NCBI GenBank assembly: GCA_001786955.1
Contig: MFUM01000011.1
Span: 1 to 44,521, forward strand
DNA from: Candidatus Nomurabacteria bacterium RIFCSPHIGHO2_12_FULL_42_19
Lineage (GTDB): Bacteria > Patescibacteriota > Minisyncoccia > Phycocordibacterales > UBA9973
Length of the DNA stretch: 44,521 nucleotides
Direction of reading: 5' to 3'
Made by a program: the position numbers and the translations under genes. The notes below the pieces were generated by a model that was given only the letters and a program-made list of their open reading frames with translations, did not search any database and had not been told where the DNA came from. Shown one piece after another: positions 1 to 44,521 of the stretch. The stretch's first letter is position 1; every line of letters starts with the position of its first letter.

Positions 1-809
1 CTAGCTTGTTTAAAAAAGTTTTGCCAAGTTAAACTACTAGTAGGATTAAAAGCATTTGTCATAGCACCGGAAATATCTTTTTCTTCAACCCCCGTTTTAG
101 CAGAATCTGTTCCACTATCATAAGGCCTACATTCTCCTGTAGTAGCATTTTTATTTACACAAACATCCAATTTATTATAAAAAATCAACGCCAAAATATT
201 AGAGGAATCGATAACTATCTGAGTAAAAAACATAGAAAAGTTTATAAGTAAGGCAATAATTATAACTTTTGCTATCATTTTTTTAGCTTCAGATCCGCCC
301 AAATCCAAAATAATTTTTACGGCTATATAAAGCAGGATAAGTATAAAGAAAATATTTGAAAGGTCACGGACAACTGTCCACGCAGTGGGGATAAAAGTGG
401 ACTTAGCGAATAAGGTACTGCTCAGTGTGATAGTTATTAATACATTGAAAAATTTTGCTGACAATCCAAGTATAAAAGCCGCAACTTGATAAAAAAGACC
501 ATAAGATATTTGTATAACACACCCAGGCCAAATGTCACCGTTGATTATTCCGCATTCCATATAACCAACTTGTTTTTCAAATTCTGACTGTTCTGGCGCT
601 GGTGTTGCTGGCTGCGTTGTCGGTCGCGTTGAAGACCAAACTTTTGGCGGGGTACATTCATTCTGGTTGTAAGAGGTTTCAAACCACACACCATAAGCAT
701 TAGAACTCCAACATTTTTCACCTGCCGCCTGCACATTCTCCACCAGCCCAAAAAGTCCGATTCCGGCCACTATTATCAGTATTAGAATGTAAGGCAAAAA
801 CTTTTTCAT
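1..809 (-). CDS. VirB6/TrbL-like polytopic membrane protein (3' end outside window)
   Basis: The frame opens with ATG at 809 and stays open to the left edge, so at least 269 residues are seen and the C-terminus is missing. It begins with a signal-like hydrophobic segment ending VENVQAAGEK. A Pro/Thr-rich stretch follows, then membrane segments around the phrases WTVVRDLSNIFFILILLYIA and KVIIIALLINFSMFFTQIVI. This RDLxNIFFI / LLINFSxFFT pattern is typical of VirB6/TrbL-like proteins found in many CPR genomes near type IV secretion or pilus genes (family knowledge recalled, not searched). It lies 3 bases downstream of the giant secreted protein gene on the same strand, so co-transcription is likely. 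The exact role (conjugation-like channel, DNA uptake or pilus export) cannot be told from this fragment. Confidence 0.65.
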   Translation of the reverse strand, partial: MKKFLPYILILIIVAGIGLFGLVENVQAAGEKCWSSNAYGVWFETSYNQNECTPPKVWSSTRPTTQPATPAPEQSEFEKQVGYMECGIINGDIWPGCVIQISYGLFYQVAAFILGLSAKFFNVLITITLSSTLFAKSTFIPTAWTVVRDLSNIFFILILLYIAVKIILDLGGSEAKKMIAKVIIIALLINFSMFFTQIVIDSSNILALIFYNKLDVCVNKNATTGECRPYDSGTDSAKTGVEEKDISGAMTNAFNPTSSLTWQNFFKQA

Positions 810-812
810 AAA

Positions 813-3800
813 CTAAAATTGGCTTCTGGTTGCATTTTCCGGCACTTTAATCACTTTTAATATCCCTTTGTTGGTATGTTGGGCGACAACAAAATTCGTC
901 CCGTCAAAGACCGCATCTATTCCGGCAGAACCGGAGTTCGGGGTTCCCGTGTCCAGAACAATGGCATTTTTACTGCTCCAAGGCCTTAATATTACATATG
1001 ATTTATTTGTTGTATTACTTTCTACTGAAGTTGCAATCCAAGGAGCGCCTCTCACCAGAAATACCACCGGTTTGCCTTCAAAACTAAATGACCCGATTTT
1101 TTTATTAGTATCGTTGCCGTTTGGGTCTATGCCCCGCATAGTTGTTCCCCCTCCTGCATAAAGAATATAGCCGCTATTTGTTGCTGTTTCAGACACAGAA
1201 GACAACGGAATGATTGTTTTACTTAAAGTACTTCCGGTCCAGACACATATGTCGGGATTATCACTGCCATCACAAGCATGGACCAAAGTGTTTCCGCTAA
1301 TAGACAGCGCCCCCCCGGGGCCATTTGTAGTCAAAACGGCATTGTCTTTTGCTATTCTTCTTGGATTTGCGGCTAGGTATGAAGCCCAATGACCATCTTT
1401 AGCCGCAAACGTAGTTGCCCAGACTAGAGCCGGACTATCTGTCGTCAGTCTGGCTACCCATTCGCCGATAGTTGCCTCGTATCTAATCATTCCGGTCGGA
1501 TTTTGTATAGTGCCTATTTCACAAATAAAAGTTAGCTTAGTTGTCGTTATCCATTGGCCCGCCAAACATCTGGCTCCGGCAGGCAAATTAGCCGGAGCTT
1601 TAAAATCATAATTTTGCCCGGTATTCAAGTCCGTTACCCAGCTTTCTCCCCAATTTCCATAAGTTACATATTTCCCGTCCGGCGATATTTTAGCCCACCA
1701 TCCGTTGCTTGTCTGCGCAGGACTCCAAGTGCTTATCGGGGTGGCCGGCGTTATCACGCCCGGCGTGCCGCCGCTACTACTGCCGCTTTTCAGTCCGGGA
1801 GCAAACCGAGTCGTGGAATATTCCAATGAAGAGGTGGCGGCGAAACTCCCGTCATTTGTATTTGCGGCTATGACCGGAGAAAAATTACCAAAGCCCCCAA
1901 AGAAAGCCACTCCGCTTTTCAGTTGTGTGCCTGTTGAACTCAATATGTTATATGTGTTTCCAGAATCATTTTGATTTTGGACTATAACCGCATAATTGTT
2001 TGATTTAGAGTTATAAGCGAGTGCTCCTCCCCTACCTGCGCTGCTTATCGTGAGCACCGAACCTCCATCTGCAATGTTGCAACTGTTTAGTATTCTGCCC
2101 TTGGTTGTGGTGCTAGACTTGGAAGGCCAGGAAATCATATATTTTTTATTTACGGAATTATATACGATACTGGTAACTCCTAGACTGTCGTTATCGTAGA
2201 CCGTTTCGGCTCCGAGTGCGCCGGTGGCTGGATTGTATTTTCGAGTAACATTTGTGGTGCCGTTGTCCCTGACATACGCTATACAGTATTCGTTTGCGTT
2301 TGCGGTTTCATTCATGGCGAGTACCGGTACCCAACTTCCGGTGCCCGAGCCAACATCAATGGCAGTTCCGACAACGCCTGACTGGCTGATAGTTATCAAG
2401 TTTGAATCAACGCCCGGATGCCTGTATTCCCAGACAAATGCAAACTGCTTGTTTTGGGAATCGTATTGAAGCACGGAATTTTTGGAGAAGAATGAAGCGG
2501 CCCCCCCGGGATCTTTGAATATTACAAACGGTGCTCCGGACATTGAGCCGTCAGGATTTACAAACCGGCCATAAATTGTTCCCCCGGATGCATCCGGAAA
2601 GCCAATCCACACAACCAGGTATTTATTGATATCCGAAGCGAAAGCAACCTTCGGAGCCATTACCTGAACTGATGCCGCAGTTGTCTGAATTTGGAATTCG
2701 GAAGTAATTGCTGTTCCGGTGTTGCCCATTATTCTTCCGTTTACTCCGCCGCTTACCACCAACCAATTGTTTTGGGCCGGGTTGTAGGCCAGATTTCCTC
2801 CCCACCCGCCGGTGGCATTATATGAAGGGACGGTCGTTCCGCCCCCGCTACCACTGTTGCTGATTTGGATTTGGTATGGATTTGACTCCGTGCTGCCGTC
2901 TCTATAAATTTTAATTGTTGTATTTGTTGTATTTATTTCGGCCGGCACTAAGACCGTGGCTTGGGTCTTGGCAGAATTGACTGTGCCATCAACGGAAGCG
3001 CGTCCGCTTAAGCCATAATAAAATCGTATGGTAACTTTATCGCTTGGTTTGTTAATGGTAGACAAGTTGGTTCCGTTGATGGTGATGGTCGTTGTTCCCG
3101 CCGTAGCTGTCGCAGGAGTAATGGATGATATATATGGAGTACCGTCAGTCGGAGTTGGAGGGAGAGTAACACATATATGGTTTTGTAACACTTGGGGAGG
3201 AGTACAGACCGGGTCGGTCGGTGGTTCAGTGCCTCCACCGCCTGTGCTGCATCCGCAGTCCGTTCCTCCTCCGGAGGCGGTACAGTTGAGGGGAATAAAT
3301 CCTGTGAATTGAGTAGTGGCAGCCTCTCGTATCGTGCTAGCGCTTCCTATAATCGCGTCATATCTCTCCATCATTGTGTCTCCATCCATCCATACGGCGA
3401 TAATGTCTCCGGTGGAAGGATTGTTGTTGCCGTTTAGCACCTCATCAGTTGCATTAAATCCTCTGGATATTAATTCTGTTTCTACAAGAGCCAAAAATGT
3501 TCTAGCATTTTGCCTACCGCCTGATTCTATGTTTGGCAAGTCCCCAACACTTGGATTTTCAGCTAATACCGCATCCATGGCGTCGCGTAGAGCTCCGGCA
3601 TATTGCTCTCCTGTCTCGTCGCATTGCTCACCGCCCCCCCCGAAATCTCCAGTTAAATCCTCAAAATCTTCCGTTATAGGAGTAAGCCCCGGCAGGCTTC
3701 CTTTGTAATCCAGCACATTTGCCTTATATATAAGATCGCAATTCATTTCTATGTTAACCCTTTTTGTGCCAAAGAGGCCAAAGAAGCGGGGCCAATTCAT

Positions 3801-5993
3801 CACATCTTTTCCGTTAACCATAGGTACTTTGGGAACTATGGTGTCGGGGCCTATAAACGAGTTGTGGGAATACCCGCCTTTGATTGGAAAATCACAGAAA
3901 AGATTTTGTTCCGTTCCTTTATCAAGATACGTGCTTTTTCTTCCGCCCGGGTTCGTCCAGCCTTTTTCTGTTCTTTGTTGTTGACACTCGGGGATAAGTT
4001 CATTTAGCTTTTTATATTTATCTATAGCGATGTTTAACTGATTTTTTCTATTATTTATAGTAGCTGTGTTAGAAATTGTATCGCGTGTCGCGTCATATTG
4101 TTGTTTTAACTTTATCAGAACTTTTTCTTCACCAGAACCCGGTTCCGGTTGTTCAGCAATACTATCTAAACCACTTTTTATAGCCTCCAGTCTGGACACT
4201 GCTTGAGTTTTTAATCTTCTTGCATCAATTAATTCATCTGACTCTTGGTAGAGTGTTTCTATTTCATCTACCGCGTCCATATAAATTACTGATTTCGGAA
4301 GTGTAGTCATCATTTTATTATTTATCCAATCTTTGAAGAAATTTACAGCAAATTTCAAGTCTTTGAGAGCTATAGTAGCGGAAGTTGCCTTTTTAGGATC
4401 ATCATCATTTATTTTTTCTGAAAGCAAATTACTATTTCTTTGCATTTCTGAATCAGCCCTAGCTTGCCAGAGAATGTCCGGACCCGGGACGCACATATCT
4501 AGTTCTCGTGTTTTTGGCCAGATGCTACCAAACATTTGAGTGACTCCAGGTTTATCTGGGTCGTCATTACTTATTAATTGAAGTTCTGCTTCAGTATTTT
4601 CTATGTCACCAGGGACATGATCTGTTTTTACCCAACTTCCTTTTTCATCATCGCATTGCGCTTCGGGGACATCTTTTTGATCAGGAGAATTTTGTATATC
4701 ACTGCACGTTCCTATGTCATATCCGTTTATCTGTTTTTTGAATCCACTTAATATGATTTCTTGGTCTGGTCCGGCATCCCAAGTTGCGTTAGGTCCTGCC
4801 GGACTGCCAAGGGTTTGTCCATCATAGCTCCAATCATCTTCTGTCGAAGTTGGTGGATTTGTTCTACTGGTCAGAGAATTTAGTCCTTTGCCGATAAATT
4901 TATTTAATAAAGCATCAACAAGAGCGGAAATGCTGTTGCCCATGGTTGCGCCGAGTTCAGTTAAACGTTGACCCGACCCCAGGGCGGTCATTATCTTATT
5001 TCCGACCACCGAGCCGGGAGTAGTGGTAACCAACCCTCCCGGGCAGGTGTTATCTTTTGTCCATTCGGCTTTTGCTGAATCTCGGAAAGCTTGCCACTCA
5101 ATAATGTCTGCCTCACAAAGTTGTGAATCGGTATCATCAACATATTTTGGATCATTAAAACAATCAGGTGGAGGTTGGGTCCTTTCATAATCAGCCTCGT
5201 TCCATTTGGGTTGTAAAAATTGATTCTTAGTATTATTGTATTTCGGATTTGATGGACAAGTCTGCGGAGACAAGAAGCCCTGGCTTTGCGCTAGGGTTGT
5301 CTGAATTTTCTGCCCAGCGGTCTGGGTTAGGCCCTGAAGTTTCCTCCCGAGTTCCTCGGTGGCGATCATCTGAAAACCAAGATAATTGTTTTGCGGATAC
5401 TGCGTGTTGATGAGAAAGCCGTTCCATCCGCCGACATTAAAATCAGTTTGATACTTCTTTAACAAAATGGGGTCTGTTATAACTTTACTCAAGCTATATT
5501 GTGCGTTATCTGCCAGTTGTCTTTTGTAACTATTTATTGTATTTAAAGCAAAATCCTTGCCGAATGGAAATCTGGCAAGGTCGTAGCCGAACGCATCTAC
5601 TATATTTCTGATTTCATATTTTGCTATGTCTCTAAAAAAGGAATCGGGATTTTCCAAAAAAAGCGGGTTGTTATAATAGCCAGTATTAATCCAGTTTATG
5701 GTGCTTTTGGTCATATCCTGCAGAAGTTTCGAGGCGATGTGCATCAGGATTTGCTTTCCGATTTCTTTGGCGACATTTTTAACTGCAATAACAGTGCTTG
5801 TGGTATTTGCCACGGCGCTTGTCCCGGTGGTTATCGCTGTTGCCCCGGTTTCCACATCCGATACCCAACTAGACCACCAAAAAGCCTCTGCTTGTTCTGG
5901 TCTGGAGAACAAAACAGCCGGTACTAATATTGCGATAAGTAAGAAAATAGAGATGAATTTGATTGTTTTATTTTTAGCTCTCATTTTTTGCAT
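813..5993 (-). CDS. Giant secreted protein with IPT/TIG domain and C-terminal beta-propeller-like region
   Basis: 1726 residues. The N-terminus has a basic start (MQKMRAKNK), a hydrophobic core and a signal peptidase-like AEA site before FWW, so it is probably exported. Residues about 40-400 are helical and mixed in character. Residues about 240-330 and 450-760 contain several Cys. A low-complexity Gly/Thr/Pro stretch near 920-945 leads into an IPT/TIG-type domain at about 948-1045 (starts PYISSITPATATAG). The last 650 residues are repeats of the kind LAYNPAQNNWLVVSGG and AFVWEY, which suggests a WD/Kelch-like propeller. A second in-frame Met lies three codons in and could be the true start. 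It is flanked by the VirB6-like gene and a membrane-anchored Ca-binding-type protein. A surface adhesin or secretion-apparatus subunit is inferred; no enzyme motif is visible. Confidence 0.6.
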   Translation of the reverse strand: MQKMRAKNKTIKFISIFLLIAILVPAVLFSRPEQAEAFWWSSWVSDVETGATAITTGTSAVANTTSTVIAVKNVAKEIGKQILMHIASKLLQDMTKSTINWINTGYYNNPLFLENPDSFFRDIAKYEIRNIVDAFGYDLARFPFGKDFALNTINSYKRQLADNAQYSLSKVITDPILLKKYQTDFNVGGWNGFLINTQYPQNNYLGFQMIATEELGRKLQGLTQTAGQKIQTTLAQSQGFLSPQTCPSNPKYNNTKNQFLQPKWNEADYERTQPPPDCFNDPKYVDDTDSQLCEADIIEWQAFRDSAKAEWTKDNTCPGGLVTTTPGSVVGNKIMTALGSGQRLTELGATMGNSISALVDALLNKFIGKGLNSLTSRTNPPTSTEDDWSYDGQTLGSPAGPNATWDAGPDQEIILSGFKKQINGYDIGTCSDIQNSPDQKDVPEAQCDDEKGSWVKTDHVPGDIENTEAELQLISNDDPDKPGVTQMFGSIWPKTRELDMCVPGPDILWQARADSEMQRNSNLLSEKINDDDPKKATSATIALKDLKFAVNFFKDWINNKMMTTLPKSVIYMDAVDEIETLYQESDELIDARRLKTQAVSRLEAIKSGLDSIAEQPEPGSGEEKVLIKLKQQYDATRDTISNTATINNRKNQLNIAIDKYKKLNELIPECQQQRTEKGWTNPGGRKSTYLDKGTEQNLFCDFPIKGGYSHNSFIGPDTIVPKVPMVNGKDVMNWPRFFGLFGTKRVNIEMNCDLIYKANVLDYKGSLPGLTPITEDFEDLTGDFGGGGEQCDETGEQYAGALRDAMDAVLAENPSVGDLPNIESGGRQNARTFLALVETELISRGFNATDEVLNGNNNPSTGDIIAVWMDGDTMMERYDAIIGSASTIREAATTQFTGFIPLNCTASGGGTDCGCSTGGGGTEPPTDPVCTPPQVLQNHICVTLPPTPTDGTPYISSITPATATAGTTTITINGTNLSTINKPSDKVTIRFYYGLSGRASVDGTVNSAKTQATVLVPAEINTTNTTIKIYRDGSTESNPYQIQISNSGSGGGTTVPSYNATGGWGGNLAYNPAQNNWLVVSGGVNGRIMGNTGTAITSEFQIQTTAASVQVMAPKVAFASDINKYLVVWIGFPDASGGTIYGRFVNPDGSMSGAPFVIFKDPGGAASFFSKNSVLQYDSQNKQFAFVWEYRHPGVDSNLITISQSGVVGTAIDVGSGTGSWVPVLAMNETANANEYCIAYVRDNGTTNVTRKYNPATGALGAETVYDNDSLGVTSIVYNSVNKKYMISWPSKSSTTTKGRILNSCNIADGGSVLTISSAGRGGALAYNSKSNNYAVIVQNQNDSGNTYNILSSTGTQLKSGVAFFGGFGNFSPVIAANTNDGSFAATSSLEYSTTRFAPGLKSGSSSGGTPGVITPATPISTWSPAQTSNGWWAKISPDGKYVTYGNWGESWVTDLNTGQNYDFKAPANLPAGARCLAGQWITTTKLTFICEIGTIQNPTGMIRYEATIGEWVARLTTDSPALVWATTFAAKDGHWASYLAANPRRIAKDNAVLTTNGPGGALSISGNTLVHACDGSDNPDICVWTGSTLSKTIIPLSSVSETATNSGYILYAGGGTTMRGIDPNGNDTNKKIGSFSFEGKPVVFLVRGAPWIATSVESNTTNKSYVILRPWSSKNAIVLDTGTPNSGSAGIDAVFDGTNFVVAQHTNKGILKVIKVPENATRSQF

Positions 5994-6022
5994 TTTCTTG
6001 TCTTTATTATATAGTTTTTTGC

Positions 6023-6941
6023 TTAATTGTTCAATTTCTGCCTGATAGCATCCCTAAGTTCCTTGGCAGCTACTTCCAATATGGCGGTATTTTGTTCATA
6101 CTGACTCATAGCACTAAAAGATACGATAACATCAGTGTCGTAAAGCTTGATATCATTTAAGTTTTCCGTAAATCTTTCAAGCCCGTTTATAAAATCTAAA
6201 TGCAAAGGCGCAAGAAATTGAGGCACGCTCGTTTTTACTGTTGCGTTTATTATTTTATTTGTTGGTTCTATAATTGGATCAAGCTCTGCTAACGCACTGG
6301 TATTAACATTGTTTTCATCGGCTATGAACTTTTGCAATATGTCCGCGACATTTCCTTTAATTGGGTATTTTGCATGAATACTATCCAATGTATCGTTGTA
6401 TTTTTTCACAGCCTGGACGCTGTCATCTTTTATTACTTTGATGTCAGAAAACGTATATATTTTTCTTGGTGGAGAATTCTGGATATGGTCTGCTAAAGAA
6501 CTGCTTATTTTGTCTATTGTCGCCTGGTCCATTTCTCCTTCCTGGTTTAATGTGGCTACGGTAGAGAAAAGTTCTCTGGAAAATTTATCCGTTTCTGTCA
6601 GATTTTCAGTATTCTGGCTATCCCCACCTATCTTCTCGCCTATTCCTTGTTCAGCTTTTAATTTATCTATTGCAACACTGTCTGATATTCCAGGCGCAGT
6701 TTCTTTTTTTGTTGGGTCAGTTCCCCATAAGCTCTCTTCCCAGTCCAACACTCCATCTAGGTCGGTATCTTTATTTACTAAATCTCCTATTAAAGCGTTG
6801 CTATAAGCCAGTCCCTGATTTTCTTTATCTAATTCCGAGTTTGTTGCATTTTTAAATATTAATGGTGTTTTTAGCAAAAAAAGCGCAACAAGAAAAACTA
6901 TCGCAAAAGCAATCCAAATCGTCCTTTTGTTTTTTAACCAA
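6023..6941 (-). CDS. Membrane-anchored protein with thrombospondin type 3 / EF-hand-like repeat; start unclear
   Basis: From the TTG at 6877 the frame gives 284 residues, but the same frame continues upstream through a basic stretch (LKNKR) and a clear membrane anchor (TIWIAFAIVFLVALFLL), so that start is too late. No ATG, GTG or TTG lies in frame upstream. A TTG at 6941 becomes in-frame if one A is removed from the A6 run at 6930-6935; otherwise ATT at 6952 or 6913 would have to serve. After the anchor comes DTDLDGVLDWEESLWGTDP, a classic calcium-binding TSP3-like repeat. The rest is helical and unrecognised. A promoter (TTGATT-16-TATAAT) lies just upstream, so this is the first gene of the surface locus. 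The product is probably an outward-facing anchored partner of the giant protein. Confidence 0.5.
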
Positions 6942-6961
6942 TCTAATTTAATTATAGGCTA

Positions 6962-6989
6962 ATTATACCCCAACACTTATTTAAATCAA
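6962..6989 (-). promoter_or_regulatory. Promoter for the surface-protein locus
   Basis: On the minus strand TTGATT (about 6984-6989) is followed after 16 bases by TATAAT (6962-6967). A second TATAAT overlaps at 6952-6957. Transcription would begin only a few bases before the anchor-coding sequence, leaving almost no leader. Confidence 0.5.
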
Positions 6990-6994
6990 AGGAT

Positions 6995-7079
6995 AATTCC
7001 CGAATTTAACCCTCTAAATCCCCCTTATCAGGGGGCTCATATTTTTACCTCCCTTGAAAAGGGGAGGCTAGGAGGGGTT
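6995..7079. repeat. C/G-run palindromic intergenic repeat after rsmA
   Basis: The gap holds two adjacent hairpins, built from CCCCCTTATCAGGGGG and CCTCCCCTTTTC paired with its complement. The same kind of CCCCCTCC / GGAGGGGG sequence recurs at 34412-34485 and 44096-44150, and inside uvrD (8263-8299) and yraN (17270-17311). It lies just past the rsmA stop and may also end transcription, though no T-tract follows the stems. Confidence 0.55.
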
Positions 7080-7934
7080 TTATTGTTTAGCCAGCGAAAT
7101 CCAGTCCAAAAGCGATAAATCTTCCGCTCTCTTATTTCCCAAGCTATTTACGAAGGCAATGCCTCCGTAATCTTTGTCTTTTAATAGTATTTTGAGGTTG
7201 CTTGAGAGTTTTTTTCTCTTGTGTGCAAAGCCTGTTTTCACTATTTTCCAGAATCTGTCTTCGGCGACTTCATTTTCCTTAAAAATTTTACGGGAAATAT
7301 TTTTTATGACTATAATTGCCGAATCCACCTTCGGCGCCGGGGAAAAATATCGCGCCGGCACCTTCATTATCATTTTTGGCTCCCCATAAGCCTTGACGGA
7401 TATGGAGAGAATGCTCTCTTTTTTATCGGAAGCTAGAATTCTTTTGGCAACTTCGTGCTGGACCATCAGCACCATAGAGGCCGGCTGGTTTTTTGCGGTC
7501 AAGAATTTTTTCAGTATCGCGCCGGTAATGTTGTAGGGAATATTAGCAATTACTTTGTAGGCGCTAGGCTTTAGGCTATAGGCATTAGTATTAAAATTTA
7601 GAATATCTCCGCATACTAGTATGAGAGTATTCGCTTTGATTTCTTTTTTAAATTTAATTTTTAAAAATTCAAAAAGTTCCCGGTCTTTTTCCACGGCGAT
7701 GACAAGTCCGGCTTTTTCCAGCAGTTTTTCCGTCAGTTTTCCTTTGCCCGGACCGATTTCTAAAATTACATCGTCAGATTTTATTTCTCCCGCCTCAATA
7801 ATTTTTCGCAGTGCCGGCTCCGACTTCAAAAAATTTTGACCTAAAGCTTTTTTAGTTCTAACAAATACTAAATTCTCTGCTATCGCAGAATTCTTAGTAT
7901 TTTTGTTTTTAAAATATTTTTTTTCTGACTTCAT
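7080..7934 (-). CDS. rsmA: 16S rRNA (adenine1518/1519-N6)-dimethyltransferase
   Basis: 284 residues, close to the family size of about 270. It dimethylates two adjacent adenines in helix 45 of 16S rRNA late in 30S assembly, using SAM. Visible signatures are the N-terminal GQNFL motif (about residue 32), the SAM-binding EIGPGKGKLTEKLL, an acidic VEKDRE and the catalytic NIPYNITG (usually NLPY). About residues 113-126 (NAYSLKPSAYK) look like an extra peptide from a short repeat placed just before the NIPY motif. The ATG directly follows the uvrD stop codon (TAGATG), so translation is probably coupled to uvrD. The first 28 residues (MKSEKKYFKNKN...) are a basic extension of uncertain use. Confidence 0.93.
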   Translation of the reverse strand: MKSEKKYFKNKNTKNSAIAENLVFVRTKKALGQNFLKSEPALRKIIEAGEIKSDDVILEIGPGKGKLTEKLLEKAGLVIAVEKDRELFEFLKIKFKKEIKANTLILVCGDILNFNTNAYSLKPSAYKVIANIPYNITGAILKKFLTAKNQPASMVLMVQHEVAKRILASDKKESILSISVKAYGEPKMIMKVPARYFSPAPKVDSAIIVIKNISRKIFKENEVAEDRFWKIVKTGFAHKRKKLSSNLKILLKDKDYGGIAFVNSLGNKRAEDLSLLDWISLAKQ

Positions 7935-10178
7935 CTATATATAAATTGTTTTTATTCCGCTATCCTCCTTTTCTTTTTGTAATAAGTTTGGCGGAATATC
8001 GGCGATAAATTCCGAAGGGGTATTGATGTTGCGCGAGCCGAAAATGGTGCGGAAATTTGCGAAAGATAAAAATAATTTTTCTTTCGCGCGCGTAAGCGCC
8101 ACATAGAAAAGCCGTCGCTCTTCTTCCCTATCCTCGCCGTTTTGCATTTCGTTCTGTCTTTCGTGGGGGAAAAGCCCGTCTTCCAATCCGGTCACGAAAA
8201 CATATTTGAATTCAAGCCCCTTGGAGGCGTGCACGGTCATAAGTTTGACAGCGTTATTCTCCCTCTCCTTGCCAAGGAGAGGGTCGGGGTGAGGTGTATT
8301 TATCATTAAGCTATCCTGGTCCGACGCCAGCGCCGCGTCTTCTAAAAGCCTTTCAACACCTAGTCCGTTTGCCAGGTTATCATATTTGAGCGCCAAAGTC
8401 GCAAGCTCTTTTATGTTCTCCAGTCTTTCCATATCTTCTTCCGTGCCGGACGAGAGTTCGTTTTCAATGCCGGAATGTTGGACCACGAACTTTATTATTC
8501 GGCTCGCTTTTTCCGTTTTTATTTTTTCTCTTATCTCTTCCAATACTTTATAGAAATTATAAACTTTTATCTTTACTTTTATCGGTAAACTTTCCGTGTT
8601 CCCGGCAAAAATTTTTGCCAAAGTAACTTTACCGATACCCCGTGCCGGAAAATTTATTATTCTTTTTATATCCGACAGACTGTTTGGATTTAATGCTGCG
8701 CGCAGATAGGCGAGAGTGTCCTTGATTTCTTTTCTTTCAAAAAATTTAACGCCCAGAACTTGGTACGGAATATTATAACGAAGCATCGCTTCTTCCAGCG
8801 CTCTGGATTGAAAATTCGCGCGGTAAAGAATTGCAACTTCAGATAACCGCGCGGGTGCTGTCTCTGCGGGGTCGCTGTCTCCGTCTGCTGACGGAGCGCT
8901 GCCTCTCGGCCCGTCGGCCTGCGAGACACCCCGCAGTGACACACCCGCTTTGTTTTCTTTGGCGTAGCCGGGAGTGCTTTTTCGAATGGTCTGGGGATTG
9001 TTTCCGAGGACCTGAGAAAAAGAACTACCGACGGAGCCATCTAAAAGTTCTAAAATTTTTATCGCAACAAAGTCCGCTTCGTCATTTTCGTCCAGTGCTT
9101 CGTATAATCCGATTTTTTCGCCGATTTTGTTGTCTGTGAATAGATTTTTATCCGGACGGTAGATATTTTTCTTAATGATGACATTCGCCGCTTCCAGAAT
9201 ATTTTTTGTTGAGCGGTAATTTTGTTCAAGCAGGATTATTTTTGCGCTCGGATAATCCTTTTCAAAGCTTAAAATATTTTTCAAATTTGCTCCGCGCCAG
9301 GAATAAATATTCTGGTCCGCATCCCCCACCACGCAGATGTTGTGGTTGTTTTCAGAAAGCAATTTGGACATCAGATATTGCACTTCATTGGTATCCTGGT
9401 ATTCATCAACATGGATATATTCCCATTTTTCCTGATAAACTTTCCTGATTTCAACGTTATCTTTCAAGAGTTTTACGGCTTTTAGAAGCAGATCGTCAAA
9501 ATCCAGCGCATTTTCTTTCATTTTGCGTTTTTCATATAAATTCCAAACTTGCGCCACTATTTTACCAATGGTGTTGTTAACACTTTCCGCATAAGTACTC
9601 AAGTGCGTGAATTTTCCCTTTTCCCGCGAGATTATATTTTTTATTTTTTTCGGGTCGTATTGCTTTGGGTCTATGCCGATTTCTTTCATTATTTCTTTAA
9701 TAAGTGAAGCAGCGTCTCCTTCATCCAGAATTGTGAAATATCTGGTCAGTCCCAACAATCGCGCATTTTCTTTTATAATATGAACTCCCAAAGAATGAAA
9801 AGTGGAAACGAAAGGCGTAGATGATTCTTCCTCTGCAGGGTCGCTGTCTCCGCGTGCTCGCGGAGCGCTGCCTCTCGGCCCGTCGGCCTGCGAGACACCC
9901 CGCATAGGAAAATTTTCTCCGCCTCTCCGGCTGTCGAAAGAAAATATCGCTGTTTGTATCCTATCCCGCATTTCCTTGGCGGCCTTGTTGGTAAAGGTTA
10001 CGGCTAGGATTTTCTCCGGCGCCACTCCGTTTTTTATCAGATTTACGATTCGATGCGTTATTGTTTTGGTTTTTCCGGCGCCGGCTCCCGCCACAATCAA
10101 AAGCGGACCCTTTATATGAAGCGCCGCTTCTTTTTGCTCTTTATTTAGGCCTTTTAAATGTTCGGTGTCCGTAATCAC
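7935..10178 (-). CDS. uvrD: UvrD/PcrA/Rep-type superfamily 1 DNA helicase
   Basis: ATP-dependent 3'-5' DNA helicase of repair or replication restart. Motifs run in order: Q-motif LNKEQKEA, Walker A AGAGAGKT, TFTNKAAKEM, Walker B DEYQDTN, QNYRST, VAILYRANFQSRALE, VHASKGLEF and FYVALTRAKE. GTG at 10178 is preferred: it follows TTATAT by 7 bases and puts the Q-motif at the usual distance, whereas an upstream TTG at 10196 adds only MCYIGG. The protein is about 747 residues and carries four extra peptides coded by palindromic repeats: residues about 92-114, 385-401, 415-437 and 626-638. All fall between helicase motifs, so they probably lie in surface loops. Which of UvrD, PcrA or Rep it is cannot be settled by eye. 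Confidence 0.92.
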   Translation of the reverse strand: MITDTEHLKGLNKEQKEAALHIKGPLLIVAGAGAGKTKTITHRIVNLIKNGVAPEKILAVTFTNKAAKEMRDRIQTAIFSFDSRRGGENFPMRGVSQADGPRGSAPRARGDSDPAEEESSTPFVSTFHSLGVHIIKENARLLGLTRYFTILDEGDAASLIKEIMKEIGIDPKQYDPKKIKNIISREKGKFTHLSTYAESVNNTIGKIVAQVWNLYEKRKMKENALDFDDLLLKAVKLLKDNVEIRKVYQEKWEYIHVDEYQDTNEVQYLMSKLLSENNHNICVVGDADQNIYSWRGANLKNILSFEKDYPSAKIILLEQNYRSTKNILEAANVIIKKNIYRPDKNLFTDNKIGEKIGLYEALDENDEADFVAIKILELLDGSVGSSFSQVLGNNPQTIRKSTPGYAKENKAGVSLRGVSQADGPRGSAPSADGDSDPAETAPARLSEVAILYRANFQSRALEEAMLRYNIPYQVLGVKFFERKEIKDTLAYLRAALNPNSLSDIKRIINFPARGIGKVTLAKIFAGNTESLPIKVKIKVYNFYKVLEEIREKIKTEKASRIIKFVVQHSGIENELSSGTEEDMERLENIKELATLALKYDNLANGLGVERLLEDAALASDQDSLMINTPHPDPLLGKERENNAVKLMTVHASKGLEFKYVFVTGLEDGLFPHERQNEMQNGEDREEERRLFYVALTRAKEKLFLSFANFRTIFGSRNINTPSEFIADIPPNLLQKEKEDSGIKTIYI
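8263..8299 (-). repeat. Palindromic repeat inside uvrD coding for PHPDPLLGKERE
   Basis: The sequence has CCCTCTCCTTGCC and its near inverted complement GGAGAGGGTCGGGGTGAGG. It reads as TPHPDPLLGKEREN just before the VHASKGLEF motif. Peptides of this sort are recognised products of dispersed palindromes inserted into genes. Confidence 0.6.
8866..8934 (-). repeat. Three-way-junction element, uvrD copy B
   Basis: 69 bases (23 codons), in frame. Outer stem GCGGGGT (8866-8872) pairs with ACCCCGC (8928-8934). Hairpin CTCCGTC-TGCT-GACGGAG lies at 8879-8896, and hairpin GGCC-CGTC-GGCC at 8908-8919. On the minus strand the loops read AGCA and GACG. It codes for RGVSQADGPRGSAPSADGDSDPAE within UvrD. 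Confidence 0.75.
8975..9022 (-). repeat. FSQVLG-type palindrome in uvrD
   Basis: On the minus strand CTTTTTCTCAGGTCCTCGG is followed by CCAGACCATTCGAAAAAGCA; TTTTT/AAAAA and GGTC/GACC pair. The two arms are nearly identical to those at 19273-19350 in cca, in the same orientation to the gene. Both copies code for FSQVLG. Confidence 0.7.
9835..9903 (-). repeat. Three-way-junction element, uvrD copy A
   Basis: 69 bases, same frame and orientation as copy B 970 bases away. Hairpin CTCCGCG-TGCT-CGCGGAG (9848-9865) differs from copy B by two stem positions changed on both sides, and the loop is unchanged. The outer stem has one G-U wobble if read as minus-strand RNA. It codes for RGVSQADGPRGSAPRARGDSDPAE. 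Confidence 0.75.
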
Positions 10179-10211
10179 ACCTCCAATATAACACAAACAA
10201 ATTAAATAATT

Positions 10212-12818
10212 TTAAAACCACTCACGCTTCGGCTTACTTTCTTTCTCTCTTTTCTTTCTCTCTTTTTCTGCCTTTCTTTTTCTTTTTTCTTCCCTCTTTC
10301 TTTCTTTTCTTTCTTCCCAGGCGTTTCCTAATCTTTCCGGTAAAGATGGCAAAGAGATAATGCTCTTGACCATTGCCAACGGCAACTTAGCAATGCCCAT
10401 CCAAAATTCCTTGGGCTTGATGTCTTTATCCGCTTTGCGTATCGCCTTTAATCCTTCCATAAAATACGGAATTAACGGAGGTTCTTCATTATAGTGTCTT
10501 TCCCCCCTAGTCTGTCTCTCTATCCTTCTTGTCGGCTCTATCGGTCTTGGTCTTACTATTTCCGTTTCTTCTTCCCACATCCGGGGCTCTTCCCTTCTCT
10601 GATATTGGTAATCTTCTGGTTCCCTCCTTGGTACCCGGACAGTATCAATTCTTTCCCCAATCTCCGTTCTCAGTGCCGCCTCTCTTTCTCTCCTCTCCCT
10701 TTCCCTATCATCTTGTGCCGGAATAGGAGGAAAAACTTCTTCTCTCGGTGCATCTTGTGTTATAAAATCAACCACCAACTCTCCATCCATAATCCTCATC
10801 CCTTCAACTTTTTTATCAGAATCTCTTTCCAGACGTTCTTTTAGTATTTCCGAGACATGGTCAAGGTATGGAGCTATCGCTTTTTCTACGTCTCTTTTTA
10901 CTTTTTCAAACATAGCTTGAACTTCAAGGCCTATTACCGCGATAGCCCCCTCTCTTTCTTCAAAAATTGCTCTTAAATTAACCTCTGCAGACGGAGTGAC
11001 GGGGGTTGTCTTGACCAAAAGTTTTGTAGTCAAAATCATTCTACCATCTCTACCCTCGATTATTGGGCGATTAATTACCTTTTTTATTTTTTTCTTAGCT
11101 TCTTTAGAGTTAAGGAGAAAATAGATTTCGTCCTCTATAAAGCTAGCTGGGAAAGCTTCTATTTCAAGTCTTGGTGAATCTCTCTCCCTTTCATCATAAT
11201 AGGTCGGCGGTTCGGGGCTCATAGGCGGTACGCGCGATGTTCTTGACATTGCTTCTCTTGTTCCCCTTTCTCTTTCTCTAAATTCGCGTATTTTCTGACT
11301 AATAGACGTACTTCCTGCATCGTATTGTTCTAACAAGGTCTTTATGTCATCTGGGAGACTGCCTTGCACTAAAAAATCATTAAGTTCTTGTTCTTGTTCA
11401 TTTCTTATTATTCTTGAATATTTGTCATATAATTCTTCAACCAAAGGTGAGTCGTTTACCTCTAGTGCATTAATTATGTCCTTTTGCAGCATTATTCGTT
11501 GAGCCAGAATATCTCTTGCCCAAGCGTGCCTTCTCCTTCTCTCCAAGTTTTCATCCACCACAGTTGCCGGAGCAACTTCCACTGTTTCTTTAGAATCGTT
11601 GTTTACAACCTCAGAATCGGTACCCGCAGCACTCTCTCGTCTTCTTTTATTAATCAAATCTCTAATTCCTTGAACTTCCCAAGCTAATTGCTTATCATGC
11701 TCGGTAATAGGATTAATAAGATCGTGTTGAAAATAAATATTTTTTTGGATTTGATCCTGAAGGCCATTTAGTCTTATTTCCAGCCTATCTAATTCTGGCT
11801 TGCTATCCGGAGCAAAGATTATTATCTGCCTTAAGGTGCTCAAACTGAATGACCATTTATAATATTCAATTCTTTCTGTTAGTTTTTTATTAACTTCAAT
11901 CGATTTTTCACCTAATGAATTGTATTGCGCGTCTGTGATTCTCTTCTTTTGAAAAGCTTCTAGTATATTTTGATTTATAGAAGTATTTTTTTCTTCAAGA
12001 ACAGCTATTTCACGGTTGTTGTTAGTTGCCTCAATTCCTTTTTCAATTTCTACCAGTTGTCCCATATATTGTTCTGTGACTTGCTCCCCTCCTTCTTGCG
12101 TTTCAACTGGGACAGGGTCTGCCACTTCCTGCTTTGCGGCAGGTTTTTCTGCATCGCTTTTTTGAGGTTCTGCTCGAGTTTGTGGGGCAGGCGATGGCAC
12201 AACTGGCGAAACTGAAACCTCTTCAACTACGGGCTCCCCCGGCCTATAGCTTCCATGGAATTTATAATCAAACCAGTCCAGAAGCTCGTGGTGCATATCT
12301 GCCAATTTTTCAGCCTCCGCTTGGGCTTCTGGTATGGATGCATATGTTTTTAAAAATCCTCCCATGTTTGAGTTGCCCATTGTGAGCTGTACATTACCCT
12401 CTAAAGCTTGCCTAGCTTCGTTTTCATCCTCTGTATTTAAAATTTTAGCTTTTGCTTCCTCGAATGCTCTCCTGGCTCTTGCTACATGGGCATTAAAATC
12501 AGCTCGCAGAGCTTTTGCTTTTTCTTCTTCAGCCCCAGTTTTTATTTCAGGCGTAAGTAATTTTGCCTCCCCGTTTGCAAGCACTTTTGTCAGCAGAGCC
12601 ATAGGTAGTGTGTAAGGCACGGCGGTTGGTTGGCCCGGAGGCCTCAATACATATTCCTGCCCGTTTCCTGCATTTGGGAGCTCGTTTATCTCGTAGTTTG
12701 TTCCCCCATAAGAAATAATACTGCCGACGGCAACTTTTGTTTCTTCAATCGGCGGGAAATGCCCAAGTCCAGGGTCAATAATTTTTGGTTTTTTTATAGG
12801 TGGTTCCTGTTCAGCCAT
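10212..12818 (-). CDS. Uncharacterised large charged protein with basic tail
   Basis: 868 residues, family not recognised. There is no signal peptide or membrane segment. The N-terminal 100 residues hold a small possibly folded part (GSIISYGGTNYEINELPNA). Then come long Glu/Lys/Arg/Gln-rich helices, probably coiled coil, broken by Pro/Val linkers near 200-240. A more ordered segment lies at about 560-720 (EIYFLLNSKEAKKKIKKVI, LVVDFITQDAP). An Arg/Glu/Pro-rich part follows, and the last 35 residues are almost all Lys, Arg and Glu. A nucleic-acid-binding or scaffold role is possible but unproven. The gene stands 16 bases upstream of uvrD on the same strand. An AT-rich TATAAT stretch lies 9 bases before the ATG. 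Confidence 0.7.
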   Translation of the reverse strand: MAEQEPPIKKPKIIDPGLGHFPPIEETKVAVGSIISYGGTNYEINELPNAGNGQEYVLRPPGQPTAVPYTLPMALLTKVLANGEAKLLTPEIKTGAEEEKAKALRADFNAHVARARRAFEEAKAKILNTEDENEARQALEGNVQLTMGNSNMGGFLKTYASIPEAQAEAEKLADMHHELLDWFDYKFHGSYRPGEPVVEEVSVSPVVPSPAPQTRAEPQKSDAEKPAAKQEVADPVPVETQEGGEQVTEQYMGQLVEIEKGIEATNNNREIAVLEEKNTSINQNILEAFQKKRITDAQYNSLGEKSIEVNKKLTERIEYYKWSFSLSTLRQIIIFAPDSKPELDRLEIRLNGLQDQIQKNIYFQHDLINPITEHDKQLAWEVQGIRDLINKRRRESAAGTDSEVVNNDSKETVEVAPATVVDENLERRRRHAWARDILAQRIMLQKDIINALEVNDSPLVEELYDKYSRIIRNEQEQELNDFLVQGSLPDDIKTLLEQYDAGSTSISQKIREFRERERGTREAMSRTSRVPPMSPEPPTYYDERERDSPRLEIEAFPASFIEDEIYFLLNSKEAKKKIKKVINRPIIEGRDGRMILTTKLLVKTTPVTPSAEVNLRAIFEEREGAIAVIGLEVQAMFEKVKRDVEKAIAPYLDHVSEILKERLERDSDKKVEGMRIMDGELVVDFITQDAPREEVFPPIPAQDDRERERREREAALRTEIGERIDTVRVPRREPEDYQYQRREEPRMWEEETEIVRPRPIEPTRRIERQTRGERHYNEEPPLIPYFMEGLKAIRKADKDIKPKEFWMGIAKLPLAMVKSIISLPSLPERLGNAWEERKERKREEKRKRKAEKERKKREKESKPKREWF

Positions 12819-13124
12819 ATTGTTTATATTATATAGACTTTAACTTTTCCTGCTAATTTTTATTAGAAATTACCATAATTATACACCTTTTCACTTATTT
12901 TGTCAAATTTTGGACTCAGAATAGTTTTCCACACCCCTTTTTCCCTGGATTGACTTTTGGCCCTTTTTACGCTACCCTGTAAATGTGAGTTTCTGAAGAG
13001 GGGCACAGAACGAGCTGACCGAAAACGGAGACGACAGTAACCATCGCGAGAACCTTTGTTTGCAGTGCTATTTTGGTCGTGCTGTAATTCTATCCTTGTC
13101 TTTAAAGGGCAGAAAGGAAATCTC
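12819..13124 (+). promoter_or_regulatory. Intergenic region with promoter and long structured leader of the M23 peptidase
   Basis: A possible promoter (TTGACT near 12950, 17-base spacer, TACCCT) precedes about 130 bases of leader. The leader contains CCGAAAACGG (a small hairpin) and ACGAC, which can pair with GTCGT about 45 bases later. It ends with a good Shine-Dalgarno AAGGA (13114-13118), six bases before GTG 13125. I could not match it to any riboswitch class I know. The first 130 bases (12819-12950) are plain AT-rich sequence between divergent genes. Confidence 0.45.
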
Positions 13125-14262
13125 GTGATATTTAGTTTGTTTTATAAAACCTACAACTAAAAAAGTTAGCAAAATATTAAGATCTATTTTAGCCTTTTCC
13201 CTGTTGTTCGGGACTCTTTTTGTGCCTACGCCGGCGGAAGCCGGTTTTTTGTCTTCAATTTTTGGTCCAGGTGATCAGGTTTATGCAGACACCGATACAA
13301 ATACAGTAAAATCTCCTCAACCTGGCAGTAATTTACAGAATCCCGAACTTTCTCTTCAAGCCAAAGTTTCTCCTACTTCAATCCTGCAAAATAAAAACAG
13401 TAAAGATGGCGTAAAAGATGATACGACTGATGATACAAATGCAAATACGGACAATATCTCTGAAAACGCGCTAAAGTCCACGGACGTTTTTGATGGAAGG
13501 GACGACATAGACTCTTTCTGTGGAGAGACAATTGTTTATGTGGTGGAAAGAGGAGTTTCTATTTCTAAAGTGGCTAAGCTGCTTGATGTTTCTGAAAGTA
13601 ATGTTTTGGCGGCGAATAATGGCAAGAAGAATCTTGTAGAAAATGATGTGCTTTTTATTCCTTCTGCCCTTGGTGTTAAACACACTGTTACCAAAGGACA
13701 AACACTGCAGAAGATAGCAAAACTTTATAAGGTGAATGTAAATGACATTGCTTTTTGTAATGACATTACATTGGACACTGTGCTCTCAATAGAAGCTGAA
13801 CTTACGATTCCTGGCGGAAAAAGAGCAGAAGAAAATACTAAGCCGGTTATTAAAAGCACTACGACTGCCAAAAACACAAAATATTGTGAAAGTCTCCCTG
13901 TTTTTGCTTTTGTCAATCCTGTTCCCGGTTATCGTCTAAGCCAAGGCTTTCATGATGGGTGCGCGGTGGACTTGGCTATTGCCAAAGGCACTCCGATACA
14001 CGCTGCCGCTTCCGGAAAAGTTATTTTTGCCAGAATGGGCTACAATGGCGGTTTTGGCGGTTTGGTTATTATCGTTCACGCGGATGGTGTTAAAACCATG
14101 TATGGTCATATGTCCAAAATTATTGTTCGTGCCGGCGACTCAGTTGCGCGAGACGACATCATCGGTCTTGTCGGTTCCACGGGACGCTCCACCGGCCCAC
14201 ACGTTCACTTCGTAGTTGAAGGCGCGTTTAATTCGGGAATAAATAAGTCTTGGGCAAACTAA
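13125..14262 (+). CDS. LysM-domain M23 metallopeptidase (peptidoglycan hydrolase), apparent N-terminal frameshift
   Basis: Exported wall-cleaving endopeptidase. Two LysM modules (VVERGVSISKVAKLLDVS... and VTKGQTLQKIAKLYKVN...) bind glycan. The C-terminal M23 domain carries the zinc/catalytic set: HDGCAVDLA, YGHMS and HVHFVVE. The frame from the TTG at 13204 (352 residues) starts inside a signal peptide. The full basic start (KPTTKKVSKILRS) is coded upstream but has no start codon in frame. GTG 13125, with a strong Shine-Dalgarno, reads MIFSLF and joins the signal peptide if one T is dropped from the T4 run at 13140-13143. Either a one-base sequence error or a real frameshift is present. The peptidase domain is complete. 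Confidence 0.85.
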
Positions 14263-14312
14263 TAATTAGGTTCTAGCGGCTAGCTTCTAGAAACTAAAAA
14301 CTAGTTCTCAAT

Positions 14313-15062
14313 TTACTCGAGTAAAACCAGGGCAAGCATTATCAACACTCCCGCAAATACCGCGGTTAGCTGAAGTATGGAATATTTCAGCTCTTTTGTT
14401 TTTTGAAGTTCGGGAATCAAGTCCGCGACCGCTATATAAATAAACCCCCCGGTGGCAATCGGTAGAACCCAGAAGGTAAAAGCTTCTGCCATGCCGCCGA
14501 AAATTAAGGCGACCGCCACTCCGATAATGGCTGTCAGCGCCGAGAAAAAGTTCAGCCACAAAGCTTTCTTTTTATCATATCCAGAATGAATCAAAACCGC
14601 GAAGTCCCCTATTTCTTGCGGAATTTCGTGTAAAACTACCGCTATTGTTGTCGCAATTCCAATTGGGACACTTACCAAAAAACTTACACCGATTATTATT
14701 CCATCTATAAAATTATGGAAACCATCGGTAAAAAGCAGCAATTTCCCTACCGGATGAATATGATTTTTCTCCGTGTCGTCACCATGGTGGTGCCAATGAA
14801 GAAATTTTTCTATTATAAAAAATATAAGAATGCCGATTATTATCAGCAGACTTACCAAAACAGAGTTGGAAGAATTTTCCAAGGATTCTGGTATTAAATG
14901 AATAAAAGTATCTCCTAAAAGCGCGCCGACCGCCAGACTGATAAAAAAACCAATATATTTTTTTATGATTTCTTCTTTGAGCGAAATTGAAAAGACCCCT
15001 ATCAGGGAAACTATGCTTACTATTATTACGCTCGCAAAAGCATATGCATAAGTCGTTATCAT
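14313..15062 (-). CDS. ZIP-family divalent metal transporter
   Basis: 249 residues, about eight membrane segments, the normal ZIP size. ZIP proteins move Zn, Fe or Mn into the cytoplasm. The metal-site helices are present: HNFIDGIIIG (TM4) and HEIPQEIGDFAVL (TM5). A His-rich loop (HWHHHGDD) lies between TM3 and TM4, as usual. The ATG follows a TACAAT -10-like box by 7 bases, so the message may be leaderless. The gene converges on the M23 peptidase across a 50-base gap that contains short CTAG-rich inverted repeats. Which metal it carries cannot be told. Confidence 0.88.
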   Translation of the reverse strand: MITTYAYAFASVIIVSIVSLIGVFSISLKEEIIKKYIGFFISLAVGALLGDTFIHLIPESLENSSNSVLVSLLIIIGILIFFIIEKFLHWHHHGDDTEKNHIHPVGKLLLFTDGFHNFIDGIIIGVSFLVSVPIGIATTIAVVLHEIPQEIGDFAVLIHSGYDKKKALWLNFFSALTAIIGVAVALIFGGMAEAFTFWVLPIATGGFIYIAVADLIPELQKTKELKYSILQLTAVFAGVLIMLALVLLE

Positions 15063-15157
15063 GTTATTTATTGTATCAATAAATTGGGAGCATAAACAAG
15101 TATTTTCAAAAAATCTTTGAGTATGCCTCTCGTATATTATATTTAAACTTTTTATAG

Positions 15158-16324
15158 TTATATTTTTTTCTTAACTCTCCCATCTATTATTTCCTGGATA
15201 ATTCGTGAATATTTAGTCATCAAAGCACGACATTTTTCTCGTAGTTCTGGCCTACTTTCCATTACGGATGAAGCCCTCGCTCTGTCATTATCAACTAATC
15301 TTGGTTCGAGACCTTGAACTTCATATAAAAATTGACTTACTTCTTTTTCAAATTCTTCCCACAAAACAGCCAATCGTTCTTGATTTATTGAAATATCCGT
15401 GTGTCCTAACATTTTTTCCAGATGCGCAAGAAACATGCCCATAATATGTTGCGACTCTGTCAATAAACGGTATGTTGGATAATCATTAAATTCAGTTGCG
15501 CGGAATTCAAGACGAAATTGGAACCTTTCAATTTCCATTTTTCCGCCCTGTTTTGATTCTCCGATTTTGTTGACAGGCTTAGCTGTTTTTAGCAAGAATG
15601 ATTTTTTTATTTCTTTTTCTAACACTCGATCCGCGCTACTGAAGGCATATACAAAAAGGTTGCTGATTAAAAAAATTTCGCCCTTTCTGGGTTCCAAGGC
15701 CCCTGCATTAATATTGGCGGGTATGCCAAAATTTATGTGTAAAGATGTTGGCGATTTTGGGTCGTGATGCACTAAACCTAAAGCATCAAGGCTGTTCATT
15801 ATCTCGTTTTGAACCTTGGCGCTGTATGTCGGTCTTGGGTTAACTTCAAATAATCTGGGATTTTCCGGCTCACAGGGAATGTCAATAAGCGGCAAGGTTG
15901 TTTTTAAGGCAGGGGGAAAAATTTCATCCGGTAATTCGGTTTCTATGCCAACCGGAGGTAGCGGATTTTCTGGATTTGCAAGTTTGTTTTCTTCTCTTTC
16001 AAGCCGTCGGGCGAGGAAGTTTAATTTCTCCGCTACCCTATTTTCATCAGCATCAGGATTTGGAGTAATTTCTCGGAGAAAACGTAATTTTACCGCCGGG
16101 AGAACCGTTGGCCCGGCTTGTATATTGTGCCGTTCAAAAAAATCGTTTACTTGCTCGGCCAATTTAAACCCCTGGATCCTATCCAAGCGTAATTTGGCTT
16201 GAGCCACCCTCTGGTCTTGATTGTCTAAATTTGTGCCAATACGCTCTTCCCCGAAAACGCTGGTGACCTCGGGTCCTTTTCGTAAGTCTTTTATGAATTT
16301 TTTTGGTTTTTCAAACAAAGACAT
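15158..16324 (-). CDS. Uncharacterised protein, remotely amidoligase-like
   Basis: 388 residues from ATG 16324. An upstream frame extension would start inside the tRNA-Gly gene and is rejected. It is soluble, with no signal peptide. The N-terminal third is helical and charged. The middle holds SLHINFGIPANIN, then RLEFRATEFND about 90 residues later. A His-x-Asn-rich strand followed by an Arg/Glu-rich ELR-type strand resembles the core of ATP-grasp-unrelated amidoligases (GCS-like), but this is a weak visual similarity. The C-terminus is helical and basic. The gene lies directly downstream of two tRNA genes on the same strand, so it may be read from the same transcript. No function is assigned. 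Confidence 0.6.
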   Translation of the reverse strand: MSLFEKPKKFIKDLRKGPEVTSVFGEERIGTNLDNQDQRVAQAKLRLDRIQGFKLAEQVNDFFERHNIQAGPTVLPAVKLRFLREITPNPDADENRVAEKLNFLARRLEREENKLANPENPLPPVGIETELPDEIFPPALKTTLPLIDIPCEPENPRLFEVNPRPTYSAKVQNEIMNSLDALGLVHHDPKSPTSLHINFGIPANINAGALEPRKGEIFLISNLFVYAFSSADRVLEKEIKKSFLLKTAKPVNKIGESKQGGKMEIERFQFRLEFRATEFNDYPTYRLLTESQHIMGMFLAHLEKMLGHTDISINQERLAVLWEEFEKEVSQFLYEVQGLEPRLVDNDRARASSVMESRPELREKCRALMTKYSRIIQEIIDGRVKKKI

Positions 16325-16368
16325 AGGGGTATTGTATATATTAAATATACGGATGTCTATAAATTCTG

Positions 16369-16439
16369 TGCGGGATAGGAGAATCGAACTCCTGTCCACA
16401 GTTTGGAAAACTGTTATTTTACCATTAAACTAATCCCGC
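16369..16439 (-). tRNA. tRNA-Gly (anticodon TCC)
   Basis: Cloverleaf read by eye: acceptor GCGGGAT/ATCCCGC, D-loop with TTTAATGGTA, anticodon stem ACAGT/ACTGT around TTTCCAA, T-loop GTTCGATTC, discriminator A. CCA is not encoded. It is 18 bases from tRNA-Pro on the same strand. Confidence 0.95.
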
Positions 16440-16457
16440 AAAAACTCAAATAACATG

Positions 16458-16528
16458 TCGGGGTACTCGGACTCGAACCGAGACTAAATGCTCCCAAAGC
16501 ACTCGTGCTACCATTACACTATACCCCG
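16458..16528 (-). tRNA. tRNA-Pro (anticodon TGG)
   Basis: Acceptor CGGGGTA/TACCCCG, anticodon stem AGTGC/GCATT around TTTGGGA, T-loop GGTTCGAGTCC, discriminator A, no encoded CCA. The HNH nuclease frame ends inside its 5' end: the TAG of that gene is bases 8-10 of the tRNA. Confidence 0.95.
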
Positions 16529-16920
16529 TTTTTTGTGGACGAACGCCTTCTTAACTCATCATGTATAATTCTGTGGCAATTTGCGCAGACCACTTCGCAT
16601 TTTTTTACTTCTTCCTGTATACGATCAAAACCGACAGACCGACGAAAACCTCCGACAGTGAATAATTTATGTTGGTCGTCCTTATGGTGAAAATCTAACA
16701 CTCTTGCATCTGTAATTTTACATCTACCACATCCACGCTTATGTTTATAATCATTAAGCCACTGAAAATATTTTTGTATGAGCTTTTGTTTTGTTAATCG
16801 GTAGCAATCAGAACATTTTCTGCGTCGGTAAACTTTATTATTACGCGTTAGGGCTATTCCAAAAGAATTTTCTGGATAGAACTTTTTACAATAATCGCAA
16901 CATTTTACTTTTTCCTGCAT
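16519..16920 (-). CDS. HNH endonuclease-like protein with zinc-binding Cys pairs
   Basis: 133 residues. Two Cys pairs near the N-terminus (CDYC ... CSDC) form a probable zinc knuckle. A second set, CGRC ... CANC, frames an HNH core: LDFHHKDDQHK, then EVVCANCHRIIHDE. HNH proteins of this size nick or cut DNA and are often phage- or mobile-element borne. The gene is squeezed between an intact tRNA-Pro, into which its stop codon runs, and a broken tRNA-Pro-like copy upstream. This suggests arrival next to, or copying of, the tRNA gene. TATAAT lies 6 bases before the ATG, so it probably has its own leaderless transcript. Confidence 0.8.
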   Translation of the reverse strand: MQEKVKCCDYCKKFYPENSFGIALTRNNKVYRRRKCSDCYRLTKQKLIQKYFQWLNDYKHKRGCGRCKITDARVLDFHHKDDQHKLFTVGGFRRSVGFDRIQEEVKKCEVVCANCHRIIHDELRRRSSTKNGV

Positions 16921-16939
16921 GCATAGATTATATCACTTT

Positions 16940-16998
16940 GGGAGATAATGTAAACTCCCAAAGCACTTGTACTACCGGTATACTACGGCCCGCCTTCA
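16940..16998 (-). pseudogene. Broken tRNA-Pro-like sequence with anticodon-arm inverted repeat
   Basis: Minus-strand GGGCCGTAGTATACCGGTAG then TACAAGTGCTTTGGGAG resembles the acceptor, D-arm and anticodon arm of the neighbouring tRNA-Pro, but no T-arm follows. Instead CTTTGGGAG is repeated inverted as CTCCCAAAG after ten bases, making a 9-bp hairpin. It is not a functional tRNA. Confidence 0.6.
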
Positions 16999-17060
16999 CC
17001 CGCCATAGCGGACTTCGGCGAGGCAAGCCCGCTTAGAAGCCCGCAACGGCGGGTTCGTTG
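16983..17060. repeat. GC-rich palindromic repeat (CCCGCC / CTTCGGCGAGG type)
   Basis: The stretch contains CCCGCCATAGCGG, CTTCGGCGAGGC and AGCCCGCAACGGCGGG, which can form several short hairpins. Similar CTTCGCC/GGCGAAG words occur inside xerC (29499-29528), pnp (32148-32200) and at 44391-44412. Confidence 0.5.
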
Positions 17061-17078
17061 AAATGCTGAAACAATATA

Positions 17079-17495
17079 TCACAAAATTATGTCTTTTACC
17101 ACTTTCACCCGAGCTTTTTTGTTTTTTAAGTCCAAAAATACAACCAATAAATCCACTTGCCACTCTTTTTCCTCCGGTATTTTTTTAGATAAAAGATAAG
17201 TTTGAATTGTCCGTGATAATCGTTTTAATTTCCAAGGATGCATATTGTCTTCAGGGTGATATTCATCCAATCCGCTCCCCCTGCTAAGGGGGAGAATTAA
17301 AGAGGGGGTCGAAATACTTTTAACTTCCACAAAGTATATTTTATTGGCTTTTTCGGCAATTATGTCTATCTCTCCCCATTTTTTGGTGTAATTTCGGTCT
17401 AATATTGAAAAACCATGTTTCACGAGAAACCTACTGGCGACACCCTCTCCAGTTTCTCCCGTCTTTTGCGTTTTAGAGGTAAAAATCTTGGGCAT
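17079..17495 (-). CDS. YraN/UPF0102-family putative endonuclease
   Basis: 138 residues from ATG 17495 (MPKIFTSKTQ). The YraN fold is a Holliday-junction-resolvase/restriction-like nuclease domain. Visible here are TGEGVASRFLVKHGFSILDRNY, then GEIDIIAE and VEVKS, the GEID...EVK acidic-lysine catalytic signature. Residues about 61-75 (SLILPLSRGSGLDE) interrupt the domain right after VEVKS and are coded by a C/G-run palindrome. Longer starts at 17566 or 17633 would translate the parS site and a CCTGCCTGCGCAGGCAGG palindrome, so I reject them. The biochemical role of the family is not firmly known; DNA processing is inferred. Confidence 0.85.
   Translation of the reverse strand: MPKIFTSKTQKTGETGEGVASRFLVKHGFSILDRNYTKKWGEIDIIAEKANKIYFVEVKSISTPSLILPLSRGSGLDEYHPEDNMHPWKLKRLSRTIQTYLLSKKIPEEKEWQVDLLVVFLDLKNKKARVKVVKDIIL
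17270..17311. repeat. C/G-run palindrome inside yraN
   Basis: CCCCCTGCTAAGGGGG with a following AGAGGGGGTC, the same type as the intergenic repeats at 6995, 34412 and 44096. It translates as LILPLSRGSGLDE. Confidence 0.55.
17416..17431. promoter_or_regulatory. parS-like site
   Basis: TGTTTCACGAGAAACC matches 14 of the 16 bases of the bacterial parS consensus. It lies inside the yraN coding region, 120 bases from the perfect site. Confidence 0.4.
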
Positions 17496-17550
17496 ATAGT
17501 TTGGTTTTAGGTTATAGTTTCTAAGCTCTAGTAATGTTTCATGAGAAACG

Positions 17551-17566
17551 TGTTTCACGTGAAACA
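17551..17566. promoter_or_regulatory. parS: parS centromere-like site (perfect consensus)
   Basis: TGTTTCACGTGAAACA is a perfect 16-bp palindrome identical to the consensus ParB-binding site of chromosomes. ParB loaded here with ParA segregates the origin region and helps load SMC. A degenerate copy (TGTTTCATGAGAAACG) abuts it at 17535-17550. No parA or parB gene is in the window. Confidence 0.85.
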
Positions 17567-17671
17567 TAGTATTAATTTTTATGTCTTTTATTAACCTGCC
17601 TGCGCAGGCAGGAATATCTTTATTTAACAACATATTTTAGATAAAAATGGCCGTAAAAGACAACTTCTAGC

Positions 17672-17766
17672 AATGTCCTTTATAAACATTACTAACATAG
17701 TTATCCACATTTTTCAACAAAATCCTTATATTTAATAAGCAAAGAGGTAGTGTTATAAAGGACATT
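17672..17766. repeat. 95-bp element with perfect 14-bp terminal inverted repeats enclosing a DnaA-box-like site
   Basis: AATGTCCTTTATAA (17672-17685) is exactly mirrored by TTATAAAGGACATT (17753-17766). Inside are TTATCCACA (17701-17709), the consensus DnaA box, and the small palindrome CTTATATTTAATAAG. It lies between yraN and tRNA-Arg. A MITE-like insertion or a large hairpin are both possible. Confidence 0.6.
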
Positions 17767-17783
17767 TTAATAACCATACTTAG

Positions 17784-17855
17784 TGCTCCCATGAGGAGTC
17801 GAACCTCAATTACAAGATCCGGAATCTTGCGTCCTATCCATTGAACGATGAGAGC
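17784..17855 (-). tRNA. tRNA-Arg (anticodon CCG)
   Basis: Acceptor GCTCTCA/TGGGAGC with one G-T pair, D-arm TTCAATGGATAGGA, anticodon stem CAAGA/TCTTG around TTCCGGA, T-loop GGTTCGACTCC, discriminator A. Confidence 0.94.
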
Positions 17856-17860
17856 ATGTG

Positions 17861-17971
17861 GTGCACCCGGAGGGATTCGGCCATTACATGGCCAGGTATT
17901 TTTTGATTTTACTTTGTAAAATAACAAAAAATCTTTCGAATCCCCCACAAAAGCATATAAATATGCTTTTT
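17861..17971 (-). pseudogene. Duplicated 3' end of tRNA-Arg followed by a hairpin-rich insert
   Basis: GTGCACCCGGAGGGATTCG at 17861-17879 repeats the 3' end (acceptor and T-arm) of the intact tRNA-Arg at 17975-17993, 114 bases away. Between them are the hairpin GGCCAT-TAC-ATGGCC, a long AT hairpin (ATTTTTTGATTTTAC with its near complement), CGAATCCC pairing back to GGGATTCG, and AAAAGCATATAAATATGCTTTT just before the intact gene. Only a tRNA tail is present, so it is a remnant or an attachment-type duplication. Confidence 0.6.
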
Positions 17972-17975
17972 CGTG

Positions 17976-18047
17976 TGCACCCGGAGGGATTCGAACCCCC
18001 AACGACAGTTCCGAAGACTGTTGTGATATCCATTTCACTACGGGTGC
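17976..18047 (-). tRNA. tRNA-Arg (anticodon TCG)
   Basis: Acceptor GCACCCG/CGGGTGC, D-arm with GTGAAATGGATATCA, anticodon stem ACAGT/ACTGT around CTTCGGA, T-arm GGGGGTTCGAATCCCTC, discriminator A. Confidence 0.95.
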
Positions 18048-18284
18048 AAGATACTCATATTTAATTATACATTATTTAAAAAATAATCAAAATATCTATA
18101 TTTTATAAGCTTAAAATACAAAATTGCAATAAACCGAATATAATATATAATTAACGTATTAAAAAATAATCAGCGGTCATATTTGATGGTCTTTATGCAT
18201 CAATAATCAGCGGTCATGGTTTAATGGTTTATTGTGTCAACAAAGCCATATTATAAAACTAAATAGTAGGATTATCAATAATCT
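18048..18284 (+). pseudogene. AT-rich gap with two truncated 5' copies of tRNA-Gly
   Basis: About 120 bases of very AT-rich sequence are followed by two partial copies of the start of the downstream tRNA-Gly: GCGGTCATATTTGATGGT at 18173 and GCGGTCATGGTTTAATGGTT at 18210. Both are preceded by AATAATCA, and the intact gene by AATAATCT. Neither continues into an anticodon arm. No protein gene is seen in the gap. Confidence 0.65.
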
Positions 18285-18355
18285 GCGGTCATGGTTTAGT
18301 GGTAGAACACGTCCTTGCCAAGGATGAGACGAGAGTTCGATTCTCTCTGGCCGCA
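18285..18355 (+). tRNA. tRNA-Gly (anticodon GCC)
   Basis: Acceptor GCGGTCA/TGGCCGC with one mismatch, D-arm GGTTTAGTGGTAGAAC, anticodon stem CGTCC/GGATG around TTGCCAA, T-arm GAGAGTTCGATTCTCTC, discriminator A. It is 12 bases before the cca start on the same strand, so both probably share a transcript. Confidence 0.95.
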
Positions 18356-18367
18356 CATATTTCCAAA

Positions 18368-19987
18368 GTGGAACAAGATACTAAAAATTTAATATCGAAA
18401 ATACCCAAAGAGGTTTCACATGTAACGGACACGCTTGAGAAAGCGGGCTTTGAGGCATATCTAGTCGGTGGTTGTGTTCGTGACCTTATAATGGACATAG
18501 AACCTAAGGATTGGGATATTACGACCAATGCCAAGCCGGAGCAAATCATAGGGCTTTTTGAAAAGACCGTATATGAAAATACATTTGGAACTGTTGGAGT
18601 GGTTATTCGTGAAACACTCGAGGGGGACGTTTCACATGGAACATCTACAATTGAAGTAACTCCTTACCGAATTGAAACAAAATACACTGATTTTAGACAT
18701 CCAGACGAGGTCCAATTTAGCGATAAAATAGAAGATGACCTTAAAAGGCGAGATTTTACGGTAAATGCGCTCGCGATGGATTCTAAAGGACACACAACCG
18801 ACTTGTTTGGAGGTATAAAGGACATCAAAAATAAAACACTAAAAGCGGTAGGGAGCCCGGATGACCGTTTTTCCGAGGATGCGCTCCGGATGCTTCGGGC
18901 TGTGCGTTTCGCTTGCCAACTCAACTTTTCTGTGTCGTATGAAACAATGGAAAGTATTTTGAAAAATGCGGACCTGATAAAAAAAATATCTGAAGAAAGA
19001 ATTCGTGATGAATTCGCGAAAATAATTATGTCTCAAAATCCAGCCAGCGGGATCGTGATGTTGCAGAAATTCAACTTGTTAAAAAATATAATTCCGGAAC
19101 TGGAAGAGGGGATGGGATGCGAACAATTAGGCGAACATATTTATGATGTCTGGGAACATTTACTCCACGCTGTTCAGCATGCCGCAGACAAAAATTGGCC
19201 TTTGGAAATAAGGCTGGCGGCGCTTTTTCACGATATTGGGAAACCAAGGTCACGCAGATTGGCCTCAGCTGATGCTTTTTCTCAGGTCCTCGGGTCGCCC
19301 GTGCAAAATTTTAAAAATGAACGAGCTCAACCAGACCATTCAAAAAAGCATACATCTTCGGCCAAGAAGAAGTTTACTTTTTACGGTCATGAAGTTGTCG
19401 GCGCGAGAATGGCGAAAAAAATAATGGAAAGATTGAAATTTTCGAAAAAAGAAACTGAATTGGTGGAAAAACTTGTGCGTAATCATATGTTTTTTTCGGA
19501 CACGGAATTGATTACGCTCTCCGCCGTGCGAAGAATTATTACAAAAGTCGGAATAGGAAATATCTGGCTTCTGATGAATGTTCGTGAGTGCGATAGAGTA
19601 GGAATGAAGAAAAAAGAAGCGCCATATCGCTTACGGAAATACTTCGCGATGATCGAAGAGGCGTTGCGCGACCCGATTTCCGTCGGTCAATTAAAAATTG
19701 ATGGAGAATTTATGATGAAAGAGCTTGGTATTAAACCGGGGCCGAGGATGGGGTGGATTTTGCACGCCTTGCTTGAAGAAATTTTGGATGCGCCGGAGAA
19801 AAATACGGTGGAACATCTCTCCGAGCTGGTAAAATCCCTGAATATGCTGGGCGATGCGGAGCTTCGGACTCTCGGCGAGCGTGGAAAAGAAAAAAAAGAA
19901 GAATTGGAGGAAGAGGAAATAGAAAAATTGCATGCTAAGCATGGAGTGAGATCGGGGAAGGGACCCGATCGCAAGGCCAGAGCCTGA
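18368..19987 (+). CDS. cca: CCA-adding tRNA nucleotidyltransferase / poly(A) polymerase with HD domain
   Basis: Adds or repairs the 3' CCA of tRNA; none of the five tRNA genes here encodes CCA. About 539 residues from GTG 18368. An earlier GTG in the same frame at 18299 lies inside tRNA-Gly and is rejected. Class II polymerase-beta fold: YLVGGCVRDLIM, then the catalytic DWDITT acidic pair, the RRDFTVNALAMD motif and the BDPRF-like DDRFSEDALRMLRAVRFA. An HD domain follows (LFHDIGKP). Residues about 302-328 (FSQVLGSPVQNF...) are an insert coded by a palindrome also found in uvrD. The C-terminus is Lys/Glu-rich, and the stop lies inside a three-way-junction repeat. Confidence 0.9.
   Translation: MEQDTKNLISKIPKEVSHVTDTLEKAGFEAYLVGGCVRDLIMDIEPKDWDITTNAKPEQIIGLFEKTVYENTFGTVGVVIRETLEGDVSHGTSTIEVTPYRIETKYTDFRHPDEVQFSDKIEDDLKRRDFTVNALAMDSKGHTTDLFGGIKDIKNKTLKAVGSPDDRFSEDALRMLRAVRFACQLNFSVSYETMESILKNADLIKKISEERIRDEFAKIIMSQNPASGIVMLQKFNLLKNIIPELEEGMGCEQLGEHIYDVWEHLLHAVQHAADKNWPLEIRLAALFHDIGKPRSRRLASADAFSQVLGSPVQNFKNERAQPDHSKKHTSSAKKKFTFYGHEVVGARMAKKIMERLKFSKKETELVEKLVRNHMFFSDTELITLSAVRRIITKVGIGNIWLLMNVRECDRVGMKKKEAPYRLRKYFAMIEEALRDPISVGQLKIDGEFMMKELGIKPGPRMGWILHALLEEILDAPEKNTVEHLSELVKSLNMLGDAELRTLGERGKEKKEELEEEEIEKLHAKHGVRSGKGPDRKARA
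18628..18643. promoter_or_regulatory. parS-like site in cca
   Basis: CGTTTCACATGGAACA matches 13 of 16 parS bases. Another weaker match, GGTTTCACATGTAACG, lies at 18412-18427. Both are inside coding sequence and may be chance. Confidence 0.25.
19273..19350 (+). repeat. FSQVLG-type palindrome in cca
   Basis: TGCTTTTTCTCAGGTCCTCGG and CCAGACCATTCAAAAAAGCA flank 37 variable bases. TGCTTTTT pairs with AAAAAGCA, and GGTC with GACC. It is homologous to 8975-9022 in uvrD. Confidence 0.7.
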
Positions 19988-20035
19988 CGAGGCGAGGAGG
20001 GCTCGCGAGATTTTTCAGTAGAAAAATACTTGTGA
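19969..20035 (+). repeat. Three-way-junction element across the cca stop codon
   Basis: Outer stem TCGCAAG (19969-19975) pairs with CTTGTGA (20029-20035), with one G-T. The tandem-GA hairpin GA-GCCT-GACG-AGGC-GA is at 19980-19995; the second hairpin ATTTTTC-AGTA-GAAAAAT is at 20010-20027. The cca TGA lies in the first hairpin. The element ends 12 bases before the convergent Cys-rich gene's stop. Confidence 0.7.
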
Positions 20036-20046
20036 GAGAAAATAAA

Positions 20047-21786
20047 TTAAGAAACCTCTTGTTGATAGCAGGTTTCGCAATAAACTATTTCCGGCCGGTC
20101 GGGGGAGTAGGAAGTTTCAAATTCGTTCTCGCATTTTTTCACGCCATGGGCATGATTTTTAAGTTCGCACATACAGGAACGGGGCCAGAAGTTTGGCTTA
20201 TTACGAAGCTCGGAAAGCTCGAAATAACGGCTGTTCGGGCATTTGCGAGGCAAAGGTATTCCGAACCTCTTGTAAAAGGATAATTCATTTTGAATTATCC
20301 GAAAGGCTTTGGTGCATTTGTGATTTTGCGCCTTCTCCTTATTTTCATCCCAATCTTGACAAAGGATAATTTCTGAAAGAATGCCATTGTCTGCCTTATT
20401 AATTTCCGGCAGGTCTCGCCAGTTCTTGGTAGGTTCGTAGCTTTTTTCTTCTGCACTATCCCACGCATAGCCAAGCTTCACAGCATCATCTTTCTTTAAA
20501 GGCACCCATTCCTGCGCAATGCTTTCGTTGTACGCGTGAGGAGAGAGTTTGGGAGGAAAAAATTCTCCATATTTATAAATCCGGCCTCGGTTGTCGGAGA
20601 AAGGCAGAGTATCCATGTGGGCGGTGATTTTTGGGAGCAATTCTTTATATGTTTTCTCGTCATATTGCTTATTTAGAATGCAATATTCTTTTTTGCGCAG
20701 TCCGATACAGCCGAAGGCGTTGTTAGCATGCTCACAATCTATTGCATAGGAAACGTTGACGTTATTCTCTGCATTGGACCCGAATAAGCAACGCGAGGAA
20801 AAATCCACGCTGTTGCATTCATAAATCAGTTCACCTGAATGACAGCCGAATACATCCATGGAATCTTTTTGACCCACCCCGCCACGCTGAGCATATTTCT
20901 CGTTTTCTCCATCGTGAATATAATAAGAATTTTTTACATTTTTTGATCCGTAGATTAATTCTCCGGAAACATCGTGATTCCGTTCACCGGTCATATATTT
21001 ATGAATTGCTTTTTCGGCTACGCTTTTTTTAAATTCTCTCCAATTCTTCTCAAGTACGTCACGAAAATTCAGTAATTCCGTTTTAAATTTATTAAATTTT
21101 TCTTTAGACACTGGCTGGTTGAAGATATGGTAGTTTTTATTCCTTAAATTCCAGCTGAAAAGGCAATTTTGGCAATTACGACAATCATACAAAAACATGG
21201 AATCTATGCAGTTGGAACAATTTTGGCTGAAATGGACTTGAGAGCACTGGACGAGATCGGATGAAGAATAGCAAAGCTCGCATTTTTTGAGGAATAAGCA
21301 GTCCCAGCATTCTTTGCTTTCAAGGACAGTTTGTCCATAGCCGCAATTTTCGTCAAACCAACTGCCGAATAAGAGATAACAGCCCCTGCTGTGAGTACAA
21401 TAATTGCAATAATTGCAGTCCACATTTTTTGTTTCATAAGAAGATGCACGCGGCACTTTTTCAGATAGTTGGCGGAATTGTTCGAAAAATGGCAAATCGA
21501 AATCGTAGTCCATTCCATAGTCAAGCGGATTCCATTCGTCGCTCCACCAGCAATCATGGCAGTATACGGGGAATGCGGCACTGGCCTTGTACATTGAAAT
21601 AATGTCTTTTTTGCACAAGTCGCACGTCCTTTTGTATAGGGAGCGTTCGTTTCTCCAGACCAACTTTCGCGCAAGACGGCATTTGGGGCAAAAGGTAGGA
21701 GGCGGGACCTTTATTCTTTCGTAAAAGTTTAAATCTTCTTTCTTTATTTCAAAATTTTTCTTACAATTTTGGCAGACTTTCTTCAT
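20047..21786 (-). CDS. Cys-rich zinc-ribbon protein of CPR type, function unknown
   Basis: 579 residues with about 37 cysteines. The N-terminus has two zinc-ribbon-like pairs (CQNC...CPKC, then CDLC...CHDC). Residues about 125-250 carry closely spaced C-x2-C pairs (CNYCNYC, CWDC, CSNC, CRNCQNC) in a repeat of 8-12 residues, such as a right-handed beta-helix could give. A second repeat set follows at about 300-390 (FGCHSGELIYECNSVDFSS). The C-terminal part repeats the N-terminal phrase: LNFYERIKVPPPTFCPKCR near residue 20 corresponds to LSFYKRFGIPLPRKCPNSR near 515. It ends in a final YCETCYQQE. I recall such proteins as common in CPR genomes but without assigned function. It follows the liv genes on the same strand with a 12-base gap. 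A TAAAAT box 6 bases before the ATG suggests its own start too. Confidence 0.75.
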   Translation of the reverse strand: MKKVCQNCKKNFEIKKEDLNFYERIKVPPPTFCPKCRLARKLVWRNERSLYKRTCDLCKKDIISMYKASAAFPVYCHDCWWSDEWNPLDYGMDYDFDLPFFEQFRQLSEKVPRASSYETKNVDCNYCNYCTHSRGCYLLFGSWFDENCGYGQTVLESKECWDCLFLKKCELCYSSSDLVQCSQVHFSQNCSNCIDSMFLYDCRNCQNCLFSWNLRNKNYHIFNQPVSKEKFNKFKTELLNFRDVLEKNWREFKKSVAEKAIHKYMTGERNHDVSGELIYGSKNVKNSYYIHDGENEKYAQRGGVGQKDSMDVFGCHSGELIYECNSVDFSSRCLFGSNAENNVNVSYAIDCEHANNAFGCIGLRKKEYCILNKQYDEKTYKELLPKITAHMDTLPFSDNRGRIYKYGEFFPPKLSPHAYNESIAQEWVPLKKDDAVKLGYAWDSAEEKSYEPTKNWRDLPEINKADNGILSEIILCQDWDENKEKAQNHKCTKAFRIIQNELSFYKRFGIPLPRKCPNSRYFELSELRNKPNFWPRSCMCELKNHAHGVKKCENEFETSYSPDRPEIVYCETCYQQEVS

Positions 21787-21798
21787 AAAATAATTTTA

Positions 21799-22518
21799 CT
21801 AAATCTTACCCATAAAGACACGTTCCAAAATGTCGCTCTGGGCGATAACAGGGCCGGTATCTGAAGCGACGATTTTCCCATGAGCAAGCACATAAGCGCG
21901 ATGAGTAATCGGCAAAAGGGAATGAAGATTATGTTCCACCACCATAATCGCAGTTTTATGATTTTTATTAATTGTTTTAATCATTTGAAATATTTCTTTG
22001 ACAACTTTTGGAGCCAGGCCGAGCGTGGGTTCGTCCAACAACAACAATTTTGGCTGAGTCATCAGCCCGCGGGCGATAGACAGAAGTTGTTGTTGTCCGC
22101 CGGAGAGGGAACCCGCATATTCTCTGCGTTTTTCGTGGAGCATCGGGAAAAGATGAAAAAGATGTTCTACCCTGCGGCTGCATTCAGTTTTGTCATTCAA
22201 GAAGAATCCGCCGATTTCCAAATTTTCTTCCACAGTCAAATTATTGAATACGCGTCTACCTTGAGGGACGAAAGCGATACCCATTTTAACCAACCTATCC
22301 GGTGCCGGATGAATTTTTTCTCCTTCATAAAAAATATTCCCGGTATGCGGTATCAATCCGAAAATCGCTTTCAAAATTGTGGATTTTCCAGCGCCATTGG
22401 GGCCCATCAGAGCGACGATTTCCCCTTCATTGATAAAAAGCGAAACATCATGAAGGATTTTTGTCTCATTATATCCCGCTTCCATATTTTTTAATTCTAA
22501 AAATTTTTCTTTTTCCAT
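21799..22518 (-). CDS. livF: Branched-chain amino acid ABC transporter, ATP-binding protein LivF
   Basis: 239 residues, normal LivF size. One of two ATPases that power the importer. Walker A GPNGAGKST, Q-loop VPQGRRVFNNLTVEENL (the RRVF.NLTVEENL phrase favours LivF over LivG), signature LSGGQQQ, Walker B LLLLDEPTLGL, H-loop VEHN. It is the last gene of livKHMGF, 18 bases after livG, with the Cys-rich gene following at once. Confidence 0.93.
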   Translation of the reverse strand: MEKEKFLELKNMEAGYNETKILHDVSLFINEGEIVALMGPNGAGKSTILKAIFGLIPHTGNIFYEGEKIHPAPDRLVKMGIAFVPQGRRVFNNLTVEENLEIGGFFLNDKTECSRRVEHLFHLFPMLHEKRREYAGSLSGGQQQLLSIARGLMTQPKLLLLDEPTLGLAPKVVKEIFQMIKTINKNHKTAIMVVEHNLHSLLPITHRAYVLAHGKIVASDTGPVIAQSDILERVFMGKI

Positions 22519-22536
22519 GGTTTTTAAAATAAAAAA

Positions 22537-23271
22537 TTATTCTCCTAAATACGCTTCCAAAACAATTTTTTCCGACAGGACTTTCTCCGGATGCCCCTCG
22601 GCCAGCAATTTTCCCGCATCCATTACGATTAAATGGTCGCACAATTTGCGAATGATTGCCATGTTGTGTTCAACCAGGACGACGCTTTTGCCTTCTTGCT
22701 TCAAATTCAGGACAATTTTCTCAATTTTTTTTATTACTTCCGGAAAAAGTCCAGCAAAAGGCTCATCAAAAAGAATTATATTGGCGTCCATAGCCAAAAC
22801 TCGCCCAATCTCTAATAGTTTTCTTTGTCCGTAGGAAAGATCTGCCGCATTATGAAAACGTTTCTCGTATAAATCAATTTTTTTTAAAATATCTTCCGCG
22901 CATTTTAGATGATACCCGCTGTGGCGTTCAAAAAGGGCGTAAAATGGCGCCCGCTCGGTCAAGATTACGAGGATATTATCCAGTACGCTCATCTGATCAA
23001 AGAGTCGCACTTGCTGAAAAGTGCGGGTGATGCCGTAAACTTGATTTTCCCACGGCATAATTTTTTTTCTTTCAACATCAGAGAAAAATATTTCTCCGCT
23101 ATTGTGAGGGGAAAAACCGGAGAGCATATTTATAAGCGTAGTTTTGCCGCTGCCATTAGGCCCCACCAAGCCAGTAATCATTTTTTCCGGAATATTAATA
23201 GAAAGATGGTCTACGGCATGCACTCCGCCGAAACTTTTCACTAAATTTTTTGTTTCCAAGATGTATTTCAT
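22537..23271 (-). CDS. livG: Branched-chain amino acid ABC transporter, ATP-binding protein LivG
   Basis: 244 residues. Walker A GPNGSGKTTLINMLSG, Q-loop GITRTFQQVRLFDQMSVLDN (the RTFQ phrase is characteristic of LivG), signature LSYGQRKLLEIGR, Walker B IILFDEPFAGL, H-loop VEHN. It is 5 bases from livM. Together with LivF it should form the heterodimeric ATPase under the LivHM pore. Confidence 0.93.
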   Translation of the reverse strand: MKYILETKNLVKSFGGVHAVDHLSINIPEKMITGLVGPNGSGKTTLINMLSGFSPHNSGEIFFSDVERKKIMPWENQVYGITRTFQQVRLFDQMSVLDNILVILTERAPFYALFERHSGYHLKCAEDILKKIDLYEKRFHNAADLSYGQRKLLEIGRVLAMDANIILFDEPFAGLFPEVIKKIEKIVLNLKQEGKSVVLVEHNMAIIRKLCDHLIVMDAGKLLAEGHPEKVLSEKIVLEAYLGE

Positions 23272-23276
23272 AATGT

Positions 23277-24143
23277 TTATAATTTATATGTTCCCAAAAT
23301 TCCCCTGGGCTGGTAAAGCATTAAAAGAACCAGTAATAATCCATAAATACATTGCCTCATAAGCCCGGCAAATTCCGTTGGAAACCCGATAAAACGGAGT
23401 ATTTCAGGAATGATAACAAGAAACAACGCGCCAATTAACGCTCCGCGATTTCTTCCGATTCCTCCCAAAATAACCATTGCCCAGAGCAGGATAGATTCGT
23501 TTACCGTAAATAAATTTGGGTCAACAAAAGTGATATAACTGGCGAAAAGCACTCCACCCAAAGCTGAGAAAGCGGCACCAATAGTGAAAATCATTAATTT
23601 ATATCTGGATGTCTGATAACCGAAAATCTGGAGCGCGTCTTCGTCTTCACGAATGGCATTTAATGCGCGTCCGAATGAAGAGCGGGAGATTAGATACGAT
23701 ACTGTCACTACAATTATGAGAATAAAAATTGCCAAGACAACAAAGGTCATTGGCATATCCAAAGTAAATCCTAAAATATATGGTTTTGGAATTCCCGCTA
23801 TTCCAAAAGATCCGTTGGTAAATGTCTCCCAATTTTTTGCCACGGTGTTGAATATCATCAGGAAACCAAGCGTTGCAAGCATAAAATAATCGTCGCGAAA
23901 ACGGGCGAAACTGGCTCCGACCAGAAATGCAATAAGTCCGGCAATAATTGGCGCAATTAATAATATTGCCATAATGCTCCATCCGAATTTTGTCGCCAAA
24001 ATTGCCGCCACATAAGCTCCAATTCCATAGAAAGCGGCTCCGGCGATAGTGAGCAGACCGGTTCCGCCCATTACCAGATTTTGAGCCAAAGCCAAAATAC
24101 CATAAATAGAAAGAAGTATTAAAATGTGAAAAATATATTCCAT
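23277..24143 (-). CDS. livM: Branched-chain amino acid ABC transporter permease LivM
   Basis: 288 residues with about nine hydrophobic segments. The family phrases are present: QNLVMGGTGLLTIAGAAFYG, GASFARFRDDYFMLATLGF, the EAA-type loop GRALNAIREDEDALQIFGY, and ILGGIGRNRGALIGA. It pairs with LivH to form the membrane pore. Order and spacing (1 base after livH) fit a single transcript. Confidence 0.92.
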   Translation of the reverse strand: MEYIFHILILLSIYGILALAQNLVMGGTGLLTIAGAAFYGIGAYVAAILATKFGWSIMAILLIAPIIAGLIAFLVGASFARFRDDYFMLATLGFLMIFNTVAKNWETFTNGSFGIAGIPKPYILGFTLDMPMTFVVLAIFILIIVVTVSYLISRSSFGRALNAIREDEDALQIFGYQTSRYKLMIFTIGAAFSALGGVLFASYITFVDPNLFTVNESILLWAMVILGGIGRNRGALIGALFLVIIPEILRFIGFPTEFAGLMRQCIYGLLLVLLMLYQPRGILGTYKL

Positions 24144-24144
24144 A

Positions 24145-25011
24145 TTATCTTTTTAAAATTCCTTCCGGCCGAATCCAAAGCATGATAATAAGAATAACAA
24201 ATGGGACTGCTTGGACCCAGCTTCCGCCAAACACAACAATTGTCAATTGCTGGGCAATGGCGAGAATAAAGGCGCCCAAAATTCCGCCCCAAAAACTTTG
24301 CATTCCGCCGATTACCACAGCAACGATTGTCGGTAGCATATACAAAAAACCTGATGCCGGGATAATTCCAACATCCAGTCCTTCCAGTATTCCTCCCATG
24401 CCTGCCAGCATTCCTGAAAGGAAGAAAGTTTTTAATAGTATTTTATTTTTTGGAATTCCGACCAATTCGGCTACTTCACTATCGTCTTCAATCGCTCTTA
24501 CTGCTCGGCCGAAGCGTGTCTTATAACGCACATACGCCAGAGACAAAATAATTATAGGAATAGAAATTAAACCGCCAACAATTTGAACGGTATTTAATGT
24601 CGCGCCAAATATATTTACAACATCAATATCACTTAAATGGCGGGTAACAATCGTCGCTTGACTGCCGAAAATCATGCCTAAAATTGCCGAAGTCGCGGTA
24701 AGGAGTCCGAAAGAAACTATTAAAAGAACTAAATTTTTTGCTTTTCTTTCTATTAATATTTTAAATATAAACTTATAAGCCAGAAGCAAATATAAGCCAG
24801 AAGCAGTGAGGCTTAATAAAAGAGAGGGAAGAAATGCAATATTTTGCATTCGATAAAACAAAAACATAACATAGCCTCCGACTAGAAATGCTCCGCCGTA
24901 AGAGATATTGAAAAATTTTACACTGCGTAAAGTAAATCCAAAACCCGTTGCCAGCAAAGAATACAACATTCCGGTCGAAATTGTGTAGAGAATTAACTGA
25001 AAAAATTCCAT
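24145..25011 (-). CDS. livH: Branched-chain amino acid ABC transporter permease LivH
   Basis: 288 residues, about eight membrane segments. Typical LivH phrases are GMLYSLLATGFGFTLRSVKFFNISYGG, shortened here to its key GxxYSLLA and FxFNISYG parts, the EAA loop GRAVRAIEDDSEVAELVGI, and VVIGGMQSFWGGILGAF. It starts 48 bases after livK. The ligand is inferred from family; related transporters also carry urea or other amides. Confidence 0.92.
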   Translation of the reverse strand: MEFFQLILYTISTGMLYSLLATGFGFTLRSVKFFNISYGGAFLVGGYVMFLFYRMQNIAFLPSLLLSLTASGLYLLLAYKFIFKILIERKAKNLVLLIVSFGLLTATSAILGMIFGSQATIVTRHLSDIDVVNIFGATLNTVQIVGGLISIPIIILSLAYVRYKTRFGRAVRAIEDDSEVAELVGIPKNKILLKTFFLSGMLAGMGGILEGLDVGIIPASGFLYMLPTIVAVVIGGMQSFWGGILGAFILAIAQQLTIVVFGGSWVQAVPFVILIIMLWIRPEGILKR

Positions 25012-25059
25012 ACAACAAGTATATCAAAAATTACTAAAACAAAGATTTTTGGCTGATAA

Positions 25060-26190
25060 CTACTGGGCCGATTCTGCCGCTTTTCCATCTTTGACAACTT
25101 TCACAATATAAGCGGCTGAAACAGGGTCGCCATTGGCATCAAATGTCATTGTCTTGGCCGAGACGCCGCCGGTATAATCTGTCTTATATAATGCATCCTT
25201 GATAGCAGTTCCATCGGTAGAATTTGCGCGGGTTATCGCATCAGCCAGGATTTTTAACCCGTCATATGCGTAATTTGAACAGTAGATAAGGTCGTCTTTT
25301 CCAAGCTTTGCTTTCATTTTTGCCTTGAAATCAACACTGGAATTTGATCCCACAATAGTATACATCGCGCCATTACCCAATGTTCCCAATTCACTCCAAA
25401 CTTTTGTATCATCCCAGGCATCGGCCCCAAAGAATTGTGTTTTAATGCCGAGGTCGCGTGCTTGCTTAAGGCCGGCAATAGCCGGGTCCGTGTAACTTAC
25501 AAAATAAACCGCATCGGAATTTTTTGCTTTGATTTTAACGAGCTGGCTTTTTAAATCTTTCGTAGAGGGTTCAAATGAATCGGTTAAGGTAATCGTTCCA
25601 CCTGCTTTGGTAAATGCATCAGTGAACGCTTTATTCAAGCCATCACCATAATCATCTTTACTGGTAAGCAGAGCCACATTTTTTTTACCAGCTTTTATTA
25701 GATATTCCGCTGCATATTTAGCCTGAAAAAGATCTGATGGAACATTTCTAAAAATATAATCCCCGGCTTGGCTGATTGTCGGGTTGGTTGAGCAATAAGA
25801 AAGCTGGGGAATTTTTGCCGCTTCGGCTACTGGCGTCGCGCCTAGGGTCGCCCCCGAACAGGCGCCGCCCAAGACCGCCATAACTTTATCGGCATTAATC
25901 AGTTTTGATATTGCATTGGCGGCCGTCGCGCCGTTGCAGGCATCGTCTTCGTAGACCACTTCCAGCTTTTTACCGAGCACGCCGCCGGCGTTATTGATTT
26001 CATCAACCGCAATCGCTACCGCCGCCTGTGCATTTTGTCCCAAGTTGGCCGTGTCTCCGGAAAGCGGTCCCATAAAACCAATTTTTATAGTATCGGAATC
26101 GGTATCACTGTTCTTTGATATTGAAATTATTCCCCAAATGACAAGAACTAGAACTATTACCCACACAATAATTTTTCCTGTTGTATTCAT
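25060..26190 (-). CDS. livK: Branched-chain amino acid-type substrate-binding protein LivK
   Basis: 376 residues. Periplasmic-binding fold type I: IKIGFMGPLSGDTANLGQ, AVDEINNAGGVLGKKLEVVYEDDACN, then AVLGGACSGATLGATPVAEA and SYTDPAIAGLKQARDLG. Unlike most homologues it has no lipobox Cys. Residues 8-26 (IIVWVIVLVLVIWGIISIS) look like an uncleaved membrane anchor, so it is probably tethered outside the single membrane. It is the first gene of the liv operon, so it sets ligand specificity. Two Cys in the ligand domain (DDACNG, GGACSG) may form a disulfide. The leader carries a hairpin and a short motif shared with xth and pnp. Confidence 0.9.
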   Translation of the reverse strand: MNTTGKIIVWVIVLVLVIWGIISISKNSDTDSDTIKIGFMGPLSGDTANLGQNAQAAVAIAVDEINNAGGVLGKKLEVVYEDDACNGATAANAISKLINADKVMAVLGGACSGATLGATPVAEAAKIPQLSYCSTNPTISQAGDYIFRNVPSDLFQAKYAAEYLIKAGKKNVALLTSKDDYGDGLNKAFTDAFTKAGGTITLTDSFEPSTKDLKSQLVKIKAKNSDAVYFVSYTDPAIAGLKQARDLGIKTQFFGADAWDDTKVWSELGTLGNGAMYTIVGSNSSVDFKAKMKAKLGKDDLIYCSNYAYDGLKILADAITRANSTDGTAIKDALYKTDYTGGVSAKTMTFDANGDPVSAAYIVKVVKDGKAAESAQ

Positions 26191-26453
26191 CCCGTTTAAA
26201 AATCATGCCATCCGTACATATATTAATATATAAAGACAGCTGATTATTGTTATTTTTTAATAATACTTTCCCGTTTTGTGAATTTCTAACGGGATTCATA
26301 TACATATAGATATTATCAAATAAAAATAAATTGTCAAATATTTTAGTCAATATATGTGTTAATAACTCTTTTAATATATCTATTAAAACAGGAAGTATAT
26401 TTTTTGTGGAAAACTATTGACACAAATATATTAAATGATATATACTTATTTTT
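26191..26453. promoter_or_regulatory. Divergent promoter region between livK and the TrmB-type regulator
   Basis: Minus strand: TTGACA (26332-26337), 16 bases, TAATAT (26310-26315), giving a livK leader of about 110 bases with the CCCGTT...AACGGG hairpin (26270-26293). Plus strand: TTGACA (about 26417), 18 bases, TATACT, then ATG 7 bases later. AATATATGTGTTAATA (near 26350) and its near inverted copy AATATATTTGTGTCAATA (minus strand near 26430) could be the operator. Confidence 0.6.
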
Positions 26454-27248
26454 ATGATTCGCACTCAAAAACCAGAGCACCTGCACCTTGAGCAGACACT
26501 CACCGAAATAGGGCTTTCCAGCAAAGAAGCGGGAGTCTACATTGCCTTGCTTTTGCTTGGTCACGGCACTGTCTCGCAGATTTCCCGCCGGGCAGGCATT
26601 AACCGGACTACCGGATATGACATTCTCGATTCACTCTTGGCAAAAGGGCTTGTAAGCATTTCCGGCAAAGAACCGAAACAAGAATACACCGCCGAGTCGC
26701 CGGAAAATCTGAATAAATTTATCTCCGAAGATATTAAGAGAAAAAATGATGTATTAAAGAAAACCGAAGAACTTATCCCGGAATTAAAATCAATCCACAA
26801 CATAAAAGACCGGCCGCGGGTATTTTTCTATGAAGGCAGGGAGGGACTTGAAAAAGTTTATGAGGATACCCTTACTTCTACTGAACCGATCAGAGCATAT
26901 GCGAATGTCGCTTATATGGATGCAGGGTTGCCGGGATATTTCCCAGACTACTTTAAAAGACGAACAAAAAAAGGAATATTTATCCGCGGCATTGGCCCGA
27001 GAACGGAAGACAATCTTAATTTAGCCAAGCGCAATGTTGAAGAAATGCGCGAAACAGCTTTAGTCCCCAAAGATAAATACGACTTTGTCCCGGAAATAAA
27101 TATCTACGACAATAAAGTAATGATTGCTTCCTGGCGCGAACAGCTCGGCATAATTATTGAAAGCACCGAAATTGCCGAAGCGATGAAAGTAATTTACGAG
27201 CTTGCCTGGGCGGAAGCCAAAAGATTGGACAACACCCGGCCTCTATAA
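26454..27248 (+). CDS. TrmB-family transcriptional regulator
   Basis: 264 residues. The N-terminal winged helix is typical of TrmB: TEIGLSSKEAGVYIALLLLG, then HGTVSQISRRAGINRTTGYD, then LLAKGLVSISGKE. A coiled-coil linker (about 80-110) and a C-terminal sensor-like domain follow (RVFFYEGREGLEKVYEDTL). It is divergent from livK, so control of amino acid import is the natural inference; autoregulation is likely because its promoter overlaps the shared gap. Many TrmB proteins sense sugars, but the ligand here is unknown. The message looks leaderless (ATG 7 bases after TATACT). It ends overlapping the tail of the convergent small gene by a few bases. Confidence 0.85.
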   Translation: MIRTQKPEHLHLEQTLTEIGLSSKEAGVYIALLLLGHGTVSQISRRAGINRTTGYDILDSLLAKGLVSISGKEPKQEYTAESPENLNKFISEDIKRKNDVLKKTEELIPELKSIHNIKDRPRVFFYEGREGLEKVYEDTLTSTEPIRAYANVAYMDAGLPGYFPDYFKRRTKKGIFIRGIGPRTEDNLNLAKRNVEEMRETALVPKDKYDFVPEINIYDNKVMIASWREQLGIIIESTEIAEAMKVIYELAWAEAKRLDNTRPL

Positions 27249-27605
27249 TTCCGGGTCGTGGATTAACACATCCTTGGCGTCATTTTTTGCAGCTTGTATT
27301 TCCTCGTCAGTCAATTCTAGTCCTTCCTCTTTGGCAAATTTAATAAGTTCCGCAGATTTTTTATTTTTTAATTTCTTTTCATACTCTGCGACTTCGGCAA
27401 TCAGAGGTTCAATATCATCTTCCGGGTCGGCCTTCATGGCCTGTTCAACAGAATGCCTTTGATAACTTTCATAGAAAGGAAATTTTTTCTCCAATATCGT
27501 TCTGCGCAGCATTATAAGGAAATATTTTTGAAATATCGGGCTGCTCTCCGACAGCCGGTCTGGTTTTCCGAAGGAAGGACGCCTGATTTGTTCCCAAATA
27601 CTCAT
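27243..27605 (-). CDS. Small uncharacterised acidic protein
   Basis: 120 residues, not recognised. No signal peptide or membrane helix. The C-terminal half is strongly helical and charged (EPLIAEVAEYEKKLKNKKSA), with an acidic end (IHDPEL). The first half (MSIWEQIRRPSFGKPDRLSE) is basic. It follows the TMEM175-like gene by 12 bases on the same strand and probably shares its message. Length and codon use look like a real gene, but no function can be given. Confidence 0.6.
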   Translation of the reverse strand: MSIWEQIRRPSFGKPDRLSESSPIFQKYFLIMLRRTILEKKFPFYESYQRHSVEQAMKADPEDDIEPLIAEVAEYEKKLKNKKSAELIKFAKEEGLELTDEEIQAAKNDAKDVLIHDPEL

Positions 27606-27617
27606 AGATTTTTTAAT

Positions 27618-28280
27618 CTAATCGGCAAAATGGCCTTTAGTGTCGCTGCCGAATAGGAAGCCATGAATTGTTTTCATGATATTTTCAAAAAGGCGGGTGC
27701 TGTAGGAAGACAAGTTAAAAATTACCGCCAGGGTAAATAAAGACAAAGAAATTTTTATGCTCCAAAAAGAGAGCGGGATAGCAATCAGCGCGAAAACTAC
27801 CGGGACTAAAGTGCGGATGGTGCTGCCGCGGATTTCTCTTCTGCTTATTTCCGGATTTTTTATATGCTCGGAATACAAGACATATCTGCGCATCCAATAC
27901 AGTGTAAGGCCGATTAGGATTGTATGTGTTCCGAAGATTATTATTGATAATTCATTTTTACTATATTGGCCAAGAATGCTGGCGGAAAAAGGCACCAAGC
28001 TTATTAGCATAAAGAATAATGCATTTATGTTAGTCAGCAGAGAGTCCACATTTTTCGCGTAAATAGAAACAAAAAAGTGGTGCGCTCGCCAATAGGTGAA
28101 GAGCATGGCAAAACTCAAAACATAACTTAGAAAAAGAGGAAGCAGATTTTTTATTTGGAGCCAGAGACCCATATTGTCTATTGGTCCCCAGATGACTGGC
28201 ATTTTGATATCAAAAACGAGAATCGTCATAACGATGGCGAAAATCCCGTCGGCGAGCTGGTCTAATCTTGTGTGGTTCAT
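27618..28280 (-). CDS. TMEM175/DUF1211-family potassium channel-like membrane protein
   Basis: 220 residues from ATG 28280, about six membrane segments. The start carries the family motif RLDQLADGIFAIVMTILVFDI (usually RxxxFSDGVFAIaiTLLVLdI), the selectivity helix of bacterial TMEM175 potassium channels. LSYVLSFAMLFTYWRAHH matches the second conserved helix. TATAAT lies 6 bases before the ATG, so it should be transcribed separately from xth and be leaderless. A longer frame to 28436 would run through a structured repeat and is rejected. Confidence 0.85.
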   Translation of the reverse strand: MNHTRLDQLADGIFAIVMTILVFDIKMPVIWGPIDNMGLWLQIKNLLPLFLSYVLSFAMLFTYWRAHHFFVSIYAKNVDSLLTNINALFFMLISLVPFSASILGQYSKNELSIIIFGTHTILIGLTLYWMRRYVLYSEHIKNPEISRREIRGSTIRTLVPVVFALIAIPLSFWSIKISLSLFTLAVIFNLSSYSTRLFENIMKTIHGFLFGSDTKGHFAD

Positions 28281-28300
28281 GCGTCTATTATAACATAGCA

Positions 28301-28406
28301 ACTCTTGAAATAAAGTTTTCTTCGGTACAGATTTTTTGAAGCTTAAAAAATCCTGAAATTTTCGCGCCGTCGCGCTCAAAACCCCTGCGAAAACTATTTC
28401 AAGAGT
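28301..28406 (-). repeat. Three-way-junction element between xth and the TMEM175-like gene
   Basis: An outer stem of 18 pairs with a two-base bulge: ACTCTTGAAATAAAGTTTTC (28301-28320) with GAAAACTATTTCAAGAGT (28389-28406). Inside are a near-perfect ATTTTTTGAAGCTTAAAAAAT hairpin and GCGC-CGTC-GCGC (28364-28375), flanked by TC on both sides (GA on the minus strand). It starts 5 bases after the xth stop and may serve as its 3' end. Confidence 0.75.
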
Positions 28407-28411
28407 TTTTA

Positions 28412-29176
28412 TTAAATTTCCAGCCAAATCGGGCAATGATCGGAGCCGTAATAGTCGGAAAGCATGCCGGCATTTTTAATTTGAGGTATTAATTTTTTAT
28501 CGGCAAAAAAATAATCAATCCGCCAGCCGACATTCCGGTCCCGGGCGCGGGTTTTCATATCCCAATAGGTATAAACATCTTTTTTCTCCGGATTTAAATT
28601 TCTCCATACGTCTATAAAATTATTTTTTACAACTTTGTCAATCCAGGCGCGTTCTACCGGCAAAAAGCCGGTGTTTTCCTCATTTTCTTTCGGACGGGCA
28701 AGGTCAATGGCTTCGTGGGCAGTGTTCACATCTCCGCAGAAAATCACATTTTCGCCGTTTTTGCGGAGCTTGATGATGAATTTTAAAAAAGCATCATAAA
28801 ATTCCAATTTATATTTCAATCTCTCGGAGCCTTGGCCGCCATTTGGAAAATAGCAGTTTATAATAGTGAAATTTTTATATTTGGCGCCGATTAATCTACC
28901 TTCATCGTCTAATTTTTTCACTCCCATTCCGTAGAAAACTTCTCTTGGTTTTTTTTTCGTGTAAATTGCCACTCCGCTGTAGCCCTTTTTAATTTTCGGA
29001 CAAGAAAAATAAGAAAAATATCCGGAAACATTTCGCACCTCCTCCGGCAACTGTTCCGGCATTGCTTTTGTTTCCTGCAAGCACAAGATATCAGGCTTCT
29101 CTTTAAATAGGGGAGTGAAAAATCCCTGTTTCGCCGTCGCCCGTAGACCATTCGTATTCCAAGAAATTATTTTCAT
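28412..29176 (-). CDS. xth: Exodeoxyribonuclease III / AP endonuclease
   Basis: 254 residues from ATG 29176 (MKIISWNTNGLRA, the classic family start). It cuts DNA 5' of abasic sites and degrades 3' ends in base excision repair. Visible: catalytic Glu in ILCLQETKA, Tyr/Asp in the CGDVNTAHEAIDL segment, W-R-IDYFFAD and the closing SDHCPIWLEI with the catalytic His. An in-frame ATG at 29209 would add MTVALHDFAKS, coded by a motif also found before pnp and livK; I treat this as leader. Confidence 0.93.
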   Translation of the reverse strand: MKIISWNTNGLRATAKQGFFTPLFKEKPDILCLQETKAMPEQLPEEVRNVSGYFSYFSCPKIKKGYSGVAIYTKKKPREVFYGMGVKKLDDEGRLIGAKYKNFTIINCYFPNGGQGSERLKYKLEFYDAFLKFIIKLRKNGENVIFCGDVNTAHEAIDLARPKENEENTGFLPVERAWIDKVVKNNFIDVWRNLNPEKKDVYTYWDMKTRARDRNVGWRIDYFFADKKLIPQIKNAGMLSDYYGSDHCPIWLEI

Positions 29177-29220
29177 TGATTTTGCGAAATCATGCAGCGC
29201 AACCGTCATCTTAGCGCTGC

Positions 29221-30168
29221 TTAACCCTTATTATGGTATTTTTTGTGTATATCGCGCAAATGTTTGTCGGTCACATGGGTATAAATCTGGGTGGTGCTGA
29301 TACTGGAATGTCCAAGCATCGACTGCACGGAACGGAGATCCGCGCCGTTGGACAGGAGGTCGGTGGCGAACATATGCCGGAGAACATGCGGGGTAACTTT
29401 CTTGGAAATTCCCGCTTTGATGGCGTGAGTCTTTACAATACGCTCGATTGATCTTTTGTTGAGTGGTCCCTTGTCCATTTTCTCTCCGCTGATATTCTTG
29501 CCCGTCGAAGCTTTAGCGAAGGCGGGGCCGACCTGCACGAAAAGGCTATCGCTCATGTCTCTTCGTGCGCCTAAATATCTTCTCACGGCATTTTTTGCAG
29601 CATCCGAAAGAAAAACAACCCGCACTTTTCCGCCCTTGCCACGGATCGAAAGTTCATCGGCACTTAAATCTATGTCGGCCGTCAGGGATGCCAGCTCGGC
29701 CACGCGCAGTCCGGTGGAAAAAAGGAGCTCCAGGATGGCTTTGTCCCGCAGGTCTCTCAAGTCTGCGCTTTTCGGAGACTCTAATAATCGTTTTAATTCC
29801 GCGTGGGTTATGAGGTCGAGCGATCTTTCACCGACTTTTGCCAGTTCAATTCGTTCCGCCGACATTGATTTTATATTTTGTCGGGCCAAATACTTTAAAA
29901 AAGCGCGGATTGCAATCAAATAATAATTTTGAGTTTTTTTGGAAAGTGTTTCTCCTTTGTCTTTATGATGACCGGTGGATTGCCGGTTGAGCCAGAGACG
30001 GAATTCGCGGATGGAAGCATCAGTGATTCCCGCCGGGCTGTCCAGCTTTATAAAATTCAAAAAAACAGACAAGTAGTGGTCATAATTCTCTACCGTCTTC
30101 AACGCCCGGCCTTTTTCTATTTCCGTGTATTCCAAAAATTGAGTTTTGAGCTGTTTGAGCGATGCCAT
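29221..30168 (-). CDS. xerC: Xer-type tyrosine recombinase
   Basis: 315 residues. N-terminal SAM-like core-binding domain (LKTQFLEYTEIEKGRALKTV) and C-terminal catalytic domain with Arg in LFSTGLRVAELASL, HxxR in TPHVLRHMFATDLL, the second His in LGHSSISTTQIYTHV and the nucleophile Tyr therein. Such enzymes resolve chromosome dimers at dif; XerC, XerD and single-Xer types cannot be told apart here. Residues about 213-223 (AFAKASTGK) are an extra peptide from a GC-rich palindrome between catalytic motifs. TATAAT lies 6 bases before the ATG. No dif-like site was spotted nearby. Confidence 0.9.
   Translation of the reverse strand: MASLKQLKTQFLEYTEIEKGRALKTVENYDHYLSVFLNFIKLDSPAGITDASIREFRLWLNRQSTGHHKDKGETLSKKTQNYYLIAIRAFLKYLARQNIKSMSAERIELAKVGERSLDLITHAELKRLLESPKSADLRDLRDKAILELLFSTGLRVAELASLTADIDLSADELSIRGKGGKVRVVFLSDAAKNAVRRYLGARRDMSDSLFVQVGPAFAKASTGKNISGEKMDKGPLNKRSIERIVKTHAIKAGISKKVTPHVLRHMFATDLLSNGADLRSVQSMLGHSSISTTQIYTHVTDKHLRDIHKKYHNKG
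29499..29528 (-). repeat. Palindromic repeat inside xerC coding for AFAKASTGK
   Basis: CCCGTCGAAGCTTTAGCGAAGGCGGGG: a CTTCG/CGAAG-type palindrome with CCCG and CGGGG ends. In-frame AFAKAS(T/A)GK peptides are something I recall from many CPR proteins. Confidence 0.6.
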
Positions 30169-30235
30169 AACTCTATTATACCATGTCGCACAATATAGGT
30201 TGCAATTTTAAGGGTTTTATGCTACTATAACAGAC

Positions 30236-30499
30236 ATGTTAGCAAGCAAAAAAAAGCAGGCGGTTATAAAGAAAAACCGGATTCATGAGACGGATACAGG
30301 CTCTCCGGAAGTGCAGGTGGCTGTTTTATCCACACAAATCGACGCTTTGGCCAAGCATTTAAAAAAGCATAAAAAAGACAATCATTCCCGCCGGGGGCTC
30401 ATCAAGATGGTGGCCGACAGGCGCACTCATTTGAAATATTTGGAACGCAAAAGCAAGCCTCGCTATGCTGCGCTAATGAAGAAAATGGAACTTGTGTAA
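30236..30499 (+). CDS. rpsO: 30S ribosomal protein S15
   Basis: 87 residues, the standard length. Binds 16S rRNA helices 20-22 early in assembly. The signature is visible: HETDTGSPEVQVA, then LTKHLKKHKKDNHSRRGLI-like text and RRTHLKYLERK. TACTAT is centred about 10 bases before the ATG (TTGCAA 17 bases further up), so it is probably leaderless. It precedes pnp, a neighbour order common in bacteria, here with one gene between. It is divergent from xerC, 67 bases away. Confidence 0.96.
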   Translation: MLASKKKQAVIKKNRIHETDTGSPEVQVAVLSTQIDALAKHLKKHKKDNHSRRGLIKMVADRRTHLKYLERKSKPRYAALMKKMELV

Positions 30500-30528
30500 A
30501 TTTATTTAATTTTCGCAAAAAATGTCTC

Positions 30529-30601
30529 TAAAAACGCACGCATAAAATTCTACTGAATTTTTGCTCAAGACTCAGCTCGCCAGCTTCCGTAGTCGTTTTT
30601 A
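30529..30601 (-). repeat. Three-way-junction element between rpsO and the NYN gene
   Basis: Outer stem TAAAAACG (30529-30536) with CGTTTTTA (30594-30601). Hairpin AAAATTC-TACT-GAATTTT lies at 30544-30561, and AGCT-CGCC-AGCT (30574-30585) is flanked by TC on both sides. On the minus strand the loops are AGTA and GGCG, with tandem GA, as in the other copies. Its putative functional strand is opposite to rpsO. Confidence 0.65.
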
Positions 30602-30628
30602 TAAACATTCTTTGCTACAATATATACA

Positions 30629-31138
30629 ATGACAGTTATAAAACATAAAGAACAAAGAGTTGGAGTTTTTATTGATACGCAAAATTTATATCACTCGGCG
30701 CGCAACTTATATCAAGCGCGGGTAAATTTCGGCGCGGTTTTGAAGGATGCGGTGGCGGGCAGGAAGCTGGTCCGCGCAGTGGCCTATGTCATCACGACCG
30801 AAGCGGGGGACGAGAAAAATTTCTTTGAGGCACTGGCCAAGCTCGGCATTGAAACCAAAACGAAGGACTTGCAAATTTTTGCCGGTGGAGCCAAAAAGGC
30901 GGACTGGGATGTGGGGCTGGCGGTGGATGCGATTAAAATGTCACCCCGGCTGGATTCAGTAGTGATAGTCTCCGGAGACGGGGATTTTGTGCCTTTGGTG
31001 GAGTATTTACAAACAATTGGCGTGCAGGTTGAAGTTGTTTCTTTCGGCAAATCAACTTCCGGCAAACTACGGGAAGCGGTGGACGACTTCGTGGACTTGT
31101 CCGCTTTTCCTAAAAAATATCTAATCGGAATAAGATAG
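30629..31138 (+). CDS. NYN-domain (LabA/DUF88-like) putative ribonuclease
   Basis: 169 residues. The NYN domain is a PIN-like RNase fold. Conserved acidic residues are visible in VGVFIDTQNLYHSARNL (Asp-x-x-Asn), KADWDVGLAVDAI and VIVSGDGDFVPLVEYL, followed by the usual GVQVEVVSFG strand. The cellular target is unknown; the position between rpsO and pnp suggests RNA turnover, which is only an inference from context. A TACAAT/TATATA stretch just before the ATG suggests a very short leader. The structured repeat upstream separates it from rpsO. Confidence 0.85.
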   Translation: MTVIKHKEQRVGVFIDTQNLYHSARNLYQARVNFGAVLKDAVAGRKLVRAVAYVITTEAGDEKNFFEALAKLGIETKTKDLQIFAGGAKKADWDVGLAVDAIKMSPRLDSVVIVSGDGDFVPLVEYLQTIGVQVEVVSFGKSTSGKLREAVDDFVDLSAFPKKYLIGIR

Positions 31139-31356
31139 TTTTTGCATTTTAACCCAGAAGTGCTAGTCTATATAAGTAATTACTAGTCCCGACGTAAAGT
31201 CGGGACCCCGATCTGAAAACGTCGGGGTTAATCGGTTCGCGTTCGGACATATAGTAGTGTTCTGTTAATCAAGAACAATACTCCAGTCTGGATACGAACT
31301 CTGAAGTGTGCCACGCTAAAATGGACGATTACGCGGCATGATTTCGCAAAATCAAA
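31139..31356 (+). promoter_or_regulatory. Leader region of pnp with stacked hairpins
   Basis: GTCCCGAC-GTAAA-GTCGGGAC (31186-31206) is followed directly by CCCCGA...TCGGGG (31206-31227), then GTTCT...AGAAC. Next to the start is GCCACGC-TAAAATGGACGATT-ACGCGGC with ATGATTTCGCAAAATCA, nearly the same as before xth. pnp leaders are classic sites of autoregulation through a hairpin; whether that applies here is unknown. A short ATG frame (MDDYAA) ends before the pnp start. Confidence 0.5.
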
Positions 31357-33513
31357 ATGGAAAAGAAAGAATATAGTGTGGAAATCGGAGGCAGAACTTT
31401 GACCGCTGTTTTTAGCGATTTGGCGGAACAAGCGCACGGCTCGGTAATCTTGAAATACGGAGAGACAATCGTCATCGCCACCGCCTGTATGTCCAAAGAC
31501 AAACAGCAGGGGTTGGGTTATTTTAATTTAACGGTTGATTATGTGGAAAAATTTTATGCCGCTGGAAAAATCTTGGGTTCACGTTTTGTCCGCCGGGAAG
31601 GCAAACCCTCAGAAGAAGCAATTCTCGCCAGCCGGGCAATAGACCGCACACTTCGCCCCTTATTTAACCAATCAATCCGCCATGCCGTGCAAGTTATCGT
31701 GACAGTCCTCTCAGTAGATGACAATGATCCGGCTGTTTTGGCGGTCAATGCCGCTTCACTTGCGCTTTCTGTCTCCAATATTCCCTGGAATGGCCCTATC
31801 GGCTGCGTGCGCATTGGCAAATACGATGACGAGAATCTGAAAATCAACCCTTCGCAGAAATTGCGCCTAGATGATTCATTGTATAAATTTGACCTGATGG
31901 TTTGCGGGAAAAACGGGCACATAAATATGATTGAGGCTTCCGCCCACCAGAACAAGGAAGAAGAGCTGGAAGAAGCGCTTGGAAAAGCCAGCGAAGAAAT
32001 AAGTAAATTGGAGGATTTTCAGAAAAAGATAACTGCCGAAATAGGCAAAGAAAAAAGAATTATAGAAAAAGAAGAAATAAATAAAGAATCTGTAATTTTA
32101 TTTAATAAAGAAATCTTGCCCAAGATGGAAGACGCTATTTTCGGCGGAGCGGGCCTTCGCCTCGCCGAAGCGGGCTATGGCCACGCAGAGGCGGGAAAAA
32201 AGAAAATAGATGACTTGCACACCAGCTGGAACAACCTGGTTCGAGAAAAATATGAAGACCGGGAAGATTTTTTCCTGGAGGATAATTTATTTGATGACAC
32301 TGAAAATGACATCTTGCACGAAAAGGCGATAAAAGAAAACAAGCGCGCTGATGGCAGGGCGATGGATGAGGTCCGTGATTTGTATGCGCAAGCCGGAAAA
32401 CTTTCCAGCATGCTCCACGGTTCGGGAATTTTTTACCGCGGAGGCACCCATGTTCTTTCGGTGCTTACCTTGGGCGGCCCGGAAGACAGAAATTTGGTCG
32501 ACGGCCTGCAGCTAAAAGTGGAAAAAAGATTTATGCATCATTATAATTTTCCGCCTTACTCGGCGGGAGAAGTGGGCAGAGCCGGCTTTACCAACCGCCG
32601 GGAAGTCGGTCACGGGGCGCTGGCGGAAAAAGCGCTTGCAATGGTATTGCCCTCCGTGGTGGAATTTCCATACACGATGCGGATTGTTTCCGAGTCAATG
32701 GCTTCAAACGGTTCTACTTCCCAGGCTTCAATTTGCGCTTCAACTCTCGCGCTAATGGATGGCGGAGTGCCAATTAAAGCGCCGGTGGCCGGAGTGGCAA
32801 TTGGATTAATGTATGAGAGTGGCACTAGATATAAAATCCTGACGGACATTCAAGGCCCTGAAGACCATCACGGCGATATGGATTTCAAGATTGCCGGCAC
32901 CAGGGAAGGGGTTACGGCTATTCAGTTAGACGTCAAAGTGGAGGGTGTGCCGGTAAAAATATTAGGCGAAGCAATGCGGCAGTCTAAGGAAGCCAGAGCG
33001 CAAATTATAGACAGGATTGAAAAAGAAATTTCAAAACCGCGCTCGAAAATTTCTCCAAATGCGCCGAAAATTTTAATTATTAAAATTAATCCGGATAAAA
33101 TCGGTTTAGTGATTGGCGGCGGGGGAAAAACAATTAAAGAAATAAAGGAAAAAACCGGCGCCGAGATAACCATCGAGGATGACGGGACAGTTTATCTGAC
33201 CGGAAAGGATGATTCAGCCGAAAAAGCCAAGGCAATAGTGGAGGAGATGACTCATGAATTCAAGGTTGGGGAAATATTAAAGGGAGAAGTTGTGAAAATC
33301 GCCGATTTCGGGGCATTTGTGGCCCTTAATCCTTTCACGGACGGCATGGTGCATATTTCCGAAATGGCGCCATTCCGTGTAGAGAGAGTTAGCGATATAA
33401 TAAAAGAAGGCATGATTGTGCCGGTCAAGGTCATAAAAATTGACGAAGAAAGGGGCAAAATCAGCTTATCAATCCGCGAAGCTGACAAGAATTTTTTTAA
33501 TGGAAAAAGATGA
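31357..33513 (+). CDS. pnp: Polyribonucleotide nucleotidyltransferase (PNPase)
   Basis: 718 residues, the usual size. Phosphorolytic 3'-5' exoribonuclease and core of RNA decay. Two RNase PH domains (first about 5-220, second about 320-540), with the helical linker between. The second core carries GRAMDEVRDL and the catalytic region DIQGPEDHHGDMDFKIAGT. Then comes the KH domain (IGLVIGGGGKTIKEIKEKTG) and an S1 domain (VVKIADFGAFVALNPFTDGM). Residues about 264-285 (GLRLAEAGYGHAEAG) in the linker look inserted from a palindrome. The gene overlaps the next one by 14 bases. Confidence 0.95.
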   Translation: MEKKEYSVEIGGRTLTAVFSDLAEQAHGSVILKYGETIVIATACMSKDKQQGLGYFNLTVDYVEKFYAAGKILGSRFVRREGKPSEEAILASRAIDRTLRPLFNQSIRHAVQVIVTVLSVDDNDPAVLAVNAASLALSVSNIPWNGPIGCVRIGKYDDENLKINPSQKLRLDDSLYKFDLMVCGKNGHINMIEASAHQNKEEELEEALGKASEEISKLEDFQKKITAEIGKEKRIIEKEEINKESVILFNKEILPKMEDAIFGGAGLRLAEAGYGHAEAGKKKIDDLHTSWNNLVREKYEDREDFFLEDNLFDDTENDILHEKAIKENKRADGRAMDEVRDLYAQAGKLSSMLHGSGIFYRGGTHVLSVLTLGGPEDRNLVDGLQLKVEKRFMHHYNFPPYSAGEVGRAGFTNRREVGHGALAEKALAMVLPSVVEFPYTMRIVSESMASNGSTSQASICASTLALMDGGVPIKAPVAGVAIGLMYESGTRYKILTDIQGPEDHHGDMDFKIAGTREGVTAIQLDVKVEGVPVKILGEAMRQSKEARAQIIDRIEKEISKPRSKISPNAPKILIIKINPDKIGLVIGGGGKTIKEIKEKTGAEITIEDDGTVYLTGKDDSAEKAKAIVEEMTHEFKVGEILKGEVVKIADFGAFVALNPFTDGMVHISEMAPFRVERVSDIIKEGMIVPVKVIKIDEERGKISLSIREADKNFFNGKR
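32148..32200 (+). repeat. Palindromic repeat inside pnp
   Basis: GGGCCTTCGCCTCGCCGAAG followed by CGGGCTATGGCCACGCAGAGGCGGG: CTTCG/CGAAG and GCCTC/GAGGC type arms. It codes for the linker peptide GLRLAEAGYGHAEAG and belongs to the same GC-rich group as 16983-17060. Confidence 0.55.
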
Positions 33514-34408
33514 AAAAACACCTGCCCGCGATGCTTCACATGGCGATGCAGGCGGAGAAAATAAAATTGTTAAAACTTATGCCGACGATATGGCGAAGGT
33601 TATTGAAAATGACACCGGAGGCCTGGTTAAGAAAATAATTCACGGGGAAGAAGAGCATGAAGCCGAAAAAAGAAATTTGTCTCCCGAATCGAAGAAAAAT
33701 AGATTGTTTATGCTCTTCAGTCTTGTGCTTACAATACTGGCTTTGGCAACTTTGTCTTTTTTCTTTTTTAAAAAAAATATCAATACGGTTCCGATAGAAA
33801 AGCAGTTCGTTCCCATTATCTTTAACGACCAAAGCGCTTTTTTAGAAGTTTCTTCTTTAAATAAAGATGAAATATCGCAGACTGTTTTAAATCAAATTGA
33901 CGTTGCCGAATTAAAAAATGGGGGCGTAGAAGGAATCTATCTTACCGAAAATAAGCAAATCATAGGGCTCAGAAGATTCATTGTTTTAATGAAAAGCAGT
34001 TTTGTCCCCGGCGATAATACGCTTTTTGTCAATGATAATTTTTCAATGGGAGCGGTAAACAATGAGGCAGATTCCAATTTACCGGGAAATAAGGATTTTT
34101 TTATCCTGCTCAAAGTCCGTTCTACCGCCGATATTTTTGATTCTATGCGCGCTTGGGAGAAAAAAATGTTTGCCGACCTGCATAAATTCTTGAGAATTGA
34201 TATTTCCAGCGACACAAATTATCTCCTCACGAAAAATTTTGAAGACGGCATTGTGGAAAATAAAAATGCGCGGATGCTTTATGACAAAATGGGTAAATTG
34301 GTCGTTATGTATGTTTTTGCAGATGACAATTCCGTTGTTATTGCCGGTACGCAAAACGCTGCCCGCGAAATCATGCTTCGCCTGGCTTCCGGAGGAAAGA
34401 AACAGTAA
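33500..34408 (+). CDS. Uncharacterised single-pass membrane protein
   Basis: 302 residues from ATG 33500, which overlaps the end of pnp in another frame; an earlier in-frame ATG at 33440 lies wholly inside pnp. Acidic, charged N-terminal tail of about 70 residues (includes RDASHGDAGG), one membrane helix (LFMLFSLVLTILALATLSFFFF), then an outside domain of about 210 residues. It has FLEVSSLNKDEISQTVLNQI and a repeated pattern of short strands and helices. Not recognised. Translational coupling to pnp is likely from the overlap. The topology should be N-in, C-out by the positive-inside rule (FFFKKN follows the helix, which makes this uncertain). Confidence 0.7.
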   Translation: MEKDEKTPARDASHGDAGGENKIVKTYADDMAKVIENDTGGLVKKIIHGEEEHEAEKRNLSPESKKNRLFMLFSLVLTILALATLSFFFFKKNINTVPIEKQFVPIIFNDQSAFLEVSSLNKDEISQTVLNQIDVAELKNGGVEGIYLTENKQIIGLRRFIVLMKSSFVPGDNTLFVNDNFSMGAVNNEADSNLPGNKDFFILLKVRSTADIFDSMRAWEKKMFADLHKFLRIDISSDTNYLLTKNFEDGIVENKNARMLYDKMGKLVVMYVFADDNSVVIAGTQNAAREIMLRLASGGKKQ

Positions 34409-34411
34409 ATA

Positions 34412-34485
34412 TTACCCCCTCCTTTCTCCTCCCCATACATAGGGGGCAAGTTTGGGATAGGGACCCAAATTTGAGGGTAGGGGTA
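34412..34485. terminator. C/G-run inverted repeats between convergent genes
   Basis: TATTACCCCCTCC at the left and GGTAGGGGTATTA at the right can pair. CCCCATACATAGGGG and TTTGGGATAGGGACCCAAA form inner hairpins. It lies between a plus-strand stop and a minus-strand stop, so it could end both transcripts, although it lacks a clear T-run. Confidence 0.45.
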
Positions 34486-36108
34486 TTACACTGCCGGCAG
34501 TTCCACAAAGAAAGTAGACCCTTTGCCTGGACCAGCTGATTCTGCCCAGACACGTCCTTTGTGCGCTTCTATAATCAGTTTTACCGTATAAAGGCCATAA
34601 CCGGTGCTGTCTACATTTATTTTGACCGAATCTCTGCCTCGTCCGCCTTCTGTAAATAGATTTTTCTTGTCTTCTTCGGTTATTCCCATCCCCGTATCTT
34701 GGACAAATAATAATATTTTTCCATCCTTTTTTTCCAATTTCACCGTAATTTTTCCTTCCTTGGTGTATTTCATGGAATTATCCACCAAATTATTAACCGC
34801 TTCTTTGAGCCAGAAAGAATCGCCCAATACGGAATAATCGTCTTCTTTTATATTTTTTTCTATTTGCAGTCCCTTGGTCTCTGCGGGAACCTTTTTTTCC
34901 GAAAAAACTTTCAAGACCACTTCTTTGAAGTCCGTTTTTTTCATGTCATATTTTATCAGCCCTTTCTGCATATTGGCGGCGTTCAAAATCAAATCAACCG
35001 TATTTATGCCCACATCATCCGACTCAATGCCTTTTTCGGCCATTTTTTGAAGTTCCGGAGAAATGATGCCGAAAGTTCCGTCCAAAATGCCGGCAAAAAT
35101 ATATTTGGAATGAGTAAACGAGCCCTTGACCTTGTGGGTAATCAGATGCGTCAAGCTCTCTCTTTGCTTGATTAAAGCCTCCAGGTCAATATTAAGTTTC
35201 GCCAGTTCTTCCTTCTGTTCTATCTCTTTTTTAACGGATTTAATCAAGAAATAACCAAAAATTATTGAAGCGACAAACGTGACGCCGTTTAGAACCATAT
35301 TAATGGGAACTTTAATAAAGAAGAATTGCGAGCCGATAAGTATCGCCAGTCCCCAGACAAGCACCTGAGTCGCGATAAGTTTTATATTAAAAGCATTATA
35401 TTTAACAACCAAATACGCCAGAATACCGATAAAAATCGGCATTGCGAATAGGCCATATTGCGAATATTGCCATTGTTCAGTCAGGCTACCTATTAGATTA
35501 CCCGAAGAAAGCGCTAAAAGGAAAAAGAGAATACCGGTTGTTGAAAAAATTATTTGTTTTTTTGTACTCGGATCAACGGTTTTCCCATAAAATCTGAAAC
35601 TATAAAAAAGTATCCACATAATAGAAAAGATTTCTACCGCGTATACATAATATTTTGCGATAACTCCTTCCAAAGCAACACAAAAACTCATTTCAATACC
35701 TGCAAGATTTAAATAAGTCGGTAGGCCTATTACAATAGGCAAGATAAGAATGGACATTAACAGCTTTTTCTTGAAAGAAACATCTTTTTTTTCATTAAAA
35801 ACATCGATAAAATAAATTGAAAAAATATAAATAAGAACTTCGATAAGGATTATAATAGACCAGAAGAATAAAATACTAGAAGGATCATTGCTTGCCCAGA
35901 TATATAAGTCTAACAGGACCCAGGAAGAAAATAACAAGGTTATGATAAAAAGCAGCTTAGCTGATGATGCTTTTTTAGCTTTTAAAAAAAGAATTAGCCC
36001 GAATACGAGGGCAAAAATTACGGAAATACCGTGAGAATAATAAAACAAAGGAGGGACATTACTAGAGAAGAAGAGGTATTGAGCTGGTTCCCATGGGCAT
36101 AATGGCAT
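34486..36108 (-). CDS. Membrane histidine kinase (orphan)
   Basis: 540 residues. An N-terminal half with about nine hydrophobic segments resembles the 7TM-type input region of CPR and Gram-positive kinases (QYLFFSSNVPPLFYYSHG). A short coiled coil (EIEQKEELAKLNIDLEALIK) leads to a phosphoacceptor-like helix, LTHLITHKVKGSFTHSK, where His-Lys replaces the usual His-Glu. Then the ATPase: N box NNLVDNSMKYTKEG, G1 QDTGMGITEEDKK, G2 STGYGLYTVKLIIEAH. No response regulator lies nearby. It starts 7 bases after the SET gene on the same strand. Confidence 0.85.
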   Translation of the reverse strand: MPLCPWEPAQYLFFSSNVPPLFYYSHGISVIFALVFGLILFLKAKKASSAKLLFIITLLFSSWVLLDLYIWASNDPSSILFFWSIIILIEVLIYIFSIYFIDVFNEKKDVSFKKKLLMSILILPIVIGLPTYLNLAGIEMSFCVALEGVIAKYYVYAVEIFSIMWILFYSFRFYGKTVDPSTKKQIIFSTTGILFFLLALSSGNLIGSLTEQWQYSQYGLFAMPIFIGILAYLVVKYNAFNIKLIATQVLVWGLAILIGSQFFFIKVPINMVLNGVTFVASIIFGYFLIKSVKKEIEQKEELAKLNIDLEALIKQRESLTHLITHKVKGSFTHSKYIFAGILDGTFGIISPELQKMAEKGIESDDVGINTVDLILNAANMQKGLIKYDMKKTDFKEVVLKVFSEKKVPAETKGLQIEKNIKEDDYSVLGDSFWLKEAVNNLVDNSMKYTKEGKITVKLEKKDGKILLFVQDTGMGITEEDKKNLFTEGGRGRDSVKINVDSTGYGLYTVKLIIEAHKGRVWAESAGPGKGSTFFVELPAV

Positions 36109-36115
36109 AATTTTT

Positions 36116-36625
36116 TTAAGTTTTACTATTAATCTTTTTTTCTAAAAAAGGCTCGAAAAAACCCTTATAACGTCTCTGTAAATCTTTTATCTTCCAGTCA
36201 TCCGCAGTAATCATTTTGCGACATAGTTTAGATCCGCAAGAACAACTCATGGAGCCAATTTTTCTTGAGCTAATGCTCATTGCATAATCTATGGTTATTT
36301 CTTCTCCCTTTTTTATGTTTTTCATGGCAACAATCGTAATTTCACCGCCAAATCCGCAATTTGGATTACAGCTATGATTTAAATAATCCGCTTCTTCTAT
36401 CTCAGAAATTTTTGAGAGACCGAAATATAAATCATCGGCTATTTGAAAGGGATAAGATTTTAATTTTTCAGAAAGGGCGTCAAATTGTTGGGGAGTCATG
36501 ACATAACCGCCAAAAACGATAACCCTTTCCCCTTTTTTTATTTTTTTTGTGGAAAAAAGACCAAATCCGTTCGGGACCTTTCTTTTATGAATTTTTTTGG
36601 TTAACCAGGAAAAAGTATATTTCAT
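36116..36625 (-). CDS. SET-domain protein methyltransferase
   Basis: 169 residues: one whole SET domain and a post-SET-like tail. Visible: GFGLFSTKKIKKGERV (the G-x-G start), the pseudoknot motif ADYLNHSCNPNCGF, EEITIDYAM and a Cys cluster CSCGSKLC, which in eukaryotic SET enzymes binds zinc with the NHSC cysteine. These enzymes move methyl from SAM to Lys side chains. The protein substrate is unknown. The histidine kinase follows 7 bases downstream. Eukaryote-like spread of SET genes by transfer is known in bacteria; base composition here is not obviously foreign. Confidence 0.88.
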   Translation of the reverse strand: MKYTFSWLTKKIHKRKVPNGFGLFSTKKIKKGERVIVFGGYVMTPQQFDALSEKLKSYPFQIADDLYFGLSKISEIEEADYLNHSCNPNCGFGGEITIVAMKNIKKGEEITIDYAMSISSRKIGSMSCSCGSKLCRKMITADDWKIKDLQRRYKGFFEPFLEKKINSKT

Positions 36626-36635
36626 AAAATTTATT

Positions 36636-36788
36636 TTATTGGCCTAAATCCTCTTCTTGTTCTTGTGTATCCTCAGGAATCACTATTTCATAGTCCTTGG
36701 TAATAAAAAAACGATAATAGGCAAATGAAATCGAGGTGATTAGTAAAACAACCATAATAACAACTAAAATTTTTGTATCTCTGTCCAT
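36636..36788 (-). CDS. 50-residue single-pass membrane protein
   Basis: The frame from ATG 36788 gives a short basic-acidic start (MDRDTK), a membrane helix (ILVVIMVVLLITSISFAYYR) and an acidic tail rich in Glu and Gln. TATAAT lies 6 bases before the ATG, the same leaderless layout as its neighbours, which supports a real gene. It ends 10 bases before the SET gene. Function unknown. Confidence 0.6.
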   Translation of the reverse strand: MDRDTKILVVIMVVLLITSISFAYYRFFITKDYEIVIPEDTQEQEEDLGQ

Positions 36789-36809
36789 AGTTACATTATA
36801 ATTAAAAAA

Positions 36810-37739
36810 TTAGCTTAAGTAAAGGAAATAACTTCCTAGAAGAATAATTACAATTGCCGAGATTCTCTGGATTAAATGGCGTTTTGATATTTTTTCAGTA
36901 ATGATATTGGGTAAAAGCAATGTTAACGATATACCTATGATGAAAGTAAACACCGTCTGATAAGTATTAACAACCAAAACAAGAACAACTGGGGCAAATA
37001 AGGTGGCCAAATTGCTCAAAAGACCACCTAAAGCGTAAAAGAATTCGCTAAAACCGTTCAATATAAAGATTTTTGCGCGGTTGTTTTTTATCAATGAGAA
37101 AAAATCTTCTCTGAAATTTTTTAGAAACAGGAAAAAAGACAGCCCTACGATGAAAATGCCAATATGCTGCCAGAAAAGAGAAGTGATGAAAGATCCTTGA
37201 TATATAGTGAATTTTTTGAATAAAACATCATTAAGAGCAAAAAACAAAGCAGCCAGCATAATAAAGCAGGCCATTTTCCATTTTACCGGAATTTTGCCCT
37301 CTATTTCTTCAAGGTCAAAAGACAATATGCCAGCTCCGATTAAAATAACAAGAGACGCCAGAATCTGGTTTAAGGTTAAAATTTCGCCCAAAAAAACATA
37401 ACCCAGAAGATAAGCAAAAACCGGAGACAATTGGAAAAGCGCCACGACAACGGAAGACTCTTCCGTCTTTAAAGATTGAAGGTAAAAATAAAAACCAAAA
37501 GCGTTTAAAAAACCGGGAATTAAAAAAAATAAGAAGTTTTGAAAATTAGAATATGAAATTATTTCACTGTGTTTAAAAATGAAAATTGCCGCGGAAAAAA
37601 ATACGGAAAAAAACGTGGAAAATAAGAAAACTGACCCCACTCCTCTGCCTTTACTGTATTTTGAAAGTATAAACTTGTCAAAATGAGTATTAATACTCCA
37701 AAAAAACGGCGCAAGTATTGCAATAAAAAACCAGTTCAT
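36810..37739 (-). CDS. EamA/DMT-superfamily transporter
   Basis: 309 residues, ten predicted membrane helices in two five-helix halves, the standard form. EamA features are seen: AILAPFFWSINTHFDKFILS at the start, and VALFQLSPVFAYLLGYVFLGEILTLNQ at the end of the first half (normally ...P.....l.g...l.E.l...q). Family members export or import small metabolites, amino acids or nucleotides; the substrate is unknown. TATAAT stands 7 bases before the ATG. It is divergent from the CYTH gene, 56 bases away. Confidence 0.88.
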   Translation of the reverse strand: MNWFFIAILAPFFWSINTHFDKFILSKYSKGRGVGSVFLFSTFFSVFFSAAIFIFKHSEIISYSNFQNFLFFLIPGFLNAFGFYFYLQSLKTEESSVVVALFQLSPVFAYLLGYVFLGEILTLNQILASLVILIGAGILSFDLEEIEGKIPVKWKMACFIMLAALFFALNDVLFKKFTIYQGSFITSLFWQHIGIFIVGLSFFLFLKNFREDFFSLIKNNRAKIFILNGFSEFFYALGGLLSNLATLFAPVVLVLVVNTYQTVFTFIIGISLTLLLPNIITEKISKRHLIQRISAIVIILLGSYFLYLS

Positions 37740-37795
37740 AGAAATAATTATACTCCAAAATAGTAATTCTCATAATTTTTTGATATTATAACGAA

Positions 37796-38356
37796 ATGAA
37801 TATTGAGGTTGAAATAAAAGTGAAAGTGGATAATTTTGAAGAAATCAAGGAAAAGGTCTCAAAAATGGGGAAGTTGGTGAAGGCGATAAAGCAAATTGAC
37901 GATTATTATGTTCCCTGTCATAGAGATTTTTTTGCCAATAAACCCCAGCCGATAGAACATTTAAGAATAAGAACAAATCCCGATAAAGTTGTTTTTGAAT
38001 ACACCAAGTCAGTAAATATGAGAGCAGATGGGGATTATGATTATGCCGAAGAATATGAAACAGAAATTTCTAATGCCGAAGAGTTAAAGAAAATTTTGGG
38101 ATTCTTGGATTTTAAAAAAGTTATAACTGTAGAAAAATACAGGGAATATTGGATGTGTGGAGGAATTGAGGTTGCGCTTGATGATGTAAAAGGAGCGGGA
38201 ACATTCGTAGAAGCGGAAGCAAAGGGAAACTTTAAAGACGAGAAAGAGGCGAAAAAGGCATGCATAGATTTCTTGGAAAACCTCGGAATCAAAGATGTTG
38301 AAAATACCCAAATTAAACACGGATATCCGCAATTTTTTTTGAAAAATTTATATTAA
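37796..38356 (+). CDS. CYTH-domain protein (class IV adenylate cyclase / thiamine triphosphatase-like), copy 1
   Basis: 186 residues. CYTH proteins act on triphosphates inside a beta-tunnel. The N-terminal ExExK motif is intact (EVEIKVKV). Later tunnel strands have HLRIRTNPDKVVFEYTKS, EYETEIS, KYREYWMC and EVALDDVKGAGTFVEAEAK. Length and the DDVKGAGTFVE phrase resemble CyaB. The substrate cannot be told. TATTAT 6 bases before the ATG suggests a leaderless message. Its end overlaps the convergent metK by 4 bases. A second CYTH gene of the same length is at 43454. Confidence 0.85.
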   Translation: MNIEVEIKVKVDNFEEIKEKVSKMGKLVKAIKQIDDYYVPCHRDFFANKPQPIEHLRIRTNPDKVVFEYTKSVNMRADGDYDYAEEYETEISNAEELKKILGFLDFKKVITVEKYREYWMCGGIEVALDDVKGAGTFVEAEAKGNFKDEKEAKKACIDFLENLGIKDVENTQIKHGYPQFFLKNLY

Positions 38357-39429
38357 TTTATTTTTTCAATTCTCTCCCACGGCATATTTTTTCTGCCGAA
38401 ATGGCCGTAGGTGGCGGTCTTGCGGAAAATCGGAGTGCGGAGGTCCAGGCGCTTGATAATGGCCAGCGGCTTGAAATCAAAATTCTTCCGGACAATTTCC
38501 GCCAAGTCCTCGCCTTTTTCATTGATTGCTTCAATCATCAAAGGCTCAGCCATGCCGATAGCATAAGCGACGGAGACTAGCACTTCTTTGCCATATCCGG
38601 ACGCGACTAAATTTTTAGCCACAAAGCGCGCCATATAAGCGCCGGAGCGGTCCACTTTTGTCGCATCTTTGCCGGAGAAACATCCGCCGCCGTGCGGGAT
38701 GATTCCGCCGTAAGTGTCCACCATCAGTTTGCGTCCCGTCAGCCCGGTGTCTGCTTCAAAACCGCCCTGAATGAATTGCCCCGTCGGATTAACCAAAATT
38801 TTTACTGTTTTCTTCTCCTCTTCGGAAAGCAGGGGATTGATTATTTTTTCGGTAATTTCCTTTTTTATTTCTTCCAATTTGACATCCGGGGAATGTTGCG
38901 CGCTCACCAAGACGGTTTGCAGTTTTCCATTAGCATAAGTGACTTGCGTCTTACCATCAGGCCGGAGCCATTTTATCCTTTCACTTTCATTTGTATTTTT
39001 TCTAGCCCGTTCCAGTCTTTTTGCCAATTTATGCGCCAGCACGATTCCTTTCGGCAAAAACTCAGGCACCTCGTCCGTAGCATATCCATACATTATGCCC
39101 TGGTCGCCCGCTCCGCCGGTATCTACTCCCATAGCTATATCCGGAGACTGAGTTACGATGTGCGCGGATATTTCCAGCTCATCGTTATAACCGATTTCTT
39201 TGTAAACTTCCCGCGCGATTTTAACATAATCGACTTTTCCTTTGGATGTCACTTCTCCGCCGATTACCAGCTTGCCGTGCCCGCCAAAGGTTTCAACGGC
39301 AACCCGGCTCTTGAGGTCTAGAGTTATATATGCATCTAAAATGGCGTCCGAAATCTGGTCGCAGATTTTGTCCGGATGCCCGGAAGTGACGCTCTCAACC
39401 GTGTAGTTGTTGTTGTGCTTGTAGAACAT
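38353..39429 (-). CDS. metK: S-adenosylmethionine synthetase
   Basis: 358 residues, slightly shorter than the usual 380-400. Makes SAM from Met and ATP. Motifs: TSGHPDKICDQISDAILDAY (ATP/Mg), GAGDQGIMYGYATDE (signature 1), and GGCFSGKDATKVDRSGAYMA (the P-loop-like signature 2, usually GGGAFSGKD). Supplies SAM for RsmA and the SET enzyme in this window. With ahcY close by it forms a partial methyl cycle, and Met itself is probably imported. TATAAT lies 12 bases before the ATG. Confidence 0.95.
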   Translation of the reverse strand: MFYKHNNNYTVESVTSGHPDKICDQISDAILDAYITLDLKSRVAVETFGGHGKLVIGGEVTSKGKVDYVKIAREVYKEIGYNDELEISAHIVTQSPDIAMGVDTGGAGDQGIMYGYATDEVPEFLPKGIVLAHKLAKRLERARKNTNESERIKWLRPDGKTQVTYANGKLQTVLVSAQHSPDVKLEEIKKEITEKIINPLLSEEEKKTVKILVNPTGQFIQGGFEADTGLTGRKLMVDTYGGIIPHGGGCFSGKDATKVDRSGAYMARFVAKNLVASGYGKEVLVSVAYAIGMAEPLMIEAINEKGEDLAEIVRKNFDFKPLAIIKRLDLRTPIFRKTATYGHFGRKNMPWERIEKIN

Positions 39430-39457
39430 AATATGAAATCTATTATATCACAAAAAT

Positions 39458-39979
39458 TCAGTAATTTTTAAACAAATTTTTAACTTTCGCCAATCGTTCT
39501 TCAGGTGAACCAACTATCTCAACAAATGGAATTTTATGTTTTTCTAAAACATTTTTAACTCGCCGGTCTATGGCTTGTTGAAATTTCATATCAATTACCC
39601 GCACACCATCATCTTCAATCGCAAATTGTCCACTGGGTAAATACAAAACCAAATCATAATTACTAAACCTTGGCACCAATGTTTTGGTGGCAAATTCAAT
39701 CAAAGACGATTCATCGGAAAACAAATGATGTATATACGCAAGCAAATCTATGCCACAGCGGTCAGCCACCCACTTGTCTTCCATGCTTTCTAACTCAATT
39801 TGCTTCGCGATTAGCCAAAGCTCTGTCTCTGTTGTCGCAGTTTGGTCAAGATTATACCCTATTGCTTGCGCCAGCCGCGCCGCTTCGGGTAAAATTTTTA
39901 AATCCGGATAATCCTTATTGATTTGTTGAGCCAAAGTAGTTTTACCAACTCCTTGGGCTCCGGTAATTGCAATTTTCAT
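39458..39979 (-). CDS. P-loop AAA-type ATPase/kinase (NadR-like fold)
   Basis: 173 residues. Walker A at the very start, ITGAQGVGKTTLAQQ, then PEAARLAQAIG, VADRCGIDLLAYI (the DR motif of nucleotide kinases) and LVLYLPSGQFAIEDDGVR. This pattern is that of the AAA_28 group, which includes the kinase half of NadR. It has no nucleotidyltransferase half, so a nicotinamide-riboside kinase role is possible but not shown. TATAAT lies only 2-3 bases before the ATG. The gene lies between metK and ahcY. Confidence 0.8.
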   Translation of the reverse strand: MKIAITGAQGVGKTTLAQQINKDYPDLKILPEAARLAQAIGYNLDQTATTETELWLIAKQIELESMEDKWVADRCGIDLLAYIHHLFSDESSLIEFATKTLVPRFSNYDLVLYLPSGQFAIEDDGVRVIDMKFQQAIDRRVKNVLEKHKIPFVEIVGSPEERLAKVKNLFKNY

Positions 39980-39988
39980 AAATTATAA

Positions 39989-40100
39989 ACCCGCTGAGGC
40001 ATAACTTTTTTCCGGTACAAATTTTTTGAAGCTTAAAAAATTTTGAAGTTCTCGGCTCGACAGCCTCGAAACCCCTTCAAAAAGTTTACCTCAGCGGGTT
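39989..40100 (-). repeat. Three-way-junction element between ahcY and the P-loop gene
   Basis: Outer stem AACCCGCTGAGG plus AACTTTT on the left pairs with AAAAGTT plus CCTCAGCGGGTT on the right, broken by a 3x3 internal loop. Inside are AAATTTTTTGAAGCTTAAAAAATTT and GGCT-CGAC-AGCC flanked by TC. The inner part is closely similar to the copy after xth; the outer stem sequence is entirely different but still paired. The right arm overlaps the ahcY stop codon. Confidence 0.75.
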
Positions 40101-41350
40101 CCTTCACGCCAGCCAGCCATATATTTTTTCTGGCGTTCGGAAAGAGTGTCTATTTTTGTTCCCAAGCTGCGCAATTTCAAAGTCGCGATTTTTCTATCCA
40201 GAATTTCAGGCAAAACGTGGACCGAATTGGAAAGTTTCTTTCCGTTTCTAAGAATAAATTCCACCGCCAGTATCTGATTGGCGAAACTCATATCCATAAC
40301 CGATGCCGGATGCCCTTCGGCGCTGCCCAGATTGACCAGCCGCCCACCAGCCAGGACAAATATAGTTTTTCCATTTTTTAGTTTATAGCTTTCCACAAAA
40401 TCCCGCAAAACTTTTCTCTTTTTTGTGATTTTTCGGAGCGCCACCAGGTCAATTTCCACGTCAAAATGCCCGGAATTTGAAATTACGCAGCCGTCTTTAA
40501 TGACCTTGAACGCTTCCAGCCCGACCACATTTATGTTGCCGGTAACGGTGCAGATAAAGTCGGCTTCTTTAGCTGCCTGCGTCATTGGCATAACCCGGAA
40601 TCCGTCCATCAGCGCCTCAATGGCCTTAACCGGGTCAATTTCCGTGATTATGACATTCGCTCCCATACCTCGGGCCCGCATTGCGAGTCCTTTCCCGCAC
40701 CATCCATAGCCGGCGATAACAAAAACAGAACCGGCAATTAATTTATTGGTGGCGCGGATGATGCCGTCCATCGTCGATTGCCCCGTGCCGTAACGGTTGT
40801 CAAAAAAATGCTTGGTCATGGAATCATTCACCGCGATGACAGGGAAAAGCAATGTTCCTTCCTGCGCCATTGATTTCAAGCGGGAGACTCCGGTCGTAGT
40901 CTCTTCCGTCCCGCCGAGTATTTTTTTTGCTTGATTCAGTCTTCCGGAATGCAATTCTGAAACCAGGTCAGCCCCGTCGTCCATCGTGATATTCGGTTTC
41001 ATATCAAGCACGCTATGCAAATGTGCGAAGTATTCTTTTTGATTTTCTCCTTTTTTGGCAAAAACGGGAATCTGGAAGTTTTTTACCAGTGCCGCCGCGA
41101 CATCGTCCTGGGTTGAAAGCGGATTGGAAGCGCAAAGTCCCACTTTGGCGCCGCCATTTTTGAGCGCAATCATTAAATTGGCTGTTTCGGCTGTCACATG
41201 CAGGCAAGCCCCGATAGTGATATTTTTAAATGGTTTTGTTTTTTTAAAATTGGAAGCGATACCGGAAAGCACCGGCATATCCCTTTCGGCCCATTCAATT
41301 TTTACCATTCCTTTTTGGGCCAGGCTTGTATCTTTAATATCGCATTTCAT
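40091..41350 (-). CDS. ahcY: Adenosylhomocysteinase
   Basis: 419 residues, family size. Splits S-adenosylhomocysteine to homocysteine and adenosine with bound NAD. Seen: GACLHVTAETANLMIALKNGG near the start, SNPLSTQDDVAAAL, TMDDGADLVSELH, TTGVSRL, the NAD site VIAGYGWCGKGLAMRARGMGA and SNSGHFDVEID. The ATG follows a TAGAAT box by 6 bases. It is divergent from dksA across 160 bases. With metK it completes SAM recycling as far as homocysteine; no methionine synthase is in the window. Confidence 0.95.
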   Translation of the reverse strand: MKCDIKDTSLAQKGMVKIEWAERDMPVLSGIASNFKKTKPFKNITIGACLHVTAETANLMIALKNGGAKVGLCASNPLSTQDDVAAALVKNFQIPVFAKKGENQKEYFAHLHSVLDMKPNITMDDGADLVSELHSGRLNQAKKILGGTEETTTGVSRLKSMAQEGTLLFPVIAVNDSMTKHFFDNRYGTGQSTMDGIIRATNKLIAGSVFVIAGYGWCGKGLAMRARGMGANVIITEIDPVKAIEALMDGFRVMPMTQAAKEADFICTVTGNINVVGLEAFKVIKDGCVISNSGHFDVEIDLVALRKITKKRKVLRDFVESYKLKNGKTIFVLAGGRLVNLGSAEGHPASVMDMSFANQILAVEFILRNGKKLSNSVHVLPEILDRKIATLKLRSLGTKIDTLSERQKKYMAGWREGTR

Positions 41351-41511
41351 ATTGTTATTCTACCACAACGTGCTATTATTTACTGATGTTGGATCCCGTT
41401 AGAAGTCATTCAGTTAGGAAAGATTGCGGGATTTGCGAAACACAACTTTTTACATAGTCGTTATTAATATAGATAACTACGGAAATCTAAAGATTTCCTA
41501 CTTCTAACGGG
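41351..41511. promoter_or_regulatory. ahcY-dksA intergenic region with a TIR element abutting the dksA start
   Basis: ATCCCGTTAGAAGT (about 41394-41407) is exactly mirrored by ACTTCTAACGGGAT (about 41500-41513), 92 bases later. Inside are TAGTCGTTAT...ATAACTA and GGAAATC-TAAA-GATTTCC hairpins. The right arm contains the AT of the dksA start codon, so a folded message would hide that start. CCCGTTAGAA also appears as half of a hairpin before livK (26270-26293). Confidence 0.55.
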
Positions 41512-41865
41512 ATGGACAAGAAAAAAATCAAAGAAAAACTGGAACAAGAGCGGGATGTTCTCTTGGAACAGATGAAAGATATGGGTAAGCTGAACGCAGA
41601 AACGAACGAGTGGGAAGCAACTCCGGAAGAATTGGATTCTCCGGAGTCGGACGAGAATGACAAAGCGGACCGGTTTGAGGATTTTGAGGCCAGAAGCTCT
41701 ATGATGAGGACCCTGGAACCGAGGCTGAATAATATTTTGAAAGCGCTGAAGGGACTGAACAGGGAATCTTTCGGCAAGTGCGAAGTCTGCAAAAAAGACA
41801 TTGAAAATGCGCGGTTGGAAGCCAATCCGGCGGCCCAAACCTGCAAGAATCACCTGGAAAATTAA
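41512..41865 (+). CDS. DksA/TraR-family zinc-finger protein
   Basis: 117 residues. N-terminal coiled coil (about 1-75) followed by a C-terminal zinc finger with CEVC (about 92-95) and TCKNH (about 110), so the last ligand is probably His instead of Cys. Such proteins enter the RNA polymerase secondary channel and tune rRNA or amino acid promoters; the coiled-coil tip usually carries an acidic pair (here SPESDENDKADRFED). It is the first gene of a run with comM and a CYTH gene; comM begins one base after its stop. Confidence 0.85.
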   Translation: MDKKKIKEKLEQERDVLLEQMKDMGKLNAETNEWEATPEELDSPESDENDKADRFEDFEARSSMMRTLEPRLNNILKALKGLNRESFGKCEVCKKDIENARLEANPAAQTCKNHLEN

Positions 41866-41866
41866 T

Positions 41867-43438
41867 ATGAGCTTCTCCCGAGTATATTCCGCACAGACGC
41901 ATCTGTTGAAGGGTAAGATTGTTACGGTGGAAATTGATATTACGAAAAACACCCTGCACTCTTTTACTCTTGTCGGGCTTCCCGACAAGGCGGTTGATGA
42001 ATCAAAAGACCGCATGAGCTCGGCTTTGAAGAACTCCGGCTTTCCTTCTCCTAAAAATCAAAATCAAAAGATAGTCATATCATTATCGCCGGCCGACCTT
42101 AAAAAGGAAGGCCCGTATTTTGATTTGGCGATTGCTCTGGCCTATCTGCTTTCGGCCGGAGAAATAGATTTTGACCCCAAGGGAAAAATATTTCTCGGGG
42201 AATTGTCCCTGAACGGGGAACTCCAGCCTATCAAGGGAGTCCTGCCTCTGACCGAACAGGCAATGCGCCTGGGTTATAAGGAAATATTTGTGCCGATTGC
42301 CAATGCCGCGGAAGCGGCTCTGGTGAGAGGAATTGCGATTTACGGAGCGAAGACGCTGAAAGAGGTCGTGGACCATATTTATAAAATAAAATATGACAAA
42401 AAAGGCAATCCACTTGAAAAAGAGCGCCCGAAGATTTTGCCGCAAAAAGCGACGGAAATAATCCGTAAAGACAAGACTCATGACATAGATTTTTCCGATA
42501 TTAAAGGGCAAGAAAGCGCAAAACGCGGGCTGGAAATCGCGGCGGCCGGCGGGCACAACATCGCGCTTTCGGGGCCGCCGGGAACCGGCAAAACGATGCT
42601 GGCCAGAGTGTTTTCGCATATCTTGCCGGAGCTTTCCAATGAAGACATTTTAGAAATAACTGGCATACACTCTATAGTAGGCCTTTTAGACGATAGCCTT
42701 ATGACGGAACCGCCATTCCGCGCGCCGCACCATACCGCAAGTTATGTATCTATGATTGGCGGGGGAACAAATCCCAAACCGGGAGAAGTGACGTTGGCGC
42801 ACAAAGGTGTGCTTTTCCTGGATGAATTTCCGGAATTTGAAAAGAGGGTTTTAGAGGCATTGCGCCAACCGCTGGAAGATAATATTGTCTCAATCTCCCG
42901 GGCGCGGGGCTCGGCGATTTTTCCGTCAAATTTTATTTTAGTGGCGGCGATGAATCCGTGTCCTTGCGGGAATAAGGGCAATAAAGACAAGAATTGCATT
43001 TGCCGGCCGAATGATTTGGAAAGATACAATCGCCGCATCTCCGGGCCGATTATTGACCGCATAGATTTATGGGTTACCGTCGGCAATGTTGATTATAAAA
43101 AATTGAGCGATGAAGTTGTCCGAAGCGAGAAAACAAACACAATAAAGACCCGGGTAAAAAACGCGCGATTTCTTCAGGAAAAAAGATTTAAAAATACCAA
43201 AAGAAAAATAAAGACAAACAGCGATATGAATATCAAAGAGCTGGGTATTTTTGCGCCGCTGGCACCGGGAGTCAAGCAGCTTCTGAATGACAGCGCTGAG
43301 CGCCTGGCTCTTTCCGCCCGCGCTTATCACCGGGTTATCAAAATCGCTCGCACCATCGCGGACTTGGAAAATTCGCCAAATGTTGAAGCAAACCATATCC
43401 TAGAAGCGATACAATATAGGCCGAAAGTGAATGGCTAG
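41867..43438 (+). CDS. comM: ComM/YifB-family AAA+ ATPase (Mg-chelatase-like)
   Basis: 523 residues from ATG 41867. ComM is a hexameric helicase that aids branch migration during natural transformation. The N-terminal subunit-ChlI-type domain (SRVYSAQTHLLKGKIVTVEI, then LPDKAVDESKDRMSSALKNSG) is present. The AAA core has Walker A GPPGTGKTMLARV, Walker B GVLFLDEFPEF, and the inserted zinc-like AAMNPCPCG...NCICRP. The C-terminal domain ends SARAYHRVIKIARTIADLE. It is probably co-transcribed with dksA. Together with the VirB6-like locus it hints at DNA uptake, but no com genes are seen. Confidence 0.93.
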   Translation: MSFSRVYSAQTHLLKGKIVTVEIDITKNTLHSFTLVGLPDKAVDESKDRMSSALKNSGFPSPKNQNQKIVISLSPADLKKEGPYFDLAIALAYLLSAGEIDFDPKGKIFLGELSLNGELQPIKGVLPLTEQAMRLGYKEIFVPIANAAEAALVRGIAIYGAKTLKEVVDHIYKIKYDKKGNPLEKERPKILPQKATEIIRKDKTHDIDFSDIKGQESAKRGLEIAAAGGHNIALSGPPGTGKTMLARVFSHILPELSNEDILEITGIHSIVGLLDDSLMTEPPFRAPHHTASYVSMIGGGTNPKPGEVTLAHKGVLFLDEFPEFEKRVLEALRQPLEDNIVSISRARGSAIFPSNFILVAAMNPCPCGNKGNKDKNCICRPNDLERYNRRISGPIIDRIDLWVTVGNVDYKKLSDEVVRSEKTNTIKTRVKNARFLQEKRFKNTKRKIKTNSDMNIKELGIFAPLAPGVKQLLNDSAERLALSARAYHRVIKIARTIADLENSPNVEANHILEAIQYRPKVNG

Positions 43439-43453
43439 TGTTGTAATAAAATT

Positions 43454-44014
43454 ATGGAAAAAGAAATAGAGACAAGATTCTTGGAGATAAACAAGGACGA
43501 GCTTGTGAAAAAACTTGTCTCGCTCGGGGCTCTAGATAAAGGCGAAGAAAAACTGGAAGAAATTATTTTCCATGCGGCGGACGGGTCCTGGGTCGGGAAA
43601 AGAAAATTTGTCCGTCTGCGAAAAACCAAAGATAAAATCAGGTTGACTTACAAAGAGAATGAGAAACAAACGACAGACAGCGCGCGGGAAATTGAACTGG
43701 AAGTATCGGACCTAGAGAAATGCTCCAAATTTTTTGAAAAAGTCGGACTGAAAGCAATGAGACAGCTGGAGAAATATCGCCATACATTCAAGTTAGGCGA
43801 TGTGACTTTTGACATAGACAGCTGGCCAAAAATTCCCGCCTATGTGGAGATGGAAGGGCCATCAGTGGAAGCACTGAAAAATGTTTGCAATCAGCTTGAT
43901 TTTGATTGGGGAAAAAGATTTGATGGCGATGCGCGGGAAGTCTTCCGCCACTATGGCTATGATTTGGATAAAATTACCATGATTACTTTTAGCGATTTTC
44001 AAGAAGTAAGATAA
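43454..44014 (+). CDS. CYTH-domain protein, copy 2
   Basis: 186 residues, the same length as the CYTH gene at 37796 but clearly divergent. The signature is EIETRF, so the last Lys of ExExK is Arg. Further strands: VGKRKFVRLRKTKDKIRLTYKEN, REIELEVSD, QLEKYRHTF, DVTFDIDSWPKIPAYVEMEG and the tail FRHYGYDL. The PAYVEMEGPS phrase and Tyr tail are typical of bacterial CYTH phosphatases and cyclases. It follows comM by 15 bases. Confidence 0.85.
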   Translation: MEKEIETRFLEINKDELVKKLVSLGALDKGEEKLEEIIFHAADGSWVGKRKFVRLRKTKDKIRLTYKENEKQTTDSAREIELEVSDLEKCSKFFEKVGLKAMRQLEKYRHTFKLGDVTFDIDSWPKIPAYVEMEGPSVEALKNVCNQLDFDWGKRFDGDAREVFRHYGYDLDKITMITFSDFQEVR

Positions 44015-44036
44015 GGCGAAATTCAGCCTTTTCTGG

Positions 44037-44045
44037 TTATCCACA
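44037..44045 (+). promoter_or_regulatory. DnaA-box-like site
   Basis: TTATCCACA, the consensus DnaA box, 10 bases before the -35 of the next promoter. Isolated; could be chance or DnaA control. Confidence 0.3.
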
Positions 44046-44054
44046 GGTGGCATA

Positions 44055-44084
44055 TTGACAAGTGAACGCTCGTTCACTTATACT
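44055..44084 (+). promoter_or_regulatory. Promoter with LexA-type operator as its spacer
   Basis: TTGACA (44055-44060), then the 18-bp inverted repeat AGTGAACGCTCGTTCACT (44061-44078), then TATACT (44079-44084). The core GAAC-N4-GTTC is the Gram-positive SOS box. A bound repressor would block polymerase. It drives a small gene and a LexA-like gene, so autoregulation is expected. Confidence 0.75.
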
Positions 44085-44095
44085 ATATTGGTCGG

Positions 44096-44150
44096 GTATA
44101 CCCCTACCCAACCTCCCCCTACGTAGGGGGAGGAGTAAGGAGGGGGTAGA
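44096..44150. repeat. C/G-run palindromic repeat in the leader
   Basis: CCTCCCCCTACGTAGGGGGAGG is a perfect palindrome flanked by CCCCTACCC and AGGAGGGGGTAG. It is of the same group as at 6995 and 34412, and lies between the promoter and the small gene, so it would fold in the message. Confidence 0.6.
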
Positions 44151-44174
44151 ATTATAAAATTAAAAATAAATTTT

Positions 44175-44402
44175 ATGTCACAAGCGCAATATTTAAAAAT
44201 GTTGGAGAAGGAGATACAAAAAATCAATAAAAAAATTGATTTAAAAATTATTCAGGGGGAAAAGTATATGAAAGAGGCGAGAGAGCACAAATTGCTCTTG
44301 AAAAAAGTCCGCTATCACACGCGAAAAGGTTTTATGAATAGATTTGTTAGTTTGTTTTTTCGGAAAGACATTTTAAAAGGCAATAGTTCCTCCTTCGCCT
44401 AG
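44175..44402 (+). CDS. Small basic coiled-coil protein
   Basis: 75 residues (MSQAQYLKMLEKEIQKINKK...). One long amphipathic helix of about 50 residues, then a basic, partly hydrophobic tail (MNRFVSLFFRKDILKG). The last few residues and stop lie in a GC-rich palindrome (CCTTCGCCTAGCTTCGGCGG). Not recognised. It is the first gene behind the SOS-type promoter and 16 bases before the LexA-like gene, so it is probably damage-induced. Confidence 0.6.
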   Translation: MSQAQYLKMLEKEIQKINKKIDLKIIQGEKYMKEAREHKLLLKKVRYHTRKGFMNRFVSLFFRKDILKGNSSSFA

Positions 44403-44418
44403 CTTCGGCGGGACAAGT

Positions 44419-44521
44419 ATGCGTAATATCTATCAGACAAAACTTGAATCTTTTTACGGAGAAAATAAAAGAATGCCGACATATTCGGAGATGCTAAAGC
44501 TTTTCGGCTTCAAATCCAAGA
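44419..44521 (+). CDS. LexA-like repressor, N-terminal fragment (runs off window)
   Basis: Only 34 residues are inside: MRNIYQTKLESFYGENKRMP and TYSEMLKLFGFKSK. This is the LexA-type winged helix: a first helix, a Pro-x-(Y/V)-x-E-(I/M) turn, and a recognition helix beginning FGFKSK (usually LGLKSKST/NAV). The peptidase part should follow outside the window. The upstream GAAC-N4-GTTC box supports this identity. Confidence 0.7.
   Translation, partial: MRNIYQTKLESFYGENKRMPTYSEMLKLFGFKSK

Follow-up and report, generated by a model that had tools for sequence, protein, structure and literature searches.

A stretch of 44,521 bases (the window), which forms the start of contig C11 (44,771 bases) in a genome of 656 kb, ends in what is probably a LexA operon that is autoregulated, responds to RecA and has been pared down to one operator. 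The small protein encoded by the first gene of this operon is most likely the core SOS output, since no other promoter in the genome carries the operator. We regard it as evenly balanced whether this description holds for the whole CPR genus, where the core SOS response would have shrunk to one operator and one effector, with the small helical-hairpin protein as the one LexA target, apart from LexA, that is conserved, and as a previously undescribed kind of effector.

The promoter of the operon can be read directly on the forward strand, with a -35 element TTGACA (44055..44060) and a -10 element TATACT (44079..44084). Between them lies the putative LexA operator, or SOS box, AGTGAACGCTCGTTCACT (44061..44078, no strand), giving a near-consensus promoter, TTGACA-AGTGAACGCTCGTTCACT-TATACT, with an inverted repeat, AGTGAACG-CT-CGTTCACT, as its spacer. 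That the repeat fills the 18-bp spacer exactly and has the core GAAC-N4-GTTC, as originally noted, is confirmed by these coordinates. The conserved operator unit, GTGAAC-N4-GTTCAC, occupies positions 44062-44077. Downstream follow the gene of the small protein (75 aa, 44175..44402, forward strand), which is the first of the operon, and the 5' part of lexA (first 34 codons, ATG at 44419, 44419..44521, forward strand), which runs off the window. The 5' leader of the operon contains a further palindromic repeat, CCTCCCCCTACGTAGGGGGAGG (44112..44133, no strand), which has four copies genome-wide versus none for a control, and is probably a dispersed genomic repeat lying outside the switch. At 44386-44418, immediately 5' of lexA, the last bases of the small gene lead into a TTCGCCTAGCTTCGGCGG...ACAAGT element, and a near-identical TTCGCCTAGCTTCGGCGG...ACAAGT stretch at locus L051 gives the small protein there the same SSSFA-type tail.

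By itself, the palindrome is weak evidence and is not significant, given the counts within the window, both for the GAAC-N4-GTTC core (two, versus 0.67 expected) and for 8-2-8 inverted repeats (five, versus about 1.2 expected). The comparison across genomes is decisive, and by this measure it is the promoter position and the conservation of the box that are significant. The core is found upstream of lexA in all LexA loci fetched from related genomes (60/60), and the exact 16-mer GTGAAC-N4-GTTCAC lies in the lexA promoter spacer of 76 of 80 related named LexA loci, which were picked by LexA protein search alone and not by the box. Three of the four loci lacking the 16-mer are cut by contig ends. 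The nearest named LexA relatives are mostly Candidatus Nomurabacteria. In an alignment of 76 promoters (the window plus 75 named loci, all chosen because they contain the 16-mer), none of the 12 specified bases varies, and the flanking columns drop to 0.04-0.4 bits; this invariance follows from the selection, and the independent evidence is the count of 76/80. The -10 element is TATACT in 69 of the 76 aligned promoters and, where recognised, starts one base past the 16-mer. In the -35 region the T at -6 is invariant, and TTGACA, TTGACT or TTGC is the rule. The promoter spacer is 17 bp in most of the aligned loci and 18 bp in the remainder, as counted after correction by hand of the TTGTTGACA cases, in which the script pattern had matched an earlier TTG. 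Across the genus the box occurs at about one site per genome, versus about zero for a reversed-pattern control, and nearly all box-bearing genomes have exactly one copy.

The gene that starts at the window end, initially recognised only as LexA-like, encodes a true LexA, with peptidase and DNA-binding domains both found (TIGR00498, PF00717 and the structure-profile match). In the window genome lexA is split across contigs C11 (to 44771) and C6, leaving about 12 residues unread where the two parts should join. Past the window, a run of N on C11 gives way to LexA sequence that includes a VTAG cleavage site and GDSM. The 3' part lies at the C6 contig end (21036-20836), where it supplies the catalytic Lys (FTMKYF) and is followed by a convergent HU-like gene. 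Both halves of the split protein match PF00717. An orthologue scores 125 bits against TIGR00498 (cut-off 111), and a search with the family profile hit solved LexA structures at an E value of 2e-27, aligning with full-length LexA from residue 8. Across 20 orthologous sequences there is no variation at the scissile Ala-Gly, Ser112 or Lys149. The protein has the N-terminal winged-helix DNA-binding domain of LexA, its S24 peptidase domain with the Ala-Gly bond and Ser-Lys dyad and, in its own promoter, a candidate operator. The window genome also encodes RecA.

The operator is best interpreted as an SOS box, because the same operator heads lexA-dinB and umuD-dinB operons in deeper relatives. It is found before UmuD-like and Y-family polymerase genes in genomes G107 and G145, and before lexA-dinB operons in several genera, e.g. 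G095, G111, G123 and G126, which bears out the original description of the repeat as an SOS-type operator. Some of the lexA-dinB promoters of order relatives carry TCGAAC-N4-GTTCGA or ACGAAC-N4-GTTCGT, near the Gram-positive box. One promoter of lexA-like and dinB genes (L160, G134:C14) has GTGTAC-N4-GTACAC instead of GTGAAC-N4-GTTCAC, possibly an operator shift after duplication. Many relatives also encode a second LexA-like protein, with a winged helix and S24 peptidase, in reading frames of 500-700 aa (L021, L023, L026, L027, L040 and similar loci). This second protein seems to be fused to a putative DNA methyltransferase, and the fusion may regulate a modification system through self-cleavage.

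Genome-wide pattern searches for GTGAAC-N4-GTTCAC with up to two mismatches found no site in a promoter of the 656-kb genome other than that of the lexA operon; with weaker sites of three or more mismatches, the regulon could be larger than one operon. Five weaker sites with two mismatches were rejected as regulon members, none being in a promoter: four are within ORFs, and one (C10:38176) is between convergent ORFs. The exact core GAAC-N4-GTTC occurs at eight sites, and all except that of the lexA promoter are inside ORFs and were likewise rejected. Neither the box nor its core is present upstream of any of 28 recA loci, including that of the window genome, and recA was discarded as a LexA target. 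No Y-family polymerase was found in the window genome, and no other repair gene there has the box. Y-family polymerases that do occur within the genus, in eight genomes (L172, L173, L176-L178, L182, L184 and L186), lack an upstream box, removing in-genus dinB as a candidate target, and the genus appears to be mostly without the polymerase end of the SOS regulon. As for the features of a canonical SOS regulon, a box before recA was not found, and a box before a translesion polymerase is absent here and present in order-level relatives. The wider SOS regulon of the original prediction, according to which a scan upstream of repair genes should find at least one other boxed gene, is thus not seen in this genome, where recA, polymerase and repair genes are unboxed, but is seen at the level of the order, where lexA-dinB and umuD-dinB carry the box. 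Boxes were additionally observed at L140 2988, L141 2927 and L142 3000, in promoters that belong to a D12 adenine methyltransferase gene, a PemK-like toxin gene and a RhuM/Fic gene. These would be accessory SOS genes of single strains, possibly mobile, and by their boxes LexA would not be strictly confined to one operon in every strain.

The small gene is found as a single copy in 65 of 80 congeners, and box, small gene and LexA are jointly missing from the same 14, two of which, G058 and G072, encode LexA-like proteins only as longer fusions. In the fifteenth congener, G017, the locus is split by a contig end. LexA was not found in G015 and G022, though box and small gene are kept; G015 has a run of N at the lexA position, and the G022 genome is 76% complete. 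The low dN/dS of about 0.10, together with amino acid conservation, indicates that the small ORF is a real coding gene under coding selection. The proposal that it is a new SOS gene candidate is strengthened to that of a real, co-regulated gene, by this ratio and by the distribution it shares with the box and LexA.

The family is 60-75 aa in length, with N18, I21, D22, K24, I25, G28, Y31 and H38 unchanged across 70 sequences. The predicted structure is a helical hairpin (helices 3-27 and 32-68, with pLDDT of about 97 over residues 11-40), in which the invariant residues cluster around the predicted turn. The tail is 25% aromatic, 16% basic and 1% acidic residues, and the last residue is F, A, I, Y or V in 71 of 75 proteins. 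Searches of Pfam, PHROGs, NCBIfam and PDB sequences gave no known family above cut-off, and Foldseek gave no meaningful match (best E value 1.6); the protein represents a new family. A phage origin was considered and rejected, with no relative found among viral contigs. In other families of the class the small gene is again found with LexA and a box, and it stays beside LexA where the order differs, as in the arrangement box-lexA-small at L317, L318, L320 and L321. At L316 (346-978, 1182-1394) and L323 (637-1269, 1498-1686) its divergent neighbour is another LexA-like S24 repressor, and there is no GTGAAC box near either of these small-gene loci. LexA orthologues without the small gene are found at L082, L087 and L108. 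No convincing small gene was found beyond this class, two marginal matches appearing unrelated.

From these observations we propose that LexA dimers would bind GTGAAC-N4-GTTCAC between the -35 and -10 elements of the sigma-70-type promoter, blocking RNA polymerase. Upon DNA damage, LexA, prompted by RecA filaments, would cut itself between the invariant Ala and Gly. This would switch the operon on, yielding new LexA, which resets the switch, along with the 60-75 aa helical-hairpin protein. We speculate that the latter serves as a short-lived effector, either of a damage checkpoint or of damage tolerance, that, for example, slows division or replication, a role we prefer because of the analogy with small SOS division inhibitors of other phyla.

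About one 8-2-8 inverted repeat is expected per window, and the repeat could therefore in principle be a chance palindrome, for which the probability left is minimal: the comparison with relatives, with the box in 76 of 80 LexA loci and at about one copy per genome, rules it out. The box is also a generic dyad that could belong to another dimeric repressor, LexA being merely a downstream target. This is very improbable given that box and LexA co-occur and vanish together, that the core is that of the Gram-positive LexA box GAAC-N4-GTTC (PMC2248561), that the box is found on umuD-dinB in relatives, and that autoregulation is usual for LexA. A weightier alternative, which we nevertheless consider unlikely, is a normal multi-gene SOS regulon in which repression by LexA extends to recA, uvr and other genes via diverged, weaker boxes missed by the strict pattern. 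Operator strength does vary within one genome in other bacteria (PMC9578287), and some relatives have the diverged TCGAAC-N4-GTTCGA and ACGAAC-N4-GTTCGT at their lexA-dinB promoters; against this stand the confinement of all other exact cores to ORFs, the absence of the core from all 28 recA upstream regions, and the unboxed Y-family polymerases of the genus.

The main rival to the checkpoint role is that the small protein is a LexA partner or modulator (an antirepressor, co-repressor or RecA-binding modulator) tuning the switch instead of acting on damage. This would fit the observations that the small gene always adjoins LexA, in either order, that it is lost with LexA, and that in two genomes it lies beside another LexA-like repressor. 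Small LexA partners are moreover described elsewhere, as with phage GIL01 gp7 (PMC4551915) and Acinetobacter DdrR with UmuDAb (PMC11332147). However, some LexA orthologues (L082, L087 and L108) work without the small protein, and we take modulation to be a possibility that is somewhat doubtful. A one-target LexA circuit sets the essentials of SOS regulation apart from its usual cargo. A repressor and one small protein would have been kept across the genus while genomes shrank, without control of recA, a polymerase or a repair gene, pointing to a single candidate gene for how CPR cells handle DNA damage. The precise operator could also be used for sensors, or for finding accessory SOS genes (toxins, methyltransferases) in Patescibacteria.

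Among known systems, the small SOS division inhibitors YneA, SosA, SidA and SulA (PMC9578287) likewise are small LexA-controlled products. The likeness is one of functional analogy only: the protein described here is predicted to form a hairpin of two helices and has a basic, aromatic tail, no transmembrane helix is evident in it by eye, and no homology to YneA, SosA or SidA was found in Pfam, NCBIfam or PDB sequence searches. A text search of the literature for LexA in Nomurabacteria or the SOS response in the Candidate Phyla Radiation found no paper. The same question has, however, been addressed in the same superphylum in the Patescibacteria LexA network study of Sanchez-Osuna, Barbe and Erill in 2017 (PMID 28618189), which we know through its citation in PMC8565304 and PMC7739468. 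In the latter it is one of three papers cited for direct-repeat LexA motifs, in contrast to the inverted repeat described here. The suggestion of a LexA box for CPR bacteria is, to judge from those citations, not wholly new. The lexA-dinB and umuDC SOS mutagenesis operons in G095, G111, G123, G126, G107 and G145 begin with the same box and operon start, whereas the window genome, without a Y-family polymerase, keeps the box, the small gene and lexA. The closest precedent for the operator is the Gram-positive LexA/DinR SOS box, or Cheo box (GAAC-N4-GTTC, consensus CGAACRNRYGTTYC; PMC2248561; PMC9578287). The outer bases of the Cheo box are CGAAC...GTTCG, compared with GTGAAC...GTTCAC in this clade and CGAAC...GTTCG in some order relatives, and recA is outside the regulon here, unlike in the Gram-positive LexA regulon. 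The GAAC-N4-GTTC dyad is present here with identical core and spacing, and in both systems the operator lies in the promoter and lexA is, here by prediction, autoregulated.
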